A stretch of DNA of 64,000 bases from Salinigranum halophilum (lineage in GTDB: Archaea; Halobacteriota; Halobacteria; Halobacteriales; Haloferacaceae): assembly GCF_007004735.1 (NCBI RefSeq), contig NZ_SSNL01000004.1, positions 434,001-498,000 of the forward strand, given 5' to 3'. A program made the translations under genes and the position numbers. The stretch's first letter is position 1, and each line of letters starts with the position of its first letter. Positions 1 through 64,000 of this stretch are shown piece by piece. Below the pieces are notes generated by a model. The model worked only from the letters and a program-made list of their open reading frames with translations. It ran no database searches and was not told the origin of the DNA.

Positions 1-648
1 ACGTACCGCGTGGTCGCCGTCCTCGACGAGACAGGGCAGGCGGCCATCATCGACGCGGACAACGCCGTCCTCCTCCCGCCCGAACGCTTCGACGAGGACA
101 CGTACTCGCAGGTGGTGGTGCTGGCGGCGTCCACGGCCGAGGCGAACCAGACCGCGATGAACATCCGTGCCAGCATGAACGACCGGCAAGAGCGGGTTCG
201 GATCTTCGAGTTCGGCCAGCTCGCCGAGCAGATCGACCAGCTGTTCGTCCAGTTGAACCTCTTTCTCGTCGGCATCGGCGCGGTGTCGCTCGTGGTCGCC
301 GGGACGAGCATCCTCAACGTGATGCTCATGTCGACCGTCGAGCGCCGCGAGGAGATTGGCGTCCTCCGGGCGGTGGGCTTCGAGAAGCGCGCGGTGTTAC
401 GCATCCTCCTGACCGAGGCGGGCATGCTCGGTCTCATCGGCGGCACCATCGGAGTCGTCGTGAGCCTCCTCGTGGGGATGGGCGTCAACAACCTGTTCCT
501 CGGCGACCCGTTGGCGTTCGACGCGCTCGGCCTGTTCTACCTCACGGCCGCCTTCGCCTTCGGCGTCGGGTCGAGCCTGGTCAGCGGCGCGTATCCGGCG
601 TGGAAAGCGGCGACGCTCGACCCCGTGCAGGCGCTTCGCGGGAACTGA
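1..648 (+). CDS. ABC transporter permease, FtsX/MacB type (C-terminal part)
   Basis: The 5' end lies outside the window, and the reading frame is open from base 1. The visible 215 residues hold the end of the extracellular domain followed by three hydrophobic segments. Between the first and second lies the typical FtsX-family cytoplasmic stretch, with VERREEIGVLRAVGF, and the protein ends in the family signature PAWKAATLDPVQALRGN. Such permeases work with an ATPase (probably upstream, not visible) in lipoprotein export or efflux of small molecules. The substrate cannot be inferred. Confidence 0.9.
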   Translation, partial: TYRVVAVLDETGQAAIIDADNAVLLPPERFDEDTYSQVVVLAASTAEANQTAMNIRASMNDRQERVRIFEFGQLAEQIDQLFVQLNLFLVGIGAVSLVVAGTSILNVMLMSTVERREEIGVLRAVGFEKRAVLRILLTEAGMLGLIGGTIGVVVSLLVGMGVNNLFLGDPLAFDALGLFYLTAAFAFGVGSSLVSGAYPAWKAATLDPVQALRGN

Positions 649-725
649 CGTCTCGGGTCCGTCGCCCGCTCACGGCAATTCCGTGTAGACTCGTCACTCA
701 CGACCGTTCGGTCTCGTCTGAGAAG

Positions 726-877
726 TGGCCGGGGCGGGCTCCGAACCCGCGATCTCCGCATGGCCCAGGTCCGAGGCTCGGCAGGCCCCGTAGGCTGACG
801 GAGGCTTCCAAGGCGGTACCGCACCGAATCTCAGAACCCTATGAGTGCGGCGCTATGTCCAGCTAAGCCACCCGGCC
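726..877 (-). tRNA. tRNA-Met (CAU), elongator, with an intron
   Basis: On the minus strand the 5' exon is 877-840 and the 3' exon 761-726. They are separated by an intron of about 78 nt (839-762). The acceptor GGCCGGG pairs with CCCGGCC, and the anticodon stem CCGCA pairs with TGCGG around a CTCATAA loop. The T arm is GCGGG-TTCGGAG-CCCGC. The discriminator is A and no CCA is encoded. An intron after position 37 is the known arrangement for haloarchaeal elongator tRNA-Met and is removed by the splicing endonuclease at a bulge-helix-bulge. The exact splice bases are inferred from the anticodon loop. Confidence 0.93.
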
Positions 878-953
878 TCACTCTGCCGTAATGCGGTCCT
901 GCCCTTCAACCTTCCTATCCGTCACGGGTGAGACGTTCGACACCACGGCCCGT

Positions 954-973
954 GGCCGCCCGTTCGGGCGGCC
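954..973. repeat. Perfect inverted repeat, 9-base arms
   Basis: The arm GGCCGCCCG is followed by TT and then CGGGCGGCC. It lies 77 bases upstream of the tRNA-Met 5' end and could be a hairpin in RNA or a protein-binding site. No T-run follows on either strand, so a terminator is not supported. Confidence 0.5.
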
Positions 974-1390
974 GCACGCGGGTGAACGGTGAACGAGGAT
1001 CGACGAAGAGACGTATCTTCCCGGTCGCCGAAGCGTCCGCCGACCGAGCGATGGTGAGCACCGAACGACGCACGACCCCCAGCGGGGGATGTGACCTCTG
1101 AGGCTCCGTCGGCGTCTCTCTCGGCCGGGCCTGGCTCTGGTGGTCCCCGTCGTCCTCTCGGGAGAGAGCGTCGGGACGGTTCCGAACGTCGTCGGCTTCT
1201 CCGTCGGCGCGGTGAGTCCCGCGCTCGGAGACGTGGTCATGATACGACAGACGCGTGGGAGGCGCGGACTCGTGGAACTGTGGGACCGTCTCGGGAACCC
1301 CGTCGTGTCGCCCACCGTGGTACGCAGTGGTCCGCTTACTGTCCCATACACACTCACAAACGTATCACATCTGAGACGTTCATCCGCGGA

Positions 1391-1396
1391 TTTATG
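1391..1396 (+). promoter_or_regulatory. TATA box for the gene at 1421
   Basis: TTTATG lies about 27 bases before the ATG at 1421. This is the haloarchaeal spacing for a leaderless transcript, and it is the main reason for rejecting the in-frame ATG at 1394 and the longer upstream frame. Confidence 0.5.
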
Positions 1397-1420
1397 CTGG
1401 ACGCCCGGGACGTGAGAGCC

Positions 1421-2578
1421 ATGACCTACCCGGACGTCGTCCAGTCGGCGCTCGGCGACGAGTCGGTCGCCGCGCGCGTCCCGCTCGGCGACGATGCCCT
1501 GTTCGTCACGCCGACGCGGACGCTCGTCTACCGCGCCGACTCGCTCCTCTCGGACGAGTCGGTCGAGGAGTTCCCCCACGGTGCCGAACGCATCGGCGTC
1601 TCCACGAAGCGTCGAAAGACGACCGTCTCGCTCGACTACGGACTCGACGGCGAGCGCTCGTTCACCGTTCCGGCGAAGCTACTCGACCGGGCCTTACACC
1701 CGGTGCTGGCGGGCACGCTCAACGCCTCCGGCGTCACCGACCCCGGCGAGACCGTCACGGAGACGTTCCGCTTCTCCGAACTCACGCTGGTCGTCACGAG
1801 CGACCGAATCGTGAAACACGTCGGCAGCGCGGTGTGGGACGAGGACTTCGAGGAGTTCCACTTCGCGGACGTCACCGACCTCGTCGTCGAAGCGGGCAAC
1901 GTCGCGACGACGCTCGTCCTCACCCACGACGGGCGACAGCAGCGGCTCAAAGCGCCGAACGAGCGGGCGCGAGAGGTCCGTGAGCGACTCACCGACGCCC
2001 TGCTCGACTACCACGGCGTCGACAGTCTCGACACCCTCCGCGAGCGGTTCGCCGCCGAGGAGGAGGAGTCGCCTTCGGCCACGATGTCGTTCGGCGAGGG
2101 GCCGACACCGCTCTCGGCGAACCCGAGCGAACTCACCGACCGCTCGAAGGACGCGGCCCGGAGCGACGAGGACGCGAGCGACGCCGACCGTGGCACCGAG
2201 GCCACCGGAAACGCGGAGAGAACCGCCGTGGCGGCCGAGACGGAGGACGCGGCCTCGGCGTCGGCGGGCGAGTCGACGGAGCCACATTCGGCCCCGGGCG
2301 GTTCCGACGACGCCACCGGCATCGACACCATCGGTGCGGGCGGCCTCCTCGGCCCGGTCGACACCGACACCGACACCGACAGTGACAGTGACACTGACAC
2401 CGCTCACTCCGAGTCGGCGGCCGTCACGCCCGACGAGGGCGCACGCGACGACGACGTCGCGGCACTCGTCGCCGAGGTGGAGGCGCTGCGAGAGACCGTC
2501 GAGGCCCAGAACGAGCGACTCGCTCGGCAGGAGGAACTCCTCGAACGGCTCATCGCCGAACTCCGCGAGCGGCTCTGA
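1421..2578 (+). CDS. Haloarchaeal DUF7115-like protein with C-terminal coiled coil
   Basis: 385 residues. The first ~210 form a folded region (starting MTYPDVVQSALGDESVAARV) that resembles haloarchaeal proteins labelled DUF7115; this family assignment is from memory. Residues ~215-335 are a low-complexity acidic linker that includes a run of Asp-Thr/Asp-Ser dipeptides encoded by seven hexamers (2360-2401). The last ~40 residues (VEALRETVEAQNERLARQEE) form a coiled coil. There is no signal peptide or membrane segment, so it is probably cytoplasmic. No enzymatic motif is seen. The start at 1421 is chosen from TATA spacing. Confidence 0.75.
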   Translation: MTYPDVVQSALGDESVAARVPLGDDALFVTPTRTLVYRADSLLSDESVEEFPHGAERIGVSTKRRKTTVSLDYGLDGERSFTVPAKLLDRALHPVLAGTLNASGVTDPGETVTETFRFSELTLVVTSDRIVKHVGSAVWDEDFEEFHFADVTDLVVEAGNVATTLVLTHDGRQQRLKAPNERAREVRERLTDALLDYHGVDSLDTLRERFAAEEEESPSATMSFGEGPTPLSANPSELTDRSKDAARSDEDASDADRGTEATGNAERTAVAAETEDAASASAGESTEPHSAPGGSDDATGIDTIGAGGLLGPVDTDTDTDSDSDTDTAHSESAAVTPDEGARDDDVAALVAEVEALRETVEAQNERLARQEELLERLIAELRERL

Positions 2579-2579
2579 G

Positions 2580-2945
2580 TCACTCGCGTCCGAGCACCTT
2601 CCGAACGCACGAGGAGCCGAACGGCCCGAGTTCGCCGGACTCGAACTGGACGAAGTGGCCCGTCGAGAGCCCCGCTCCACAGCGGCGACACTCGAACTCA
2701 CCCTCTCGGACCGTGACCTGACTCTCGAAGCGGACGAACGTCCCGCCCCGTCTCGTCTGCACCCGCGCACCGTCGCGCTCGATGACCCCGCGTATCTCGG
2801 CCGTGTCGAGGATCTCTCGGGTGAGCGAGGGGTCCGTCGTCACCGTCTCGATGCGGTCGACAACGTCCGCAAGCGCCAGTTCGTCGGTCTCGAGGTGCGC
2901 GAGCAGGTCGAGGGCGAGTTCCACGCGCGCTGTACGCTCGGTCAC
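2580..2945 (-). CDS. Small haloarchaeal protein with C-terminal zinc-binding motif (DUF5830-like)
   Basis: 121 residues from a GTG start at 2945. A TTAT box on the minus strand about 27 bases upstream supports leaderless transcription from this start. The N-terminal ~75 residues look helical (VELALDLLAHLETDELALAD), with a possible winged-helix shape. The C-terminus contains CRRCGAGL, a spaced His and a later Cys (FGSSCVRKVLGRE), which suggests a zinc ribbon. The match to DUF5830 is from memory. It converges on the preceding gene, with one base between the stop codons. Function unknown. Confidence 0.75.
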   Translation of the reverse strand: MTERTARVELALDLLAHLETDELALADVVDRIETVTTDPSLTREILDTAEIRGVIERDGARVQTRRGGTFVRFESQVTVREGEFECRRCGAGLSTGHFVQFESGELGPFGSSCVRKVLGRE

Positions 2946-3036
2946 GTCCGGAGGTTTCTCCGTCGGCCGAATAAGCGTTCCGCGCTCGGAGGAGCGAGCA
3001 CAAGACGTATGCCCTGCCGTCCGAGACACCACGTGT

Positions 3037-3687
3037 ATGCGCCGGTCACGGCTCCTCCTCGGGTTCGCGCTCCTCTGCGTGCTCGCCGCGGCCCTCCTCG
3101 TCGCCCCCGACCGCGCGCTGTGGTGGCTCGAGTGGGTCGCGGCCGACCCGCTCCGCTTCGGACTCGTCCTCTTCGTCCTCTCCCTCGTCAGACCCGTCGT
3201 CGCCTGGCCGACGACGCTCCTCGCCGTCGGGGCCGGCTACGGCTACGGCCTCGTCGGCATCCCCTACGCGCTCGCGCTCATCACCCTCACGAGCGTCCCG
3301 CCGTTCCTCGTCGCCCGGTGGTTCGGTCGGGAGTCACGGGTCGCCGTCGCGGGCGAACGCGTCGTCCGCGAGGCCGGCGACCTCCGGAGCGTGGTCGCCT
3401 CGCGGCTCCTCCCGGCCCCCTCCGACGTCGTCTCCGTCGCCGCGGGCGTCTCCGGCGTCTCGCTGTCGACGTTCGCGGTGGGGACGGCCATCGGCGAACT
3501 CCCGTGGGCCGTCGTCGGCGTCCTCGCGGGGTCGTCGCTCGACTCGCTCTCGCACGCCTCGCTCGGGGCAGTGGACTGGCGACTCGTCGCGGCGTGTGGC
3601 CTCGCGGCGGTGTTGCTCCTCGCCGGGCCGGTGTATCGCGTGGTCGCCGGGCGCGACCCCGCGCCGGTGGGCCTCGACGCCGAGTGA
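3037..3687 (+). CDS. VTT/DedA-like (TVP38/TMEM64 family) membrane protein
   Basis: 216 residues with about five hydrophobic segments. The TVP38/SNARE-associated pattern is visible: GYGYGLVGIPYA in the re-entrant region, then VARWFGRES and SRLLPAPSDVVSVAAGVSGVS, then a GELPWAVVGVLAGSS segment. Members are thought to act as lipid scramblases or transporters in the cytoplasmic membrane; the substrate here is unknown. The ATG at 3037 is taken because the hydrophobic N-terminus MRRSRLLLGFALL begins there; the longer in-frame ORF adds only low-quality sequence. Confidence 0.8.
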   Translation: MRRSRLLLGFALLCVLAAALLVAPDRALWWLEWVAADPLRFGLVLFVLSLVRPVVAWPTTLLAVGAGYGYGLVGIPYALALITLTSVPPFLVARWFGRESRVAVAGERVVREAGDLRSVVASRLLPAPSDVVSVAAGVSGVSLSTFAVGTAIGELPWAVVGVLAGSSLDSLSHASLGAVDWRLVAACGLAAVLLLAGPVYRVVAGRDPAPVGLDAE

Positions 3688-3735
3688 CGCCGCACGGCCC
3701 CGAGAGGTGGTCCGGCAGACGGGCCGCCGAGGACG

Positions 3736-3882
3736 TCACCGCCGGAGGGACCAGAGAACCACCGCGAGGAGCGAGAGCGCGACGACGTCGCCAGTCAGGT
3801 CCGCGACGCCCACGAGCAAGAGCAGCGAGGCGTGCACGACACCAGCACGTTCGAGTCGTGACCATCCACCCCTCCCGACCAT
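3736..3882 (-). CDS. Small hydrophobic membrane protein
   Basis: A 48-residue frame on the minus strand. After a basic N-terminus (MVGRGGWSRLERAG) come two short hydrophobic stretches, VVHASLLLLVGVADL and VVALSLLAVVLWSL, ending in Arg-Arg. Positive charges at both ends with a hydrophobic middle are typical of a small two-pass membrane protein. It lies between convergent neighbours in a stretch otherwise empty of genes. No family is recognised, and the evidence is composition only. Confidence 0.45.
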   Translation of the reverse strand: MVGRGGWSRLERAGVVHASLLLLVGVADLTGDVVALSLLAVVLWSLRR

Positions 3883-3942
3883 ACCACCGGTACCCGCTCG
3901 AACCGCCGAACCGTTCTGCCCGGTGGCCGACGACGTCGACGG

Positions 3943-5457
3943 TTACTCTAACAGCGACTCGCCCGTCATCGCCGCCGGCTGGTCGACGCCGACGAGTTCG
4001 AGGAGGGTGGGCGCGAGGTCACAGAGCGACCCGTCTTCGTGCAGCGAGCGCCCGCCAGCGGTGCCGTCCGGGGCGAGGTAGACGAGCGGAACCGGGTTGG
4101 TCGTGTGCGCCGTGTGGGGCGCGTCGGGCGTGCCCATGTCGTCGGCGTTGCCGTGGTCGGCCGTGACGAGGACGTGCCCGCCCGCGCGCTCGACGGCCGC
4201 GACGAGCCGTCCGAGCTGTTCGTCGACGGCTTCGACGGCCGCGACGGCGGCTTCGAAGTCGCCCGTGTGGCCCACCATGTCTGGGTTCGCGTAGTTCAAC
4301 ACGAGTACGTCGGGGTCGTCGGATTCGATGAGGTCGATGGCCGTGTCGGTCACCTCCTCGGCGCTCATCTCCGGTCGCTGGTCGTAGGTCGGGACGTCCG
4401 GCGACTGGATGATCCGTCGGACCTCGCCTTCGAACTCCACCTCGCGGCCGCCGTTGAGGAAGTAGGTGACGTGGGCGTACTTCTCGGACTCGGCGAGGCG
4501 GAGTTGCGTCTTGCCCGCCTCCGAGAGCACCTCACCCAGGGTGTCCGCGGGTTCGTTCGGCGGGAACGCCACGGGGAAGTCGAACGTCTGGTCGTACTCG
4601 GTCATCGTGACGAGTTCGATTTGAGGAGGATGCGTGTCGAACTCCCAGACGGGGTCGACGTCGGCGAGCATCCGCACCAACTGGCGTGCGCGGTCCGGAC
4701 GGAAGTTGAAGAAGACCACCGCGTCGCCGTCTTCGAGTGCGGGGCCACCCTCGACGAGCGTCGGTTCGACGAACTCGTCGGTGTCGCCGCGGTCGTACGA
4801 CGCCTCGACGGCCTCGACCGCCGTCGTCGCCGTGTGGTCGGCCTCGCGCTCGACGATGGCGTCGTACGCGCGCTTCGTCCGCTCCCAGTTCTGGTCGCGG
4901 TCCATCGCGTAGTACCGCCCCGAGACGGTGGCGACGTCGCCCGTCCCGCGGTCTGCGACGTGCGCTTCGAGGTCGGCGAGGTAGCTCCGTCCGCCGTGGG
5001 GGTCGGTGTCACGGCCGTCCATGAACGCGTGGGTGACGGCTTCGATTCCTCTCTCGGCAGCGATGTCGATGAGCGCGTGGAGGTGTCCCTGCTCTGAGTG
5101 GACGCCCCCGTCGGAGACGAGCCCCATGAAGTGGACGCTGCCGCCCGTCTCCGCGGCGTGGTCGAACGCCGACGTGAGCGCGTCGTTCTCCGCGAACGAC
5201 CCCGCGGCGATGGCGTCCTCGATGCGGGTGTACGCCTGCTTCACCACGCGACCGGCCCCGATGTTGAGGTGACCGACCTCGCTGTTGCCCATCTGTCCCT
5301 CGGGGAGGCCGACCCGCCGTCCGGAGACGTCGAGCGTCGTGTACGCGCCGGCGTCGGCGAAGCGGTCGAAGTTGGGTGTCGACGCCGCCTTCACCGCGTC
5401 GCGTCTGTCGTGGTCGCCGAGCCCCCAGCCGTCGAGGATAACGAGCGCTGCCTGCAT
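3943..5457 (-). CDS. gpmI: 2,3-bisphosphoglycerate-independent phosphoglycerate mutase
   Basis: 504 residues, a usual length for the bacterial-type enzyme. It interconverts 3- and 2-phosphoglycerate in glycolysis and gluconeogenesis using two Mn ions. Visible are the metal ligand Asp9 in ILDGWGLGD, the phosphorylated serine Ser59 in GQMGNSEVGHL, the substrate loops DGRDTDP and FNFRPDRARQ, and the C-terminal metal motifs NPDMVGHTG and TADHGNADD. It is a single-gene unit read toward the preceding genes. Haloarchaea use this form, unlike the aPGM form of many other archaea. Confidence 0.96.
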   Translation of the reverse strand: MQAALVILDGWGLGDHDRRDAVKAASTPNFDRFADAGAYTTLDVSGRRVGLPEGQMGNSEVGHLNIGAGRVVKQAYTRIEDAIAAGSFAENDALTSAFDHAAETGGSVHFMGLVSDGGVHSEQGHLHALIDIAAERGIEAVTHAFMDGRDTDPHGGRSYLADLEAHVADRGTGDVATVSGRYYAMDRDQNWERTKRAYDAIVEREADHTATTAVEAVEASYDRGDTDEFVEPTLVEGGPALEDGDAVVFFNFRPDRARQLVRMLADVDPVWEFDTHPPQIELVTMTEYDQTFDFPVAFPPNEPADTLGEVLSEAGKTQLRLAESEKYAHVTYFLNGGREVEFEGEVRRIIQSPDVPTYDQRPEMSAEEVTDTAIDLIESDDPDVLVLNYANPDMVGHTGDFEAAVAAVEAVDEQLGRLVAAVERAGGHVLVTADHGNADDMGTPDAPHTAHTTNPVPLVYLAPDGTAGGRSLHEDGSLCDLAPTLLELVGVDQPAAMTGESLLE

Positions 5458-5576
5458 GTCCGAGTGCTCACGACCGAGGCGTAATTACGTGTCGTTTGTC
5501 CGAGCCGAGCGCCAGAACGGCCGCTCGGCGAAAGCCAACAGAGACTTGAGGCCGGCCGCCAAGTCCGGGGCAACCG

Positions 5577-8072
5577 ATGTCCTCCAACCCCGACGACTCC
5601 GCAGCCGACGACGACCCGGGCGGTGACGACGTCGACACCACGGCGGGCCTTCCCGTGAGCCGCCGCGCGCTCCTCGCCGGTACCGCTGTCGCCGGTGCGG
5701 GCGTCGCCGGCGCGATTACGCTCGGTGGTGACGGCCGGGCCACGGACGACGACCCGGCGACGGATTCGACCGCGACGACGACCCCGCGAGCGACCCCCAT
5801 CGCCGACGCCGACGAGGCTCGCCGACTGGCCGAAAGGTTCGCCCCGACGCTGTACTTCGGGCGACGCGAACGGTGGTTCCCGACGGACCCGCGCCCCTAC
5901 GCCTCCGAGCGGGACGGCCAGACGGTCGTCGACGGCTTCGACGCGCTCGACGGTTACACGGCCGCGAAAAGCGAGGACACGCCGGCGCCCGACCCGACGG
6001 TGTTCTATCACGTGCTGGAGTACACCGACCGCCTCGCCGTCGTGCAGTACTGGATCTACTCGGCGTTCGACCAGTTCTCCGTCAACTTCCACTGGCACGA
6101 CTGGGAACTCCTCCAGACGTTCGTCGACCGCACGTCCGGCGACCCCGTCCTCTACGCGGCGAGCGCACACTCTCGGCAGGTCCCGAACAACGAGTTCCTC
6201 GACCCCGAGGCGGTTCCAGCCATCATCAGCGAGGTCGGCTCGCACTCCTCGGCGCTGGGGATGAACGCGCGCCGCGACACGTTCCAGCGCCTCCCGGTCG
6301 ACGGCCTCGTCGCCGACGTGACCAACGGCGTCGTCGCCATCGCCTCGGGCGAGGAGGGCCTCCCGCTCGCGTACGGACTCCCGCGCGACGAGGGGTTCCG
6401 CCTCCCGTACGTCGTCCCCGAACTCGACGGCGCGCCGCTCACCGACCACCCCGACCTGCCGAACGTCTCTGCCGAGGACCTCGTCCCCGAAGACGTCACG
6501 GTCGGTTCGTTCGCCGACCTCGCGACGCCGCCGACGGGCCTCCCTCCGCGAGAACTCGGGGCGACGTTCGAACCGGAGTCGCGACGGGAGACACCGGCCG
6601 ACGAACACTACGCGCTCGTCCCGACCGCCGAGGTCGAGGACATCGCCGCATTCACCGGGCCGCAGTTGAGCTTCGAGTTCGCCGTCCCGGGGTTCGTCGA
6701 GGACGCCCTCGCGTCGCACATCACGTCGACATCGACGCCGTGGACGCAGCCGCGGTATCGTGACCCGCTCGCGGACGTGACCGACGCGGCCCACCGCGAG
6801 GCCATCCAGGAGCGATACGGTGTCGACGGCGGCGATCGAGGGGAGACCATCGTCGGTCGCCTCGCCGAACTCCGGCCGAGCGACGACGTCGACGTCGGCG
6901 TGACACTCACCGCGCCGCCGGTCGAGGCCGTGGCGCGACTGGCGTCGGACCCGACCGCCGTCCCGACGTTCGGCGGCGTCGCCGCCTTCGTCGACGTCGA
7001 ACCGGGCGACCACACGCTCACGGTCAACGGACCGGGGTACGCGCCGTACGCCCAGCGGGTGGCGGTCGGCGGCGAGGCGGCTACGGGTGAGGGGACGACG
7101 ACAGAAACGAGGACGGTCACGCCGACCGAGACTGCGACGGATGCACCCACCGAGACGACGAGCGACGGCACCGTCCGGGTCGGTGCCGACGGGCGAATCG
7201 GGCTGGTTCCGGCCGCGGACGCGGTGAAACTCAAGGTCGACGCGACCGACCGCGGCGGTGCCCGTCGTGTTCGCGTCGACGACGACGTCGCCGGCCGCGT
7301 GTTCGACGCGCCGCCGGTCGAGGCCGACGGGCGCGGGGCCGTCTACGTCCACCGCGCGGGTGGGTACACCGTGGAAGTGACCGACGAGCGGGGGGAGACG
7401 AGCGTCGAGCGCGTCAACCCCGGGCCGAACCAGAACGCCGCGGCGGTCGCGAAGGCGCGGACGGGCGTCTCCGGCATCACCCGGTTCCTCGTGGACTTCC
7501 TGACGGAGACCCGCGAGACCGTCGAACGACTGCTCGAACGTGGTGCCGACGGCAGTGCGAGTGGAAGCGACGACGAGCGGGGAACCGACGACTCGGCGGC
7601 GAGTGGTGGGGCCACGGCGACGCCGGACCCGACGTCGGCGACCATCGAACTCGACGTCGTCTCCGACGAGGAGAGAGACGACGGCGAAGGCGACGAGGAG
7701 CAGTCGACGGAGACGCCGACGGCTACTCCAACACCGACGCCCGCGTCCGAACCAACCGAGACATCGACGGCCACACCGACCCCGGCACCGGAAGCGACGC
7801 CCGACCGCGTCTATCAGCCGGTGACGACCCGCGAGAACCTCCGCCAGTTGCTCACGAAGGCCGTCTCGCGCGCCGAGGCGGCGAACGAGGCGGCGCTCGC
7901 GGGCGACGAGACGAGGACCGCCGAGGAACTCCGTGCCCTCAGGAGCGTGCTCGCACGGCTGTCGTCGCTCGCCGAGGGCGGTGGTGCCCCACAGCCGGCC
8001 GCGCGCATCGCTGCCCGGCGCGCGGGGACGGCCGACAGACGGGCCGAGCGCGCGCTGGACACGCTGACATAA
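5577..8072 (+). CDS. Tat-exported multidomain protein with Vps62/NPP1-like HWHDWE motif
   Basis: 831 residues. A twin-arginine signal (SRRALLAGTAVAGAGVAG, residues ~24-45) predicts export by Tat. Residues ~80-200 contain YWIYSAFDQF and HWHDWE, resembling the metal-binding core of Vps62/DUF946 and NPP1-type proteins. A domain at ~440-500 with VEPGDHTLTVNGPGYAPY looks like a PEGA or carboxypeptidase-regulatory beta fold. Two Thr/Pro/Glu-rich linkers (~505-530 and ~685-750) separate later domains, and the C-terminus is helical (EAANEAALAGDETRTAEELR). Probably a cell-surface or secreted protein; substrate unknown. Confidence 0.75.
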   Translation: MSSNPDDSAADDDPGGDDVDTTAGLPVSRRALLAGTAVAGAGVAGAITLGGDGRATDDDPATDSTATTTPRATPIADADEARRLAERFAPTLYFGRRERWFPTDPRPYASERDGQTVVDGFDALDGYTAAKSEDTPAPDPTVFYHVLEYTDRLAVVQYWIYSAFDQFSVNFHWHDWELLQTFVDRTSGDPVLYAASAHSRQVPNNEFLDPEAVPAIISEVGSHSSALGMNARRDTFQRLPVDGLVADVTNGVVAIASGEEGLPLAYGLPRDEGFRLPYVVPELDGAPLTDHPDLPNVSAEDLVPEDVTVGSFADLATPPTGLPPRELGATFEPESRRETPADEHYALVPTAEVEDIAAFTGPQLSFEFAVPGFVEDALASHITSTSTPWTQPRYRDPLADVTDAAHREAIQERYGVDGGDRGETIVGRLAELRPSDDVDVGVTLTAPPVEAVARLASDPTAVPTFGGVAAFVDVEPGDHTLTVNGPGYAPYAQRVAVGGEAATGEGTTTETRTVTPTETATDAPTETTSDGTVRVGADGRIGLVPAADAVKLKVDATDRGGARRVRVDDDVAGRVFDAPPVEADGRGAVYVHRAGGYTVEVTDERGETSVERVNPGPNQNAAAVAKARTGVSGITRFLVDFLTETRETVERLLERGADGSASGSDDERGTDDSAASGGATATPDPTSATIELDVVSDEERDDGEGDEEQSTETPTATPTPTPASEPTETSTATPTPAPEATPDRVYQPVTTRENLRQLLTKAVSRAEAANEAALAGDETRTAEELRALRSVLARLSSLAEGGGAPQPAARIAARRAGTADRRAERALDTLT

Positions 8073-8124
8073 CGCGGGACGGAGAGCGGCACGGTTTTTT
8101 CCGCCCGGTCCGAGGGTCGACCCG

Positions 8125-8778
8125 ATGGACGGCCTCTCCGACCTCGTCCCCGAACGCTACGTCCAGGAGTACCTGGGAAACGGTCCCAGTCTCGTCACCT
8201 TCCTCGCGCTCAACGCCAGCGCCTTCCTCGTGGGCGTGAGCTTCTACGTCCACTCCGAGCCCTCCCTCGTCGACCTGCCGACCTTCCTCTACCCGCTCTT
8301 CGGTGACTCGCCGACGGCGCTCGCGCTGGCGACGCTCTCGTTCGTCACGCTGCTTTCGAACCTGGGCCGGCCGGTCCGGGAGGCCCCGGTCAACCGCCCG
8401 CTCGCGTACCTCCACACCCTCGCGTTCGTCTGGCTCGTCAAGTACGGCCTGTGGACCGCCGTCGCGTTGAACCTCCGGCCCGAACTGTACGTCGGCTTCT
8501 CCGTGTCGGCGCTGTGGAACTACTGGGGCATCATGTTCACTCATCTGGGGTTCGTCATCGAGGCGTTCCTCATCCCCCACTACGGGAAGACGACCCGCGG
8601 GGCGCTCGCGTTCGCGCTCGTCGCGCTCCTCGCGAACGACGTCTTCGACTACGGCTTCGGCTACTACCCGCCGCTTCGGTACGAACCGGGCCTCGTCCTC
8701 CCCGCGCTCACGGTCGCGCTGTCGGTCCTCGCCGTCGCGCTCGCGTCGCGGGTCTTCGACAGACTCGACCCGGTCTGA
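8125..8778 (+). CDS. DUF1405 family membrane protein
   Basis: 217 residues with about six hydrophobic segments. It matches the DUF1405 pattern seen in archaea and Bacillus (YpjA-like): a short soluble N-terminus, then FYPLFGDSP-like and SNLGRPVREAPVNRPLAYLH regions, KYGLWTAVAL, and WGIMFTHLGFVIEAFLIPHY. The function of the family is not established. It follows the Tat-exported gene by about 50 bases on the same strand and may be co-transcribed with it. Confidence 0.85.
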   Translation: MDGLSDLVPERYVQEYLGNGPSLVTFLALNASAFLVGVSFYVHSEPSLVDLPTFLYPLFGDSPTALALATLSFVTLLSNLGRPVREAPVNRPLAYLHTLAFVWLVKYGLWTAVALNLRPELYVGFSVSALWNYWGIMFTHLGFVIEAFLIPHYGKTTRGALAFALVALLANDVFDYGFGYYPPLRYEPGLVLPALTVALSVLAVALASRVFDRLDPV

Positions 8779-8864
8779 GCCCCACCGACCCGCCCGTTGT
8801 CGGCCGTCGCACAGTGACGCCGATTGAGTCAACCTTTTCAGCTTCAGTCGCCTAGCACGCGCCA

Positions 8865-9521
8865 ATGGACTCCGCGGTTCTTCTAGACCTCTTGGGCAAC
8901 GAGAACCGACGGCGTATCCTCCAGCTGCTGGCCCACAAGCCGTGTTACGTCACCGAGATCAGCGAGTATCTCGGCGTCTCGCCGAAGGCGGTCATCGACC
9001 ACCTCCGCAAGCTCGAAGAGGCCGGCCTCGTCGAATCGCGGACGGACGACCAGCGGCGGAAGTACTTCCACATCTCCCGAGATATCCGCCTCGAGGTGAA
9101 CGTCTCTCGCTACGGCTTCGGCGCCAAGAGCGCCTATCCGGCGAGTCCGAGCCTCGACATGTCGGGGCGGTGCCCACACGTCTCCATCGACGTGCCGACG
9201 GAGTCGGACGGCTCGCTCAGCACCCTCGCCGGCGAACTGGCGACGCTCGAAGACCTCGAGAACGAACTCTCGCTCGCGCAGCGATACGTCCACGGCCGGC
9301 TGACGGACGTCCTCGACCGGCTCAACGACCGCATCGGCGCGGACTCGGACTCGCGCTTCTACGCGGAGGTGCTCGCGGCCGTCGCCACGGGCGACAGGAC
9401 GGCAGACAGCGTCGCGAGCGAAGTCGACGCCCCGCCCGCAGCCGTCGAACGCGCGCTCGGAGCCCTCGCGGAGCGAGGCCTGGTCGAAGAGCGAAGCGGC
9501 GAGTGGTTCATCACCGAGTGA
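8865..9521 (+). CDS. ArsR-family winged-helix transcriptional regulator
   Basis: 218 residues. The N-terminal winged helix (residues ~1-75) is clear: LLDLLGNENRRRILQLLAHK, the recognition helix region ISEYLGVSPKAVIDHLRKLE, and the wing ESRTDDQRRKYFHISRDI. A long helical segment follows (ATLEDLENELSLAQRYVHGRL), probably for dimerisation. A second small winged-helix-like repeat ends the protein (VATGDRTADSVASEV to GEWFITE). Effector and targets are unknown. The protein convergent at 9524 is separated by only two bases. Confidence 0.88.
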   Translation: MDSAVLLDLLGNENRRRILQLLAHKPCYVTEISEYLGVSPKAVIDHLRKLEEAGLVESRTDDQRRKYFHISRDIRLEVNVSRYGFGAKSAYPASPSLDMSGRCPHVSIDVPTESDGSLSTLAGELATLEDLENELSLAQRYVHGRLTDVLDRLNDRIGADSDSRFYAEVLAAVATGDRTADSVASEVDAPPAAVERALGALAERGLVEERSGEWFITE

Positions 9522-9523
9522 GC

Positions 9524-10039
9524 TCAGAGGTCGCGGGTGAACCCGTCGCGGAGGTCACGACCGAAGTAGTGTCCGGCGAGCGCCGCGAGCGCGCCGACAC
9601 CGGCACCGACACCCGCGATGGCGATGCCGTACTCAGAAAGCAACCGGACGGCGAAGGGGAAGAACGCCGCGGTGAGGGTGCTCACGACGAAGCCCGCTCC
9701 GGAGGCGAGCGCGCCCGCGAGGCCGACTTCGACGTAGTGGCGGTCGCTCGCGAGCACCCCGACGGCGAACAGCCCGACGAGACGGCCGACGAACCCGACG
9801 AGCGGAATCGCGCCGCCGGCGACGACCGCGACGAGCGAGAGGACGAGCGCGACGAGGAACGTCCGGACCGAGAAGAGCCCGCCGAGGCGGCCGCGGCCCG
9901 AGGAGTTCGACGCGTCGCGCGAGGCGGTGGGAGCCGACTGACGGCGGTCCGTGGACTCGTCGGTGTCGTCACCGGTCAACCGGTCGACGTCGGCGAGCAG
10001 GTCGTCGACCGACTGTTCGGCCTCGTCTGACCGTTGCAT
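9524..10039 (-). CDS. Haloarchaeal integral membrane protein of unknown function
   Basis: 171 residues. The first ~55 are acidic and soluble (MQRSDEAEQSVDDLLADVDR). About four hydrophobic segments follow, rich in Gly, Ala and Val, and the protein ends in a charged tail, GHYFGRDLRDGFTRDL. The start at 10039 is chosen because upstream in-frame sequence is Pro/Arg-rich noise. No catalytic motif is seen and no family recognised with confidence. It converges on the ArsR-type gene. Confidence 0.7.
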   Translation of the reverse strand: MQRSDEAEQSVDDLLADVDRLTGDDTDESTDRRQSAPTASRDASNSSGRGRLGGLFSVRTFLVALVLSLVAVVAGGAIPLVGFVGRLVGLFAVGVLASDRHYVEVGLAGALASGAGFVVSTLTAAFFPFAVRLLSEYGIAIAGVGAGVGALAALAGHYFGRDLRDGFTRDL

Positions 10040-10380
10040 ACGTGTGGGTGGGTGCGCGGGGGGTATGGCTCTTGTGTCGGTCGCGAGGTGGTGCGGTCGG
10101 GACGGGGGAGACGCCGTGGACGGGACACGGACGCAGTGACCCACGGCCTCGAACCTCCCCAGCCGGGTGCTCGCGCGAGTCGCTCACTCGCGCCCGCGCG
10201 CCATCCGCGAGGTGGTGACACGTGGCGTCGACGCGCTCGTCCCGCACCGTCGCTCGTTCGTGTTCGCGTCGTCGTGTCGTCGTGTCGTCGCTGGCCCTCA
10301 CGACGGTCTCTCGCCCCCACACTGACGACCCGTGAGCGCAAACGCTGGGATTCAAGTCCGCCGCCGCGAAACCCCGGCGT
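10040..10380. other. Divergent intergenic region before gatD
   Basis: This 341-base region separates the membrane protein at 9524-10039 from gatD. I see no convincing gene or tRNA. It contains a short run of CGTCGTGT copies around 10265-10290, and the stretch CTCGCGCGAGTCGCTCACTCGCGC near 10170 can fold locally. Promoters for both flanking genes should lie here, but no strong TATA box is apparent. Confidence 0.4.
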
Positions 10381-11634
10381 ATGAACCCCGGAGACCGCGT
10401 CCGCGTCACGCGCGCGGGCACCACGAACGAGGGCGTCCTCCTGCCCTCCTCGACCGCGGAGCACCTCGTCGTCAAGCTCGACGGCGGGTACAACGTCGGC
10501 ATCAGTCGCGAGGAGAGCGACGTCGAGATACTCGAACGCGGCGTCTACGACATCGAGAGTGCACAGGACGGCGACTCGGTATCCGAAATCGGGTTCGACG
10601 AGGACCTCCCCACCATCTCGCTCATCTCGACGGGGGGCACCATCGCGTCGACCGTCGACTACCGGACGGGCGCGGTGACGGCGCAGTTCGACGCCGAGGA
10701 CGTGCTTCGAGCGGTGCCGGACCTCGCGGGGCGGGCGAACTACCGCGGGCGTGTCGTGGCGAACATCCTCTCGGAGAACATGGAGCCGAGCATCTGGCAG
10801 CAGCTCGCGCGCGCCATCCACGACGAGGTCGAAGCCGGTGCCGACGGCGTCGTCGTGATGCACGGCACCGACACGATGCAGTTCTCCGCGGCGGCGGTGG
10901 CGCTGATGCTCGACACCCCGGTCCCCATCGTCTTCACGGGGAGCCAGCGGTCGGCCGACCGACCCTCCTCCGACAACGTGATGAACGCGGTCTGTGCGGT
11001 CGAGGCGGCCAAGAGCGACTGCGCGGAGGTACTCGTCTGCATGCACGCCTCCCAGTCGGACACGACGTGTGCGCTCCATCTGGGGACGAGGGTCCGCAAG
11101 AACCACACCTCGCGGCGTGACGCCTTCGAGACGGTCGGGGCGAAGCCGCTCGGCGAGATCGACTACGAGACCGAGGCGATCGAGTGGCGGCGCTCGTACA
11201 CCGCCCGCGGCGACCGGGACCTCGCGCTCGCCGAGGCGCTGAACGAGAACGTCGAGTTGCTGAAGTTCACGCCGGGGATGGACCTCGACCGATACGCGGG
11301 GTTCCTCCGCGAGTCGGCCCTCGACGGGCTCGTCGTCGAGGGGACGGGGCTCGGACACGTCCACACGGACCTCATCCCCGCGCTCGGCGACCTGGTCGAC
11401 GACGGCACCGTCGTGACGATGACGAGCCAGTGTCTCGAAGGCCGGGTCTGTGACCGCGTCTACGATACCGGGCGCGACCTCCTCGACGCCGGCGTCGTCG
11501 AGGCCGGCGACACCCTCCCCGGTACCGCGAAGGTGAAGCTGATGTGGGCGCTGGCGAACCACGAGAACCCCCGAACGGCGATGGGCGAGGACCTCGTCGG
11601 CGAACTCCAGGAACGGTCGGTCCCCTGGGAGTAG
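10381..11634 (+). CDS. gatD: Glutamyl-tRNA(Gln) amidotransferase subunit D
   Basis: 417 residues. GatD is the glutaminase half of the archaea-specific GatDE enzyme, which converts Glu-tRNA(Gln) to Gln-tRNA(Gln). The N-terminal ~70 residues form a beta domain (GDRVRVTRAGTTNEGVLLPS). The asparaginase-like domain follows, with catalytic Thr motifs ISTGGTIAST and VMHGTDTM, a FTGSQRSADRPSSD loop and a QCLEGRVCDRVYDTGRDLL segment. GatE is not in the window, which is common in haloarchaea. The ATG at 10381 gives the usual length. Confidence 0.95.
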   Translation: MNPGDRVRVTRAGTTNEGVLLPSSTAEHLVVKLDGGYNVGISREESDVEILERGVYDIESAQDGDSVSEIGFDEDLPTISLISTGGTIASTVDYRTGAVTAQFDAEDVLRAVPDLAGRANYRGRVVANILSENMEPSIWQQLARAIHDEVEAGADGVVVMHGTDTMQFSAAAVALMLDTPVPIVFTGSQRSADRPSSDNVMNAVCAVEAAKSDCAEVLVCMHASQSDTTCALHLGTRVRKNHTSRRDAFETVGAKPLGEIDYETEAIEWRRSYTARGDRDLALAEALNENVELLKFTPGMDLDRYAGFLRESALDGLVVEGTGLGHVHTDLIPALGDLVDDGTVVTMTSQCLEGRVCDRVYDTGRDLLDAGVVEAGDTLPGTAKVKLMWALANHENPRTAMGEDLVGELQERSVPWE

Positions 11635-11685
11635 CGACGAGGACGAAGGCGTCAGAACTTTTTGCTCGTCTCTCTCAGAGGTCAC

Positions 11686-12102
11686 ATGGGACACCTCGAA
11701 GACGTCTCGCTCTCGGACCTCCAGCGGGCGCTCGAGCGCGTCGAGGGGAGGAAGCCGACCCAGCGGCTCATCACCGCCATCGCGTACAAACACGGGGTGA
11801 CGCAGACCGAACTCGCCGAGTGGTACGGCGTCCAACGGCGGACCATCTACAACTGGCTCACCCGGTTCGACGACCAGCCCATCGAGGCGGCCGTCCGCGA
11901 CGACGACCGGCCGGGTCGGCCGCGGAAGCTCGACGACGTACAGCGTCGTGCCCTGTACGAGACCCTCCGTGAGCCCCCCACGCGTGCGGGCTTCGACGAG
12001 GAGGCGTGGACGCCGGTACTCGTCCGCCAGTACGTCCGCGACCGCTTCGGCGTGACGTACTCGCTGTCGAGTTGTCGCCGCCTGCTACACGAGGCCGAGT
12101 GA
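11686..12102 (+). CDS. Stand-alone IS630-type helix-turn-helix protein
   Basis: 138 residues covering just the N-terminal double HTH of IS630-type transposases. The first HTH is AIAYKHGVTQTELAEWYGVQ with RRTIYNWLTRFD. A GRPRKL linker follows, then a second winged domain (WTPVLVRQYVRDRFGVTYSL) ending SSCRRLLHEAE. The DDE nuclease domain is absent and no remnant is seen in the following 196 bases. It could be OrfA of a decayed element or a domesticated DNA-binding protein. Codon use resembles its neighbours. An ATG at 11662 is possible but adds only eight residues. Confidence 0.8.
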   Translation: MGHLEDVSLSDLQRALERVEGRKPTQRLITAIAYKHGVTQTELAEWYGVQRRTIYNWLTRFDDQPIEAAVRDDDRPGRPRKLDDVQRRALYETLREPPTRAGFDEEAWTPVLVRQYVRDRFGVTYSLSSCRRLLHEAE

Positions 12103-12178
12103 CCGACGTGTATGAGAACTCACTTCTCCCGCTCGGGGCGAGAATCGGACCCAACTGTCACCGGGGTCACGCGACGAC

Positions 12179-12193
12179 AACCGATATACGGTT
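12179..12193. promoter_or_regulatory. Inverted repeat around a TATA-like core before the GNAT gene
   Basis: AACCG-ATATA-CGGTT is a perfect 5-5-5 palindrome centred on a TATA-like core. It lies 29 bases before an ATG at 12213 that opens a 28-codon frame ending TGATG on the GNAT start (12299). It could combine promoter and operator; this is inference from sequence only. Confidence 0.35.
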
Positions 12194-12298
12194 CGGCGTG
12201 AACGCACACACGATGCTGCACTGTGCCCGCGACGCTCGTCTCCGCCCCGCTCGACCAGCCCCGCGCACCGACCCTCGGACCCGACAGTCCCTCCGCTG

Positions 12299-13237
12299 AT
12301 GTCGTCACCACCGACCCTCAGACAGGCACGGGCGAGCGACGACGAGGCCGTCGCGTCGTTCACGCGCGAGACGTGGGCCGAGCGAGCCGTGTCCGACTAC
12401 ATCCCCGACGTCTTCGCGGAGTGGGTCGCGAGCGACGGCGACGACCAGCGGACGTTCGTCGTCGACGTGCGCGACGACCCGTCGCCACCGGCCGAACCGG
12501 GCGACGTCGCGGCGATTGCACAGGGGCACCGGCTCACCTCGTGGGAGGCGTGGGCCTCGGGGATGCGGGTCGCCCCCGACCACCGAGGACGGGGATTCTC
12601 GGAGGCACTCTGCGACGCCATCTTCGAGTGGGCACGCGAGCGGGGCTGTGTCGTCTGTCGAAACATGACGTTCTCGTGGAACGGGGCGGGGCTGGGCTCC
12701 TCGCGTCGGCTGGGGTTCGACCCCTGCACCGAGATTCGGTGGGCGCATCCGACACCCGACGCTGACGGCTCGGGTGACTCGGCCGCGGTCGATTCGAGCC
12801 CGCACCCGGACGGGGCGTGGGCGTTCTGGTCCGACAGCGTCGCCCGCGACCGGTTGCGCGGGCTGGTGATGGACCGCGACGAGTCGTGGGCGCTGGCGAC
12901 ACTCACCCGTGACCGACTGCACCGCGCGGCCGACGAGGGCCGACTGGTGACCGTCGGGGCGGGAACGCGAGGGTTCACGGAGCGGATTCGGACGTTCGAG
13001 CGCGAAGAGGACGGCGAGCCCGTCGAGTACGCCGAGTACGCCATCGCCGCCTGGCCCGACGGTGACACCGAGGCGGCGGCGGCTGTCCTCGCGGGGGCCG
13101 CACGCGACGCCGCGGCGCTCGGCGTGGACCGAACCCGGGTGATGCTGCCCGAGGACGTCACGTGGGTCTCGGACGTGGCGGCGGCGCGCGTGGAAATCGC
13201 GGACGAACCGGCGTTCGTGCTCGCGGCACGGCTCTAA
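12299..13237 (+). CDS. GNAT family N-acetyltransferase
   Basis: 312 residues. The N-terminal ~150 residues form a GNAT fold: LRQARASDDEAVASFTRETW at the start, then the acetyl-CoA-binding region MRVAPDHRGRGFSEALCDAI and the following strand CVVCRNMTFSWNGAGLGSSRRLGF. The C-terminal half (residues ~170-312) is a second, weaker GNAT-like region without a clear pyrophosphate loop. The acceptor substrate is unknown. It ends one base short of the convergent beta-helix gene. The frame upstream overlaps it as TGATG. Confidence 0.82.
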   Translation: MSSPPTLRQARASDDEAVASFTRETWAERAVSDYIPDVFAEWVASDGDDQRTFVVDVRDDPSPPAEPGDVAAIAQGHRLTSWEAWASGMRVAPDHRGRGFSEALCDAIFEWARERGCVVCRNMTFSWNGAGLGSSRRLGFDPCTEIRWAHPTPDADGSGDSAAVDSSPHPDGAWAFWSDSVARDRLRGLVMDRDESWALATLTRDRLHRAADEGRLVTVGAGTRGFTERIRTFEREEDGEPVEYAEYAIAAWPDGDTEAAAAVLAGAARDAAALGVDRTRVMLPEDVTWVSDVAAARVEIADEPAFVLAARL

Positions 13238-13238
13238 C

Positions 13239-14921
13239 CTAGTCGACGACCGTACAGGTGCACGAGCGAAGCCCCACGGGCGTGTCGGCGAAGACCCGAA
13301 CCACCTGGTCGTCGGGGTCCGCCGTCCAGAACAGGTCGGCGGCGTCGACGCCGAGGAGCCTCACCGCCGGACCGAGCGGCGAGTCGAGGACGGTGTCGAG
13401 GACGTCTTCGTTCGTCCACTCCCGACTCGCGGCGTCCGACGGGATGCCCGCGTCCCCGAGGACGCCGTACCCGAACTCGACGGAGCGCCCGCCGGTCAGC
13501 ACGCCGCAGTCGACCGCGAACGTCGCGTCGCGAAGGTCCGCCGGAGCGACGGCCGTCGGCGGTTCGTCGGCGGGAACGTGCGGGGTGGCCAGCGGGTGCT
13601 GGTCGACGTTCCCCTCGAAGAGTTCGAGCGGGGCGTCACAGAGCGTGTCGACGTCGACGTCGGCGCAGGTCTCACTGAAGCCGTCACCGTCGGGCGAGGC
13701 GTAGTAGTTGCCGCCCACGAAGGCCCCCTCGACGACGTTCAGTTCGGGCCGCGGGTCGACGTTCCAGGCGATCTCGAGCGCCGGGTCGAGGGGGTCACCC
13801 GGGTCGACGACGGGGTCGTAGGACGGGTCGAAGAGGACGTTCTGGCGGTTCGAGAGGTGGTTGTCGAACACGACGGTCTGGCCGAATCGCTCGCCGACGA
13901 CGAGACCGGCGTCGGCGTTGTCGACGACGCGGTTCCCCACGAGGGTGACGTCGGTCGACCCGGTGCGGAGCCAGATACCGACCTCGTTGTCCGCGACGTG
14001 GTTCGATGCGAACCGCGACCAGAGCATGTCGCTCACGGCGATGCCGCTCCTCGCGTTCCCCGAGAAGTCGCTGTCGACGACCGTGACGGTGTCGGAGACG
14101 CCGGCGCTCATCCCGTGCCGTCCGTTGTCCGCGGCGACGACGTTCCTGAACTCGAAGCTCCCGGAGATGACGAATCCCACCCCGTTCGCGCCGTTCCGAG
14201 AGAACTCGCTGTCGACGACGGTCCCGCTCGTCTGCGCCATCTCGAGCCCGCTCCGGTCGCTGTCGGTGACCGAGAGGCCGACGAACTCGACGACGGTCTC
14301 CTCGGTGAGGACTCCGGCACCGTTGTTCGAGAACGCACTGTCGGTGACGACGACCCGCCGAGCGCCGTCCGCGACGACCACGACGCCGTTGTCCGTGGCG
14401 ACCACGTTCGACAGTTCCAGGGCGTCGACACCGCCGAGACGCGCCCCCTGCTTCTCGTCCGCCTCGAACGCCTGGGCCCAGCCGCTGACCGTGAGGTCGG
14501 TCACGACCGTCGTTCCGTCCTCACCGACCGAGACGGCGGTGTCCGACCGGTCCGACGAGCGAAGCGCGTGGCCGTCGCCGTCGATGCGGACCGTCGCGTC
14601 GGGGTCGTCGACGACGACGCGGAGACAGGCGAAGTCGGCCGGCGTCCCCGACGGGTCCGAGACGACGTCCCGTGTCAGGACGTACTCGCCCGGCTGGTCG
14701 ATGACGCGGCAGCTATCGACCGGGGTCGGCGCGGACCGACTGGGGACGCCGAGAGCCGCGTCGCGACTGGCCGTCCCGGCCCCGACCGCGGTGTCGCCGG
14801 CTGCCGCCTGCCCCGGCGCGGGGGACTGACCCGGAACGGCGAGCGACGAGTCGACGACGAGGACGGACGCCGACGTGACGAGGAGGAAGACGACGACGGC
14901 GACGAGGAACGGTGGTGACAT
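13239..14921 (-). CDS. Exported NosD-like right-handed beta-helix protein
   Basis: 560 residues. MSPPFLVAVVVFLLVTSASVLV is an N-terminal signal sequence or anchor. Residues ~75-400 carry repeated short strands of the form VVATDNGVVVVADGARRVVV, SEFSRNGANGVGFV and NHVADNEVGIWLRTG, the pattern of PbH1 repeats in NosD and periplasmic copper-binding proteins. The C-terminal ~150 residues form a separate domain ending CTCTVVD. Probably extracellular and possibly involved in binding polysaccharide or metal. The start at 14921 is preferred over 14945 because it places the hydrophobic segment at the N-terminus. Confidence 0.78.
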   Translation of the reverse strand: MSPPFLVAVVVFLLVTSASVLVVDSSLAVPGQSPAPGQAAAGDTAVGAGTASRDAALGVPSRSAPTPVDSCRVIDQPGEYVLTRDVVSDPSGTPADFACLRVVVDDPDATVRIDGDGHALRSSDRSDTAVSVGEDGTTVVTDLTVSGWAQAFEADEKQGARLGGVDALELSNVVATDNGVVVVADGARRVVVTDSAFSNNGAGVLTEETVVEFVGLSVTDSDRSGLEMAQTSGTVVDSEFSRNGANGVGFVISGSFEFRNVVAADNGRHGMSAGVSDTVTVVDSDFSGNARSGIAVSDMLWSRFASNHVADNEVGIWLRTGSTDVTLVGNRVVDNADAGLVVGERFGQTVVFDNHLSNRQNVLFDPSYDPVVDPGDPLDPALEIAWNVDPRPELNVVEGAFVGGNYYASPDGDGFSETCADVDVDTLCDAPLELFEGNVDQHPLATPHVPADEPPTAVAPADLRDATFAVDCGVLTGGRSVEFGYGVLGDAGIPSDAASREWTNEDVLDTVLDSPLGPAVRLLGVDAADLFWTADPDDQVVRVFADTPVGLRSCTCTVVD

Positions 14922-15071
14922 GCGAGGGTGAGGAGGACGGGCCACCCGATATCTATGCAGGTCCTGTTCCGGGTTAATTGACAGTTTCTGCGGCCGGTTC
15001 GACGTGCAGCGGCGGCGAGCGCGGCTGCTGGCGAGTGAGTAGGAGAGAGAAGCCGTCGCAGTCGCGGGCGC

Positions 15072-16145
15072 TCAGTCGGCCAGCGCGGGCTTCTTTGTCT
15101 CGGCGGCCAGCGCGAGCACGTCGTCGAAGAAGCCGAGCGAGTCGTGTGGACCGGGGTTAGCCTCGGGGTGGTACTGCCGAGTGATGACGTTCATCGCCTC
15201 GTGTTCGAGTCCCTCGGCGGTGTCGTCGTTGACGTTCACCTGCGTCACCTCGAGGTCACCGGGGTCCGCGACGGTGTAGCCGTGGTTCTGTGTGGTCATG
15301 ACGACCTGCTGCGTGTCGAGGTCGAGGACCGGTTGGTTGACGCCGCGGTGGCCGAACGTCATCTTCTCGGTCGCGCCGCCGAAGGCGTTGGCGACGACCT
15401 GCTGACCGAGACAGATACCGGCGATGGGGAGTTCGCCCGCGAAGGCCTCGACGAGCGCCTGCGCTGCCTCGAAGTTCTCGGGGTCGCCCGGGCCGTTCGA
15501 GATGAACAGGACGTCCGCACCGGTCTCCTCGACGTCCTCCACAGTCGCGTCGTACGGGAGGAGGTGGACGTCCGCCCCACGAGCGGTGAGCGACGAGGCG
15601 ATAGAGCCCTTCGCGCCGCAGTCGACGAGCGCGACCGTCACGTCGGAGCCGCCGTCGTCACCCGCGAAGAACTTCGGCTCGGGCGTGCTGACCTGCTTGC
15701 CGATGTCGACGTGTTCGGACATGCCCTTGCACTGTTTCAGCTCGGCCTTGGCGTCTTCGGGCGTGACGTCGTCGCCGACGGCGATTCCACACTTCATCGC
15801 GCCCTGGTCGCGGACGCTCGTGACGATGTCACGCGTGTCGAGATGGTCGATGGCGGGGACGTCCTCTGCGGCGAGCCACTCGACGACGTCGTCGGTGAAC
15901 TCGCGTGCGATGGCGGCGCGGGGGTGGACCCGCGAGGACTCGAACCGCTCGTCTCGGACGCCGTAGTTTCCGATGAGCGGGTACGAGAACGTGAGGACCT
16001 GCTCCTCGTAGGAGGGGTCGGTCAGGCTCTCTTCGTAGCCGGTGTATGCGGTTGTGAACACTAGTTCGCCACGTGTGCGCCCCGGAACACGGCCACGCGC
16101 CTCGAAGACGCGGCCATCCTCCAGTGCCAGGTAGGCGTCCGACAT
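15072..16145 (-). CDS. carA: Carbamoyl-phosphate synthase small subunit
   Basis: 357 residues. CarA hydrolyses glutamine and passes ammonia to CarB for carbamoyl phosphate synthesis, feeding arginine and pyrimidines. The N-terminal domain (to ~165) has LEDGRVFEARG and VFTTAYTGYEESLTDPSYEEQ. The class I glutaminase domain has the nucleophile Cys245 in AGICLGQQ, the NHGY loop, and His326/Glu328 in QYHPEAN. carB is not adjacent in the window. The start at 16145 fits a leaderless promoter with a TATA box 24-32 bases upstream, next to an Lrp-like palindrome. Confidence 0.95.
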   Translation of the reverse strand: MSDAYLALEDGRVFEARGRVPGRTRGELVFTTAYTGYEESLTDPSYEEQVLTFSYPLIGNYGVRDERFESSRVHPRAAIAREFTDDVVEWLAAEDVPAIDHLDTRDIVTSVRDQGAMKCGIAVGDDVTPEDAKAELKQCKGMSEHVDIGKQVSTPEPKFFAGDDGGSDVTVALVDCGAKGSIASSLTARGADVHLLPYDATVEDVEETGADVLFISNGPGDPENFEAAQALVEAFAGELPIAGICLGQQVVANAFGGATEKMTFGHRGVNQPVLDLDTQQVVMTTQNHGYTVADPGDLEVTQVNVNDDTAEGLEHEAMNVITRQYHPEANPGPHDSLGFFDDVLALAAETKKPALAD

Positions 16146-16168
16146 TACGAGAATCACATGTACAACAG

Positions 16169-16177
16169 GGTAATAAG
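16169..16177 (-). promoter_or_regulatory. carA TATA box
   Basis: The minus-strand sequence CTTATTACC is centred about 28 bases before the carA ATG at 16145, the spacing for leaderless initiation. The palindrome at 16197-16211 lies about 20 bases further upstream. Confidence 0.6.
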
Positions 16178-16196
16178 CCTTGCTTTCGAAGCCGAG

Positions 16197-16211
16197 TTAC
16201 GAAATTCGTAA
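16197..16211. promoter_or_regulatory. Perfect palindrome, candidate Lrp operator
   Basis: TTACGAAATTCGTAA is a perfect 15-base palindrome with 7-base arms. It lies between the divergent carA and lrp genes, upstream of the carA TATA box and 33 bases before the lrp start. Lrp/AsnC proteins bind short AT-rich palindromes and often regulate themselves, so it is a likely site for the adjacent regulator. Binding is inferred. Confidence 0.6.
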
Positions 16212-16243
16212 TCGGTAAGGGGTGACACGCACTCTCCTCCCGT

Positions 16244-16657
16244 ATGGACGACCTCGACCACCAGATCCTGTCGATACTGCGACGGGACGCGCGGACCCCC
16301 TACACCGAGATCGCCGACCGCGTCGGGACGTCGGAAGGGACCGTCAGGAACCGAGTCGATCGGATGACGCAAGACGGCGTCATCGAGCGGTTCACCGTCG
16401 CCACCCGGACGGGGAACATCAAAGCGATGGTGGAGGTCTCGGTGGCCGTGGACGTGAACACGAGTGAGGTCTCGAAGCAGATGGCCGAGTGGGACGACGT
16501 CGACTTCGTCTGGCAGGTCTCGGGCGAGCAGGACATCGTCCTCATCGTCGACACGGCGGACACGGCCGCCGTGAACGACCTCATCACGCGTGCGCGCGAA
16601 CTGGACGAGGTGAAGAGTACGAAGACGCGACTGATCCTCGACGAGCGTCTCGGCTGA
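16244..16657 (+). CDS. Lrp/AsnC family transcriptional regulator
   Basis: 137 residues. The N-terminal HTH is DDLDHQILSILRRDARTPYT followed by EIADRVGTSEGTVRNRVDRM. The C-terminal RAM domain begins at about residue 65 (MVEVSVAVDVNTSEV) and contains the ligand-sensing strand VWQVSGEQDIVLIVDTADT. Proteins of this family form octamers that sense amino acids. Divergence from carA across a palindrome suggests control of carbamoyl phosphate supply and of itself. Confidence 0.93.
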   Translation: MDDLDHQILSILRRDARTPYTEIADRVGTSEGTVRNRVDRMTQDGVIERFTVATRTGNIKAMVEVSVAVDVNTSEVSKQMAEWDDVDFVWQVSGEQDIVLIVDTADTAAVNDLITRARELDEVKSTKTRLILDERLG

Positions 16658-16678
16658 GAACCGACGTCGGCCTTACAC

Positions 16679-16921
16679 TTACAGCGAGAACAGGAGGCCG
16701 GTCGCGAGGAGACTCGCGAGCACCAGTCCGACGATGGCGATTCCCGCCCGCGTTCGCGCGCGGGCGTCGTAATCCTTCGACGGGGTCGTCGTGTCGGGAC
16801 GCCGCCGCCCCGTCAGCGTGTAGCGATCCCTGGCGTACTCCTGGCCGTACGGGTGCTTGACCAGTCCCCAGCGGACCAAGAGGCCGGTGAGTCGGTAAAC
16901 AGCGCGGTGTCGGAGTACCAT
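16679..16921 (-). CDS. Small single-pass membrane protein
   Basis: 80 residues. A basic soluble part (MVLRHRAVYRLTGLLVRWGL, then KHPYGQEYARDRYTLTG) is followed by a C-terminal transmembrane helix, AGIAIVGLVLASLLATGLLF. A TTTATTAC box upstream on the minus strand supports the ATG at 16921. No family is recognised. It converges on the Lrp gene 21 bases away. The larger in-frame ORF further upstream is antisense to the following genes and is not used. Confidence 0.6.
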   Translation of the reverse strand: MVLRHRAVYRLTGLLVRWGLVKHPYGQEYARDRYTLTGRRRPDTTTPSKDYDARARTRAGIAIVGLVLASLLATGLLFSL

Positions 16922-17086
16922 AGTGGAGAGGTCGGTTTTACAGTAATAAACGTTCGCCCCCAGATATCGGATTTGATATCCTACGAGAGTGATGGGAGGG
17001 ACGCTCGCGTCGAGGCGGTCTCGACAGACCCACAGAGCCGTCACGCACCGAAGAGGCCTTGACCCCCCTCGCCGCACAACACGTGT

Positions 17087-17713
17087 ATGAGTACGGACGA
17101 GGGTCGGTCCGCCTCCACGGAGTCGGACCCCGAGACCGATTCCGCCGAATCCGCCGCCGGTGCGCAGGGCGAAGTTCCCCACAAGAACGCACGACAGGAC
17201 GTCATCGCCGTCGACGAGAACGACGAGGAGCAGGGTCTCGTCAACCGACTCGAGGCCCACACGGGCGACGGCATCCGCCACCGCGCGTTCACGTGCCTCG
17301 TCTTCGACGGGGACGGACGCATCCTCCTGGCGCAGCGCGCCCCCAACAAGCGCCTCTGGGACACCCACTGGGACGGGACGGTCGCCTCTCACCCCGTCGA
17401 GGGACAGAGTCAGAAGGACGCGACGAGACAGCGTCTCGAGGAGGAACTCGGCATCACCCCCGACCAGTACAGCGACCTGCGCGTCACGGACAAGTTCGAG
17501 TACAAGCGCTACTACGAGAACGCCGGTCTCGAGTGGGAGGTGTGCGCCGTCCTGAAGGTGACGCTCGACGACGCCACACTCGACCCCGACGAGGAGGAGA
17601 TCGCGGGCATGCTCTGGGTCGACTACGACCACCTGCACGACCACCCCTCGTGGTACCGCCAACTCCGGCTGTGCCCGTGGTTCGAGATCGCGATGCGGCG
17701 TGACTTCGCCTGA
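17087..17713 (+). CDS. idi: Type I isopentenyl-diphosphate isomerase-like Nudix protein
   Basis: 208 residues with an acidic ~30-residue N-terminal extension. The type I Idi layout is clear: AFTCLVFDGDGRILLAQRAP, WDTHWDGTVASHPVEGQS and the Nudix helix RQRLEEELGIT. The metal ligands line up as His58, His65, His102, Glu149 and Glu151. The position of the catalytic Cys (Cys67 in E. coli, in VCGHP) is Ala100 here (VASHP). Either this is a haloarchaeal variant that isomerises IPP/DMAPP by another route, or it has a different Nudix substrate. It overlaps the next gene by 14 bases. Confidence 0.78.
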   Translation: MSTDEGRSASTESDPETDSAESAAGAQGEVPHKNARQDVIAVDENDEEQGLVNRLEAHTGDGIRHRAFTCLVFDGDGRILLAQRAPNKRLWDTHWDGTVASHPVEGQSQKDATRQRLEEELGITPDQYSDLRVTDKFEYKRYYENAGLEWEVCAVLKVTLDDATLDPDEEEIAGMLWVDYDHLHDHPSWYRQLRLCPWFEIAMRRDFA

Positions 17714-18101
17714 CCTTGTCTTCGAGACGGCGCTCGCCGAGCGCCTGCTCGACCACGCACGAGCCGGTGCGCCCGCGGAGGTGTGTGGCGTCCTCGGCGG
17801 GAGTGAGGGCACGGTGACACACGCCGAGCCCGTTTCGAATATCGCATCGACTCCGCGGACCAGATACGAACTCGACCCCGCAGAGACCGTCGAGGCCATC
17901 GAACGCGTCGAAGCGGGGGCCGAACACCTCGGCTTCTACCACTCACACCCGCAGGGACCGCCACGGCCCAGCGCGACTGACGAGGCAGAGGCGACCTGGC
18001 CCGACGCCGTCTACTGCATCGTCTCGCTCCCCGAGTCGCGGATTCGGGCGTGGCGGTGGACCGGTGACCGGTTCGACGAGTTGCGCGTCGAGACGGGGTA
18101 G
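17700..18101 (+). CDS. JAMM/MPN+ metalloprotease, desampylase (HvJAMM1-like)
   Basis: 133 residues. All JAMM catalytic residues are present: Glu27 (PAEVCGVLGG), the zinc ligands His81 and His83 (FYHSHPQG), Ser91 and Asp94 at HxHx7SxxD spacing. Haloferax HvJAMM1 of similar size removes ubiquitin-like SAMP proteins from targets and also frees SAMPs for sulfur transfer. The GTG start overlaps the end of the Idi-like gene by 14 bases, so translation is probably coupled. It is cytoplasmic, with no signal peptide. Confidence 0.9.
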   Translation: MTSPDLVFETALAERLLDHARAGAPAEVCGVLGGSEGTVTHAEPVSNIASTPRTRYELDPAETVEAIERVEAGAEHLGFYHSHPQGPPRPSATDEAEATWPDAVYCIVSLPESRIRAWRWTGDRFDELRVETG

Positions 18102-18161
18102 TCAGGGCGAAGCCGAGCGGAGAGTGAAACGCCTTTTGCCGCCGACTGCCACCTCGCGAGT

Positions 18162-18887
18162 ATGACGACAGGTGCCGGAGACGACGAGCACGAACCCGAA
18201 CTGTACGACTCGCTCGGCGGGCAGGTCGCACTGGTGACGGGCGCGAACAGAGGCATCGGCGCGGAGGTCGCCCGCCGACTCCGCGACCTCGGGGCCACGG
18301 TCTACGCGGGGACGCGGAGCATGAGCAACGACGTCCCGGAGGGAACCGAACGCGTGCTGCTCGACGTGACCCAGGAGGGAGACGTCGAGGCGGCCGTCGA
18401 CGGCATCTTCGAGGAGGTGGGTCGGCTCGACGTCCTCGTCAACAACGCGGGCGTCATCGGCCCGGACGGGGACATCGTCGCCGCCCCCACGTCGGAACTC
18501 GACAGGACACTCGCGGTCAACCTCCGCGGCCCGATGCTCCTCTGTAAGCACGCTGTGCCCCTCCTCCTCCAGCACGACGGCGGCCGCGTCGTCAACGTCT
18601 CGTCGGGGATGGGAGCCATCGGGGACGGACAGAGCGGCGGCACCTCGGCGTACCGAATCTCGAAGACCGGTCTGAACGGGCTCACCGCCTACCTCGAAGG
18701 CGAGTACGGCGACGACGGCCTCATCGCCAACTCGGTCTGTCCCGGCTGGGTCCGGACGGAGTTGGGTGGCGAGGACGCCCCCAGATCCGTCGAGGAGGGG
18801 GCCGAGACGCCGGTGTGGCTCTGTCGGTTCCGCCCGGGTGCCCCGTCGGGGAAGTTCTGGCGCGAGAAGCGAGTCATCGACTGGTGA
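18162..18887 (+). CDS. Short-chain dehydrogenase/reductase (SDR)
   Basis: 241 residues of classical SDR. The cofactor motif TGANRGIG is at ~28-35, NNAG at ~94, the catalytic Ser in VVNVSSGMG and the YxxxK pair in YRISKTG, followed by CPGWVRTELGG. A 15-residue acidic N-terminal tail precedes the fold. The Arg in the first glycine motif plus GTRS after the second strand hint at NADP preference. The substrate cannot be assigned. A TTTT-containing promoter region separates it from the JAMM gene. Confidence 0.9.
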   Translation: MTTGAGDDEHEPELYDSLGGQVALVTGANRGIGAEVARRLRDLGATVYAGTRSMSNDVPEGTERVLLDVTQEGDVEAAVDGIFEEVGRLDVLVNNAGVIGPDGDIVAAPTSELDRTLAVNLRGPMLLCKHAVPLLLQHDGGRVVNVSSGMGAIGDGQSGGTSAYRISKTGLNGLTAYLEGEYGDDGLIANSVCPGWVRTELGGEDAPRSVEEGAETPVWLCRFRPGAPSGKFWREKRVIDW

Positions 18888-18912
18888 ACGCCGGACGCGA
18901 CGGTCGCCGACG

Positions 18913-20184
18913 TCACGTCACGCCGCCACGCTGGTCACCGACCCGTTCGTACGCACGCTCGTCGATGATGTCGCGGAGTCGGTCGACGACGTGCCAGACG
19001 TCTTCGAAGCGGGTGTACAGCGGGGCCGGGCAGACCCGAACGACGTTCGGCGGTCGGTAGTCGACGACGACGCCGCGCTCGCGGAGCACTTCGGAGATGC
19101 GTGCCGCTTCGGGGTGCTCGACGGCGACGTGACCGCCCCGCTCCTCCCGGGCGCGCGGGGTGCCAACCTCGCACTCGGGGAGTCGCTCGTCGACGAGGTC
19201 GATGAGGTAGTCGGTGAGCGCCAGTGATTTCTCGCGGGCGACTGCGACTCCGCCCGCATCGTCGAGGACGTCGAGCGCACCGTCGAGCGGGGCCGCGGAG
19301 AGAATCGGGACCGTCCCGATCTGGAACGCGCCGGCGGTCGCAGCCGGTTCGTACGTGAGCCGCATCTCGAACATCGTCTCCTTGTCGTTGCCCCACCACC
19401 CCGCGAGCGCGGGTGTCGCACCGAAGTGCCGCTCGTTGACGTACAGCCCGGCGATAGCGCCCGGCCCGGCGTTGAGATACTTGTAGTGACACCAGACGGC
19501 GAAGTCGACGCCGGCGTCGGCGAGCTGATGTGGCACCACCCCGACGGAGTGGGCGAGGTCGAAGCCGGCGAGCGCCCCGGCGTCGTGTGCGGCTTCGGTG
19601 ATCGCCTCGATGTCGAACAGCTGCCCCGAACGGTAGAGGACGGAGGGCAGAAAGACCATCCCGACGTCGTCGTCGACCGCGTCGAGGACGTCCTCGCGGG
19701 CGATGGTGCGTCCGTCACGGCTCTCGACGATACGGAGGGCGTCGTCGGGGTCGACGCCCCGACTTCGGAGCTGCGCGCGGATCGCGTAGTGGTCCGTCGG
19801 GAAGTCGAGGTCGTCGACGACGATTTTCGGCCCCCGTTCGGGGTCGTAGAAGGTCCCGACGAGCGTGTGGATGTTCACCGTGGTGGAGTTGGCGACGACG
19901 ACCTCGTCCTCGCGAGCGCCGACGAGTGACGCGAGCCGTCGGCCGAGTCGCTCGCCGTAGGTGAACCAGTCCGGGTCGGCGTCGGTCCACCCGCGGATGG
20001 CGAGGTCGCGCCACTCCTCGACGGCCCTGTCGAGTGCCGCCTCGGCGTCCGCCGAGAGCGGGCCGAGCGAGTTACCGTCCATGTACAGGTCGTCCGGGAG
20101 GAAGAAGCGGTCCCGCAGGTGCGAGAGCGGGTCCTCGTCGTCGCGCTCGCGGGCACGGCCGAGCGCGGACTCGTCAGCGGTCAT
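18913..20184 (-). CDS. kynU: Kynureninase
   Basis: 423 residues, fold type I PLP enzyme. It cleaves kynurenine or 3-hydroxykynurenine to anthranilate or its hydroxy form plus alanine. The N-terminal motif YMDGNSLGPLS is the usual substrate-site loop. Cofactor-binding residues occur in NSTTVNIHTL and FDLAHSVGVVP, and the PLP lysine is in CHYKYLNAGPGAIAG. The C-terminal domain has VDYRPPNVVRVCPAPLY. No other kynurenine-pathway gene is nearby. The start at 20184 gives the normal length; the upstream in-frame extension is not protein-like. Confidence 0.94.
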   Translation of the reverse strand: MTADESALGRARERDDEDPLSHLRDRFFLPDDLYMDGNSLGPLSADAEAALDRAVEEWRDLAIRGWTDADPDWFTYGERLGRRLASLVGAREDEVVVANSTTVNIHTLVGTFYDPERGPKIVVDDLDFPTDHYAIRAQLRSRGVDPDDALRIVESRDGRTIAREDVLDAVDDDVGMVFLPSVLYRSGQLFDIEAITEAAHDAGALAGFDLAHSVGVVPHQLADAGVDFAVWCHYKYLNAGPGAIAGLYVNERHFGATPALAGWWGNDKETMFEMRLTYEPAATAGAFQIGTVPILSAAPLDGALDVLDDAGGVAVAREKSLALTDYLIDLVDERLPECEVGTPRAREERGGHVAVEHPEAARISEVLRERGVVVDYRPPNVVRVCPAPLYTRFEDVWHVVDRLRDIIDERAYERVGDQRGGVT

Positions 20185-20389
20185 GGTCGTGGCACGAGCG
20201 GGTCGCGCAAGTAGCTTGGTGTTGGACGGGACGTCACCGTCGGTGAGGCCCGTTCGGAAGGCGAACAGCCGGCACTCCCCTCGCCACACGGTGTCGTGCC
20301 GGACAGCCGCGACCCACCGTGCGACGACGGGACGCTCGAGGTGGCGACGACGCCGTGGCTGTTTTGTTCGTCCGCCGCGCCCACCACGT

Positions 20390-21358
20390 ATGACAGACGA
20401 CACCGCCACGGGTGAGGCCCACGCGGCCGACGAACTCGACCCACAGGTACGACCGGTCGTCGACGAGGCCGCACGGCTGGGGCTCCCCGAGTGGTCCGCC
20501 CTCTCGGTCGAGAGCGCCCGCCGCATCGAAGACGAGCTGTTCGGGCCGACCGACCCGCCGACGGTGGCGCGAGTCTCGGAGGTCGCCATCGACGGCCCCG
20601 CCGGCGAGATGCCGCTTCGGGTCTACCACCCCGCCCCCGACCGGGAGCTTCCGGCGCTCTGTTTCTTCCACGGCGGGCTCTGGGCGCTGGGGACGCTCGA
20701 CTCCATCGACGAGGTCTGTCGTCGACTCGCTCGGCGCGCGAACCGCGTCGTCGTGAGCGTCGACTACCGCCTCGCGCCCGAACACCCGTTTCCGGCGGGG
20801 CTCGAAGACTGCGTGGCCGCCGTGGAGTGGGTCGGCGAACACGGCGCGGGGGTCGGTGCCGACCCGACCCGGCTGGCAGTCGGCGGCACGAGTGCGGGCG
20901 GCAACCTCGCCGCGGCGACCTGTCTCTACACCCGGGCGTTCGGTGGTCCCTCCCTCGAGGGACAGCTCCTGTTGTATCCGATGCTCGACAGCAGGCTCGA
21001 CGCACCCTCGCTCGACGAACGGGCCGACGGGCCGTTGCTCACCCGGCGCGACGTGGTCTGGGCGTACGACACCTACCTCCGCTCGCCGGTCGACCGGCAC
21101 AACCCGTTCGTCTCGCCCCTCCGTGCGGACTCCCTCGCGGGGGTGCCCCCCGCGCTCGTCGTGACCGCGGGCTTCGACCCGCTCCGGGACGAGGGGGCCG
21201 CCTACGCGAGGGCACTCGCCGAGGCCGGCGTCCCCACGCGGCACGACCACGAACCGGCGATGCCGCACGGGTTTCTGAGCCTCGCCGACGACGTCGACGT
21301 CGCCGACGAGGCGTTCGACCGGGTCGCCGCGGTGCTGCGGGACGGCTTCGAGTACTGA
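20390..21358 (+). CDS. Alpha/beta hydrolase, HSL-type esterase
   Basis: 322 residues. Hormone-sensitive-lipase family features are present: the oxyanion HGG at 94-96 (FFHGGLWALG), the nucleophile Ser168 in GGTSAGG, Asp263 in GFDPLRDEG and His293 in MPHGFLSL. YRLAPEHPFPAGLED is the conserved loop after the oxyanion strand. Such enzymes hydrolyse short-chain acyl esters, and no signal peptide is present. It is divergent from kynU with about 200 bases between, and ends six bases before the convergent AIR-synthase-like gene. Confidence 0.92.
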   Translation: MTDDTATGEAHAADELDPQVRPVVDEAARLGLPEWSALSVESARRIEDELFGPTDPPTVARVSEVAIDGPAGEMPLRVYHPAPDRELPALCFFHGGLWALGTLDSIDEVCRRLARRANRVVVSVDYRLAPEHPFPAGLEDCVAAVEWVGEHGAGVGADPTRLAVGGTSAGGNLAAATCLYTRAFGGPSLEGQLLLYPMLDSRLDAPSLDERADGPLLTRRDVVWAYDTYLRSPVDRHNPFVSPLRADSLAGVPPALVVTAGFDPLRDEGAAYARALAEAGVPTRHDHEPAMPHGFLSLADDVDVADEAFDRVAAVLRDGFEY

Positions 21359-21364
21359 GCACAC

Positions 21365-22405
21365 TCACTGGTCGGCCGCCCGCTCGGCGAGCGCGGCGTA
21401 CACCGGCCACGAGGAGTCCCCTCGCGGCTTCGTCGCCCGCTCACCGTCGAGGGTGACTCCCTCGCCGTCGGCGACGGTCCCCACGACGCCGACGGGCGTC
21501 CCCTGTCGGTCGAGTGCGTCGACCACGTCGTCGGTGTGTGTGGGGTCGACGGCGACGACGAGCGTTCCTGCGGTGGTTGCCGTCCAGGGGTCGAAGCCGA
21601 GTGCGTCGGCCGCCTCCCGCACACCGGGGCGCCACGGCACCTGCGAGGTGTCGACGTCGAACCGGACGCCGGCGGCACCAGCCATCTCGAAGAACGCGCC
21701 CAGGAGACCACCCTCGGTGGCGTCGTGCATCGCGTGGACACCGCCGTGTGTGGCCGCGCTGATGGCCCGTGCGTCGCGGACCGCCCCCGCCTCGTCGAGG
21801 CGGGCCTGCGCGGTGTCGAGGGCGTCGTCCGAGAGCGGCACCTCGTCGGGGAACAGTGACGTGAGCAGGCCCGTCGCCTCCACGGCCGGTCCCTTCGTGA
21901 CGAGGACGTCGTCGCCGGAACGAGCGCCGTCGGGGCGGACCACGTCGTCGTGGTCGCCGACCGCGAGGGCGGTTGCGGCGCCGACCCAGGGGAACGAACA
22001 GTCCGAGTAGCGGGCGGTGTGTCCCGCCGCGATGGAGACACCCAGCGCTCGCGCCTCGTCGCTCCACGCCTCCCAGAAGGTGGCGAAGTCGTCGTCCCCG
22101 AAGTCGGGGGGGAGCGACAGCGAGACGGTGAGATGCGTCGGGGCGAGGCCCGAGACGGCGACGTCGGCGAGGACGATGTCGAGCGCGAAGCGTGCGGCCC
22201 GGTCGAACCCGAGTCGTGGGAGGACGGAGACGGGGTCGGTGGCGACGACCAGCGCCGTGCCGGCGACGTCGAGGACGCCGAAGTCGACGCCGTGAGTCGG
22301 TCCGAGCGTCACGTCGTCGCGGTCGGCCCCGAGGTTCGGATACAGGTACTCGGAGAAGAACGCCTGGTCGACTTTGCCGAGGTCCGCGTCGATGCCCTCG
22401 TCCAT
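21365..22405 (-). CDS. AIR-synthase-related protein (HypE/ThiL/SelD superfamily)
   Basis: 346 residues. The PurM-like two-domain fold is recognisable. N-terminal ATP/metal-binding features are ATDPVSVLPRLGF and LADVAVSGLAPTH; the second domain has DDVLVTKGPAVEATGLL, MHDATEGGLLGAFFEMAGAA and GTLVVAVDP. The N-terminal Gly-rich loop and catalytic Cys/Sec of SelD are not seen. Relatives are kinases or dehydratases for small carbonyl or phosphate compounds, and the reaction here is unknown. No Hyp genes are nearby, so a hydrogenase role is unlikely. The start at 22405 matches the family N-terminus. Confidence 0.85.
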   Translation of the reverse strand: MDEGIDADLGKVDQAFFSEYLYPNLGADRDDVTLGPTHGVDFGVLDVAGTALVVATDPVSVLPRLGFDRAARFALDIVLADVAVSGLAPTHLTVSLSLPPDFGDDDFATFWEAWSDEARALGVSIAAGHTARYSDCSFPWVGAATALAVGDHDDVVRPDGARSGDDVLVTKGPAVEATGLLTSLFPDEVPLSDDALDTAQARLDEAGAVRDARAISAATHGGVHAMHDATEGGLLGAFFEMAGAAGVRFDVDTSQVPWRPGVREAADALGFDPWTATTAGTLVVAVDPTHTDDVVDALDRQGTPVGVVGTVADGEGVTLDGERATKPRGDSSWPVYAALAERAADQ

Positions 22406-22685
22406 GCGCTCATTGACGCGGCGGCGCTCAAAGACGTGGCGTTCTGGCCGTCGACTCCGTCGGCGCTGAAAGGAGATGGCCGCGGCGAAGAGTGTCTCGC
22501 CGCGGCCGACTTCGCTCATGAAGGGCGCAGGTCTCCTGGTATCCCCGTGGACCAACCGATGGGTATCCGTCTCCTACGCCATCTCGAACTCTTCACTCGG
22601 GGGATATGAATCTCACTAAGTTCTCTCAGTACGCGACTCGAGACGAATATAGCAGGTAGGAGCGGCCGTCGAGCGCCGAGCGTCG

Positions 22686-23636
22686 TCAGTCGGCGGCGTC
22701 CGCATCTGCGTCGGCGTCGGCGTCGGTATCGCTGGCACAGCACTCGACGAGTTCCGCCGTGACGGCGTCGGCCTCCTCGTGTTGGACCCAGTGGGTGGCC
22801 GCCTCGAAGTACCGGAGCGACCCGTCGTCGCAGAAGTCGAGGCTCTCCTCGGCCATCTCCCGCTCGAGGAACTGGTCGCCGGCACCCCACAGGATGCGAG
22901 TGGGAACGCGCACCTGCGTCTCCCTTGGTTCGGGGCGTTCGCGGACGATGGCGCGGTACCAGTTCAGCATGGCCGTGTACGCGCCGGGCTGAGACCACGC
23001 GGTCCGGTAACGCTCGAAGTCCGTCGCCGAGAACGTCTCCGGGCGGGCGGAGTCCCGGAGGGCTCGGGTGGGAATCGCCCAGTCGTCGAGACGGGCCAGC
23101 CGTTCCGGCAGTGCGGGTAACTGGAAGAAGAGGACGTACCACGATTTCAACTGCTGACGGGGGTTGCGGGTGAGGGTGCGCCGGAACACCGTGGGGTGGG
23201 GGACGTTCATCGCGACGAGTCGGGTGAGCCTGTCGGGGTGATGGAGCGCCGTCCACCACGCGACGGCGGCCCCCCAGTCGTGACCGACGACGGCGGCCTT
23301 GTCGTACCCGAACGCGGAGAGCAAGCCGACCACGTCGCCCGCGAGGTAGTCGATGCCGTAGGCGTCGACGCCACTCGGTTTGGAGCTCAGGTTGTAGCCG
23401 CGCTGGTCCGGGGCGATGACCCGGAAGCCGGCGTCGGCGAGCGGTTCGATCTGTTCGCGCCAGCCGTACCAGCACTCGGGGAACCCGTGGAGGAGGACGA
23501 CAGGGTCCCCGTCGTCGGGGCCGGCGACGACCGTGTGCAGCGTGACGTCGCCGACGTCGACGAATTCGCTCTCGGCGTCGAGCCCGACGCTCGCCGCGGT
23601 GAGCCCCGACGGAACGGAACGCGAGGAGTGGCCCAT
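22686..23636 (-). CDS. Alpha/beta hydrolase, epoxide hydrolase-like
   Basis: 316 residues. HGFPECWYGWR (from residue 50) supplies the oxyanion loop and GHDWG the nucleophile Asp120, both typical of soluble epoxide hydrolases and haloalkane dehalogenases. A cap domain (~145-230) contains YVLFFQLPALPE, and the catalytic His is in ATHWVQHEEAD. The C-terminus is an Asp-Ala repeat tail with no catalytic role expected. No signal peptide. Substrate unknown; epoxide hydrolysis is the best guess from the HGFPE and Asp nucleophile. Confidence 0.87.
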   Translation of the reverse strand: MGHSSRSVPSGLTAASVGLDAESEFVDVGDVTLHTVVAGPDDGDPVVLLHGFPECWYGWREQIEPLADAGFRVIAPDQRGYNLSSKPSGVDAYGIDYLAGDVVGLLSAFGYDKAAVVGHDWGAAVAWWTALHHPDRLTRLVAMNVPHPTVFRRTLTRNPRQQLKSWYVLFFQLPALPERLARLDDWAIPTRALRDSARPETFSATDFERYRTAWSQPGAYTAMLNWYRAIVRERPEPRETQVRVPTRILWGAGDQFLEREMAEESLDFCDDGSLRYFEAATHWVQHEEADAVTAELVECCASDTDADADADADAAD

Positions 23637-23658
23637 ACCCGAGGGAAGGGGCTCGCGC

Positions 23659-24768
23659 TCAAATAGCCACGGGGAGGTCGATGACGAACACCGTCCCGCG
23701 CGGTTCGTTGTCGACGGCGTGGACCGACCCGCCGAAGCGGGTCACGAGGTCACGGACGAGAAAGAGGCCGATACCCGTCCCGTCGCTGTCGAGGCCGCGG
23801 GCGTCCTTCTCGAACACCTGGCGTTTCTGGTCGTCGGGGATGCCCGGCCCGTCGTCGGCGATGCGGACGCGGAGCCTGAGTCCCTCGCGCTCCGCGGTGA
23901 CGGTCACTCGTGGCTCGTCGCCGTCGTTGTGAGAGACGGCGTTCGAGAGGACGTTCGCGAACACCGAGTGGAGCAGTTCGTTCCCGACGACGTCCGTCCC
24001 CGCGAGGTCGGCGTCGTACTCGACGGTGACGGTAGCGTCGTCGTACCGGTCGCGGACCTTCCGCACCTCCTCGTCGAGGACGTCGAGCACGTCGACCGGC
24101 TCCGTCCGCAATCCCTCACCCTGGCCGTCGGCGTCTTCGGCGAGGACGCGGACCAGGTCGTAGGCGGTGTCGGTGAGTTCGTCGACGTTCTCGCAGGCGC
24201 GCGTGACGCGTTCGAGCGCGTCCCGGCCCTCCTCGTCGACGTGGTCCTCCAGCACCGACGCCCAGCCGCGGGCGACCGCCATGTCGTTCGAGATGTCGTG
24301 GCGCATGATGCGCGTGAGTACCTCGAGCTGGTCGTTCACCGCGGAGACGCGGCGCTGGCGCTCTTCGAGGAGGTGTTCGCGTTCGTTTCGAGCGTGAGTC
24401 CACCGGTACACCCCCACGAGAACGACGAGGGTGCCGACGATGATACTCACCCCCTCGAGGACGATGCTGACGGCCGCCGGCACGACGACGAGTTCGTCGG
24501 CGACGTCGGTGACGGTGCTCACGCCGAAGAGGAAGAGGCCGAGAACGAGCGGCCAGCCGAGCCGCCGGTCGGGGGCGAGCCGGGTGATGAGGACGATTCC
24601 CGCGACGGGAAGCGCCGTGACGAGCAGTTCGACACCGACTCGGAACGGGACCACGTCGGCCTGTCGGGGGAACGAGAACGACTCGACGAGGCCGACGAAG
24701 AGCAAGACGAGGGCCACGACGGCGACCGGCGCGACGCCACGCGGAAGCGACGCTGACTCGTCTGTCAT
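23659..24768 (-). CDS. Membrane sensor histidine kinase
   Basis: 369 residues. Four to five transmembrane segments (residues ~12-125) are followed by a short helix into the dimerisation domain with the phospho-acceptor His in TRIMRHDISNDMAV. The ATPase domain has the N box SVFANVLSNAVSHND, DDGPGIP and TGIGLFLVRDLV. No extracellular loop is large enough for a classical sensor domain, so the membrane region probably senses. No response regulator is adjacent, as is usual for haloarchaeal kinases. Confidence 0.92.
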   Translation of the reverse strand: MTDESASLPRGVAPVAVVALVLLFVGLVESFSFPRQADVVPFRVGVELLVTALPVAGIVLITRLAPDRRLGWPLVLGLFLFGVSTVTDVADELVVVPAAVSIVLEGVSIIVGTLVVLVGVYRWTHARNEREHLLEERQRRVSAVNDQLEVLTRIMRHDISNDMAVARGWASVLEDHVDEEGRDALERVTRACENVDELTDTAYDLVRVLAEDADGQGEGLRTEPVDVLDVLDEEVRKVRDRYDDATVTVEYDADLAGTDVVGNELLHSVFANVLSNAVSHNDGDEPRVTVTAEREGLRLRVRIADDGPGIPDDQKRQVFEKDARGLDSDGTGIGLFLVRDLVTRFGGSVHAVDNEPRGTVFVIDLPVAI

Positions 24769-24855
24769 CGATACCTCCCCTCCCCTGTCAGCATTAAAAT
24801 GCTTGTTGCATCGGCGCTCGACCCGCGAGCGACCTCGGCGGGCCGACAGCGCCGC

Positions 24856-27081
24856 TCAGCCGAACAGGCGTTCGCGCAGGCTCCGCTGGGTCTTCCGCTC
24901 CGCCAGGAGGACGGAGCACTCCACCTCGTAGAGGACGTCGAGGACGAGCGAACCGCGGACCAACCGGCCGAGGAGTCCGCGTTCCGTGGCCCCGATGATG
25001 AGCAGCGACGCGTCCTCGGCGTGGCGGGCGATGGCGCCCTCGACGTCACCGCTCTCGACGATGCAGTTCGCGTCCGCGAGGTCGTGGTCTTCGGCCCACT
25101 CGGTGAGGAAGGCCTCGCCGGCGGCGACGTCGTCCGCGACGTGCAGGAGGTCGATCTCCGAGCCGTACTCCTCGCGGAGCATCGCGGCGACCTCCGCGGA
25201 GAGGCCGGAGTCGGGGCCGCCTGCCGTGGGCACGAGGATGCGAGAGGCGTCGAAGCCACGGTCTTTCATCACGAGGAAGTCACACGGGAGCGAGTGTGCG
25301 AGTTCGTCGATGGCGGATTCGGCCCGCCCCGGCGACCCGTGGGCGTCCGGCCCCCACCCCATGACCGTGAGGTCGGCGTCGTACGTCCGTGCGGCGTCGA
25401 ATATCTCCTCGAACGAACGGTGTGAGAGGACGGTGTGTGTCTCGACGGGCACCCCGAAGGTCTCGGCGTCCTCGCGAGCCTGCTCGAGGAGGCCGCGAGC
25501 CGCGTCGAAGTCGTCCTGCTGCCGGGCGGACTCGAGGGCGGTCTGGTCGGGCACCTGCACGATGTGGGTGGCGACGACCGTCCCGCCCCGCTGTTTGGCG
25601 ATGGCGGAGGCGAGCGTGATGAGGTCCTTCTCGTGACCGGGGTTCGCGAGGGGGACCATCACGCGGTACTGTCCGCCGTCGGGCTGGACACTCGTGGCCG
25701 CGGAGACGGCCGCTTCCGGCATCTCCTCCGAACGGCTCAGGATGTACTCACTGAGGACGCCCTGTTTCTCCGTGCGCGAGCGAGCGTAGCCGAGGTACCA
25801 CAGCGCCGCGAAGAGGACGAACGCGCCACTGAACGCGATGGTGACGCGTGGCTCGATGAACGCGATGAGCGAGAACGAGAGGATGCAGCCGACGATGGGC
25901 GTGATGGGGTAGAGCGGAACCGTGTAGGACGGGTCGTAGTCGGCGGCGTCGGCCTCACGCATCACGATGAGGGCGATGTTGAGCAGCCCGTAGATGACCA
26001 GGTGGAGGACGCTTCCCATCGTCGCCAGCGTGTTGATCGGCGCGAGGACGATGAACACGAGGATGAACGCGCCCGTGATGGCGATGGAGCGGTACGGCGT
26101 ACCGAACCGTGGGTGGATCTCGTTGAGCTCCGGGGTGACGATGGAGTCACGACCCATCGCGAAGTTGATTCGCGAGGAGGCGAGAATGCTCGCGTTCGCG
26201 CTGGAGGCGGTGGCGAGCAGCCCACCGAACAGCATGGCGATGGCACCGACCGGGCCGAGCAAGAGCCGGGCGACCTCGACGACGGCGATGTTGCCCGCCG
26301 CTTCCTGCTGGGCGATGTACCCCTGTTCGACGGCGGCGCTCATGACGATGAGGACGAGCGCGTAGATGAGCGTCACGATGACGACGCTTCCGATGACCGC
26401 GCGGGGGAGGTTCCGGTCGGGGTCTTTGATCTCCTCCGCCACGGACGTGATCTGGACGAAGCCGAGGTACGAGACGAAGATGAGGCCGGTCGTCGTGATC
26501 ATCGGGCCGAACCCGTTGCTCGGCGGGAGGTTGCCCGGTTCGGCGCGGAGCGCCCCCACCAGCGTGAACACGGCGAGGATGGCGACGAGGATGACGACGA
26601 TGACGTTCTGGAGCTTCCCGGTCTCCTTCGCGCCGACGTAGTTGACGAAGACGAACAGCGCCGCGCCCGCGAGCGCGACGAGTTTGACCGGGTCCAGCGC
26701 GATTATCCCGAGGCTGACCGTCCCCAACCCGAGGATGTTCTGGATGTACTGGCCGAAGCCGACCATGTAGAACGCGGAGGCAAAGGCGAGCCCCATCCAG
26801 TTCGCCCACCCCGCCACGGAGCCGAAGAGCGGCCCGAGCGCCCGGTTGACGTAGAAGTATGCCCCGCCCGAGCGCGGCATCGCCGTCCCGAGTTCTGAGG
26901 CCGACAGCGCCGTCAACAGGGCGATGGCCCCGCCGACGACGAACGAGACGATGGCGAACGACCCGGCCTGCTGGATAGCCGTGCCGGGCAGGACGAAGAT
27001 ACCGGCACCGATCATGGTCCCGACGCCGATGGTCAGCGCAGCGAGGGGGCCGAGGTCTTTGGCGAGTTCTTCGTCACCCAT
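24856..27081 (-). CDS. APC family amino-acid permease with two C-terminal USP domains
   Basis: 741 residues. The permease part (~1-440, about 12 transmembrane helices) begins LGPLAALTIGVGTMIGAGIF, with the unwound substrate-binding Gly motif of the APC superfamily. The C-terminal ~270 residues hold two universal-stress-protein domains, one with VMVPLANPGHEKDLITLASA and one with ILVPTAGGPDSGLSAEV and GATERGLLGRLVRGS. Such fusions are common among haloarchaeal transporters and may sense nucleotides. Substrate unknown, probably a cationic or neutral amino acid. A separate USP gene lies directly upstream. Confidence 0.92.
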   Translation of the reverse strand: MGDEELAKDLGPLAALTIGVGTMIGAGIFVLPGTAIQQAGSFAIVSFVVGGAIALLTALSASELGTAMPRSGGAYFYVNRALGPLFGSVAGWANWMGLAFASAFYMVGFGQYIQNILGLGTVSLGIIALDPVKLVALAGAALFVFVNYVGAKETGKLQNVIVVILVAILAVFTLVGALRAEPGNLPPSNGFGPMITTTGLIFVSYLGFVQITSVAEEIKDPDRNLPRAVIGSVVIVTLIYALVLIVMSAAVEQGYIAQQEAAGNIAVVEVARLLLGPVGAIAMLFGGLLATASSANASILASSRINFAMGRDSIVTPELNEIHPRFGTPYRSIAITGAFILVFIVLAPINTLATMGSVLHLVIYGLLNIALIVMREADAADYDPSYTVPLYPITPIVGCILSFSLIAFIEPRVTIAFSGAFVLFAALWYLGYARSRTEKQGVLSEYILSRSEEMPEAAVSAATSVQPDGGQYRVMVPLANPGHEKDLITLASAIAKQRGGTVVATHIVQVPDQTALESARQQDDFDAARGLLEQAREDAETFGVPVETHTVLSHRSFEEIFDAARTYDADLTVMGWGPDAHGSPGRAESAIDELAHSLPCDFLVMKDRGFDASRILVPTAGGPDSGLSAEVAAMLREEYGSEIDLLHVADDVAAGEAFLTEWAEDHDLADANCIVESGDVEGAIARHAEDASLLIIGATERGLLGRLVRGSLVLDVLYEVECSVLLAERKTQRSLRERLFG

Positions 27082-27132
27082 GCAGGCTCACCTCCGGGTG
27101 AGCCACCGTGGGTGAGACAGAAACCGAGTCGC

Positions 27133-27642
27133 TCACGCGTCGTCACCCTCGTTCGTGTCCGTTTTCGTGTCAGCAGCGGCGTCGCCGTCGCGGGCTGCGG
27201 CCGGACTCGGCAACACCACCACGGGCAGGTCGCTCTCGTGGACGAGTGCGTCTGCGACGTCCGCGCTGAACAGGTCCCACCACCACTTGTGACCGCGCGG
27301 GGTGAAGACGATGGCCGACGCGTCGACCTCGTGAGCACCGTCGACGAGCGTCTCGGCGACGTCGGTGCCGTAGAGGAGTCGGGTCTCGACCTCGACGCCC
27401 GCGTCCGCGGCGCGTTCGCGGACGAGGTCGAACGCCGCCTCGGCGAGTTCCTCGCGTTGTTCCATCGAGGCCTTGTCGGGTGCGCCACCCGCTTTCTCGA
27501 CGACGTGGGCGACGGTCATTCGGCCGCCCGCAGCCGCGACCCGGTCGAGGACCGCATCGAGCGTTATCTCGGCGTCCTCGACGCTCGCGACGGGGACGAA
27601 CGGGGTGGAGAGCAGGTTCGACGGGGGTGCGTCGTCAGCCAC
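27133..27642 (-). CDS. Universal stress protein (UspA family)
   Basis: 169 residues forming one USP domain: TPFVPVASVEDAEITLDAVL, MTVAHVVEK, VETRLLYGTDVAETLVDGA, ASAIVFTPRG and LPVVVLPSP. The usual GxxGxxxxxxGS nucleotide loop is replaced by PRGHKWWWDLFSADVA, so it may not bind ATP. The last ~25 residues are an acidic Ala/Thr/Asp tail. It lies 51 bases upstream of the APC-USP permease on the same strand, and the two are likely one operon. Confidence 0.88.
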   Translation of the reverse strand: MADDAPPSNLLSTPFVPVASVEDAEITLDAVLDRVAAAGGRMTVAHVVEKAGGAPDKASMEQREELAEAAFDLVRERAADAGVEVETRLLYGTDVAETLVDGAHEVDASAIVFTPRGHKWWWDLFSADVADALVHESDLPVVVLPSPAAARDGDAAADTKTDTNEGDDA

Positions 27643-27862
27643 GGCCGGGCCCCCCTGGGTCGACCGGTCGTACGAGTTGCCACTGTCTGTCGCTCGGTTT
27701 CGGGTTCATTGTCGGGCGCTATGGTTTCAGGTGTCTTAGGTCGTTCCCCTCCCGTCGGCTGTGGTTCGGACTGGCACGGCACAGGCACGAACCGGGCGCG
27801 CCTCACAGCGCAATCGGGTCACACGGCCCCGTCGTGACGGCTGGCACCGACGGGTCCTGCGG

Positions 27863-28276
27863 CTATATCTGCGTGACCCACGCCCGGTAGTCCTCGTCGC
27901 GGCCGTAGACGTGCTGGAAGACGTGGTCGACGAAGCCCGCGAGGCGGTTGGCGTCCGAGCGGGCGGTGATGCGGAGGTTCGTCCCGTCCGCCTCCTCCGG
28001 GGACGACAGTTCCTCGACGCGGAACTCGCGGAACTGGTCGAGGAGCGTCTCCAGCCGTGCGCGCTCGTCGTCGGTCACGTCGAGGTTGAACGTCTGCTCG
28101 GAGAACTGGACCCACGGCCCCGGCATGGGGTCGCCATCGTCGTCCGTCCCGTCGAGGGCCGGGTCGGCGTCGACCTCGATGGTGAGAAAGGCGCTGCCTC
28201 GGGTCCGGTGGGCCGTGACGGCCTCCGCGAAGAGCTTCCGGCGCTCTGCGGGTGTGTCGGCGTCGAAGCGAGTCAT
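27863..28276 (-). CDS. Haloarchaeal conserved protein of unknown function
   Basis: 137 residues, acidic and soluble, starting MTRFDADTPAERRKLFAEAV. It alternates predicted helices and strands: SAFLTIEVDADP, WVQFSEQTFNLDVTDDE, RLETLLDQFREFRVEELSSP and a final helix LAGFVDHVFQHVYGR. No catalytic motif or metal cluster is seen. The start at 28276 is chosen because the ORF upstream is antisense to the MFS gene and Arg/Pro-rich. Function not recognised. Confidence 0.7.
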   Translation of the reverse strand: MTRFDADTPAERRKLFAEAVTAHRTRGSAFLTIEVDADPALDGTDDDGDPMPGPWVQFSEQTFNLDVTDDERARLETLLDQFREFRVEELSSPEEADGTNLRITARSDANRLAGFVDHVFQHVYGRDEDYRAWVTQI

Positions 28277-28365
28277 ACGCGACCCGACGACGCCAGGGCA
28301 CAAACCGGTGGCGTTCTGCGGAGGGCGAGTCACCGCCGTGTCCGCGTCGGCACAGGCGTCGGCAG

Positions 28366-29637
28366 TCAGTCGTCTGCGGTCGTCTCCGCCTGCGTGGACG
28401 CGTCGAGTTGCACGGGGCGGAGGGTGAGCGCTCCGACGCCGGCAAGGAGTAAGAGCGCCGCTCCGAGGTAGAACGACTGCGCCCAGCCGAGCGCCACGAC
28501 GAGCGTGCCGGCGACGGTACCGCCGACGACGCCGCCGGGGACCTTCGCGGTGTAGACGGCCGCGTAGTTCTCCGAGGAGCGCGCCGCGCCGTAGTACTCG
28601 GCGACGAGCGTCGGGAAGATGCCGAAGACGGGGCTCCGGAAGAAGGCCGCGGCGGCGACACAGAGGACGAACGGTGTCGCGAACCCGCGCGCGCCGACGA
28701 AGACACCGGCCGCGAGCGCACAGCCACAGGCGACGAGCGAGACGCCCGCAGTGCGCTCGCCGCCGAAGCGGTCCGCGAGGCCGCTCACCACGAACACGCC
28801 GGCGCCGTCGGCGAGGGCGATGACCGAGGCGACGGTCGTCGCCGCGGCCGGCGACAGGCCGAGCCCGGTGGCGAACCCCACCGACTGTCCGACGAGCATG
28901 AGGCCGACGCCGTTGACCACCACCATCACGCCGTAGAGCACCCAGAACTGCCACGTCCGCACGGCGGTGCGCCAGCCGACGGCACGGGACCGTCCGGTCA
29001 CGTGGGCTGGTGTCTGCTGGTCGTCGGCTGTCGCCTCGTCGGCCTCGTCGCGGGCGTCGTCCTCGCCGGGGCGGTCGGGGTCGCGGACGACCCACGCGCC
29101 GAGGAGGCCGCCGACACCCACGACCGCACCGAGACCGAGCAGCGTGGTCGTGAACGCCCCGTCGAGCGAGCCGCGGAGAAACGGGATGAAGAGGACGCTG
29201 GTCCCGCTGTACGCCATCGCCACGAGTCCGGTCGCGAGCCCGCGACGGCCATCGGCGGGAATCCACTTGGAGGGGGTGTTCACGGCGACCGTGTAGGCGA
29301 TGCCGGAGCCGACGCCGCCGACGGCGTACGCGGCGGCGACGAACGGGAACGAGCGGGCGACGCCGACCCCGGCGTAGCCGACGAAGAGACAGCCAGCGGC
29401 GACCAGCAGGAGGGTTCGCGGGCCGTACCGGTCGCGGATGCGACCCGCGGGGAGCTGGGTGAGCGTCTGGGTCAGGACGAACAGGGTGAAGACGGTGCCG
29501 AGCGCGGGGGCCGACGCGTCGAACCGGGTGCCGACGACGCCGCTGACCGACGACCAGACGAACTGGTAGGTGCCGGCACCACCCATCACTAGCGCGGCAA
29601 CGACGACGACCAGCCAGCGGCGGGAGGGACGGCGCAT
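28366..29637 (-). CDS. MFS transporter, oxalate/formate-antiporter-like
   Basis: 423 residues and about 12 transmembrane helices. The loop 2-3 signature is GRIRDRYGPRTLLLV and the mirrored loop is GLADRFGGERTAG. The order of motifs (FVLTQTLTQLPAGRIRDRYG, GSGIAYTVAVNTPSKWIPADG) is that of the OFA subfamily. A long acidic central loop (~200-225) separates the halves. The substrate is probably a small organic anion, but this is inference. An in-frame ATG at 29649 is possible. Confidence 0.88.
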   Translation of the reverse strand: MRRPSRRWLVVVVAALVMGGAGTYQFVWSSVSGVVGTRFDASAPALGTVFTLFVLTQTLTQLPAGRIRDRYGPRTLLLVAAGCLFVGYAGVGVARSFPFVAAAYAVGGVGSGIAYTVAVNTPSKWIPADGRRGLATGLVAMAYSGTSVLFIPFLRGSLDGAFTTTLLGLGAVVGVGGLLGAWVVRDPDRPGEDDARDEADEATADDQQTPAHVTGRSRAVGWRTAVRTWQFWVLYGVMVVVNGVGLMLVGQSVGFATGLGLSPAAATTVASVIALADGAGVFVVSGLADRFGGERTAGVSLVACGCALAAGVFVGARGFATPFVLCVAAAAFFRSPVFGIFPTLVAEYYGAARSSENYAAVYTAKVPGGVVGGTVAGTLVVALGWAQSFYLGAALLLLAGVGALTLRPVQLDASTQAETTADD

Positions 29638-29700
29638 CAGCCCGACCAACAGGCAAGCGAGCCAAATGACTGTCGACTTCGCGGGCGGCCGGTCCCGGGA

Positions 29701-30696
29701 CTAGAGCAAGAAGAGGACGGCCGCGAGCGTCAGCGCGCTCACGACGAGCAGGTGACCGAAGAGCGCGACGAGCGGGGCGACGCCGACGCGCCGCATCGAG
29801 TCGAGCCGGATGTCGAGGCCGAGGCCGACGAACGCGAGCGTGAACAGCGCGGTGGAACCGCTGTCAGCCAGCGCCACCAGGTCGGGGCCGAGCAGACCCG
29901 CGCTGGCGGCCGCGGCGAGGACGAGGAAGCCGAGGATGAACGGTGGGACGCCCGCCCGGAGGTGTGCCAGTCGCGACCGCGCGGGACCGGCGTGCTGTGT
30001 GGTTCGGAGGACGTAAAAGAGCGCGACGAGCCCCAGGAGGGCGTTACGGGCGAGTTTCGTGACCGTCGCCCACTGGCCGGCCGCAGGGCCGTACGCGAAC
30101 CCGGCGGCCGTGACGGGGCCGGTGCTGAACATGCTCAGACCGGCCCAGACGCCGAACTGCTGTGCGGAGAGGTCGAGCAGGCTCCCGAGGACGGGGAAGG
30201 CCGCCAGGGTCACGGCGTCGAAGACGAGGATGGCCGCGACGACAGGCGTCAGGTCCGACGCCCGCGCGTCGAGGATGCCGGCGACGGTCGTCGCCGCCGA
30301 GACGCCACAGACGCTCGCGCCCGCGGCGAGCAACGAGGAGGGGGTCGCGTCGAGGCCGAGCCACCGGCCGAGGAACTCGCCGAGGGGCAGGCCGACGAGG
30401 ACGACGCCCGCGACGAGGCCGACGAGGACGACGCCCGCATCGAACAGTTCGTTCACGGCGACGTTCGCGCCCAGGAGGACGATGCCGGCGTCGAGAAACC
30501 GTGAGTGTAACGCGGTGCCGTCGTCGACGGAGCCGGGGAGGTCGACGGCGTTGCCGACGAGGGCACCCAGCGCCACGGCGACGAGCAGCGGGCTGGTTCC
30601 GACGACACCCGCGAGGCTCCGCGCGGCGAGCGCCAACACGAGGAGCAACGAGAGGCCGGGGACGAGAGCCCGGAGCCGTTCGGAGAGCGACCGCAT
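29701..30696 (-). CDS. YeiH family putative sulfate exporter (UPF0324)
   Basis: 331 residues with about ten transmembrane helices. Family features are [62 protein letters not shown] and a terminal [13 protein letters not shown]. YeiH-type proteins are called sulfate exporters on limited evidence. The start at 30696 begins the family-like N-terminus; the longer ORF reads through the adk promoter region. It is divergent from adk. Confidence 0.88.
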
Positions 30697-30922
30697 TCGT
30701 CGCAAACACGCGGGCGCGGGGTTCTGAACGTATCGGTTCCCTCGGAGATGACGGCAACTGATGCCGAAAATTCGGAGCGAGAGTCGGTGAGCGACGCCGT
30801 GGCCCGGCGGAGTTGGGGTGGTGCTGTCCGGTATCTCCCCGGCTCGCTGTCGCCCGGCCGTCGGGCGGTGTGCGCCGACCGTGTGAGTGTGTCGCATGGG
30901 GCGCGGCGCGGATTCTTTACTT

Positions 30923-30929
30923 CTTTAAC
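30923..30929 (+). promoter_or_regulatory. adk TATA box
   Basis: CTTTAAC lies about 26 bases before the adk ATG at 30952, consistent with leaderless transcription. A similar CTTTAC box sits about ten bases further upstream. Confidence 0.5.
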
Positions 30930-30951
30930 CCCGGAGTCGGTCGAGAGAGAT

Positions 30952-31590
30952 ATGAGCAAGCACATCCTGCTCCTGGGCGCACCGGGCGCGGGCAAAGGGA
31001 CGCAGTCGAAGCGACTGGCCGCCGAGTTCGACCTCGAACACGTCACGACGGGCGATGCGCTGCGGGCCAACAAGGACATGGACCTCGCACACATGGACAC
31101 CGAGTTCGACACCCCGCGAGCGTACATGGAGGCGGGCGAACTCGTCCCCGACGCGGTCGTCAACGAGATCGTCAAGACCGCGCTGCAGGCGGCCGACGGC
31201 TACGTCCTCGACGGCTACCCGCGCAACCTCGACCAGGCGGAGTACCTCTCGGAGATCACCGACCTCGACGCCGCGCTGTTCCTCGACGTGAGCGAGGAGG
31301 AACTCGTCGAGCGCCTCACCGGCCGCCGGGTCTGCGCGGAGTGTGGCACGAACTATCACGTCGAGTTCAGCCCGCCCACAGAGGCGGGCGTCTGTGACGA
31401 CTGTGGCGGCGAACTCGTCCAGCGCGACGACGACACCGAAGAGACCGTCCGCGAGCGGCTTCGCGTCTACCGCGAGAACACCGAACCCGTCGTCGAGCAC
31501 TACCGCGAGCGCGGCGAACTCGTCGAAATCGACGGCGAGGGGACGCCGGACGAGGTCTTCGACGCCATCGTCGACGCGGTCGACGAGTAA
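30952..31590 (+). CDS. adk: Adenylate kinase
   Basis: 212 residues, bacterial-type long form. It catalyses 2 ADP = ATP + AMP. The Walker A loop is GAPGAGKGT, with AMP-binding features in TTGDALRAN and [11 protein letters not shown]. The LID (~123-160) carries four cysteines in two CxxC pairs (CAECG and CDDCG), predicting a structural zinc. In many archaea adk is followed by the DUF106 gene; here ~2.5 kb of unrelated genes intervene before that gene at 34082. Confidence 0.96.
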
Positions 31591-31643
31591 CGCCCGCACC
31601 GGCCGAACGCTCTTTTCACCCAGGTCCGAAGCACGAGGTGTAG

Positions 31644-32509
31644 ATGCCCTCCAGCAGACGCACGTACTGCCGAAGAGCGGTCGGTCTCCTCGTGATGGCG
31701 GCCGGGTGTAGCGGCCGCCCCGGGTCGTCGTCCGCGTCGACGGCCGACACGCCCGTGACAGCGACAGGACGCGTGGACGAACGGACGTCCACCACGACAG
31801 CCACGGCCGCGGAGACGACGTCGCTTGTCCTGCACGGCGTCGACGCGGACGACCTGCCCCGTCGGGCACGAGTCGGCGTCGTCTCGCCCGAGGTGTGGGG
31901 CTGGGTGACGACAGCGGTCGAGACGGGTGCCGCGGACGTCGGGGTCGCAGACGGCTGGACGCCGACGTTTCCGTCCGAGGGGCCGACGCCGTCCGGACGA
32001 CGTACCGCGCCGCCGAGGCAAGCTATCGGTTGAAGACGGAGCCGGTCGGCGCCATCGAGGAGGCGGACCCACCCGAGCCGACGGATACGGTCGCGAACGT
32101 GGCTTCGCTCCCACCCGCCCAGCGCCGAATCGCGCGGGCGGCCGTCCAGAACGAGGCCGGCTACGACGTCGGCTACCACGAGGAGCGGAGCGAGGCGTTC
32201 GAGGCGGTCAGCGAGTACGACGACCTCCGTTTCGAGGGGGAGACGTACTGGACGTTCACGGTCCACGGCGACAGGTTCCTCGTCCACACCACCCTGTGGG
32301 CGGAGCCAGTCGAGCAGGTCGGCGAGGACGACGTCGTCTTCGAGGTGAACCCTGTGATCCTCTCCGACCGGGGATTCGAGGCCGTCACCACTGCCATCGA
32401 ATCGCCGGCCGCGACTGCCGAGACGGTTCCGGAGACGCTGGCCGACGCCACGGCGACGTACGACGCGCTGGCCACGACGATTGCACTGTACCGGGCCCGA
32501 CTCCGCTGA
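31644..32509 (+). pseudogene. Frameshifted haloarchaeal lipoprotein gene
   Basis: Two overlapping frames look like one gene. The first (from 31644) encodes a signal with lipobox, SRRTYCRRAVGLLVMAAGC (Cys22), then a Thr/Ser-rich stretch and VVSPEVWGWVTTAVETGAAD, and stops at 32033. The second continues to 32509 with TTYRAAEASYRLKTEPVGAI and YWTFTVHGDRFLVHTTLWAE. The shift equals loss of one base, around 31950-32010; a GAGGGG run at 31977-31982 is a plausible site. It could be a true pseudogene or a sequencing error. Together they would make a ~288-residue surface lipoprotein of unknown role. Confidence 0.65.
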
Positions 32510-32545
32510 GCGCCACGCTCGGGGCCTCGTCCGAACCGTGACGGG

Positions 32546-33169
32546 TCAGGGAACGAGCACGCCCTCGGGCGGCGTGACGTCGGACGCGAGCACGTTCGTC
32601 CGGAGATATCTGTCGAGTTCGCGTCGCACGCCAGCGTCGACGTCGTACATGCCGAGCGCCATCGCGGCGCCGGCGGTCCCGTTCGCGGTCACGAGGAGGT
32701 AGCTCGCGACGTCGTGGCTGTCGACGGGCTCGAACTGCCCCTGCGCGATGCCCTCTTCGAGGATGTCGACGAACAGGTCGATGACCGACTGCTCGTAGGC
32801 CGTGAGCCGCTCGTGGAAGCGTTCGTTGTGTGGGGCGTGTGAGAGCAGTTCCATCATCGCCACGTTGATGCCGCAGTCGACGTCGTCACGGGGGTCACCG
32901 ACGAGGAAGTCGAGGGCGTCGTAGAGGCGGGTGACGGGGTCGTCGTCGAGTTCCGAGAGCTGGTCGCGGTTACGTTCGATAGCCCAGTCGAGAAAGGCGA
33001 CGACGAGGTCGTCTTTCGTGTCGTAGTGGTAGAAGAAGAACGCCTCGCTCTTGTCCGATTCGGCGGCGACCTTCTTCGTCGTCAGCCCGGCGTACCCGTG
33101 GGTCGCCAGCGCGTTCTTCACCGCGTTGACGACCTCCGCGCGGGCCGTCGGGGAGGGGCTGTTGCTCAT
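32546..33169 (-). CDS. TetR/AcrR family transcriptional regulator
   Basis: 207 residues. The N-terminal HTH is VVNAVKNALATHGYAGLTTK followed by VAAESDKSEAFFFYHYDTKD, typical of TetR (the YHYDTKDDL motif). The ligand domain (~60-200) has LAFLVGDPRD-like and MMELLSHAPHNERF segments. The ATG at 33169 places the HTH at the N-terminus. It is divergent from the SHOCT gene, and two TGAG-centred palindromes lie between them, so it probably represses that gene. The ligand is unknown; relatives often control efflux or membrane functions. Confidence 0.93.
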   Translation of the reverse strand: MSNSPSPTARAEVVNAVKNALATHGYAGLTTKKVAAESDKSEAFFFYHYDTKDDLVVAFLDWAIERNRDQLSELDDDPVTRLYDALDFLVGDPRDDVDCGINVAMMELLSHAPHNERFHERLTAYEQSVIDLFVDILEEGIAQGQFEPVDSHDVASYLLVTANGTAGAAMALGMYDVDAGVRRELDRYLRTNVLASDVTPPEGVLVP

Positions 33170-33224
33170 CTGCCCGGTCTCGGGTTTCGACTCATATAGG
33201 GATGTCCACTCCGCTCCCGGTGGC

Positions 33225-33238
33225 TGAGTGTTCACTCA
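33225..33238. promoter_or_regulatory. Palindromic operator 1 for the TetR regulator
   Basis: TGAGTGTTCACTCA is a perfect 14-base palindrome just upstream of the TATA-like GAGTTATG of the gene at 33277. A near copy lies 36 bases downstream. The pair brackets the core promoter. Confidence 0.65.
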
Positions 33239-33260
33239 AAAGAGTTATGTGTGTCGGGGC

Positions 33261-33274
33261 TGAGCATTCACTCA
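33261..33274. promoter_or_regulatory. Operator 2 for the TetR regulator
   Basis: TGAGCATTCACTCA shares 12 of 14 bases with operator 1 and ends two bases before the ATG at 33277. Bound protein here would cover the expected leaderless transcription start. Confidence 0.6.
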
Positions 33275-33276
33275 GC

Positions 33277-33720
33277 ATGCGAACCACACCAACAGCCGAC
33301 GGGCGCAGTCTCCGCTCGGGTCGTGGCCGGACGACGGTCGTAAGCGGCCTGACGACGCTAGTGATTCTCACGGTCGCCTTCGGCGCGATGGCACTCGGGG
33401 TGCCGTACTTCTGGGTCGTCTTCCCCGTCGGATTCGGCGGTGTCCTCCCCCTCGTCGTGGCCCACAGCCTCCGAACCGACCGCGCGTCGGGTGGGTCGCC
33501 GACCGCGCACCCCGACTCGGCCTCCGGCGGACACGACACACGGGACGAGGCGCTTCGGACGCTCAGAACGCGGTACGCGCACGGCGACCTGACCGACGAG
33601 GCGTTCGAGCGACGCCTTGAGAAGCTCTTACAGACCGAGACCGTCGCCGACGCCGCGGACTGGGCCCGGGGCGGAACTCGCGACACCGACAGCGATGGGG
33701 GTCCCTCCGGTGGTGACTGA
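33277..33720 (+). CDS. SHOCT-domain membrane protein
   Basis: 147 residues. Two transmembrane helices lie at ~22-62 (LTTLVILTVAFGAMALGV and FWVVFPVGFGGVLPLVVAHS). A Ser/Asp-rich linker leads to a C-terminal SHOCT motif, ALRTLRTRYAHGDLTDEAFE followed by RRLEKLL. SHOCT is a short oligomerisation segment often attached to membrane proteins. The start at 33277 follows operator 2 directly, and a TATA-like box lies about 30 bases upstream. The next small gene overlaps its end by 26 bases, suggesting an operon controlled by the divergent TetR protein. Confidence 0.82.
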   Translation: MRTTPTADGRSLRSGRGRTTVVSGLTTLVILTVAFGAMALGVPYFWVVFPVGFGGVLPLVVAHSLRTDRASGGSPTAHPDSASGGHDTRDEALRTLRTRYAHGDLTDEAFERRLEKLLQTETVADAADWARGGTRDTDSDGGPSGGD

Positions 33721-33928
33721 GTACGGGTCGACCACCGTGTGGCGCCGGCGATACCACCGATACGCCCACCTCGCCCTGGCGACGTGGCTCGGGGTCGTCC
33801 TCTACTCGCCGCTCGGCGGCGACGCGCGGGCGCTCCTCGTCACGCGCACTGTCGTCTTTCCGTTGCTCGTCGTGTCGGGCCTCCTGCTCTGGCAGGCCCC
33901 GGCGCTCCGCCGGCGACTGCGTGGCTGA
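33695..33928 (+). CDS. Small two-pass membrane protein in the SHOCT operon
   Basis: 77 residues: a soluble start (MGVPPVVTEYGSTTVWRRRY), then two hydrophobic helices (HLALATWLGVVLYSPLGG and VVFPLLVVSGLLLWQAPAL) and a basic end RRRLRG. The ATG at 33695 lies inside the end of the SHOCT gene, a 26-base overlap that points to coupled translation. No family is recognised; the hydrophobic pattern and location are the evidence. Confidence 0.6.
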   Translation: MGVPPVVTEYGSTTVWRRRYHRYAHLALATWLGVVLYSPLGGDARALLVTRTVVFPLLVVSGLLLWQAPALRRRLRG

Positions 33929-34058
33929 CCGACCGGTTCCGCTGACGCGCTCTCCACTCGCCTCGGCCCTCCTCCACGTCCCGCTGACGCTCCCTCCACC
34001 CGTCGCGACCGCCACTCGGACGCCACGCCGCCCGCATCGAGAGTAAAAGGTTCATAAC

Positions 34059-34077
34059 GGCTGATTGCTTATCAGCC
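34059..34077. promoter_or_regulatory. Inverted repeat between promoter and start of the DUF106 gene
   Basis: GGCTGAT-TGCTT-ATCAGCC has perfect 7-base arms. It begins right after a TATA-like TTCATAACG and ends four bases before the ATG at 34082. In a leaderless promoter this is where a repressor would block initiation. No candidate protein is identified. Confidence 0.45.
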
Positions 34078-34081
34078 CGCA

Positions 34082-35020
34082 ATGGCACGGACAGAGCAGA
34101 AGGTGCGCGACCTCGTCGGCGGCGACGGCGAGATGCGCGATGCGGTCGAGACGGTCCTCGCTCACGTTGACGACAGCGAGACCGGTGAAGTCGCGTGGGT
34201 CGACGTGAAGGGCGACCTCACGAGCGGGCAGTGGGGCCGACTCATCGAGCGCGGCATCCTCGTCGAGGGCGACGCTGGGTTCCGACTCGCCGACACCGAG
34301 GCGGTGCGGAACGGACTCAACGGCGAGACCGACTCGACGTCGACCTCGAAATCGACCACCACGTCCAAGTCGGCGTCATCCGACGACGAGGGCTCCTCGT
34401 GGTCGAAGTACGACAAGGGTGCGGCGGTGGTGACCGTCGCCCTGTTCGCCGGGTACTCGTGGAAGCCACTTCGCGACATCATCGGTGGCGCAATGGACGT
34501 CGCGCTGGGGCCACTGGCGACGCTGATGCCGTTCTACGCCGTCGTGATGGTACTCGCACTGGCGACGGGGCTGTACTCGACGCTCCTGCAGGCGAACCTC
34601 ATGGACATGGACAAGATGTCCAAGTACCAAGAGAAGATGAAGGACATCCAGGCGCGGCGCAAGCAGGCCAAAGAGGACGGCGACGACGACGAACTCGACC
34701 GCATCCAGGAAGAACAGATGGAGGCGATGGGCGACCAGATGGGCATGTTCAAAGAGCAGTTCCGCCCGATGGTGTGGATCATGTTCTTCACCATCCCCGT
34801 GTTCCTCTGGATGTACTGGGGCATCGGCATCGGCCCGAACGCGGAGTCACACGTCCCCCTGCAGAACCTCGTTCTGCCGCTGATGGGTGAAGTCGCGTGG
34901 ACCGACCAAGTCCTCGGCCCCATCCAGGCGTGGATCGTCTGGTACTTCCTCTGCTCGATGGGCTTCACCCAGATCATCCGGAAGGGGCTCAACATCGACA
35001 TGTCGCCCACCGCGTCCTGA
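34082..35020 (+). CDS. DUF106 (EMC3/YidC-Oxa1-Get1 superfamily) membrane protein
   Basis: 312 residues. An acidic N-terminal domain (~1-80) and a Ser/Thr linker precede three transmembrane helices at ~120, ~155-180 and ~235-260 plus a final helix near 290. Between helices is the cytoplasmic coiled coil YQEKMKDIQARRKQAKEDGD and MEAMGDQMGMFKEQFRP, the hallmark of archaeal YidC-like proteins. It probably assists insertion of membrane proteins. It precedes cmk and truB, the order known from the archaeal secY-adk-DUF106-cmk-truB cluster. Confidence 0.9.
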   Translation: MARTEQKVRDLVGGDGEMRDAVETVLAHVDDSETGEVAWVDVKGDLTSGQWGRLIERGILVEGDAGFRLADTEAVRNGLNGETDSTSTSKSTTTSKSASSDDEGSSWSKYDKGAAVVTVALFAGYSWKPLRDIIGGAMDVALGPLATLMPFYAVVMVLALATGLYSTLLQANLMDMDKMSKYQEKMKDIQARRKQAKEDGDDDELDRIQEEQMEAMGDQMGMFKEQFRPMVWIMFFTIPVFLWMYWGIGIGPNAESHVPLQNLVLPLMGEVAWTDQVLGPIQAWIVWYFLCSMGFTQIIRKGLNIDMSPTAS

Positions 35021-35117
35021 ACGGACGTCGACGACTCCCGCGGTTTCGACGCTTCGACGGCCGCCCTGCGCCCGCTGGACCGACAGTCTCTTTTAGCACG
35101 CCGGGCCGAATATCGAT

Positions 35118-35696
35118 ATGTTACTCACCGTTTCGGGGCCGCCAGGCAGTGGGAAGAGCACTACTGCCGCCGCGCTCGCGAAGGCGTTCGAACTCGAACA
35201 CATCTCGGGTGGCGACATCTTCCGGTCGCTCGCGGCCGAGCGCGGACTCACGCCCGTCGAGTTCAACGAACTCGCCGAGACGGACGACCAGATCGACCGC
35301 GACCTCGACCAACGCCTCCACGAGATCGCGAAAGAACGCGACGACGTCCTCCTCGAGTCGCGGCTCGCGGGGTGGCTCGCGGGCGACGACGCCGACATCA
35401 AAGTCTGGCTCGATGCGCCGCTGAACATCCGCGCCGAACGGATCGCCGACCGCGAGGACAAGTCGTTCGAGACGGCCTACGAGGAGACCCACCGCCGCGA
35501 ACGAAGCGAGGCCAAGCGGTACAGGGAGTACTACAACATCGACATCGACGACCGCTCTATCTACGACCTCGTCTACAACACCGCGCGGTGGAGCCCCGAG
35601 GGCGTGCTCGGGATGCTCACCACCGCCGTCGACTCGTACGACCCGAACTCCGACGAGGGGAAGGCCCCGGTCGACGGCGTCATCTACGACTTCTGA
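35118..35696 (+). CDS. cmk: Cytidylate kinase, archaeal type
   Basis: 192 residues. It phosphorylates CMP and dCMP using ATP. The P loop is GPPGSGKST (residues 7-15), and the substrate region starts [37 protein letters not shown] and the LID-like [12 protein letters not shown] are typical of the short archaeal Cmk. Its stop is followed immediately by the ATG of truB, so the two are one operon. It lies ~100 bases after the DUF106 gene. Confidence 0.94.
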
Positions 35697-36608
35697 ATGG
35701 CCCGAACACTTCGCGCCCCGCCCGACGACCGCCCGCTCGAGTCCCTCCTGCGTTTCGGCGTCGTCAACCTCGACAAGCCGCCGGGGCCCTCCGCCCACCA
35801 GGTGGCCGCGTGGGTTCGTGACCTCGCCGGCGTCGACCGCGCGGCCCACGCGGGGACGCTCGACCCCAAGGTGACCGGCTGTCTCCCCGTCCTCCTGGGC
35901 GATGCGACGCGGATGGCACAGGTGTTCCTCGAAGGCGTGAAAGAGTACGTCGCGGTGCTCGAACTCCACGGCCCCCTGCCGACGGACCTCGAGGCCGTCG
36001 TCGCGGAGTTCGAGGGGCCGCTGTACCAGAAACCCCCCCGAAAGAGCGCAGTCACTCGCCGCCTGCGCGTGCGCGAGATTTACGAACTGGACGTGCTCGA
36101 CACCCGCGACCGGCAGGTGCTTCTCCGGATTCGGTGTGAGTCGGGGACCTACGTGCGCAAGCTGTGTCACGACCTCGGCCTCGCACTCGGGACGGGCGCG
36201 CACATGGGTCACCTCCGGAGAACGGAGACGTCGCCGTTCGACGACACCACGCTCGTGACGATGCACGCCCTCGCCGACGCTCTCGCTTTCGCCGACGAGG
36301 GCGACGAGACGACGCTCCGTGACGTGGTCGCGCCCGCGGAGCGCGCACTCGTCCACCTGCCCCGGGTGACGGTCGCCCCCTCTGCCGCCGAACAGGTCGC
36401 GACCGGCGCGCCCGTCTACGCCCCGGGCGTCATCGGTGTCGAACCGGCCCGCGAGCCCGTCCCCGAAGTCGGGACCGGCGCAGTCGAGGAGGGGGCGCTC
36501 GTCGCCTGCTACACGCCCGATGGGAGCGCCGTCTGTCTCGGCCGACTGGTCGGCGACCCCGACGCGGAGCGCGGCGAGGTCGTCTCGCTCGAGCGGGTCT
36601 TGGTCTGA
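35697..36608 (+). CDS. truB: tRNA/rRNA pseudouridine synthase, Cbf5/TruB family
   Basis: 303 residues. This is the catalytic subunit of archaeal H/ACA ribonucleoproteins and it can also modify tRNA position 55. The catalytic Asp56 is in HAGTLDPKVTGCLPV. Other conserved blocks are LDKPPGPSAHQV, GVKEYVAVLELHG, CESGTYVRKLCHDLG and GAHMGHLRRTE. A C-terminal PUA domain (~215-300) contains VYAPGVIGVE and CYTPDGSAVCLGRL. The ATG abuts the cmk stop codon with no spacer. Confidence 0.95.
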   Translation: MARTLRAPPDDRPLESLLRFGVVNLDKPPGPSAHQVAAWVRDLAGVDRAAHAGTLDPKVTGCLPVLLGDATRMAQVFLEGVKEYVAVLELHGPLPTDLEAVVAEFEGPLYQKPPRKSAVTRRLRVREIYELDVLDTRDRQVLLRIRCESGTYVRKLCHDLGLALGTGAHMGHLRRTETSPFDDTTLVTMHALADALAFADEGDETTLRDVVAPAERALVHLPRVTVAPSAAEQVATGAPVYAPGVIGVEPAREPVPEVGTGAVEEGALVACYTPDGSAVCLGRLVGDPDAERGEVVSLERVLV

Positions 36609-36649
36609 CTGGCGGGTGCGTTTCCCTCGCACGCCGCCGGGGAAACGAA

Positions 36650-36657
36650 GCGTTTAA
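36650..36657 (+). promoter_or_regulatory. Probable tRNA-Pro TATA box
   Basis: GTTTAACC lies about 38 bases upstream of the tRNA 5' end at 36692, a reasonable distance for a short 5' leader removed by RNase P. Confidence 0.4.
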
Positions 36658-36691
36658 CCGGGGGACGGGCTTTCGTCGATATGCACCACGA

Positions 36692-36762
36692 GGGACCGTG
36701 GGGTAGTGGTATCCTCTGCGGATGGGGTCCGCAGGACTTGAGTTCGATTCTCAGCGGTCCCA
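36692..36762 (+). tRNA. tRNA-Pro (GGG)
   Basis: 71 bases. Acceptor GGGACCG pairs with CGGTCCC and the discriminator is A, with no encoded CCA. The anticodon stem TGCGG/CCGCA surrounds the loop ATGGGGT, giving anticodon GGG. The T arm is TTGAG-TTCGATT-CTCAG. Its last 13 bases belong to a 15-base sequence repeated at 37518, marking it as an integration target. Confidence 0.95.
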
Positions 36763-36764
36763 CT
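36750..36764 (+). repeat. attL-like direct repeat inside tRNA-Pro
   Basis: CTCAGCGGTCCCACT covers the end of the T stem, the acceptor 3' strand and two bases beyond the tRNA. It is identical to 37518-37532. Both copies are soon followed by a T-run and AC. Confidence 0.8.
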
Positions 36765-36783
36765 CCACCTTTTTACGTCGTCA

Positions 36784-36802
36784 GGTGCGCCTTCGGCGCA
36801 CC
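36784..36802 (+). repeat. Hairpin sequence after tRNA-Pro
   Basis: GGTGCGCC-TTC-GGCGCACC has perfect 8-base arms. It lies 22 bases past the tRNA end, inside the small element, and may mark RNA 3' ends. A second hairpin with arms CCGCGAC and GTCGCGG follows at 36834-36858. Confidence 0.55.
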
Positions 36803-36900
36803 GTTCCTCGCAAAAAGCTGGGACAAAAACGTGCCGCGACTCGCTTCGCTCGTCGCGGTACGGTACACCCGTGGAATGTATACCTCTGCCAGGAGTCGGC

Positions 36901-37146
36901 TTACAGGTTTTCAGCGATCCAGCGACACCACGTACGGAAGTCCTTCGCCCCGCACTGGTTCGCGATGGACTGGAGGGTCCCGGTCGGGATGTCACCGTGC
37001 ATCGGCACCGTTACGACCCGTACCTCGTCGGAGTGTGGGCTCTCCCACCGTAGCTTGAGGTGGCTCCCCGTCCGGTCGACCGGACGGTATCCGTGGCTGG
37101 TCAGGACTGAAGCGACTTCACGACCGGAGAACGTCGTCCGGACCAT
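36901..37146 (-). CDS. hicA: HicA-type toxin (mRNA interferase)
   Basis: 81 residues. HicA proteins have a dsRBD-like fold and cut mRNA. The family pattern is present: SGREVASVLTSHGYRPVDRT, the catalytic His29 in GSHLKLRW, then VRVVTVPMHGDIPTGTLQSI. The final ~15 residues (GAKDFRTWCRWIAENL) extend a usual HicA. Its ATG directly follows the hicB stop codon with no spacing. Gene order is hicB first, the reverse of the more common hicA-hicB. Confidence 0.9.
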   Translation of the reverse strand: MVRTTFSGREVASVLTSHGYRPVDRTGSHLKLRWESPHSDEVRVVTVPMHGDIPTGTLQSIANQCGAKDFRTWCRWIAENL

Positions 37147-37404
37147 CTACCGCAGGAACTCGGGGAGTTCCTCATCGTCAAACTCGTCGGGGTCGAGGTC
37201 CCACTCGTCGAGGTCCTCGTCGGTCACGGGTTCCCCGCCCCCTGCGTGGAGTTCGAGCGCCTCGGCAAGCATTCGGAGGGCCTCGGCCTTCGTCTCGCCG
37301 AACGACGCGACTCCGGTCTCACGGTCTCGAGCCGTGATGCGGCCGTCGTCCTCGTGGATGAAGTCGACGCCGTCGAGATGGTCGTCCCGAGTCGTGCTCG
37401 CCAT
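37147..37404 (-). CDS. hicB: HicB-type antitoxin
   Basis: 85 residues. The partial RNase H-like HicB core is visible: VDFIHEDDGRITARDRETGV followed by SFGETKAEALRMLAEALELH. The C-terminus is a strongly acidic tail (DEDLDEWDLDPDEFDDEELP) in place of a helix-turn-helix or ribbon-helix-helix domain, so self-repression by DNA binding is not evident. The ATG at 37404 has a TTAA-containing TATA box at 37430-37438 on the minus strand, fitting leaderless transcription. It is expected to bind and neutralise HicA. Confidence 0.86.
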   Translation of the reverse strand: MASTTRDDHLDGVDFIHEDDGRITARDRETGVASFGETKAEALRMLAEALELHAGGGEPVTDEDLDEWDLDPDEFDDEELPEFLR

Positions 37405-37517
37405 TTCAGTTACATCCAGTCGTCGTGGCGTGTTAAGCGTTCGCCAGCGGAGCCCGAGCGACAGAGACGAGCACATGCAGACTTCGATCGATTATCCGGA
37501 GAACGAAGCCCGCTCAC

Positions 37518-37532
37518 CTCAGCGGTCCCACT
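37518..37532 (+). repeat. attR-like direct repeat
   Basis: Exact copy of 36750-36764 (CTCAGCGGTCCCACT), followed by TTTTTTACC. It lies 101 bases before the stop of the next leftward gene (37633) and does not rebuild a tRNA, so it is the distal junction. Confidence 0.8.
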
Positions 37533-37632
37533 TTTTTACCGGAACATGGGACGAAGAGATGCCGGAGAGGGTAGCTCGGCGCTCCCGTTCCGTCGACGAC
37601 GAACGGGACGAGTCCCGGGACGGCACATCCAC

Positions 37633-38613
37633 TCACCGGCGTCGACGGCGAGGAACGCCACGACGGCGAATCGCCGGACGGTCGCCGACGTCGGCCTGCT
37701 CCACCTCCGGCGTCTCGTCGTCGGCCAGCCGAGCGAACCCGAAGCGGCCGAGCGTTCGCTCGACGGCGGAGCCGAAGCCACGACGCAGTCGCGCCCCGAG
37801 TTTCTTCGCGATGGCGACGATGAAGAGCGCCCGCTCGAAGACCGAGAGCACGCGGTCTGCGAGGCTCACGGGGTCGAGCGAGTTCCCGGCGGTCACCGTG
37901 TTGCCACCGGTTCGCGTGAGCGATTCGCCCGCCGTGCCGGCCGTCGACGAGCCAGTGGTCGCCCCCGGCGACCCGGTCGTTCCCACGGCGGCCGCGCCCG
38001 TCCCCGACGCAGTCGTTCCGGCGCTCCCGGCGGCGACCGCGCCGCCGCCGAGGACCTTCGTGCCGGCGACAGCCAGCGCGCCAGCACCGAGGAGCGCAAC
38101 GGCACCGACGGCGACGGCCTGTCCCGGCGAACCGACCGCCCAGAGTCCGAGACTCACGAGCGCCCAGGCAGCCCGGTTCAACAGGCCGACGCCCTCGATG
38201 CGGACGTCACCAGCGGTGACGGCCGACTCGAACGCCGCGGCGCGGTCGGGGGCGGCAGCGATTCGCCCGACCGTCTCGGGGTCGGTGAACATCCGGACCG
38301 TCGCGTCGTCGCGCGGGCCGGCCCGGAAGTCGACGACGTGGAGGTCCGCGTCGGTCCGGAACGAGAACTGTGCGGACGAACCGTCCGTGTCCGTGACGGT
38401 GAGCGTGACTCGCTGGTCGCGGACGAGGCGGGCGGCGGGGCCGACGTCGAGGCCGTCGACGGCGGCGTTGTACCCGGCGACGACTCGTTCGAGGGCCGCT
38501 CCCGTCCCGTCGGCCCACGTCGGTTCACCCACCTGAGCGACGGCCCCTCCCCCGAGAACGCTGACGAGGAGCGCGACGGCGACGAGCCGGTTCACTCTTC
38601 CCGACGAATCCAT
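37633..38613 (-). CDS. Exported protein with SCP2-like and Gly/Ala-rich membrane regions
   Basis: 326 residues. MDSSGRVNRLVAVALLVSVL is a signal sequence. Residues ~40-145 alternate strands and helices in a way that recalls SCP2 lipid-binding domains (VTLTVTDTDGSSAQFSFRTD, then TVRMFTDPETVGRIAAAPDR and VTAGDVRIEGVGLLNRAAWA). A hydrophobic Gly/Ala region (~150-185) follows, then a Gly/Thr/Ser-rich stretch and a helical basic C-terminus ending in Arg repeats. The SCP2 comparison is tentative and the function unknown. It reads toward the hicBA element. Confidence 0.65.
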   Translation of the reverse strand: MDSSGRVNRLVAVALLVSVLGGGAVAQVGEPTWADGTGAALERVVAGYNAAVDGLDVGPAARLVRDQRVTLTVTDTDGSSAQFSFRTDADLHVVDFRAGPRDDATVRMFTDPETVGRIAAAPDRAAAFESAVTAGDVRIEGVGLLNRAAWALVSLGLWAVGSPGQAVAVGAVALLGAGALAVAGTKVLGGGAVAAGSAGTTASGTGAAAVGTTGSPGATTGSSTAGTAGESLTRTGGNTVTAGNSLDPVSLADRVLSVFERALFIVAIAKKLGARLRRGFGSAVERTLGRFGFARLADDETPEVEQADVGDRPAIRRRGVPRRRRR

Positions 38614-38747
38614 GTGTGTTGTTGTCGTGTGTCGTGATAATTGCTCTCACGGTATTCGTGAACGACCACTTCGCCGACAGATTCGGCCACGTCGGCGCGC
38701 GGCCTCCGGGATAAACAGCTATATCAGCCGGTTTCCTCAACGGTGCC

Positions 38748-40217
38748 ATGGAATCTCTCCCCGACGGCCGAATCTCGACGGGGATAACCGGCCTCGACGA
38801 CGTGCTGTCCGGTGGTCTCATCCCCAGCCGGAGCTACATGGTGAGCGGCGACCCCGGGACGGGGAAGACGATTCTCGGTCTCCACTTTCTCACCGCCGGC
38901 GAGGGGGAGTCACTCTACGTCAACCTCGAAGAGCCCGCGGCGGAGGTGGCTCGGAACGCGGCGGCCGTCGGAATCGACACCGAGAACGTCACATTCCTCG
39001 ATCTGAGCCCCGCCGCCGACGTGTTCGTCGAAGAGCAGGAGTACGACGTGTTCACCTCCGACGACGTGGAGGGGGCGTCACTGCGGTCGGCCATCGTCGA
39101 AGCCGTACGCGACAGCGAACCGACCCGGATGTTCATCGACCCGATGTCGGAACTCCAGCACCTCGCGCCCGACACGTATCAGCTCCGCCAGCAGGTCTCG
39201 TCGCTCCTGCGTTTCCTCCGCGAGCAGGACGTGACGCTGGTTTTCACCACGCAGGCGACGTCGGGTGTGCCCGACGACGACCTCCAGTATCTCAGCGACG
39301 GGTCGTTCGAACTCACCAACACGGACCGGGGCCGACGCCTCCGCGTCACGAAGTTCCGCGGGTCGAACACACAGAGCGGCGCTCACACCGTCCGAATCAC
39401 GGACGAGGGTATCCAGGTCTATCCGGTGTTGGTCCCCGACGGCCACGCGGTCGACTTCCCCGACGAGACCATCTCCGCCGGAATTCCAGAGCTGAACCAG
39501 CTCCTCGGCGGCGGGTTGAGCCGGGGGACCGTCACCATCATCAACGGGCCGAGCGGGGTCGGGAAGACGACGCTCGGCGCACAGGTGATGAAGGAGGCCG
39601 CGGGACGGGGCGAGCGCTCCGTCATCTACATGTTCGAAGAGACCACCAGGACGTTCACCACCCGGTGTACGTCCGTCGACATCCCGGTCGACAGGATGGT
39701 CGACCGGGGGACGCTCAGAATCGAGGAGGTCCAGCCGCTCGTCCAGTCCCCGGCGGAGTTCGCGTCGATGGTACGGGCGGACGTCGAAGCGCGGGGAGCG
39801 AAAGTCGTCCTCATCGACGGCATCGACGGCTACCGCCTGTCGGTTCGGAGCGAGGACGCCGACTCGCTCCACCGCGAAATCGGCGCGCTCTGTCGGTATC
39901 TCCGGTCGCGTGGCGTGACGACACTGCTCGTCGACTCTGCCGAGACGGTCACGGGTGAGTTCCGCGCGACACAGGGCGGCGTCAGCTACATCGCCGACAA
40001 CATCGTCTTCCTCCGGTACATCGAGGTGAACGGCGAGCTCCGGAAGGCCATCGGCGTCCTGAAGAAGCGAACGAGCGATTACGAGCGGGCCCTCCGGGAG
40101 TTCAAAATCACCGAGTACGGACTCAGCGTCGGTCAGCCGCTGCGGTCGCTGCGTGGCATCCTCGGCGGGATTCCCGAGGTCGTCGGAGACACCCCGTCGC
40201 TAGACCAGGACCGATGA
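38748..40217 (+). CDS. Double-domain KaiC-like ATPase
   Basis: 489 residues with two RecA-type domains, like cyanobacterial KaiC. Domain 1 has Walker A GDPGTGKT (34-41), the catalytic Glu pair in NLEEP and Walker B-like MFIDPMSEL. Domain 2 has Walker A GPSGVGKT (267-274), FEETTRT and VVLIDGIDGY. KaiC relatives in haloarchaea are linked to daily expression rhythms and to signalling with histidine kinases. KaiA and KaiB are not present. The next gene, 34 bases downstream, is a LOV-domain kinase, so the two are probably co-transcribed. Confidence 0.92.
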   Translation: MESLPDGRISTGITGLDDVLSGGLIPSRSYMVSGDPGTGKTILGLHFLTAGEGESLYVNLEEPAAEVARNAAAVGIDTENVTFLDLSPAADVFVEEQEYDVFTSDDVEGASLRSAIVEAVRDSEPTRMFIDPMSELQHLAPDTYQLRQQVSSLLRFLREQDVTLVFTTQATSGVPDDDLQYLSDGSFELTNTDRGRRLRVTKFRGSNTQSGAHTVRITDEGIQVYPVLVPDGHAVDFPDETISAGIPELNQLLGGGLSRGTVTIINGPSGVGKTTLGAQVMKEAAGRGERSVIYMFEETTRTFTTRCTSVDIPVDRMVDRGTLRIEEVQPLVQSPAEFASMVRADVEARGAKVVLIDGIDGYRLSVRSEDADSLHREIGALCRYLRSRGVTTLLVDSAETVTGEFRATQGGVSYIADNIVFLRYIEVNGELRKAIGVLKKRTSDYERALREFKITEYGLSVGQPLRSLRGILGGIPEVVGDTPSLDQDR

Positions 40218-40251
40218 ACTCGCGTGACCGTTCGCACCGACAGCCGATGAA

Positions 40252-41811
40252 ATGACAGACACCCCAGCGGACGACCAGTCGTCGAGTGACGTCGAAGCCG
40301 GCCGAGCCACGGGAGCTCCCGGAGCCGACGGCGACAGCGAACGAACGTCCCGTCACACCAGCAACGGTTCCGGCGGGACGGACCCGCCACACGTCCTCCT
40401 CCTCGCGGAGACGAACCGGAACCGCCACCTGCTCGCCGAGTTCCTCACGGCGGAGTTGACCGTCACTGCGACGGACGACGCGGCGGCGCTCACCGCCGAG
40501 GTCGACCTCTGTCTCGTCGATAGACGGCAACTCGACCGCCACCGGGACGCCATCCTCGCTCGGCGCGAGGCAGTCGACCCGGTGTTCCTCCCGGTCGTCC
40601 TCGTCGACTCGGGGACCGCACCGCTGTCCGAGGACGGGTGGGCGGTCGTCGACGATGTGGTCCAGACGCCCATCTCGAAGCCGGTTCTTCGCGCCCGAAT
40701 CGAGAACCTGCTCGCACGCCGTCGACAGAGCTGTCGGCTCGCCGACCGGGAGGCGGAACTCGAAGTCGCCCTGACCGAACTCCGCGTCAGAGACCGTGCG
40801 ATGGCCGAGGCACCGATCGGCGTCACCATCGCCGGGCCGTGGGCGGACGACACCCCGCTCGTGTACGTCAACGACGCGTTCTGCGAGCTGACGGGCTATT
40901 CGGAAGCCGAGGTCCTCGGGCGGAACTGCCGCTTCCTGCAGGGAGAGCGAACCGACGAGGCGACGCGCCGCACGCTGCGTGCGGCGCTCGCCGTCGCCGA
41001 GCCGGTGAGCGTCGACCTGGTGAACTACACTCGAGACGGCGAGCAGTTCTGGAACAAGGTCGACATCGCGCCCGTCCGCGACGACGACGGTGAGGTGACG
41101 CACTTCGTCGGCTTTCAGACGGACATCACGGCCCGGAAGCTCCACGAACAGCGCGTGGACGTCCTCAACCGGTTCATGCGTCACAACCTCCGGAACGAAC
41201 TGAACATCATCGACGGCTATCGCGACGCGTTGCTGTCGGACGTCGGCATCGACCGCGAGACCGCCCTCGAGCGGATCGGCGAGTCGATCAGCCGACTCGT
41301 CGGACTGAGCGAGGAGACGGGCCACATCGAACAGGTGTTCAGCGGCGGCCCCGTCGCGGCCGACGTCGTCGACGAGATCGCCGACGAAATCGGCACACGC
41401 GACTCGGACGTCACTGTCCGTGTCGAACTCCCCGACGACCCGGTACACGTCAGCGCCAGGACGCTCGCGCTCGGCTGCGTCGACTACCTGTCGACGCTCC
41501 TCGACACCAACCGCTCCGAGTCGCCCGACCGGCGGGTGTCCATCGTCGTGAGCACCGACGACGGCGTCGTCGACATCGCGCTGAGTGACGACGGTGGGGG
41601 CCTCTCCGAGACCGACTGGCACGTAATCGAAGCGGGGTCGGAGACGCCGCTTCGACACACCGACCACCTCGGCCTCTGGGTCCTCCGCTGGGTGACGACG
41701 CGAAACGGCGGCGAACTGGTTCGGGCGGCTGACGGCACGCTCCACGTTCGGTTCCCGGTTCGAGCACCGCCCCCGCAGAGCCCAGCGCGCGAGCACGAAC
41801 GGGGTACGTGA
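40252..41811 (+). CDS. LOV-domain histidine kinase with N-terminal receiver-like domain
   Basis: 519 residues. After a disordered start, residues ~46-155 resemble a degenerate receiver domain (PHVLLLAETNRNRHLLAEFL, then VDLCLVDRR). A PAS domain of LOV type follows (~180-295) with GRNCRFLQG (Cys226, the flavin-adduct residue), VNYTRDGEQFWN and FVGFQTDIT, the flavin-binding residues. The phospho-acceptor is His311 in RFMRHNLRNELN. The ATPase domain is worn: the N box (LALGCVDYLSTLLDTNR) lacks the usual Asn at its conserved place, and the G box is DDGGGL. Probably a blue-light sensor acting with the upstream KaiC-like protein. Confidence 0.85.
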   Translation: MTDTPADDQSSSDVEAGRATGAPGADGDSERTSRHTSNGSGGTDPPHVLLLAETNRNRHLLAEFLTAELTVTATDDAAALTAEVDLCLVDRRQLDRHRDAILARREAVDPVFLPVVLVDSGTAPLSEDGWAVVDDVVQTPISKPVLRARIENLLARRRQSCRLADREAELEVALTELRVRDRAMAEAPIGVTIAGPWADDTPLVYVNDAFCELTGYSEAEVLGRNCRFLQGERTDEATRRTLRAALAVAEPVSVDLVNYTRDGEQFWNKVDIAPVRDDDGEVTHFVGFQTDITARKLHEQRVDVLNRFMRHNLRNELNIIDGYRDALLSDVGIDRETALERIGESISRLVGLSEETGHIEQVFSGGPVAADVVDEIADEIGTRDSDVTVRVELPDDPVHVSARTLALGCVDYLSTLLDTNRSESPDRRVSIVVSTDDGVVDIALSDDGGGLSETDWHVIEAGSETPLRHTDHLGLWVLRWVTTRNGGELVRAADGTLHVRFPVRAPPPQSPAREHERGT

Positions 41812-41835
41812 GTCCGACACTCGGTCGGCCGGCCG

Positions 41836-42621
41836 TCACAACCACTCGTACACGCGTTCGCGCCAGGCGTCGGGAACGAACCGCGAGAGGGTGATTGCGG
41901 CTCTGACGCGCCACCCGACGGGAAGCCGCGCGGGTGGGTCCGGTGAGACGGCCGCGGTGAAGACGGCATCGGCCACCTCGTCGGCTGTCGTCTCTCCGAA
42001 CAGCGCCCCGCGCGTCGTCTCCCCGCGGTGGCGGTCGTAGACGTCGGTGTACGCCGCAGAGGGAGAGAGCGCGGCGAGTTCGCGCTCTCTGCGCGCTCGG
42101 AACCCCGTCTCGACCGGTCCCGGCTGGACGAGTACCACGTCGACTCCCCGGTCGAGCAGTTCGGCTCGCATGGCGTCGTGGTGGGCTTCGAGGGCCGCCT
42201 TCGACGCGCAGTACGCGCCCGCGCCGGGGAACGGCGCGTGTGCCGCGAGGCTCGACACGCTGACGACAGTGCCACCCGCGTCGCAGAGCGCGGGGAGGGC
42301 GGCACGACAGAGGCGGTGCGGGCCGGAGAGGTTGACCGCGAACTGGCGTCGGAGTCGCTCGACTGGGACGTCCTCGAGCGGGCCGTACTGCCCGAACCCG
42401 GCGTTGTTGACGAGACAGTCGAGCCCGTCGAGGAACGACAGGTCCGGGTCCTCGGTGACGTCCAGCGCGTGCGTCTCACAGCCCCGGGCTGTGAGGTCTG
42501 CGAGGTCGGTCGGGTCGCGCGCCGTCGCGTGGACGCGCCAGCCCGCCTCGTGAAAGCGGTTCGCCGTCGCCCGCCCGATACCCGACGAGGCACCGGTGAC
42601 GAGAACCGCCGGGTCGCTCAC
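41836..42621 (-). CDS. Short-chain dehydrogenase/reductase (SDR)
   Basis: 261 residues from a GTG start at 42621, which begins VSDPAVLVTGASSGIGRA, the SDR cofactor strand. NNAGFGQYGPLEDV, the catalytic Ser in VVSVSSLAAHAPF and YxxxK as YCASKAALEAH are all present. The C-terminal ~50 residues (PARLPVGWRVRAAITLSRFV) extend the fold, as in SDR proteins acting on lipids or retinol-like substrates. The ~88 codons of open frame upstream are not protein-like. Confidence 0.88.
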   Translation of the reverse strand: MSDPAVLVTGASSGIGRATANRFHEAGWRVHATARDPTDLADLTARGCETHALDVTEDPDLSFLDGLDCLVNNAGFGQYGPLEDVPVERLRRQFAVNLSGPHRLCRAALPALCDAGGTVVSVSSLAAHAPFPGAGAYCASKAALEAHHDAMRAELLDRGVDVVLVQPGPVETGFRARRERELAALSPSAAYTDVYDRHRGETTRGALFGETTADEVADAVFTAAVSPDPPARLPVGWRVRAAITLSRFVPDAWRERVYEWL

Positions 42622-42951
42622 ACGCGACACGAGAGCCCGCCCGGGTCGAGGCAGCACACCGACGAGCGCACGGTTCGTCTGTCCATGACGACCGCCACGG
42701 CACTCGGACGGATGAATCTTGACGCTCCGCGTCGGAGCGTCACGCGACGCGGCCCGGGGCGGCCCGGTGGCGTGAGATTCCTCTGCGCTCCCGACGACGT
42801 CCGCTCCGGCGTCTCCGACCTCGGCCGCGCGCTCTCGGCGAGATATAATATGTGAATGTATGTGAGGAATCGGGGGCGGTTCCACCGCCCGATGGGGGTG
42901 ACTGAGCGCGGAACCAACCGATTTTTATCGTCCTGCCTGACACGCTTCGGT
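42622..42951. other. Intergenic region with hairpins and two promoters
   Basis: This 330-base divergent region holds no convincing gene. It contains a perfect inverted repeat at 42720-42742 (arms TGACGCTCCG and CGGAGCGTCA, 3-base centre), a TATA-like AGATATAATATG at 42841, a GGGCGGT-TCC-ACCGCCC hairpin at 42874-42890 and the TATA box at 42921-42929 used by the epimerase gene. Confidence 0.5.
42921..42929 (+). promoter_or_regulatory. TATA box of the epimerase gene
   Basis: ATTTTTATC centred about 27 bases before the ATG at 42952 supports that start and a leaderless transcript. Confidence 0.6.
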
Positions 42952-43872
42952 ATGAACGGACAGACAGTGCTGGTCACGGGGGGAGCGGGCTTTATCGGTT
43001 CGAATCTCGCGAACACCTTGGCCGCAGAGAACGAGGTCATCGCGGTCGACGACGAGTATCTGGGAACGCCGGAGAACCTCAACGAGGAGGTCGAGTACGT
43101 CGGAACGAGCGTCCTCGACGAGGACCTCCCCACCGAGGACGTCGACGTGGTGTTCCACCTCGCGGCGCTCTCCTCGTACGCGATGCACGAGGAGAACCCT
43201 CAGAAGGGCGTTCGGGTGAACATCGAAGGGTTCGTCAACACGGTCGTCCAGGCGCGCGACGACGGCTGTGACACGGTCGTCTACGCGTCGACTTCCTCGA
43301 TCTACGGCAACCGCACCGAGCCCTCCCCGGAGGACATGGACGTCGAGACACACACCGGTTACGAGGCCTCGAAGCTGGGGCGTGAGCGCTACGCGGAGTA
43401 CTTCTCACACCACTACGACATGACGATGGCCGGGATGCGCTTCTTCTCGGTGTACCAGGGGTACGGCGGCAACGAGGAGCACAAGGGCGAGTACGCGAAC
43501 ATCCTCGCACAGTTCGCCGACGACCTCGCCAACGGTCGCTCTCCCGAAATCTACGGCGACGGCACGCAGACGCGTGACTTCACCCACGTCGACGACATCG
43601 TTCGGGGGCTGGTCGCCGCCGCAGCGCACGAACTCGACGGCATCTACAACCTCGGGACGGGCGAGAGCTACGACTTCAACACCGTCGTCGAACTGTTGAA
43701 CGAGGAGCTGGATACGGACGTCGAGCCGACCTACGTCGAGAACCCCATCCCCGAGTACGTCTACGTCCACGACACGATGGCGGACATCTCGAAGATGGTG
43801 GACGAGACGGGGTGGGAACCGCAGATTTCGTTCCGCGAGGGGCTCCGGCGTATCTGCGAACAGTACCGCTGA
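42952..43872 (+). CDS. NAD-dependent sugar-nucleotide epimerase/dehydratase
   Basis: 306 residues of extended SDR. MNGQTVLVTGGAGFIGSNLA is the NAD-binding start; HLAALSSY follows strand 4, with catalytic Ser/Thr in YASTSSIYGN and the Tyr-Lys pair in TGYEASKLGRE. Substrate-side motifs are RFFSVYQGYGG, IYGDGTQTRDFTHVDD and YNLGTGESYDFN, as in GalE/WbpP-like 4-epimerases. It probably makes a sugar nucleotide for cell-surface glycans or S-layer glycosylation. Whether it is UDP-glucose specific cannot be read from sequence. Confidence 0.9.
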   Translation: MNGQTVLVTGGAGFIGSNLANTLAAENEVIAVDDEYLGTPENLNEEVEYVGTSVLDEDLPTEDVDVVFHLAALSSYAMHEENPQKGVRVNIEGFVNTVVQARDDGCDTVVYASTSSIYGNRTEPSPEDMDVETHTGYEASKLGRERYAEYFSHHYDMTMAGMRFFSVYQGYGGNEEHKGEYANILAQFADDLANGRSPEIYGDGTQTRDFTHVDDIVRGLVAAAAHELDGIYNLGTGESYDFNTVVELLNEELDTDVEPTYVENPIPEYVYVHDTMADISKMVDETGWEPQISFREGLRRICEQYR

Positions 43873-44116
43873 CCGACCGGTCGACGGCCGGAAATCGGTT
43901 ACCACCGAATCCCGTGCGGCCCACGCGCCGATGGAGCTGCGCGCCGTTCTGAACGGACTGTGGCTTCGACCCGGCGGAGGACGGGGCGCGAATCGAGACG
44001 TTTAATTGTCAGGAGCGTCGGCATAGTGGTGCCGGGGCTTGTTCCCCCCCCTCTCCCCAGAGTCTCTCCCCCTCACGAGTCCCGGTCTTTCCACCGACTG
44101 ACCGCACGAGCCACGG

Positions 44117-44728
44117 CTACGGGAGTCGGACGACCCGGTCGGCGCCGGCCACGAGCGCGGCTAGCGCAGTCTGTTCCTGCCGGGAGACGGCGTCGTCGAC
44201 GCCGAGTTCGTCGCTCTCGAGCGCGTTGAGGACCGCCGCGGTCGCCCCGGCGCAGTACGCGAGGAGGCGGTCGACTCGTCCCGTCGGATGCTGGAGCGCG
44301 ATGGTCGCGTCGTTCACGAACACCGCGTGGGGGTCGGCCGGCGCGTGGTCGAGCAGTCGCGCCGCGCCCGCGGCGTTCTCGGCGGCGAGCGCGACGGCGT
44401 CGGCCTCACACTCGCTCGCCGCACGTGGGGCGTGCGCATCGAGGACTCCGTACCAGACCCCGTTCGGCCGAGTGACGGTCGTCCGCTCGCCCAGCGTGAC
44501 CCCCTCCGACTCGTCGGTGAGCAGGTCGGTGACCCGGTTGAGGCGGCCACCGAGCACCCGGTCGCCTCGACGGAGTTCCGGAGCGAAGTCGAGGACCACG
44601 ACCCCCGCGGGACCGTGGGTGTCGACCCACCGCTCCAGCGCCCGGGCGGTCCGCGTCGTCTTGCCGACGTTCGACGGCCCGAGGACCAGCGTCGTCCCCG
44701 TGAGCGGGAGCGGTTCGCGAGACGACAT
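44117..44728 (-). CDS. P-loop nucleotide-binding protein of unknown function
   Basis: 203 residues. The Walker A motif GPSNVGKTTRTARALERWVD (from residue 17) and a following strand GVVVLDFAPELRRGDRVLGG with a Walker B-like Asp mark a P-loop NTPase. Later parts are Ala-rich helices (ADAVALAAENAAGAARLLDH). Its ATG lies two bases after the stop of the Nramp-like transporter gene, so it is translated from the same mRNA. No family is recognised. It may be a regulatory or cofactor-handling partner of the transporter. Confidence 0.75.
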   Translation of the reverse strand: MSSREPLPLTGTTLVLGPSNVGKTTRTARALERWVDTHGPAGVVVLDFAPELRRGDRVLGGRLNRVTDLLTDESEGVTLGERTTVTRPNGVWYGVLDAHAPRAASECEADAVALAAENAAGAARLLDHAPADPHAVFVNDATIALQHPTGRVDRLLAYCAGATAAVLNALESDELGVDDAVSRQEQTALAALVAGADRVVRLP

Positions 44729-44730
44729 CG

Positions 44731-46074
44731 TCACCCGCTCGCCGGCGCGCGTCGCGTCGGGCGCGCGCGGACGAACTGCACGACGAGGACGAGGGTCGCG
44801 ACCGCGAGGACGACGGCGAAGGCGACGACGAAGAGCGTCACGGGGTCGGTCAGGTCGCCCGCGAGGCGGCTCTGGACGAACGAGCCCGCCGTGGTGGCGG
44901 TGACGGCGACGAGGACGACGCCCGCGAGGTTGGCGACCCGTGAGTTCGGCTCGGGAACCGCCTCGGAGTTGAGCAACACGAGGACGACGACGAGGGCGAA
45001 GGGCGTGCCGACGAGGCCGAACGCGAGCACCAACACGAGGAGTGGGAAGAACGCGCCGCCGACGAAGGGGCCGGCCGCCGAGACGAGCGCGAACCCCGCC
45101 AGGAGCCCTCTGTATCGCGAGTCGGAGACGTCGGTCTCCCAGCCGAGTTTGTCGGCGACGAGGAACGGTGGGACGATGGTGTTGCCACCCAGCGTCGAGA
45201 CGGCCGCCCCCCAGAGACCGACGAGGAAGAGCCACTGTGCGGCCGGACCGACGAGGGGACCGAGCGTCTGCGCGGCCGAGACAGCGGTGAGGTCGTTCGC
45301 TGCGATTCCCGGGGCGTGGAGCACGCTCGCGGCGACGAGGAAGATGGCGAGGCTGTAGAGGCCGAACGCGCCGAGCATCGAAGCACCGACGTCGAAGGTC
45401 GCGAGGTCGTAGTCGTCGCGGGTCCACCCGCGGGCGCGCATCGTGTACGAGTGCATCGTCACGAGCGTGATGTGGACCGCACCGCCGAGCACACCGGCCG
45501 CGACGAGCGCGCCGTCGACGCCCGCCGGGACCCGCGGGACGAGTCCCGAGACGGCGGCGACGGGGTCGATGGGAACCACGAAGAGCGAGGCGACGAAGGC
45601 GAGGACGACGCCCGAGACGAGCAGTTTGGCACCGAGTTCGACGAAGCGGTAGCCCCGCCCGGCGAGACCGAGCGCGAGGACGACCGCCCAGGTGACCCCC
45701 CAGACGCGCGCGTCGACGCCCGTGACCGTCGCGGAGACGTCCGCGAGGCCCTTCATGATGACCAGCTGGGCGAGGCCGGCCGCGAGGACGACGTCGACGA
45801 CGAGGAGCCACGCCCACCGCTCGCCGAGGTGGTCCTCGACGACGCCGACGATGCCCCGTTCGGTGAGGAGCCCCAGTCGCATCGCGAAGTACTGCGCCGT
45901 CGCGCCGAAGGCGGCGGAGGCGACGACCACCCAGAGGAACGTGTAACCGAACGAGGCCCCGGCCGTGATGACCGAGGCCATCGTCGCCGGGCCCGCGGCG
46001 ATGGCACCGGCGACCCAGGCCGGCCCCATCGCGCCGACCGACGAGCGGAGACGACTGCCGAGCGTGTCTGTCAT
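44731..46074 (-). CDS. Nramp-fold transporter lacking the canonical metal-binding motifs
   Basis: 447 residues with about 11 transmembrane helices. The Nramp pattern is clear in MGPAWVAGAIAAGPATMASV, FGYTFLWVVVAS, YFAMRLGLLTERG and GAVHITLVTMHSYTMRARG. Yet DPGN of helix 1 is replaced by GPAT, and the Met-Pro-His of helix 6 by His-Ile-Thr. These residues bind Mn or Fe in known Nramps, so the substrate is probably something else. The start at 46074 is taken before the family N-terminus. It lies in a region of likely thiamine-salvage genes. Confidence 0.82.
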   Translation of the reverse strand: MTDTLGSRLRSSVGAMGPAWVAGAIAAGPATMASVITAGASFGYTFLWVVVASAAFGATAQYFAMRLGLLTERGIVGVVEDHLGERWAWLLVVDVVLAAGLAQLVIMKGLADVSATVTGVDARVWGVTWAVVLALGLAGRGYRFVELGAKLLVSGVVLAFVASLFVVPIDPVAAVSGLVPRVPAGVDGALVAAGVLGGAVHITLVTMHSYTMRARGWTRDDYDLATFDVGASMLGAFGLYSLAIFLVAASVLHAPGIAANDLTAVSAAQTLGPLVGPAAQWLFLVGLWGAAVSTLGGNTIVPPFLVADKLGWETDVSDSRYRGLLAGFALVSAAGPFVGGAFFPLLVLVLAFGLVGTPFALVVVLVLLNSEAVPEPNSRVANLAGVVLVAVTATTAGSFVQSRLAGDLTDPVTLFVVAFAVVLAVATLVLVVQFVRARPTRRAPASG

Positions 46075-46100
46075 ACGTGGAGTTTTCTCGTCCCCCCACA

Positions 46101-46119
46101 TATGATTTACTCAGTCATA
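46101..46119. promoter_or_regulatory. Imperfect palindrome upstream of the Nramp-like gene
   Basis: TATGATTTACTCAGTCATA matches its complement at 14 of 18 arm positions. It lies about 27 bases before the ATG at 46074, overlapping the expected promoter. It is less like the two GTAT/TAAT repeats found near the tenA genes. Confidence 0.35.
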
Positions 46120-46191
46120 CCACCAGATAATATCTCGGTCGAGGAGCGCGGAGCCCCCCGAGCCCGTTCGAGACGCGGCGCTCGACGGCGG

Positions 46192-47730
46192 TCAGTCGGT
46201 CTGCTCGTCGGGGGCGTCGACGGCGCTCGTGTCGAAGCGCCGGACGACGACGGCGAGGCGGTCGAGGTCGTAGCTCGTTCCGGCGACCCGTGTGGCGAGG
46301 ACGGCCACGAGCGTGGAGACGCCGGCCGCGCCGACGAACGCCCAGAGGAAGTCCGCGGGGGGCAGGCGGGAGCCGACGACCGGAAGCGCCACCGTCACCG
46401 ACCGGACGACGGGCGACGGGAAGAACGCGAGGCCGACGGCGAGCCCCGCGAGACTGGCGACGAGCATGCCCGTCCCGGTCGCCCGACGCGAGTACAGCCC
46501 GTAGAGCAGCGGCACCATCACCGCCGCACCGAACAGATCCGCGAGGAGAAAGAGTCGAAGCACGCTCTGAGCGCGGAGGCTGACGAGGATGGCCGCGACT
46601 GCGACGACGACGGTGAGCACTCTGGCCCCCCAGGTGAGGGTCCGGTCGTCGGGGTCGGAGAGGACGCGCGGCAGGTCCGCCGTGACGACGCTCGCCAGCG
46701 CGTTGAACAGCGTGTCGGCGGTGCTCATCACGAGCAAGAGCGCGAGGAGGACGACGCCGATGACGAGCGGTTCGGGGAACGCCTCCTGGAGGAGCACGAA
46801 GAAGGCGACGCTCGCGTTGTACTCCGGCCCCGAGACCACGATGTCGGCGACGCCGCGGGCGAGGACGCCGAACAGCCCCGCGACGAGCACGACGCAGAAG
46901 TTGGTGACGGCGGCCCGGCGGAACCCCTTCTTCAGCGTCTCGGCATCGCGGGCCGCGTAGATGCGCTGCCACCACGTCTGGTTGATGAGTTCCGCGCCGA
47001 GGATGGCGATGGCGACCCAGAACCCGAAGCGGAGACCGGTGAAGAACGTCGGGTCGACGAGCGTCGGGTCGGTCGCCACCACGGCTTCGTAGGTCGCCGT
47101 CGGCCCGCCGAGGACGACGACGGCGCCGACGGCACTGAGGACGAGAAGCGGGAGCACGAGTACCGTCTGCACCGCGTCGGTGAAGATGCTCGCCGGCAGC
47201 CCCCCGTAGCTCGTGTACAGGAGGACGAACCCCCCGACGAGCACACCCGTCTGCCAGCGGGGGACGCCGGCGACGAGTTCGAAGGCGCTGGCGATCCCCG
47301 TCAGTTCCGCCGCGAGGAAGATGAACATGTAGAAGACGCTCACGAGCAGGACGAACGCGTACATCCCCTTCCCGTAGCGAGCGAGGGCGTACTCGGTGAG
47401 CGAGTGGCCCTCCGGGATGAGTTCACGGATGCGCGGGCCGAGTCGCGCGTACGCGAGCATCGGGATGGCCTCGCCGACCGCGTAGCCGAGGACGGCCGAG
47501 ACACCGCCGAAGGCCGCGCCGGCCTCGACGGGAGCGAGGAGAATCCAGACGCCCATCACGCTGGCGACGAGCGTCGCCGTCGTCGCGCCGGTCCCCGCCG
47601 AGTTCCGCGCGCTGACGAACTCCTCGGCGTCGCGGATACCGCCGCGGCGGCGGACGTACCAGAGGCCCAGGCCGGTGAAGCACACGAGCGTGAGCACCGT
47701 CACCGCGAGCGTGGTCCGCGCGGTCACCAT
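46192..47730 (-). CDS. Sodium:solute symporter (SSS family)
   Basis: 512 residues and about 13 transmembrane helices. Typical SSS blocks: EEFVSARNSAGTGATTATLV, SLTEYALARYGKG, YTSYGGLPASIFTDAVQTVL (the Gly-Gly and Thr-Asp-Gln sodium-site region), AELINQTWWQRIYAARDAET and LLVMSTADTLFNALASVV. The C-terminus is short and acidic. The gene lies downstream of two tenA genes on the same strand, so a thiamine precursor is a possible substrate. A 6-5-6 inverted repeat sits just upstream of its TATA box. Confidence 0.9.
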   Translation of the reverse strand: MVTARTTLAVTVLTLVCFTGLGLWYVRRRGGIRDAEEFVSARNSAGTGATTATLVASVMGVWILLAPVEAGAAFGGVSAVLGYAVGEAIPMLAYARLGPRIRELIPEGHSLTEYALARYGKGMYAFVLLVSVFYMFIFLAAELTGIASAFELVAGVPRWQTGVLVGGFVLLYTSYGGLPASIFTDAVQTVLVLPLLVLSAVGAVVVLGGPTATYEAVVATDPTLVDPTFFTGLRFGFWVAIAILGAELINQTWWQRIYAARDAETLKKGFRRAAVTNFCVVLVAGLFGVLARGVADIVVSGPEYNASVAFFVLLQEAFPEPLVIGVVLLALLLVMSTADTLFNALASVVTADLPRVLSDPDDRTLTWGARVLTVVVAVAAILVSLRAQSVLRLFLLADLFGAAVMVPLLYGLYSRRATGTGMLVASLAGLAVGLAFFPSPVVRSVTVALPVVGSRLPPADFLWAFVGAAGVSTLVAVLATRVAGTSYDLDRLAVVVRRFDTSAVDAPDEQTD

Positions 47731-47798
47731 TACCGCTCCCCTCCGTGTCTCGGTCGCATCGGGCGAGCCTACACCGACGAACGAGATAAAACTTGGTT

Positions 47799-47815
47799 GT
47801 ATTATTTAGTAATAC
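47799..47815. promoter_or_regulatory. Inverted repeat before the SSS transporter promoter
   Basis: GTATTA-TTTAG-TAATAC has perfect 6-base arms and a 5-base centre. It lies eight bases beyond the TTTTATCTC TATA box (47783-47791, minus strand) of the SSS gene. The sequence at 49266-49282 has the same layout. It may be an operator for a thiamine regulator such as ThiR; this is inference. Confidence 0.5.
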
Positions 47816-47857
47816 CTGCCTGGAACACGACGCCGCGACCGGTCCGATGCCTCGCGC

Positions 47858-48553
47858 TCACGCGTCGTACGCCGCGTCGAAGAAGGCGACTTCGAGGTCG
47901 ACCGCCCGGCGGAAGTGGCGGGCGACCCGCGCCTCCCGGCGGGCGGAGAGCGTCGGCCCCTCCCTGTCGAGTTCGGTACGGAGCCACCCGACGAACGACT
48001 CGAACGACGGCAGGGCGTGCAAGTCGACCCACTCGGCGAGGTAGAACCGGTCGAGGGCGGCGTCGGCGCTGGCGACGCCCCAGGTGCAGTAGACCCACTC
48101 GACGGCGGTGAGCGCCGCCAGCGACTCGGCGTAGCCGCCTTCGAGCGCGGCACGCGTGAGCAGGTCCTCGAACGCGTCGGTCGTGGCCGTCTTCTCGGGG
48201 GTGACCCGGTCCGCTTCGGGGACCGACAGCGCGTCGAACGAGCGCTCGAAGTAGTCGTCCTCCTCGTCGGTGAGCGTGCGCAAGAACCCCGCGAGTTCGC
48301 GTGTCGCCTCGACGGTCGGAGCGTCGCCCGCCGCGTGGCCGACGAGGTCCGCGAGCGTCGTGACGAAGGCGTAGTCCTGGACGAGATACCGGCGGAAGAC
48401 GCCGTCCGGGATGGTGTCGTCGGCCAGTTCCACGACGAAGCGGTGTTCCGTCGCCTCGGTCCACGCCGGTTCGGCGGCCGCTCGGAGCCAGTCGGTGAAG
48501 CGGGGGTCGTCGCGGGTCCGCGCGTACGCGTCGTAGGAGTCGTGTGTGGTCAC
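47858..48553 (-). CDS. TenA family protein (thiaminase II-like)
   Basis: 231 residues of the all-helical TenA fold. TenA hydrolyses aminopyrimidine products of thiamine breakdown for salvage. Visible motifs are FVVELADDTIPDGVFRRYLV, QDYAFVTTLADLVGHAA, EWVYCTWGVASADA (Cys-containing helix) and FYLAEWVDLHALPSFESFV. The GTG start at 48553 overlaps the stop of the upstream tenA gene (GTGA), so translation is coupled. Having two divergent TenA copies suggests distinct substrates or a heteromer. Confidence 0.86.
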   Translation of the reverse strand: MTTHDSYDAYARTRDDPRFTDWLRAAAEPAWTEATEHRFVVELADDTIPDGVFRRYLVQDYAFVTTLADLVGHAAGDAPTVEATRELAGFLRTLTDEEDDYFERSFDALSVPEADRVTPEKTATTDAFEDLLTRAALEGGYAESLAALTAVEWVYCTWGVASADAALDRFYLAEWVDLHALPSFESFVGWLRTELDREGPTLSARREARVARHFRRAVDLEVAFFDAAYDA

Positions 48554-49221
48554 ACTGCCACCTCCCACGTCTCCTCGCGCCAGGCGGCGTCCCAGAAGCG
48601 GTACTCGTATCTCCCGGACAGCACGAACAGGTCGCGGTAGCGGTCCCGTTCACGCGCGCTCGCGTCGGCCGCGACGTCGTCCATCAGGGCCAGACACCAC
48701 TCGGTGAGTTCGGTGAACTCCTCGCCGGCGTACATGTCAATCCACGCGGCGTACCCCTCGTGGTCGGGACGCCCCCGCTCGTCGAGTCGTTTCGCCGTGG
48801 CGTTGAAGCCCCACATACAGGGCAGGAGTGCGGCGACGAGGTCACCGAACGTTCCGACGGCGGCGGTCCGAACCAGAAAGTCGGTGTACGCCCGCGTGGT
48901 CGGGGACGGTTCGGTCGCCTCCAGCGCCGCCTCCGTGATGCCGAACGTCGCGGCGTACTCTCGGTGGAGGTCCATCTCGGTGTTCACCGTCGATTCGAGG
49001 AGGTCGGCGAACGTTCCCAGCCTGGTGAGGTCGGGCGCTTTCACCGCGCCGAGCGCGAACACCCGACTGTACTCGACGAGGTAGACGTAGTCCTGTCTGA
49101 CCCAGTATCGAAACGGTGCCTCGTCGAGCGTTCCCTCTCCCAGTCGAGCGACCATCGGATGGTCGACGATGGCGTCCCACAGCGACGTGGCGACCGGGTC
49201 GAGTTCGTCCGTGAACGACAT
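48550..49221 (-). CDS. tenA: TenA family protein (aminopyrimidine aminohydrolase)
   Basis: 223 residues. The classic TenA pattern is FTDELDPVATSLWDAIVDHP, FRYWVRQDYVYLVEYSRVFA, ALLPCMWGFNATAKRL (catalytic Cys region) and YAAWIDMYAGEEFTELTEWC. It is expected to convert aminomethyl-pyrimidine to hydroxymethyl-pyrimidine, which ThiD then phosphorylates. It is divergent from the thiDN gene and is the first gene of the leftward salvage group. The start at 49221 begins the family-like N-terminus. Confidence 0.9.
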   Translation of the reverse strand: MSFTDELDPVATSLWDAIVDHPMVARLGEGTLDEAPFRYWVRQDYVYLVEYSRVFALGAVKAPDLTRLGTFADLLESTVNTEMDLHREYAATFGITEAALEATEPSPTTRAYTDFLVRTAAVGTFGDLVAALLPCMWGFNATAKRLDERGRPDHEGYAAWIDMYAGEEFTELTEWCLALMDDVAADASARERDRYRDLFVLSGRYEYRFWDAAWREETWEVAV

Positions 49222-49265
49222 GCCCGTGCATCCGCGAGCGACCACAAAAGTGTTATCACAGGATG

Positions 49266-49282
49266 GTATACCCAATTAATAT
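49266..49282. promoter_or_regulatory. Imperfect inverted repeat between tenA and thiDN
   Basis: GTATAC-CCAAT-TAATAT has the same 6-5-6 layout as GTATTA-TTTAG-TAATAC at 47799 and shares 9 of its 12 arm bases. It sits in the divergent promoter region, and its right arm overlaps a TATA-like ATTAATATG for thiDN. Candidate shared operator of the thiamine genes. Confidence 0.45.
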
Positions 49283-49327
49283 GCACCACACACGCCAGCA
49301 CAGCGCGGTTCGAGGGAGGGGCCGACC

Positions 49328-50695
49328 GTGAGCCGACGTGCCGTCCCCGACCGCCGGCCCGTCGCGCTCACCATCGCCGGCAGCGATTCGGGCGGCGGCG
49401 CGGGCATCCAGGCCGACCTGAAGACGATGGAGGCCCACGGCGTCTTCGGGACGAGCGCCGTCACGAGCGTGACCGCCCAGCACACTCGCGGCGTCGAGTC
49501 GACACACGTCCTGCCGGTCGAGGAGGTCGACGCCCAGGTCGCGGCCGTCCGCGAGGACTTCGACGTCCGGGCGGTGAAGACGGGGATGCTCGCGACGACG
49601 CCTATCGTCGAGCGGGTGACCGCACACCTCGGCGACTGGGACGTCCCGACCGTCGTCGACCCCGTGATGGTCGCGACCAGTGGCGACCGGTTGCTCGCGT
49701 CGGAGGCAGAAGCCGCCTACGCGGCGTTGCTCCGAGAGGCGACCCTCGTGACACCCAACGCCGACGAGGCGGGCGTCCTCACTGGAATCGACGTCGACGA
49801 CGAGGCGGCGATGCAGCAGGCAGGGGAGGCCCTCGTCGAGACCGGCGTGGACGCCGCGCTCGTGAAAGGGGGGCACGTCGACACCGACCGCGTCGTGGAC
49901 CTGCTCGTCACGGCCGACGGAACGCGTCGGTTCGAGGGCGACCGCGTCGACACGGTCGCGACCCACGGTTCCGGCTGTACGCTGTCGAGCGCTGTCGCGG
50001 CCGGCCTCGCTCAGGGTGCCTCGCTCGAGGAGGCCGTCGAGGCCGGCGTCACGTTCGTGCGCCGCGCGGTGCGCTACCCGCTCGACGTCGGCGAGGGTCC
50101 CGGCGCGGTCCACCACCTCGTCGACCTCCGCGACCGGGCCGCACGACACGCGACGAGCGAGGCCGTCGAGGGCGTCGTCGACCGACTGGTTGCGGCCCCC
50201 ACCGCACGAGCCATCGTCCCCGAGGTCGGGTTGAACGTCGCCGGCGCGACGCCGTACGCCGAGGCACCCGCGGCCGTCGCGGCTGTCGAGGGCCGAATCA
50301 CCAGAACGGTCTCGGGCATCCGCCCGAACCGGGGGGTGCGGTTCGGCGCGTCGAGTCACGTCGCTCGCTTCCTCCTGTCGGCGCGGGAGTTCGTCCCGGC
50401 CTATCGGTTCGCCGCGAACTGTCGGTACGACGACCGTGTCGAGCGGGCGCTCGAGGGGCTGGACTGGACGGTCGCCTCGTTCGACCGTGGCCGGGAGCCG
50501 ACCGCCGACGAGGAGGCGTCGACGATGGGCTGGGGGGCGAAACGGGCGTTCGAGGGCGCGAGTGAGACCCCACCCGTCGCGGTGGTCGACGACGGCGACG
50601 TCGGGAAGGAGCCGATGACACGGGTGCTCGCAGCCGACGCCGAGACGCTCGGGGACCGACTCCTCGCGCTCGCGGCGGCGGTGGCCGACGCGTGA
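49328..50695 (+). CDS. thiDN: Bifunctional HMP/HMP-P kinase and thiamine-phosphate synthase (ThiD-ThiN)
   Basis: 455 residues. The ThiD domain (~1-265) has [60 protein letters not shown] and the anion hole [17 protein letters not shown]. The C-terminal ThiN domain (~280-455), which replaces ThiE in archaea, has [38 protein letters not shown] and [16 protein letters not shown]. Together they make thiamine phosphate from hydroxymethyl-pyrimidine. The GTG start has GGGAGG eight bases upstream, and no longer frame is open. Confidence 0.94.
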
Positions 50696-50699
50696 CCCG

Positions 50700-52703
50700 T
50701 CACTGGAACAGCGTCGTGTGCGGCCGGACTGCGTCGTCGACAGACTGCTCCGCCTCGATAGACGGGAGGCGAACCGTCGCGACGGTGCCGGACGCCTCGT
50801 CCGCGTCGACCGCGGGTCGGAGCTGGAAGCTCCCGCCGTAGCGGGTGACGATCCAGTTCACCAGCCACAGACCGAGACCGTCGCCGTGTTCGATCGTCGT
50901 CTCGCGGCCGGCTTCGACCGCCGACGCCTCGACCGGGGGGATACCCGGGCCGTCGTCGGCGACGGTGAGCACGATGGCGTCGTCGACGTCGCGCGCCGAC
51001 ACTCGAACCCTCGGCGACGGGTTAGCGTCGTGCGTCAGTGCGTTGTCGACGAGTTCCTCGACCGCCCGCTCCAGTTCGACGCCCGCACAGATTCCTCGGT
51101 CGGTGGCGACGTCGACGTGGACGTCGACCGTCGCGTCAGGGTGGTTCGCCTCGACGTCCGCGACGACGCCGTACAGGAGGTCGGCGACGTCGAGCCGGGT
51201 CGGCTCGCGCTCTTGGCGGGCGATGGCTTCGAGTTCGCGGACCTGTTCGCTCACCGAGGTCAGCTTCGCGACGGTCTCTCGAACCACGCGGCCAGCGTTG
51301 GCCGTGGTGTCGGCGTCGGCGTCAGGGTCGCTCAGGAGTTCGCCGTACCCCGAGAGGACGTTCAGGTCGTTCCGGAGGTTGTGCCGGAGGACCCGGTTGA
51401 GCAGTTCGATGAGCCGCTGGGTCCGGACACGGTCCGTCGCGTCCTCCTGGAAGCCGACGAAGTGTGAGGTGTCGCCGGCCTCGTCTTCGACGGGGACGAC
51501 GCGGACGTTGTTCCAGAACGGTGCGCCGTTCGCCCGGTAGTTAACGAGGTCGACCGAGACCGGCTCGCCGGCGTCGATTCCCGCCCGAAGCGTCTCGACG
51601 CGCTCGTCGTCGGTCGCCGGCCCCTGCAGAAATCGACAGTTCCGGCCGAGCACTTCGTCGGCCGCGTACCCCGTCAACTCCTCGAACGCGTGGTTCAGGT
51701 AGATGAGCGGATTGTCCTCCCGCGTCGCGTCGGCGATGGTGACGCCGACGGTGGCGTCGTCGATCGCCCGCGTCTTGAGCCGGAGTTCGGCCTCACGAGC
51801 GCGCCGGGCCGTGACGTCGCGGGCGACGCCCTGGACCGCCTCGACCGTACCGTCCTCGACGACGGGCGTCGCGTTGACCTCGATCACGGCTGACTCGTCC
51901 GTGGCTGTCTCGGCCGTCAGCTCGAGGTTCCTGACCGGTTCGGCGTCGAGCAGGCGCTCGAACGCGTCGACGGCCGCGGGCACCGACTGGGGGGCGATGT
52001 ACTCGGTGAACGGCGTCCCGATGGCGTCGGCGGGGTCGTACCCGAGGATGGCGTGCAGTCCAGAAGAGACGTACGTCAACTGCGTGTCTGGGGTGATCCG
52101 GAACAGCAAGTCGAACGTGGTGTCGGCGATGCGCTGTGCGCGCTCGGTCTCCGTCCGGAGTCGCTCGTTTTGCGCCGTGAGGGTCTCCTCGTACTCACGG
52201 CGCTCGAGCGCCCCCCCGACGAGCCGGGCGAGGAGTTCGACGAACAACTGGTCGGCCTCGGGGAACGGTTCCGCCCGGGGTTCGGTGTCGGCGAAGCAGA
52301 CCGTGCCGTGTACGTCGTCGCCAGTGACGACCTTCGCGCCGATGTACGTGTCCAGGCCGAACGTCTCGTAGGCGGCCTCGGAGACGTCCGACGAGGTCAC
52401 GGCGTCTTGAACGCAGAGCGGGCTGTCCTGTCGGATCGTCTGTCGACAGTACGCCTGGTCGAGCGGACACGAGTCACCGACCGCGACCGAGTCGGCCGGT
52501 TCGGCGGTCTGGACGGCGGTGATCGTCTGTCGGTCGTCGGTGATTTCGGTCAGAAACCCGAGCGAGACGTCGAGCCGGTCGATGCCGGCATCGAGCGCCT
52601 GTGCGATGGCCTCCTCGACGGGTCTGTTCCGATCCGCGAAGGCTTCGTAGACTGCCTGCCGGGCGGACCGGTCGTCGCCGGGGGGAACGTGTTTGAGTGA
52701 CAT
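50700..52703 (-). CDS. GAF-PAS-LOV histidine kinase
   Basis: 667 residues. A GAF domain (~30-165) with DSCPLDQAYCRQTIRQDSPL, a PAS domain (~190-298), and a second PAS of LOV type (~312-425) with GRNCRFLQG (Cys356), VNYRANGAPFWNN and FVGFQEDAT. The phospho-acceptor is His441 in RVLRHNLRNDLNVL. The ATPase domain is complete, with VEELVDNALTHDANP, DDGPGIP and DGLGLWLVNWIV. It is soluble and probably senses blue light through FMN plus another signal through GAF. It converges on thiDN with four bases between stops. Confidence 0.93.
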   Translation of the reverse strand: MSLKHVPPGDDRSARQAVYEAFADRNRPVEEAIAQALDAGIDRLDVSLGFLTEITDDRQTITAVQTAEPADSVAVGDSCPLDQAYCRQTIRQDSPLCVQDAVTSSDVSEAAYETFGLDTYIGAKVVTGDDVHGTVCFADTEPRAEPFPEADQLFVELLARLVGGALERREYEETLTAQNERLRTETERAQRIADTTFDLLFRITPDTQLTYVSSGLHAILGYDPADAIGTPFTEYIAPQSVPAAVDAFERLLDAEPVRNLELTAETATDESAVIEVNATPVVEDGTVEAVQGVARDVTARRAREAELRLKTRAIDDATVGVTIADATREDNPLIYLNHAFEELTGYAADEVLGRNCRFLQGPATDDERVETLRAGIDAGEPVSVDLVNYRANGAPFWNNVRVVPVEDEAGDTSHFVGFQEDATDRVRTQRLIELLNRVLRHNLRNDLNVLSGYGELLSDPDADADTTANAGRVVRETVAKLTSVSEQVRELEAIARQEREPTRLDVADLLYGVVADVEANHPDATVDVHVDVATDRGICAGVELERAVEELVDNALTHDANPSPRVRVSARDVDDAIVLTVADDGPGIPPVEASAVEAGRETTIEHGDGLGLWLVNWIVTRYGGSFQLRPAVDADEASGTVATVRLPSIEAEQSVDDAVRPHTTLFQ

Positions 52704-52965
52704 AGGGTCGAGACGGGAGTCTGCGGTAACGACTGTGCCTGGGGAGGAACAGCGATGAATCTGCTGTTGGTGTTATCACGACTGACAATCGAACACGGCG
52801 AGAGCCGGGGCCACAACGCAGTCGATGCCGCGGTGGTCAGCGACCGACCGCCCAGTCGTCCGCGCGTCGCGCGGAGCGGACCGTGTGTCGGGTGCACACC
52901 CACAGCGTGTTACGGTGGGCCGGCCGGCGGCACACAGTCGGCCGTGGAGCGCGACGCGCTGGCTG

Positions 52966-54195
52966 TCACTCGCGGGTAATCGACGCCTGTCCCTGCCGTT
53001 TCGCGGTCGCTCGGGTGGGGAGGCCGACGTAGAGGACGGCGGCAACTCCGGCCAGTGCGGCGAGGACGAAGAACGCCTCGTCGAACAGTCCGCGGTCGGC
53101 GAACGCCCCGACGAACGTCGACCCGCCGGCGCTCACGAGGAAGAACCCCGTTCGGAGGACACCCCAGGCGCTCCCCTGCACGCCGGGCGGGAGCACGTCG
53201 ATGACGTACGCGTTCGAGACGGGAGCCATCGCGAGTCGGGTCCCGACGGCGCTCACCACGACGGCGGCGACGAGGACGCCGTCGACGAACGGAATCGCGG
53301 CCGCGGAGACGACGGCCACGGCGGCCGTCGCGGTGAGAACCCAGCGCTCGCCGATTCGGTCGGCGAGCGTACCCGCGAGGAGTTGTGACCCGGCCCCGGC
53401 GAGGAACAAAAGCGCGAACAGGCCGGTCGCCGTCGACTGGTCGAACCCCTTGACCTCGACGAGGTACGTGGGGAGGAACGCGGTGAGCCCCTGGAAAGCG
53501 AAGAGCAAGAGTGTCACCGCAGCGACGGCGCGGGCCACGGCGGGCGTCCGGACGGCCGCGAACACGTTCGCGAGGAGCGACCCGGTCGACGAGTCCGACC
53601 CCACCGACCGGACGGGGACCGCTCGCCACGCGAAGGCCGCGACGACGACGAACGGGACGACGAGGACGCCGAGGAGCAGTCGCCACCCGACGCGTCCGAC
53701 GAGCGACCCGGCGAGGAACGGGAGGATGGCGGAGCCGAGACTCCCCGCGGCGAGGGTGGCTCCGATGGCCGCGCCGTCGTTTCGCGGGAACGACCGCGAG
53801 ATGGTCGTTCCACGCGCCGGGCCGTACAGCCCCGTCGTGAGCCCGAACACGCCGCAGCCGACGAGGAACACCGGGTAGGTCGGCGCGAAGGCGACGACGA
53901 GCACGGCCGCGCCGGTAAGCGCGAGGCTCCCCGCGAGCAGCAGGCGCTCGCCGACCCGGTCGATGAGGACGCCGCCGGGGGCCTGCATGAGCGCGTAGGT
54001 GGCCCAGACGACGGAGACGGCCAGCCCCGCGCCCGCGTTCCCGACCGAGAACGTCGTCTTGACCTGCGGGAGGACGGCGGGCAGGAGGAAGCGGCCGCCG
54101 ACGACGAAGAGCCAGCCGACGGCGACGGCGACGAGGACCGAGAGCCGACTGTCGGCGAGGAGGCGCGCCACTGCCGACCGGAGCCTGGTCGTCAT
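52966..54195 (-). CDS. MFS transporter
   Basis: 409 residues and 12 predicted transmembrane helices. The loop 2-3 motif is GGVLIDRVGERLLLAG and the mirrored loop is GTLADRIGERWVLTA. GLYGPARGTTISRSFPRNDG follows helix 4. The layout is that of drug or sugar efflux proteins of the MFS, but nothing fixes the substrate. The ATG at 54195 is used because it places the basic N-terminus MTTRLRSAVARLL before helix 1. Confidence 0.88.
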   Translation of the reverse strand: MTTRLRSAVARLLADSRLSVLVAVAVGWLFVVGGRFLLPAVLPQVKTTFSVGNAGAGLAVSVVWATYALMQAPGGVLIDRVGERLLLAGSLALTGAAVLVVAFAPTYPVFLVGCGVFGLTTGLYGPARGTTISRSFPRNDGAAIGATLAAGSLGSAILPFLAGSLVGRVGWRLLLGVLVVPFVVVAAFAWRAVPVRSVGSDSSTGSLLANVFAAVRTPAVARAVAAVTLLLFAFQGLTAFLPTYLVEVKGFDQSTATGLFALLFLAGAGSQLLAGTLADRIGERWVLTATAAVAVVSAAAIPFVDGVLVAAVVVSAVGTRLAMAPVSNAYVIDVLPPGVQGSAWGVLRTGFFLVSAGGSTFVGAFADRGLFDEAFFVLAALAGVAAVLYVGLPTRATAKRQGQASITRE

Positions 54196-54306
54196 AGCAT
54201 TACCTCTCGACACGGGGATTTGTGTCTCGTGGTTTCGCGACCACACTCACGACGGAGAGACTGTCAGCGCGATAGAACTATACGGTCGGTCACCCAACTG
54301 ACGTCG

Positions 54307-54654
54307 ATGCGCCTCGGCTCTCGGCTCGTCTGTGCGCTGTTCGGCCACCGACCCCACGGCGGACGGGCGACCTACGATATCACGACGGGCTCGTTCGTCG
54401 ACGTCTCGACGACGCAGTACGCGGTCTGTGCGCGCTGTGGCGACGTTCAGCCGGCCCCACTCACGGTCGTCGACGAGGCGGACGGTGACGAGACCGATGC
54501 GGCCGACGACGTCGAGACGGCGGACGAACGCGGGGCGGGCGAGCGGGACGACGGGACCGATGCGGCCGAGAGCGGTGTGGCGGACGGCACGATGGAACGG
54601 AGCGACTGTGACCGCACCGACGACCGTGACCGGACCGTCGCGGACTCGCGGTGA
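54307..54654 (+). CDS. Small zinc-ribbon-like protein with acidic tail
   Basis: 115 residues. The N-terminus MRLGSRLVCALFGHRPHGG and a later CARCG give a Cys/His pattern (Cys9, His14, His17, then CxxC) resembling small DUF1660-like zinc proteins. Residues ~60-115 are almost all Asp, Glu, Ala, Thr and Arg and probably disordered. The start at 54307 is preferred because the motif begins there. Function unknown; the DUF1660 likeness is weak. Confidence 0.6.
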   Translation: MRLGSRLVCALFGHRPHGGRATYDITTGSFVDVSTTQYAVCARCGDVQPAPLTVVDEADGDETDAADDVETADERGAGERDDGTDAAESGVADGTMERSDCDRTDDRDRTVADSR

Positions 54655-54700
54655 CCGGTGGACGGACGCGAGGTGCGGTGGTGAGCCACCGCCGAAGCGT

Positions 54701-56320
54701 TCAGCCGACGGCCGCCGACACCGAAGAGACCGGCGGCACCACCGACGATGTCGGCGTCGCCGTCGCGTTCGCCTCGTCCGCCTCGCCGACGACGTAGCGC
54801 TGGCCGACCATCGGGTCGAGGAGGTCGTCGACGGGGGCCTTGTCGTCGCGCAGGACGGGGACGTCACCGGTCTCCTCGGTCCGACGGTACGTCCGGAGCT
54901 CCCGTGAGAGGTCGACGCCGATGGCGCGTTGGGTGTTCCGGGTGCGTAACTGGGCTTCGGTGACGACCGTCGCGTTCTTGGTCGCGACGAGTTCGATGTT
55001 CTGGACGTTGACGCCGTCGACGGTCGGGAAACTGTACACCTGCGGGTACACCTGCGCCATCGTCTTGTACTGCGCGCGGTAGAACTTCGAGGCCGGGCCG
55101 CTCGGGGCGGAGATGACGTTCGCGAAGAGCATACCGTCCGCGGAGAGCCGGTCGCGCGCGAGGCGCATGAACTCGACCGTCGTGAGTTCGAAGGGGACCT
55201 TGTCCTTCCGGTAGGCGTCGAGGACGATGAGGTCGTAGGTGTGGTCGGTCTCTCGGAGGTACTGTCGCCCGCCCACGTTGTGAATCCGCAGCTGCGGGGA
55301 CTCGGAGACGCCGAAGTACCGCTTCGCCACGTCGATGACGACGGGGTCTATCTCGGCGACGTCGACGGTCACGTTGTACTCCTCCGCGAAGCGTTTCGGA
55401 CCGGTGAACCCGCCGCCACCGATGAAGAGGACGCGGTCTATCTCCGCTTCGTCGTCGGCGAACAGGAGTGGCAGATGGAAGTAGGTGGTGTAGTCGAAGA
55501 CGTGCCGCGAGGGGTCGTCGAGGTCCATCGCGCTGTGGGGCCGGCCGTCGAGATAGAGGGTTCGCCTGTCGTCGACGTCGATGACCTCGAGTTCCTGGTA
55601 GGGCGTCTGCGTCTGGTAGACGACGCGCCCCTCGACGGCGACGCCGACCGCGCCGCTCCCGACGGCGGCGACGAGCATCGCGGTGACGGCGACGACCGAG
55701 AAGACCCGCTCGCGGTCGAGGCGAGGGCGGAAGAGGACGAGCGCCGTCCCCACCGAGAGGAGGCCGAACACGAGGCCGATGCGCTCGATGCTCAGCGAGG
55801 GGATGAGGAGGTAGGTCGTAGCGAACGCGCCGACGATGCTCCCTACCGTCCCGAGGGCGTAGACGTGGCCGGAGGCCTCGCCGAGCCCCTCCTTCTCCGA
55901 GAGCTGTGCCGCGTAGGGGCTGATGAACCCGAGGAAGTACGTCGGCGGACCGAACAGGAGGGTGATGGCCGGCAGCGACGCGAACCGACTCGGCAGCGGG
56001 AAGCCCGAGGTCATCCGGAGGAGGATGTCGCCCGCGAAGACGAGGACGGCGACGTACACCGCGGTCAGGAGGAACAGCCGGGCCATCGTGTCGTTCGACG
56101 CTTCCGTCTTCGCGCGCTGACCGCCGCGGTGGTAGCCGTAGCTGAGCGCCGCGAGGAAGACCCCGATGATGCCGCCCCAGGTGTAGATGCTGCTCCCGAA
56201 CTGTGGGGCGAGCATTCGTCCGGCGAGGATCTCCAGTCCCATGCTGGCGATGCCGGAGACCAGCACGGCCAGTTCGGGCCGCGACAGACGGACCCGCTCA
56301 CTGACCGTCTTCGTGTCCAT
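54701..56320 (-). CDS. Membrane-anchored spermidine synthase-like protein
   Basis: 539 residues. The N-terminal ~215 residues form about seven transmembrane helices (SGIASMGLEILAGRMLAPQF opens the domain). The C-terminal half is a methyltransferase-like spermidine synthase fold: RRTLYLDGRPHSAMDLDDPS, the nucleotide strand VLFIGGGGFTGPKRFAEEYN, VDVAEIDPVVIDVAKRYFG and DLIVLDAYRKDKVPFELTTV. The gatekeeping Asp residues of true putrescine aminopropyltransferases are only partly matched. This fusion is widespread in archaea and its substrate is uncertain. The C-terminus is a Thr/Ser/Val-rich tail. Confidence 0.88.
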   Translation of the reverse strand: MDTKTVSERVRLSRPELAVLVSGIASMGLEILAGRMLAPQFGSSIYTWGGIIGVFLAALSYGYHRGGQRAKTEASNDTMARLFLLTAVYVAVLVFAGDILLRMTSGFPLPSRFASLPAITLLFGPPTYFLGFISPYAAQLSEKEGLGEASGHVYALGTVGSIVGAFATTYLLIPSLSIERIGLVFGLLSVGTALVLFRPRLDRERVFSVVAVTAMLVAAVGSGAVGVAVEGRVVYQTQTPYQELEVIDVDDRRTLYLDGRPHSAMDLDDPSRHVFDYTTYFHLPLLFADDEAEIDRVLFIGGGGFTGPKRFAEEYNVTVDVAEIDPVVIDVAKRYFGVSESPQLRIHNVGGRQYLRETDHTYDLIVLDAYRKDKVPFELTTVEFMRLARDRLSADGMLFANVISAPSGPASKFYRAQYKTMAQVYPQVYSFPTVDGVNVQNIELVATKNATVVTEAQLRTRNTQRAIGVDLSRELRTYRRTEETGDVPVLRDDKAPVDDLLDPMVGQRYVVGEADEANATATPTSSVVPPVSSVSAAVG

Positions 56321-56469
56321 GATGGCCGGTCTTGGGTGGGTGGCCTGTTAAACCTTGGACCGACAGTGAGCAGTCGGCCCCCTCGGTCGGCGCGTCTCCC
56401 GCGTCACACCGACGACGACCCGTCGACGGACAGCCGAGAGTATTAGTCCGCGGAGTTCGGAGAGAGCGT

Positions 56470-56982
56470 ATGCGCCTGTTTCGGTCGAGCGACCTCCTCG
56501 GAATCGCTCGGGAGACGATGGAGTTCATCCTGGAGGCGTGCGAGGACACCCACCCGAACGAGTACATGGGGTTCCTCCGCGCGGAGGACGCCCGGACGCT
56601 CGGCCTCGACCGGAGCGGCCAGGTCATCACGGACATCCTCGTGGTCCCGGGGACCGAATCGAGCCCGGTGAGCGCGACGGTGAAGTCGCACATGAAGCCG
56701 AACGACCTCAAGTCGGTGGGGTCGGTCCACTCACACCCGAACGGCGTGCTCCGACCCAGCGACGCCGACCTCGACACGTTCGGCCAGGGCGACGTCCACA
56801 TCATCGTCGGCGCGCCCTACGGCTGGGGCAACTGGAAGGCGTTCGACAACCAGGGCGAACCGACCCACCTCGACGTCCTCGACGTCGAGTTGCCCGACGA
56901 CCGCTTCTTCGACTTCACCCAGGAGGACATCGACGCCGAACTCGAGCGGGAGACGGGCGGGTTCTTCTCGTGGCTCCGGTAG
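56470..56982 (+). CDS. JAMM/MPN+ metalloprotease (HvJAMM2-like)
   Basis: 170 residues. The JAMM set is complete: Glu31 in HPNEYMGFL, His87 and His89 in GSVHSHPNG, Ser97 and Asp100 at HxHx7SxxD spacing. It is the larger, PH1500-like type and resembles the second JAMM protein known from Haloferax. It could cleave SAMP conjugates or a different isopeptide. The ATG at 56470 gives the family N-terminus; the upstream frame is antisense promoter DNA of the spermidine-synthase-like gene. Confidence 0.88.
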   Translation: MRLFRSSDLLGIARETMEFILEACEDTHPNEYMGFLRAEDARTLGLDRSGQVITDILVVPGTESSPVSATVKSHMKPNDLKSVGSVHSHPNGVLRPSDADLDTFGQGDVHIIVGAPYGWGNWKAFDNQGEPTHLDVLDVELPDDRFFDFTQEDIDAELERETGGFFSWLR

Positions 56983-57090
56983 CGCCGCTGGCCCGGCGGG
57001 GGTCGTGATTTCCTGCTGACGTTTATGTCCGCCGGGGGCCTCGGTGGACGTGATGCTGTCGACGACACCGAACCGCGGAGGTCGGAGCTG

Positions 57091-57636
57091 ATGGCCCGGG
57101 TCGCAGTCGTCTACGGGACGACGGAGGGACAGACGGCGGCCATCGCCGAGCGGGTCGCCGGGGTGCTCTCGGACGCCGGTCACGACCCGGTGCTCCTCCA
57201 CGCTGCGCACCTCCCCGCGGAGTTCTCACCGGACGGGTACGACGGCTGGGTCGTCGGTGCCTCCGTCCACTACGGCCGCCACCAACGGTACGTCGCCCGA
57301 TTCGTCCGCGACCACGTCGCGACGCTGGACCGGGTCCCGTCGGCGTTCTTCTCCGTCTCGTTGACCGCCGCGACCGGGACGCCGGAGGCGGATGCGACCG
57401 CTCGCGAGCTGCTGGACGGGTTCCTCACAGAGACCGGCTGGACGCCCGACCTGACGGCCGTCTTCCCGGGCGCGCTGAAGTACAGCGAGTATGGCCTCCT
57501 CACCAGGTTCGTGATGAGGCGCATCGCCCGGAAGCACGGCGGCGGGACGGACGCGTCGCGTGACTACGAGTACACCGAGTGGGACGCTGTCGAGCGGTTC
57601 GCCGCCGAGTTCGCGGGACTGCTGGCGGAGCGGTGA
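57091..57636 (+). CDS. Flavodoxin-like protein, HemG-type protoporphyrinogen oxidase family
   Basis: 181 residues. The FMN phosphate loop VVYGTTEGQTAAIAERVAGV, the second FMN loop VVGASVHYGRHQRYVARFVR and the third strand region FFSVSLTAATG match HemG-type flavodoxins. GALKYSEYGLLTRFVMRRIA followed by KHGGGTDASRDYEYTEWDAV is the family C-terminus. Bacterial HemG oxidises protoporphyrinogen IX with menaquinone. Whether this protein works in haem synthesis is not shown by neighbours. Confidence 0.87.
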   Translation: MARVAVVYGTTEGQTAAIAERVAGVLSDAGHDPVLLHAAHLPAEFSPDGYDGWVVGASVHYGRHQRYVARFVRDHVATLDRVPSAFFSVSLTAATGTPEADATARELLDGFLTETGWTPDLTAVFPGALKYSEYGLLTRFVMRRIARKHGGGTDASRDYEYTEWDAVERFAAEFAGLLAER

Positions 57637-57676
57637 CCGAGGGAACGTTTTTCTCACTCGCCCCTGAGGCGAGCGT

Positions 57677-59710
57677 ATGACCATCGGAGTCTGTTACTTT
57701 CCCGAACACTGGCCGCGGGAGCGCTGGGCGACCGACGCCGCCCAGATGGCCGCGGCCGGTATCGACGTGGTCCGCCTGGCGGAGTTCTCGTGGGCCGTCC
57801 TCGAGCCCGAACGCGGCGCGTTCGACTTCGAGTGGCTGGACGAGGCCGTCGCGACCCTCGCCGAGGCGGGCCTCGACGTCGTCCTCTGCACGCCGACGGC
57901 GACGCCACCGAAGTGGCTGGTCGACGAGCGCCCCGAGATTCGCCAGGCGGACCCCGACGGGACGCCACGAGCGTTCGGGTCGCGTCGGCACTACTGTTTC
58001 AACTCACCCGCCTACCGCGAGGAGACCCGACGCGTCGTCTCGCGGATGGCCGACCACTACGCCGACCGGCCCTCGGTCGTCGGCTGGCAGACCGACAACG
58101 AGTTCGGCGTCCACGAGACGATCAGGTGTTACTGCGACGACTGCGCCGACGCGTTCTCGGCGTGGCTCCGCGACTGCTACGACTCGGTCGACCACCTCAA
58201 CGAGGCGTGGGGCACGACGTTCTGGAGCCAGCGGTACCCGTCGTTCGAGGCGGTCGACCCCCCGCGACCGACGCCGGCGGAACACCACCCGTCGCTCCGA
58301 CTCGAGTACGCGCGGTTCGCTTCGGAGAGCGCCGTCGACTACAACCGATTGCACGTGGAACTCCTCCGGGAGGCGAACGACGAGTGGTTCGTCGCCCACA
58401 ACTTCATGGGCGACTTCGAACCGCTCGACGCCCACGCGGTGAGCGACGACCTCGACCTGGTGACCTGGGACTCGTACCCGACCGGCTTCGTCCAGGACCG
58501 GAGACGGGGGACGCCGACGATGGACGAACTCCGGGCGGGCGACCCCGACCAGGTGGGGTTGAACCACGACCTCTACCGGGGAACGAACGACGCGCCCTTC
58601 TGGGTGATGGAGCAACAGCCGGGGGACGTGAACTGGCCACCCACCTGTCCACAGCCTGGCGAGGGCGCGATGCGGCTCTGGGCGCACCACGCCGTCGCCC
58701 ACGGCGCAGCCTCCGTCCTCTACTTCCGGTGGCGACGCTGTCGCCAGGGCCAAGAACAGTACCACGCGGGGCTCCGAAAACAGGACGGCTCGCCCGACAG
58801 AGGGTACACGGACGCGGCGCGAGCGGCCGCAGAACTCGCGGACCTCTCCGAGGACGACCTCGCTCACGTCGACGCGCCCGTCGCGCTCCTCCATGACTAC
58901 GACGACTGGTGGGCGCTCAGTGCCCAGCCGCACGCCCCCTCGTTCAGCTACTGGGACCACCTCCGAACGTACTACCGGGCGCTCCGCGAACGCGGCGTAC
59001 AGGTGGACGTCGTCCACCCCGAGACCGCCCTCGACGGATACGACGCCGTCGTCGCCCCCAGTCTCCACCTCGCCGACGAGGAGGTGGCCGACGACCTCAC
59101 CGCCTTCGTCGAGGGGGGCGGCGAACTCCTCGTCGGCGCTCGCTCCGGCGTGAAAGACCCGTACAACCAGCTCCACGCGACGCTCGCCCCGGGGCCGCTC
59201 GCGTCGCTGACGGGCCTCCGCGTCGACCAGCACGAGAGCTTCCCCGAACGGGTCGAGCGGGCGGTCACGTTCGCGGACGGGACCGACGAGCGCACGCTGT
59301 CGTGGCGGGTCTGGGGCGAGTGGCTCGACCTCGCGGCGGCGGTTCCCCTCGCGACACACAGCGACGACCTCGCGGAAGGGAAGCCGGCCGTCGCGCGCAA
59401 CGACGTCGGCGCAGGCACCGTCGTCTACTGTGGTGTCTGGCCGGGGGCGGACCTCGCCGCGACCCTCGTCGACAGGGTGCTCGCGCGGGCCGGGGTGGCG
59501 ACGACCCGGCGGCTGCCGGCGGGAGTCCGCGTCAACCGCCGCGGCGACCTGACCTGGGTGACCAACTTCTCGAGCCGGTCACACCGGGTCTCGGGCGGCG
59601 AGGCCGTGGTCGGACGGCGGACGCTCGGTGCGTTCGACGTGTGCGCGGTTCGGACACCGCTCGGCGACCTCGAAGTCGAAGTCGAAGCCGACGGAGACGA
59701 GCGAGCGTAA
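57677..59710 (+). CDS. bga: GH42 beta-galactosidase
   Basis: 677 residues. All GH42 parts are visible: a catalytic barrel (~1-380) starting GVCYFPEHWPRERWATD, acid/base Glu142 in WQTDNEFG, and nucleophile Glu312 in FWVMEQQPG. A zinc site of Cys107, Cys151, Cys153 and Cys156 (CYCDDC) matches the A4 enzyme. The trimerisation domain (~390-590) has DYDAVVAPSLHLADEEV-like text, and a C-terminal beta domain follows. No signal peptide, so it acts on imported galactosides. It is followed by sugar ABC genes. Confidence 0.95.
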   Translation: MTIGVCYFPEHWPRERWATDAAQMAAAGIDVVRLAEFSWAVLEPERGAFDFEWLDEAVATLAEAGLDVVLCTPTATPPKWLVDERPEIRQADPDGTPRAFGSRRHYCFNSPAYREETRRVVSRMADHYADRPSVVGWQTDNEFGVHETIRCYCDDCADAFSAWLRDCYDSVDHLNEAWGTTFWSQRYPSFEAVDPPRPTPAEHHPSLRLEYARFASESAVDYNRLHVELLREANDEWFVAHNFMGDFEPLDAHAVSDDLDLVTWDSYPTGFVQDRRRGTPTMDELRAGDPDQVGLNHDLYRGTNDAPFWVMEQQPGDVNWPPTCPQPGEGAMRLWAHHAVAHGAASVLYFRWRRCRQGQEQYHAGLRKQDGSPDRGYTDAARAAAELADLSEDDLAHVDAPVALLHDYDDWWALSAQPHAPSFSYWDHLRTYYRALRERGVQVDVVHPETALDGYDAVVAPSLHLADEEVADDLTAFVEGGGELLVGARSGVKDPYNQLHATLAPGPLASLTGLRVDQHESFPERVERAVTFADGTDERTLSWRVWGEWLDLAAAVPLATHSDDLAEGKPAVARNDVGAGTVVYCGVWPGADLAATLVDRVLARAGVATTRRLPAGVRVNRRGDLTWVTNFSSRSHRVSGGEAVVGRRTLGAFDVCAVRTPLGDLEVEVEADGDERA

Positions 59711-59777
59711 CGGACGCACCGTCGCGCTCCGGCGGGCCGGTTGCACGCTGATATCGGGTACTCATTAAACAATCGTT

Positions 59778-59787
59778 ATCTATAAGT
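59778..59787 (+). promoter_or_regulatory. Promoter region of the sugar ABC operon
   Basis: The stretch TATCTATAAGT around 59778-59787 is AT-rich in GC-rich surroundings and lies 32-41 bases before the ATG at 59819. It would allow the importer to be transcribed separately from the beta-galactosidase gene. Confidence 0.5.
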
Positions 59788-59818
59788 ATTGAAATTCAAA
59801 CCATCCATAGACACTACC

Positions 59819-61210
59819 ATGACCAATCATGCTGACACGATGCGGCGGCGGCGACTACTCGCCCTGCTCGGTGCCGGCGGCGTGGCGGGGCTCGCGGGGT
59901 GTGCGGGGACCGGCGAGGCACCGGGGACCGAGACGCAGTCGTCCGGCGGGTCGACGGACGCCTCGGGCGGGGCGTCGTCGACCGAGTCGGCGAGCCAGTC
60001 GACCCAGACCGGGCCGGCGATGGCCCAGGAGATAGAGGTGTGGGGCTGGGACGTCGCGGCGAAGTCGCTCGACCTCATCGACGAGCCGTACGAGGAGGCA
60101 CACGGCGGGTCGGTGAGCATCAACCAGATCGGCCGGGCCGACCTGAAGGACAAGTTCAAGTCGACACTCCTGTCGGGGTCGGGCGCGCCGGCCGCGGCGA
60201 TGATGGAGAGCGTCGACGCCGCCTCGTGGGTCGACACGGGCGGCCTGCGCGACATCTCCGGGTGGCTCGACGAGTCCGGCATCAAGAGCAAGTTCGTCTC
60301 CGGCAAGTGGGGCCCGCTCGAGAACGAAGGCGGCACGTTCGCCCTGCCGTGGGACATCGGTCCCGTCGGGACGTTCTACCGCCGCGACGTCATGAACGAG
60401 TACGACATCGACGTCTCCTCGGTCGAGACGTGGGACCAGTACATCGAGGAGGGAACGAAACTCCCCGACGACCAGTACCTCCTCAACCTCCCGTCGAACG
60501 ACTACGACGGCCTCTGGCGGATGATGTTCCGACAGATCGGCGGGCAGCCGTTCACGGAGAACGGCGCGGTCAACATCCACTCCGATAAGAGCCTGCAGGT
60601 GGCGCGCATCCTGAAGCGCATCCGCGATTCGGGCGTCGCCAACGACCTCGCCTCGTGGTCGTCGTCGTGGTTCACGGCGTTCGGCCAGGGGACGACGGCC
60701 AGCCTCACCGCGGGTGCGTGGATGGAAGGCACGCTGAAGGCCGAGCTGGGCGATACGGCCGGGCAGTGGGGCGTTTTCGAGCCGCCGGCCATCGAGTCCG
60801 GTGGCTCCCGCGCGACGAACTGGGGCGGCTCGAATATCACCATCCCGGAGCAGGTCTCCGACGAGACGGCCCGCCGCGCCTGGGACTACATGGCGTTCAC
60901 CCTCGGCCAGAAGGAGCACCAGATCACGATGTACAACGAGTTCGGCATCTTCCCCGCGCTCAAACCCGCGTACGAGAGCGACGCGTTCGACGACGGGAGC
61001 GCCTTCCTCGACGGACAGGCCGCCGGTCGGATGTTCGCCGAACTCGCCCCCGAAATCGCCCCGTACCGCTTCACCGTCGACACACCCGAGGTGACGAAGG
61101 CGATCAACACCCACTTCCGCGACATGATGACCGGGAGCAAGACGGCCAAGGAAGCCGTCGACGCGGCCGCACAGCAGGTCGCCGACCGAACCGAACGGGA
61201 CCTCGCCTGA
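59819..61210 (+). CDS. Sugar ABC transporter substrate-binding lipoprotein
   Basis: 463 residues. A Tat signal with lipobox (RRRRLLALLGAGG then LAGC, Cys28) predicts a lipid-anchored exported protein. After a Ser/Gly/Thr-rich linker (~30-75) comes a MalE/UgpB-type binding fold: IEVWGWDVAAKSLDLIDEPY, ALPWDIGPVGTFYRRDVMNE, LTAGAWMEGTLKAELGD and RRAWDYMAFTLGQKEHQITM. It hands sugar to the two permeases downstream. The substrate is likely a galactoside or other oligosaccharide given the GH42 neighbour. A second Met at 59840 is also possible. Confidence 0.92.
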   Translation: MTNHADTMRRRRLLALLGAGGVAGLAGCAGTGEAPGTETQSSGGSTDASGGASSTESASQSTQTGPAMAQEIEVWGWDVAAKSLDLIDEPYEEAHGGSVSINQIGRADLKDKFKSTLLSGSGAPAAAMMESVDAASWVDTGGLRDISGWLDESGIKSKFVSGKWGPLENEGGTFALPWDIGPVGTFYRRDVMNEYDIDVSSVETWDQYIEEGTKLPDDQYLLNLPSNDYDGLWRMMFRQIGGQPFTENGAVNIHSDKSLQVARILKRIRDSGVANDLASWSSSWFTAFGQGTTASLTAGAWMEGTLKAELGDTAGQWGVFEPPAIESGGSRATNWGGSNITIPEQVSDETARRAWDYMAFTLGQKEHQITMYNEFGIFPALKPAYESDAFDDGSAFLDGQAAGRMFAELAPEIAPYRFTVDTPEVTKAINTHFRDMMTGSKTAKEAVDAAAQQVADRTERDLA

Positions 61211-61220
61211 GGCGGTCACC

Positions 61221-62234
61221 ATGGCTATCCGCGACGCGCCGTTCGGCGTCCCAGCGTCGCTGAGCGACAGGGCCCGGTTCCTCAGACAGGCGCTCTCGGC
61301 GCGGCTCCCGAGCGCGAGCGACAGCACTGTCGGCTATCTCTTCTTGCTCCCGGCCATCGCCCTGTTCGCCGTCTTCCTCGCGTTCCCCATCGTCTACACC
61401 CTGTATCTCTCCTTCTTCAGGTTCCAGGGTGTCGGCGGCGAGACGCTCTTTTGGATCAACACGGACCTCTTCTCGTATCGGCTGGTCTCCATCGCCCAAC
61501 TGGAGTTCGTCGGCCTGCGGAACTACACGGCGATGTTCACGGACACCCTGTTCCATCAGGCGCTGTTCAACACCGTGTTCATCCTCGTCGTGCAGGTGCC
61601 GCTGATGGTGGCGCTGGCGCTTCTGTTCGCCGTCGCGCTTGACGCCTCGTTCGTCCGCCTGCGCGGGTTCTTCCGGACGGCGCTCGCCCTGCCGGTGTCG
61701 GCGAACCTCGTCGCGTACTCGACGGTGTTCCTCCTGATGATGCAGGACGCCGGCCTCGTCAACTACCTCCTGACGAGCGTCGGCCTGCCGGCGGTTCCGT
61801 GGCTCACCAGCGAGTTCTGGTCGCGCATGACCATCGTCGGGGCCGTGACGTGGCGGTGGACCGGCTACAACATGATCATCCTGCTGGCCGGTCTCCAGAA
61901 CATCCCCCAGCAGCTGTACGAGGCCGCCGAGATCGACGGTGCCGACCGGGTCGAGAAGTTCCGGTACGTGACGGTTCCACAGCTTCGGCCCGTCCTCCTG
62001 TTCGTCTTCGTCACCTCCACCATCGGGACGTTCAAGCTCTTCTCCGAGCCCGTCATCATCAACGGAGGCGGCGCGCCGCTGGAGTCGACGATCACCATCG
62101 TGCAGTACATCTACCAGACGGCGTTCATCGACTTCCGCCTCGGCTACGCGAGCGCGCTCACCTACGTCCTCATCGGCGTGGTGAGCGTCCTCTCGATGGT
62201 CCAGCTCCGGGTCGGGGGTGAGGGCGATGCGTGA
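61221..62234 (+). CDS. Sugar ABC transporter permease (MalF/UgpA type)
   Basis: 337 residues and six transmembrane helices plus an N-terminal extension. LLPAIALFAVFLAFPIVYTL is the first helix. The EAA loop that contacts the ATPase is LYEAAEIDGADRVEKFRYVT followed by VPQLRP. It ends eight bases inside the next permease gene. Part of the importer that starts with the binding protein ten bases upstream. Confidence 0.92.
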   Translation: MAIRDAPFGVPASLSDRARFLRQALSARLPSASDSTVGYLFLLPAIALFAVFLAFPIVYTLYLSFFRFQGVGGETLFWINTDLFSYRLVSIAQLEFVGLRNYTAMFTDTLFHQALFNTVFILVVQVPLMVALALLFAVALDASFVRLRGFFRTALALPVSANLVAYSTVFLLMMQDAGLVNYLLTSVGLPAVPWLTSEFWSRMTIVGAVTWRWTGYNMIILLAGLQNIPQQLYEAAEIDGADRVEKFRYVTVPQLRPVLLFVFVTSTIGTFKLFSEPVIINGGGAPLESTITIVQYIYQTAFIDFRLGYASALTYVLIGVVSVLSMVQLRVGGEGDA

Positions 62235-63150
62235 GGAGACCCGTCGCGAGGGCGTCTGGCAGTTCCTCACCTACACCTTCATCCTGCTGGGGACGGTCGT
62301 GACGCTGGTCCCGCTGTACTGGATCGTCGTCGCGGCGACCCTCCCCGAGTCGGAGTTCCTCTCCTCGACGGACCCGCAGTTGATTCCGGGCGGGGAGTTC
62401 CTCGGGAACTTCCAGTCGCTGCAGGCGCGCGAGAACGTCCAGTTCGTCGGCTCACTCGGCGAGATGCACGAGTACATCCAGCTCGGCCCGGTCTACTTCG
62501 CGTACGACGTCTGGCACCTGTGGAACCCCGGTGCCATCGAGAACAGCATCTTCATCGCCGTCACCTACACGCTGCTGTCGCTCGTGCTCTGTTCGATGGC
62601 CGGCTTCGCGTTCGCGAAGTACGAGTTCCGCTTCAAGAAGCCCATCTTCTACGCCATCCTCGCGACCCTCATCCTGCCCATCCAGCTGCTCGTCATCCCG
62701 CTGTTCCTCCTGATGAGCCAGCTGGACATGACCAACACCTACTGGGCCATCATCTTACCGTGGGCGGCCAACCCGCTCGGTATCTTCCTCATGCGGCAGA
62801 ACATGAAGTCCATCCCGGACGCCCTCTTGGAGTCGGCGCGGATGGACGGCGCGACGGAGTTCCAGCTGTACTACAAGATCGCGCTGCCGACGATGAAGTC
62901 CTCGCTCGCGGCGCTGGCCATCATCCTCTTTCTGTTCCAGTGGAACCTCTTCTTGTTCCCGCTCGTCATCCTCGAACAGAGCAAGTACACTATCCCGGTC
63001 GCCATCAACCAGCTCGTCGGTGCCCAGCGCGTCTACTACGACCAGATCATGGTCGCGGCGACCCTCTCTATCGTTCCGATCTTCCTGCTCTTCTTGTTCC
63101 TCCAGAAACAGTTCGTCAGCGGTATCCTCGCGGGGTCGGTCAAGGAGTAA
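62227..63150 (+). CDS. Sugar ABC transporter permease (MalG/UgpE type)
   Basis: 307 residues. The N-terminal helix FLTYTFILLGTVVTLVPLYW is followed by an unusually long ~75-residue outside loop, then five helices. The EAA loop is LLESARMDGATEFQLYYKIA followed by LPTMKS. The ATG at 62227 overlaps the previous gene by eight bases; a GTG at 62218 is an alternative. It forms the second half of the membrane channel. Confidence 0.92.
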   Translation: MREETRREGVWQFLTYTFILLGTVVTLVPLYWIVVAATLPESEFLSSTDPQLIPGGEFLGNFQSLQARENVQFVGSLGEMHEYIQLGPVYFAYDVWHLWNPGAIENSIFIAVTYTLLSLVLCSMAGFAFAKYEFRFKKPIFYAILATLILPIQLLVIPLFLLMSQLDMTNTYWAIILPWAANPLGIFLMRQNMKSIPDALLESARMDGATEFQLYYKIALPTMKSSLAALAIILFLFQWNLFLFPLVILEQSKYTIPVAINQLVGAQRVYYDQIMVAATLSIVPIFLLFLFLQKQFVSGILAGSVKE

Positions 63151-63153
63151 CTC

Positions 63154-64000
63154 ATGTCAGGAATCACACTCGAGACGGTACGGAAGGAGTTCGGTGACGG
63201 CGGCGAGACGGTCCTCGCCGTCGACGACGTCGACCTCGAAATCGCCGACGGGGAGTTCCTCGTCCTCGTCGGCCCCTCGGGGTGCGGGAAGACCACGACG
63301 CTTCGTTGCATCGCGGGGCTCGAAGACGTGACCGCCGGGACCATCTCCTTCGGCACCCGCGACGTCACGCCGCTTCGAGCGCGCGACCGCGACGTGGCGA
63401 TGGTGTTCCAGAACTACGCGCTCTACCCGCATATGAGCGTGAAGAAGAACATCGGGTTCGGCCTCCGACTGTCGACGCAGCTCTCCTCCGCGGAGATCGA
63501 CTCGCGCGTCGAGGAGACCGCCGAGATGCTCGGCATCTCCGAACTCCTCGGCGACAAGCCGAAGGAACTCTCGGGCGGCCAGCAACAGCGGGTCGCGCTG
63601 GGTCGGGCCATCATCCGCGAGCCGGAGGTGTTCTTGATGGACGAGCCGCTCTCGAACCTGGACGCGAAGCTCCGCGCGCAGATGCGGACCGAACTCCAGG
63701 AGCTCCAGCACCAACTGGGCACCACGACGGTGTACGTCACGCACGACCAGACGGAGGCGATGGCGATGGGCGACCGCATCGCCGTCATGGACGACGGTGT
63801 CCTCCAGCAGGTCGGCCGGCCCGAGGAGGTGTACCTCTCGCCGACCAACGAGTTCGTCGCCGACTTCATCGGGAGCCCCTCCATCAACCTCTTCACCGCC
63901 GACGTCGACGGGACGACCCTCTCGGGGCCCGGAGGGTTCACCTACGACCTCTCGGCGGCCTCGCTCGTCGATGGCCGCGACCGGGTCAGAGTGGGAATCC
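63154..64000 (+). CDS. Sugar ABC transporter ATP-binding protein (MalK/UgpC type, partial)
   Basis: The frame is open to the window end, giving 282 residues without a stop. Walker A is VGPSGCGKTTTLRCIAG, the Q loop MVFQNYALYPHMSVKKNIGF, the signature LSGGQQQRVALGRAI, Walker B VFLMDEPLSNLDAKLRAQMR, and the switch His is in VYVTHDQTEAMAMGDRIAVM. The C-terminal TOBE/regulatory domain begins after FIGSPSINLF and is cut. Its ATG lies three bases after the preceding stop. It energises the sugar importer. Confidence 0.95.
   Translation, partial: MSGITLETVRKEFGDGGETVLAVDDVDLEIADGEFLVLVGPSGCGKTTTLRCIAGLEDVTAGTISFGTRDVTPLRARDRDVAMVFQNYALYPHMSVKKNIGFGLRLSTQLSSAEIDSRVEETAEMLGISELLGDKPKELSGGQQQRVALGRAIIREPEVFLMDEPLSNLDAKLRAQMRTELQELQHQLGTTTVYVTHDQTEAMAMGDRIAVMDDGVLQQVGRPEEVYLSPTNEFVADFIGSPSINLFTADVDGTTLSGPGGFTYDLSAASLVDGRDRVRVGI

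Follow-up and report, generated by a model that had tools for sequence, protein, structure and literature searches.

Genes and repeats at the tRNA-Pro(GGG) locus

The window, a 64,000-nucleotide stretch of contig NZ_SSNL01000004.1 of the haloarchaeon Salinigranum halophilum, contains a tRNA-Pro(GGG) gene at positions 36692–36763 of the forward strand (ARAGORN; Rfam tRNA search of the organism's own genome), which is the integration target considered here. The final 14–15 nt of this gene make up the proximal attachment (att) copy of a repeated sequence, CTCAGCGGTCCCACT (36750–36764, forward strand), and an exactly matching distal att copy lies on the same strand at 37518–37532. The preliminary description of this DNA had singled out a 15-base repeat at the tRNA-Pro end and 768 bases downstream; the spacing of 768 bp and the identity of the copies are exact, and these are the only two exact occurrences in the whole 4.2-Mb S. 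halophilum genome (reversed control, 0). For comparison, the chance level for a 15-mer with up to two mismatches is 0.26 matches on average per 64-kb shuffle. Past the copy the match resumes as T5-AC minus five bases (ACT-CCACC-TTTTTAC versus ACT-TTTTTAC).

The hicBA pair provides the sole genes between the repeats. The hicA toxin gene (36901–37146, reverse strand; 81 aa) is intact, carries the G-S-H motif and matches Pfam PF07927 with an E-value of 6e-14 (52 bits, cut-off 27); its product also matches PDB 9svk, a member of the HicA family (E 4e-4). Adjoining it, the intact antitoxin gene hicB (37147–37404, reverse strand; 85 aa, start codon ATG at 37404) matches the HicB-type antitoxin family PF24113/DUF7387 (E 5.5e-37, 126 bits). 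The fold predicted for HicB, three strands and a helix, returned weak matches only in a fold search, to the HicB-like 2yzt and the antitoxin 3k6q, and appears consistent with HicB. Judged by its sequence, with a HicA domain next to a HicB-type antitoxin, the pair would belong among the HicAB type II toxin-antitoxin systems, and it would be expected to have toxin and antitoxin activity and to be addictive. Alignment of upstream regions and comparison with other cassettes place the hicB promoter region and the inner att arm at 37405–37517, with a CGAACGCTTA motif ~30 nt upstream of the hicB ATG in the upstream alignment and GCTCAC in the inner arm adjoining the distal copy.

Inverted repeats form two hairpins at 36765–36821 and 36830–36862, between the tRNA gene and hicA. 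They probably represent a terminator or 3'UTR common to the tRNA and the convergent hicBA genes; an Rfam search of the 36750–37532 segment for known RNAs gave nothing above threshold. The hairpins are made of a repeat that is dispersed among haloarchaeal 3' flanks, downstream of protein stop codons and of tRNAs in many genera, and a hairpin of the window type also directly follows tRNA-Pro in two other genomes (G306 and G322). Because ordinary protein genes and tRNAs have it too, the hairpin is not specific to the cassette, and we rejected the idea that 36765–36862 is itself a mobile unit or a cassette end. The dispersed repeat has the layout CCACCTTTTTACTTCGTCGGG-hairpin-CTCGCAAAAAGCTGGACC, possibly a terminator family.

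Open reading frames, Pfam matches and inverted repeats all bear out the earlier account that only hicB-hicA and two hairpins, with no integrase, lie between the repeats. We found no integrase ORF and no replication or virion genes there, and 36750–37532 retains nothing of int, accessory or replication genes. No second copy of the window hicBA cassette was found. The attP junction expected of an excised 768-bp circle would read hicB-side GCCCGCTCAC, then CTCAGCGGTCCCACT, then CCACCTTTTTACG; such a junction was absent from viral contigs, which is weak evidence.

The same site in three congeners

We compared the locus with that in three further Salinigranum genomes (G001, which is Salinigranum salinum YJ-50-S2, G002 and G003). 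truB followed by tRNA-Pro(GGG) is present in all four genomes, and hicBA is absent from this place in all three congeners. In G003 the site is empty: the tRNA end is joined directly to what lies beyond the distal copy in the window. G002 carries a 106-bp unit that closes with a 25-bp second copy and is followed by the common right flank, and S. salinum has a 6.1-kb insert, then a repeat copy, then the same flank. With the repeat excluded, the right flanks align with scores of 24 (G003), 24 (G002) and 20 (S. salinum), against shuffled maxima of 14, 17 and 15 respectively. The flank comparison therefore reveals three different inserts at exactly one point.

The ancestral right flank, which in G003 abuts the tRNA with nothing in between, occupies 37533–37592 in the window and is itself an older unit of ~57 bp that terminates in a decayed third copy of the tRNA end, so the site has been used repeatedly. 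Since one congener has an empty site and the others have different inserts, segment 36750–37532 is a true insertion at an attachment site in use. The preliminary description had taken the direct repeats as a mark of site-specific integration and had proposed inspecting tRNA-Pro(GGG) in relatives, where hicBA in place in all of them with no empty site would have spoken against an element; the relatives showed the opposite, with a clean empty site in G003 and no hicBA in any of the three.

Repeat copies of 17 bp bound the S. salinum insert on both sides, and the gene beside the distal one encodes a tyrosine recombinase of 370 aa that has phage-integrase SAM domains. This recombinase is 37% identical to the integrase of the virus SNJ2 over 369 aa (E 9e-72). 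An integrase-bearing insert at this very point makes tRNA-Pro(GGG) a working attB in Salinigranum. The same element (L167 8036–13843, on contig C2 of G001) also encodes a pentapeptide-repeat protein of 673 aa and another protein, of 343 aa, whose start resembles that of a lipoprotein.

hicBA cassettes at other tRNA genes

Genes of the DUF7387 hicB family are very common, occurring in 220 of the 293 haloarchaeal genomes sampled. It had been proposed that repeat-bounded hicBA segments like this one be sought at other haloarchaeal tRNA genes, and the search located them at tRNA-Ala: bracketed cassettes are present there in S. salinum (two in tandem), G275, G230 and Halosimplex pelagicum, and the metagenome-assembled genome QS_4_66_20 holds the distal half of one. 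Cassette sizes are ~615–825 bp, always with hicA towards the tRNA and the hicB promoter towards the distal copy. The end of the distal copy lies 92 bp from the hicB start in the first S. salinum cassette, G275 and G230, and the second S. salinum cassette has a decayed copy at the same 92-bp distance. Bases just inside the core are alike across the cassettes, that of the window included. The first S. salinum cassette and the G275 cassette are 89% identical over 606 bp, ending exactly at the distal tRNA copy. The distal 13-mer of H. pelagicum is CCCCGCGAGTCCA, its own tRNA-Ala end, where other genera have CCCGGCGAGTCCA; this is expected if the distal copy is the displaced host attB. Such an own-variant distal copy is not universal, however, since in G230 two bases distinguish the copy from the resident tRNA. 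Downstream of tRNA-Ala(CGC), S. halophilum has no hicBA but the gene that also follows the S. salinum double cassette, which makes this a second cassette-free site.

A library of haloarchaeal tRNA 3' ends gave 58 matches against 122 hicBA clusters, compared with one for a reversed decoy library; a second set, from named genomes, gave 38 against 0 reversed, the two sets sharing some loci. Of 161 non-redundant loci with hicBA, a tRNA 3' end lies no more than 1.2 kb away on the side of hicA in 11, against an expectation of ~1.2 (binomial P 5e-8, treating the 161 loci as independent and counting the window locus). On the hicB side there are two such loci of the 161, and a tRNA 5' end faces hicBA at none.

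At fourfold sites, hicBA of S. salinum and hicBA of G275 are 70–75% similar, compared with 64% for core genes. We make no claim of recent transfer of this cassette between genera, the synonymous similarity being barely above that of core genes. In a HicBA tree the cassettes fall in at least three separate parts, with G230 far from the others, so a single origin of all tRNA-bounded cassettes is unsupported. Plasmids yielded five partial hicBA matches, and neither of the two examined was visibly linked to a tRNA; single-sequence and alignment searches of IMG/VR viral contigs gave no confirmed hicBA relatives.

Relationship to the virus SNJ2

A search of a phage collection for hicBA returned only SNJ2, a temperate pleolipovirus of the betapleolipovirus group, and the window HicB and HicA are each 73% identical to the SNJ2 proteins, of which one is annotated as HicB. 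SNJ2 has int and two accessory genes and, diverging from them, a regulator gene followed by hicB and hicA. If int faced the distal att, hicBA would be left pointing at the tRNA, as in the window. Closely related proviruses in four genomes (G057, G041, G273 and G227) carry an SNJ2-like int-to-hicBA block, and decayed forms also occur: in G046 a tRNA-Arg is accompanied by hicBA and a 90-aa integrase fragment, and at a tRNA-Tyr in G193 a fragment of SNJ2 gp09 adjoins hicBA. The SNJ2 att is given as 13 bp at the tRNA acceptor end in a review (PMC8371274), with which the 13–15-nt core of the cassettes is compatible. SNJ2-type elements and the window cassette thus resemble each other in having a tRNA 3'-end att with a short core, hicBA genes of the same family that lie the same way round with respect to the distal att, and haloarchaeal hosts. 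The cassette differs from SNJ2 in having no integrase, accessory, replication or virion genes and in its size, 768 bp against ~17 kb.

S. halophilum itself encodes two SNJ2-type integrases, on contig 2 (G000:C2:559162, L268) and contig 4 (G000:C4:602405, L263), which are 34–35% identical to the S. salinum tRNA-Pro integrase. One is accompanied by accessory and regulator genes and is 54% identical to that of SNJ2, and one lies 1.3 kb from tRNA-Arg(CCG). Two integrases of this genome adjoin tRNA genes, and among its integrases none is known to use tRNA-Pro. At tRNA-Ala in other genomes there are compact elements of 2.3–2.9 kb (L355, G319:C29:50500–57500; L357, G022:C49) in which an SNJ2-type integrase stands beside a distal 22-bp copy.

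Origin of the cassette

In our reading the window cassette derives from SNJ2-type elements and is non-autonomous and bounded by att sites. Segment 36750–37532 would then be a mini-element comprising a hicBA operon with its own promoter and terminator between two tRNA-Pro 3'-end att sites. According to this model, hicBA would have begun as cargo of SNJ2-type elements and been reduced to a minimal att-hicBA-att unit that may still be moved in trans, and site-specific recombination would have placed this unit in the tRNA-Pro(GGG) 3' end in the lineage of the window. Because the cassette has no recombinase of its own, we infer that recombination was catalysed in trans, most likely by a tyrosine integrase of the SNJ2 type (that of haloarchaeal pleolipoviruses), and that the cassette had been reduced to its minimal form before it arrived. 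Afterwards it may have been kept in place because loss of the pair would free the toxin. That an already-minimal unit of SNJ2-type descent was mobilised in trans into this site seems to us to have a marginally better than even chance of being correct.

The competing account with most to recommend it, which we hold to be quite plausible at somewhat below even probability, is that a full SNJ2-type element once occupied tRNA-Pro and that deletions spared the att copies and an addiction-kept hicBA, leaving an immobile remnant. The hicBA orientation matches the SNJ2 layout, with hicBA divergent from int, and the forms at tRNA-Arg in G046 and tRNA-Tyr in G193 look like intermediates of such decay. 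Integrated haloarchaeal elements with no integrase are described in the review cited above, where gene loss after integration is assumed (PMC8371274). Reduction in place also predicts cassettes in several parts of the HicBA tree, and these several origins, the decay intermediates and the lack of a known helper or second copy together favour it; the degree of similarity at synonymous sites between the S. salinum and G275 genes, which allows vertical descent of that pair, likewise counts against mobility in trans. On the other hand, independent cases would have to converge on 615–825 bp with both att copies intact, the tandem pair in S. salinum would need reduction twice at one site, and the window segment has no residue of int, accessory or replication genes. 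The tandem minimal cassettes, narrow size range and conserved geometry favour a unit that moves as such, and we lean slightly towards arrival as a minimal unit, with the integrase in trans, over stripping in place. An addiction-kept remnant and a trans-mobilised passenger were the two options put forward at the outset; these were the right ones to weigh, since decay intermediates and tandem cassettes show both processes within the family.

Exchange between haloarchaeal tRNA-flanking regions by homologous recombination, with the tRNA and repeat copies serving as homology and no integrase involved, appears improbable. Genera with different hicBA genes at tRNA-Ala(CGC) share synteny around that tRNA, and the occurrence of the window hairpin directly after tRNA-Pro in G306 and G322 would fit such exchange, but a genus-native right flank that joins exactly at the 15-bp repeat is an unexpectedly exact stop for it, and integrase-bearing elements use the same sites. 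To a coincidental 15-bp repeat beside an ordinary chromosomal hicBA pair we give almost no credence: a family found in 220 of 293 genomes will lie near some tRNAs by chance, but CTCAGCGGTCCCACT occurs only twice in 4.2 Mb, the same architecture recurs elsewhere, hicBA is strongly enriched beside the 3' ends of tRNA genes and is faced by a 5' end at none of the loci, and the empty site of a congener refutes it.

If the cassettes do move in trans, as in our preferred reading of a minimal att-hicBA-att unit, they would be an archaeal counterpart of bacterial toxin-antitoxin cassettes and dif modules. Toxin-antitoxin cassettes of chromosomal integrons bear their own promoters and are stacked at one platform, with the newest nearest to it. 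The haloarchaeal cassettes are similar in being promoter-bearing and stacking at one platform, where the repeated site is here a tRNA end. The dif (pdif) modules of Acinetobacter plasmids, compared by description and general knowledge (PMC13141974, PMC12907356), are alike in being small, bounded by recombination sites, often made up of a toxin-antitoxin pair, free of a recombinase of their own and capable of tandem arrangement; host enzymes are presumed to move them in trans. They differ in having XerC/XerD sites and in residing on bacterial plasmids, whereas the window cassette has tRNA 3' ends and lies on an archaeal chromosome, and on sequence inspection its flanking repeat is a 15-nt tRNA 3' end and not a dif-like 28-mer with XerC/XerD sites. 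Archaeal integrations that lack an integrase or lie in tandem are likewise att-bounded, with several elements per tRNA (PMC8371274; for Thaumarchaeota, PMC6563490). The open-access literature that we searched contained no description of recurring hicBA-only cassettes bounded by tRNA ends.

On the reading given here, a tRNA-integrated unit can shrink to a toxin-antitoxin pair and att sites alone, a very common haloarchaeal hicBA family is tied to tRNA-integrating viruses, and some of the many tRNA fragments that litter the downstream flanks of haloarchaeal tRNA genes are accounted for. It also becomes testable whether addiction alone retains DNA through the loss of the whole surrounding element.

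tRNA-end copies and gene-free units

In S. halophilum, 14 of the 47 tRNA genes surveyed (loci L084 and L199–L261), or ~30%, have part of their own 3' end repeated downstream, neighbouring duplicate tRNA genes explaining one or two of the 14. Nearly all of these copies lie within 300 bp, and the hicBA copy, at 755 bp, is the exception. Across the haloarchaeal family, copies of the tRNA-Ala end stand in arrays, as many as ten within 1.5 kb, at spacings that include 84–92 and 131–136 bp, and the reversed control is nearly empty. A wider interpretation, which we put forward tentatively and consider rather doubtful, is that haloarchaeal tRNA 3' ends may serve as stacking platforms to which toxin-antitoxin cassettes and gene-free units of ~60–150 bp would be added serially by SNJ2-type integrases in trans, giving arrays like those of integrons or dif modules. 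Units of 60–110 bp are too short for ordinary double-stranded circles.

Several further arrangements were seen at tRNA genes. One locus (L344, G260:C7:52000–58386) has ten tRNA-Ala 3'-end copies in ~1.45 kb (1237–2670), mostly 84–200 bp apart, and its array includes two complete tRNA-Ala(GGC) genes, while the genome G012 has 13 copies of the tRNA-Ala 13-mer on one strand. Gene-free units beside tRNA-Pro(CGG), tRNA-Ala, tRNA-Arg and tRNA-Pro(TGG) (L181, L178, L046 and L035, respectively) share, as judged by eye, a common layout of an inverted T-arm copy, a GAGTCGCAGCG...GCGACCGTCT hairpin and a direct T-arm copy.
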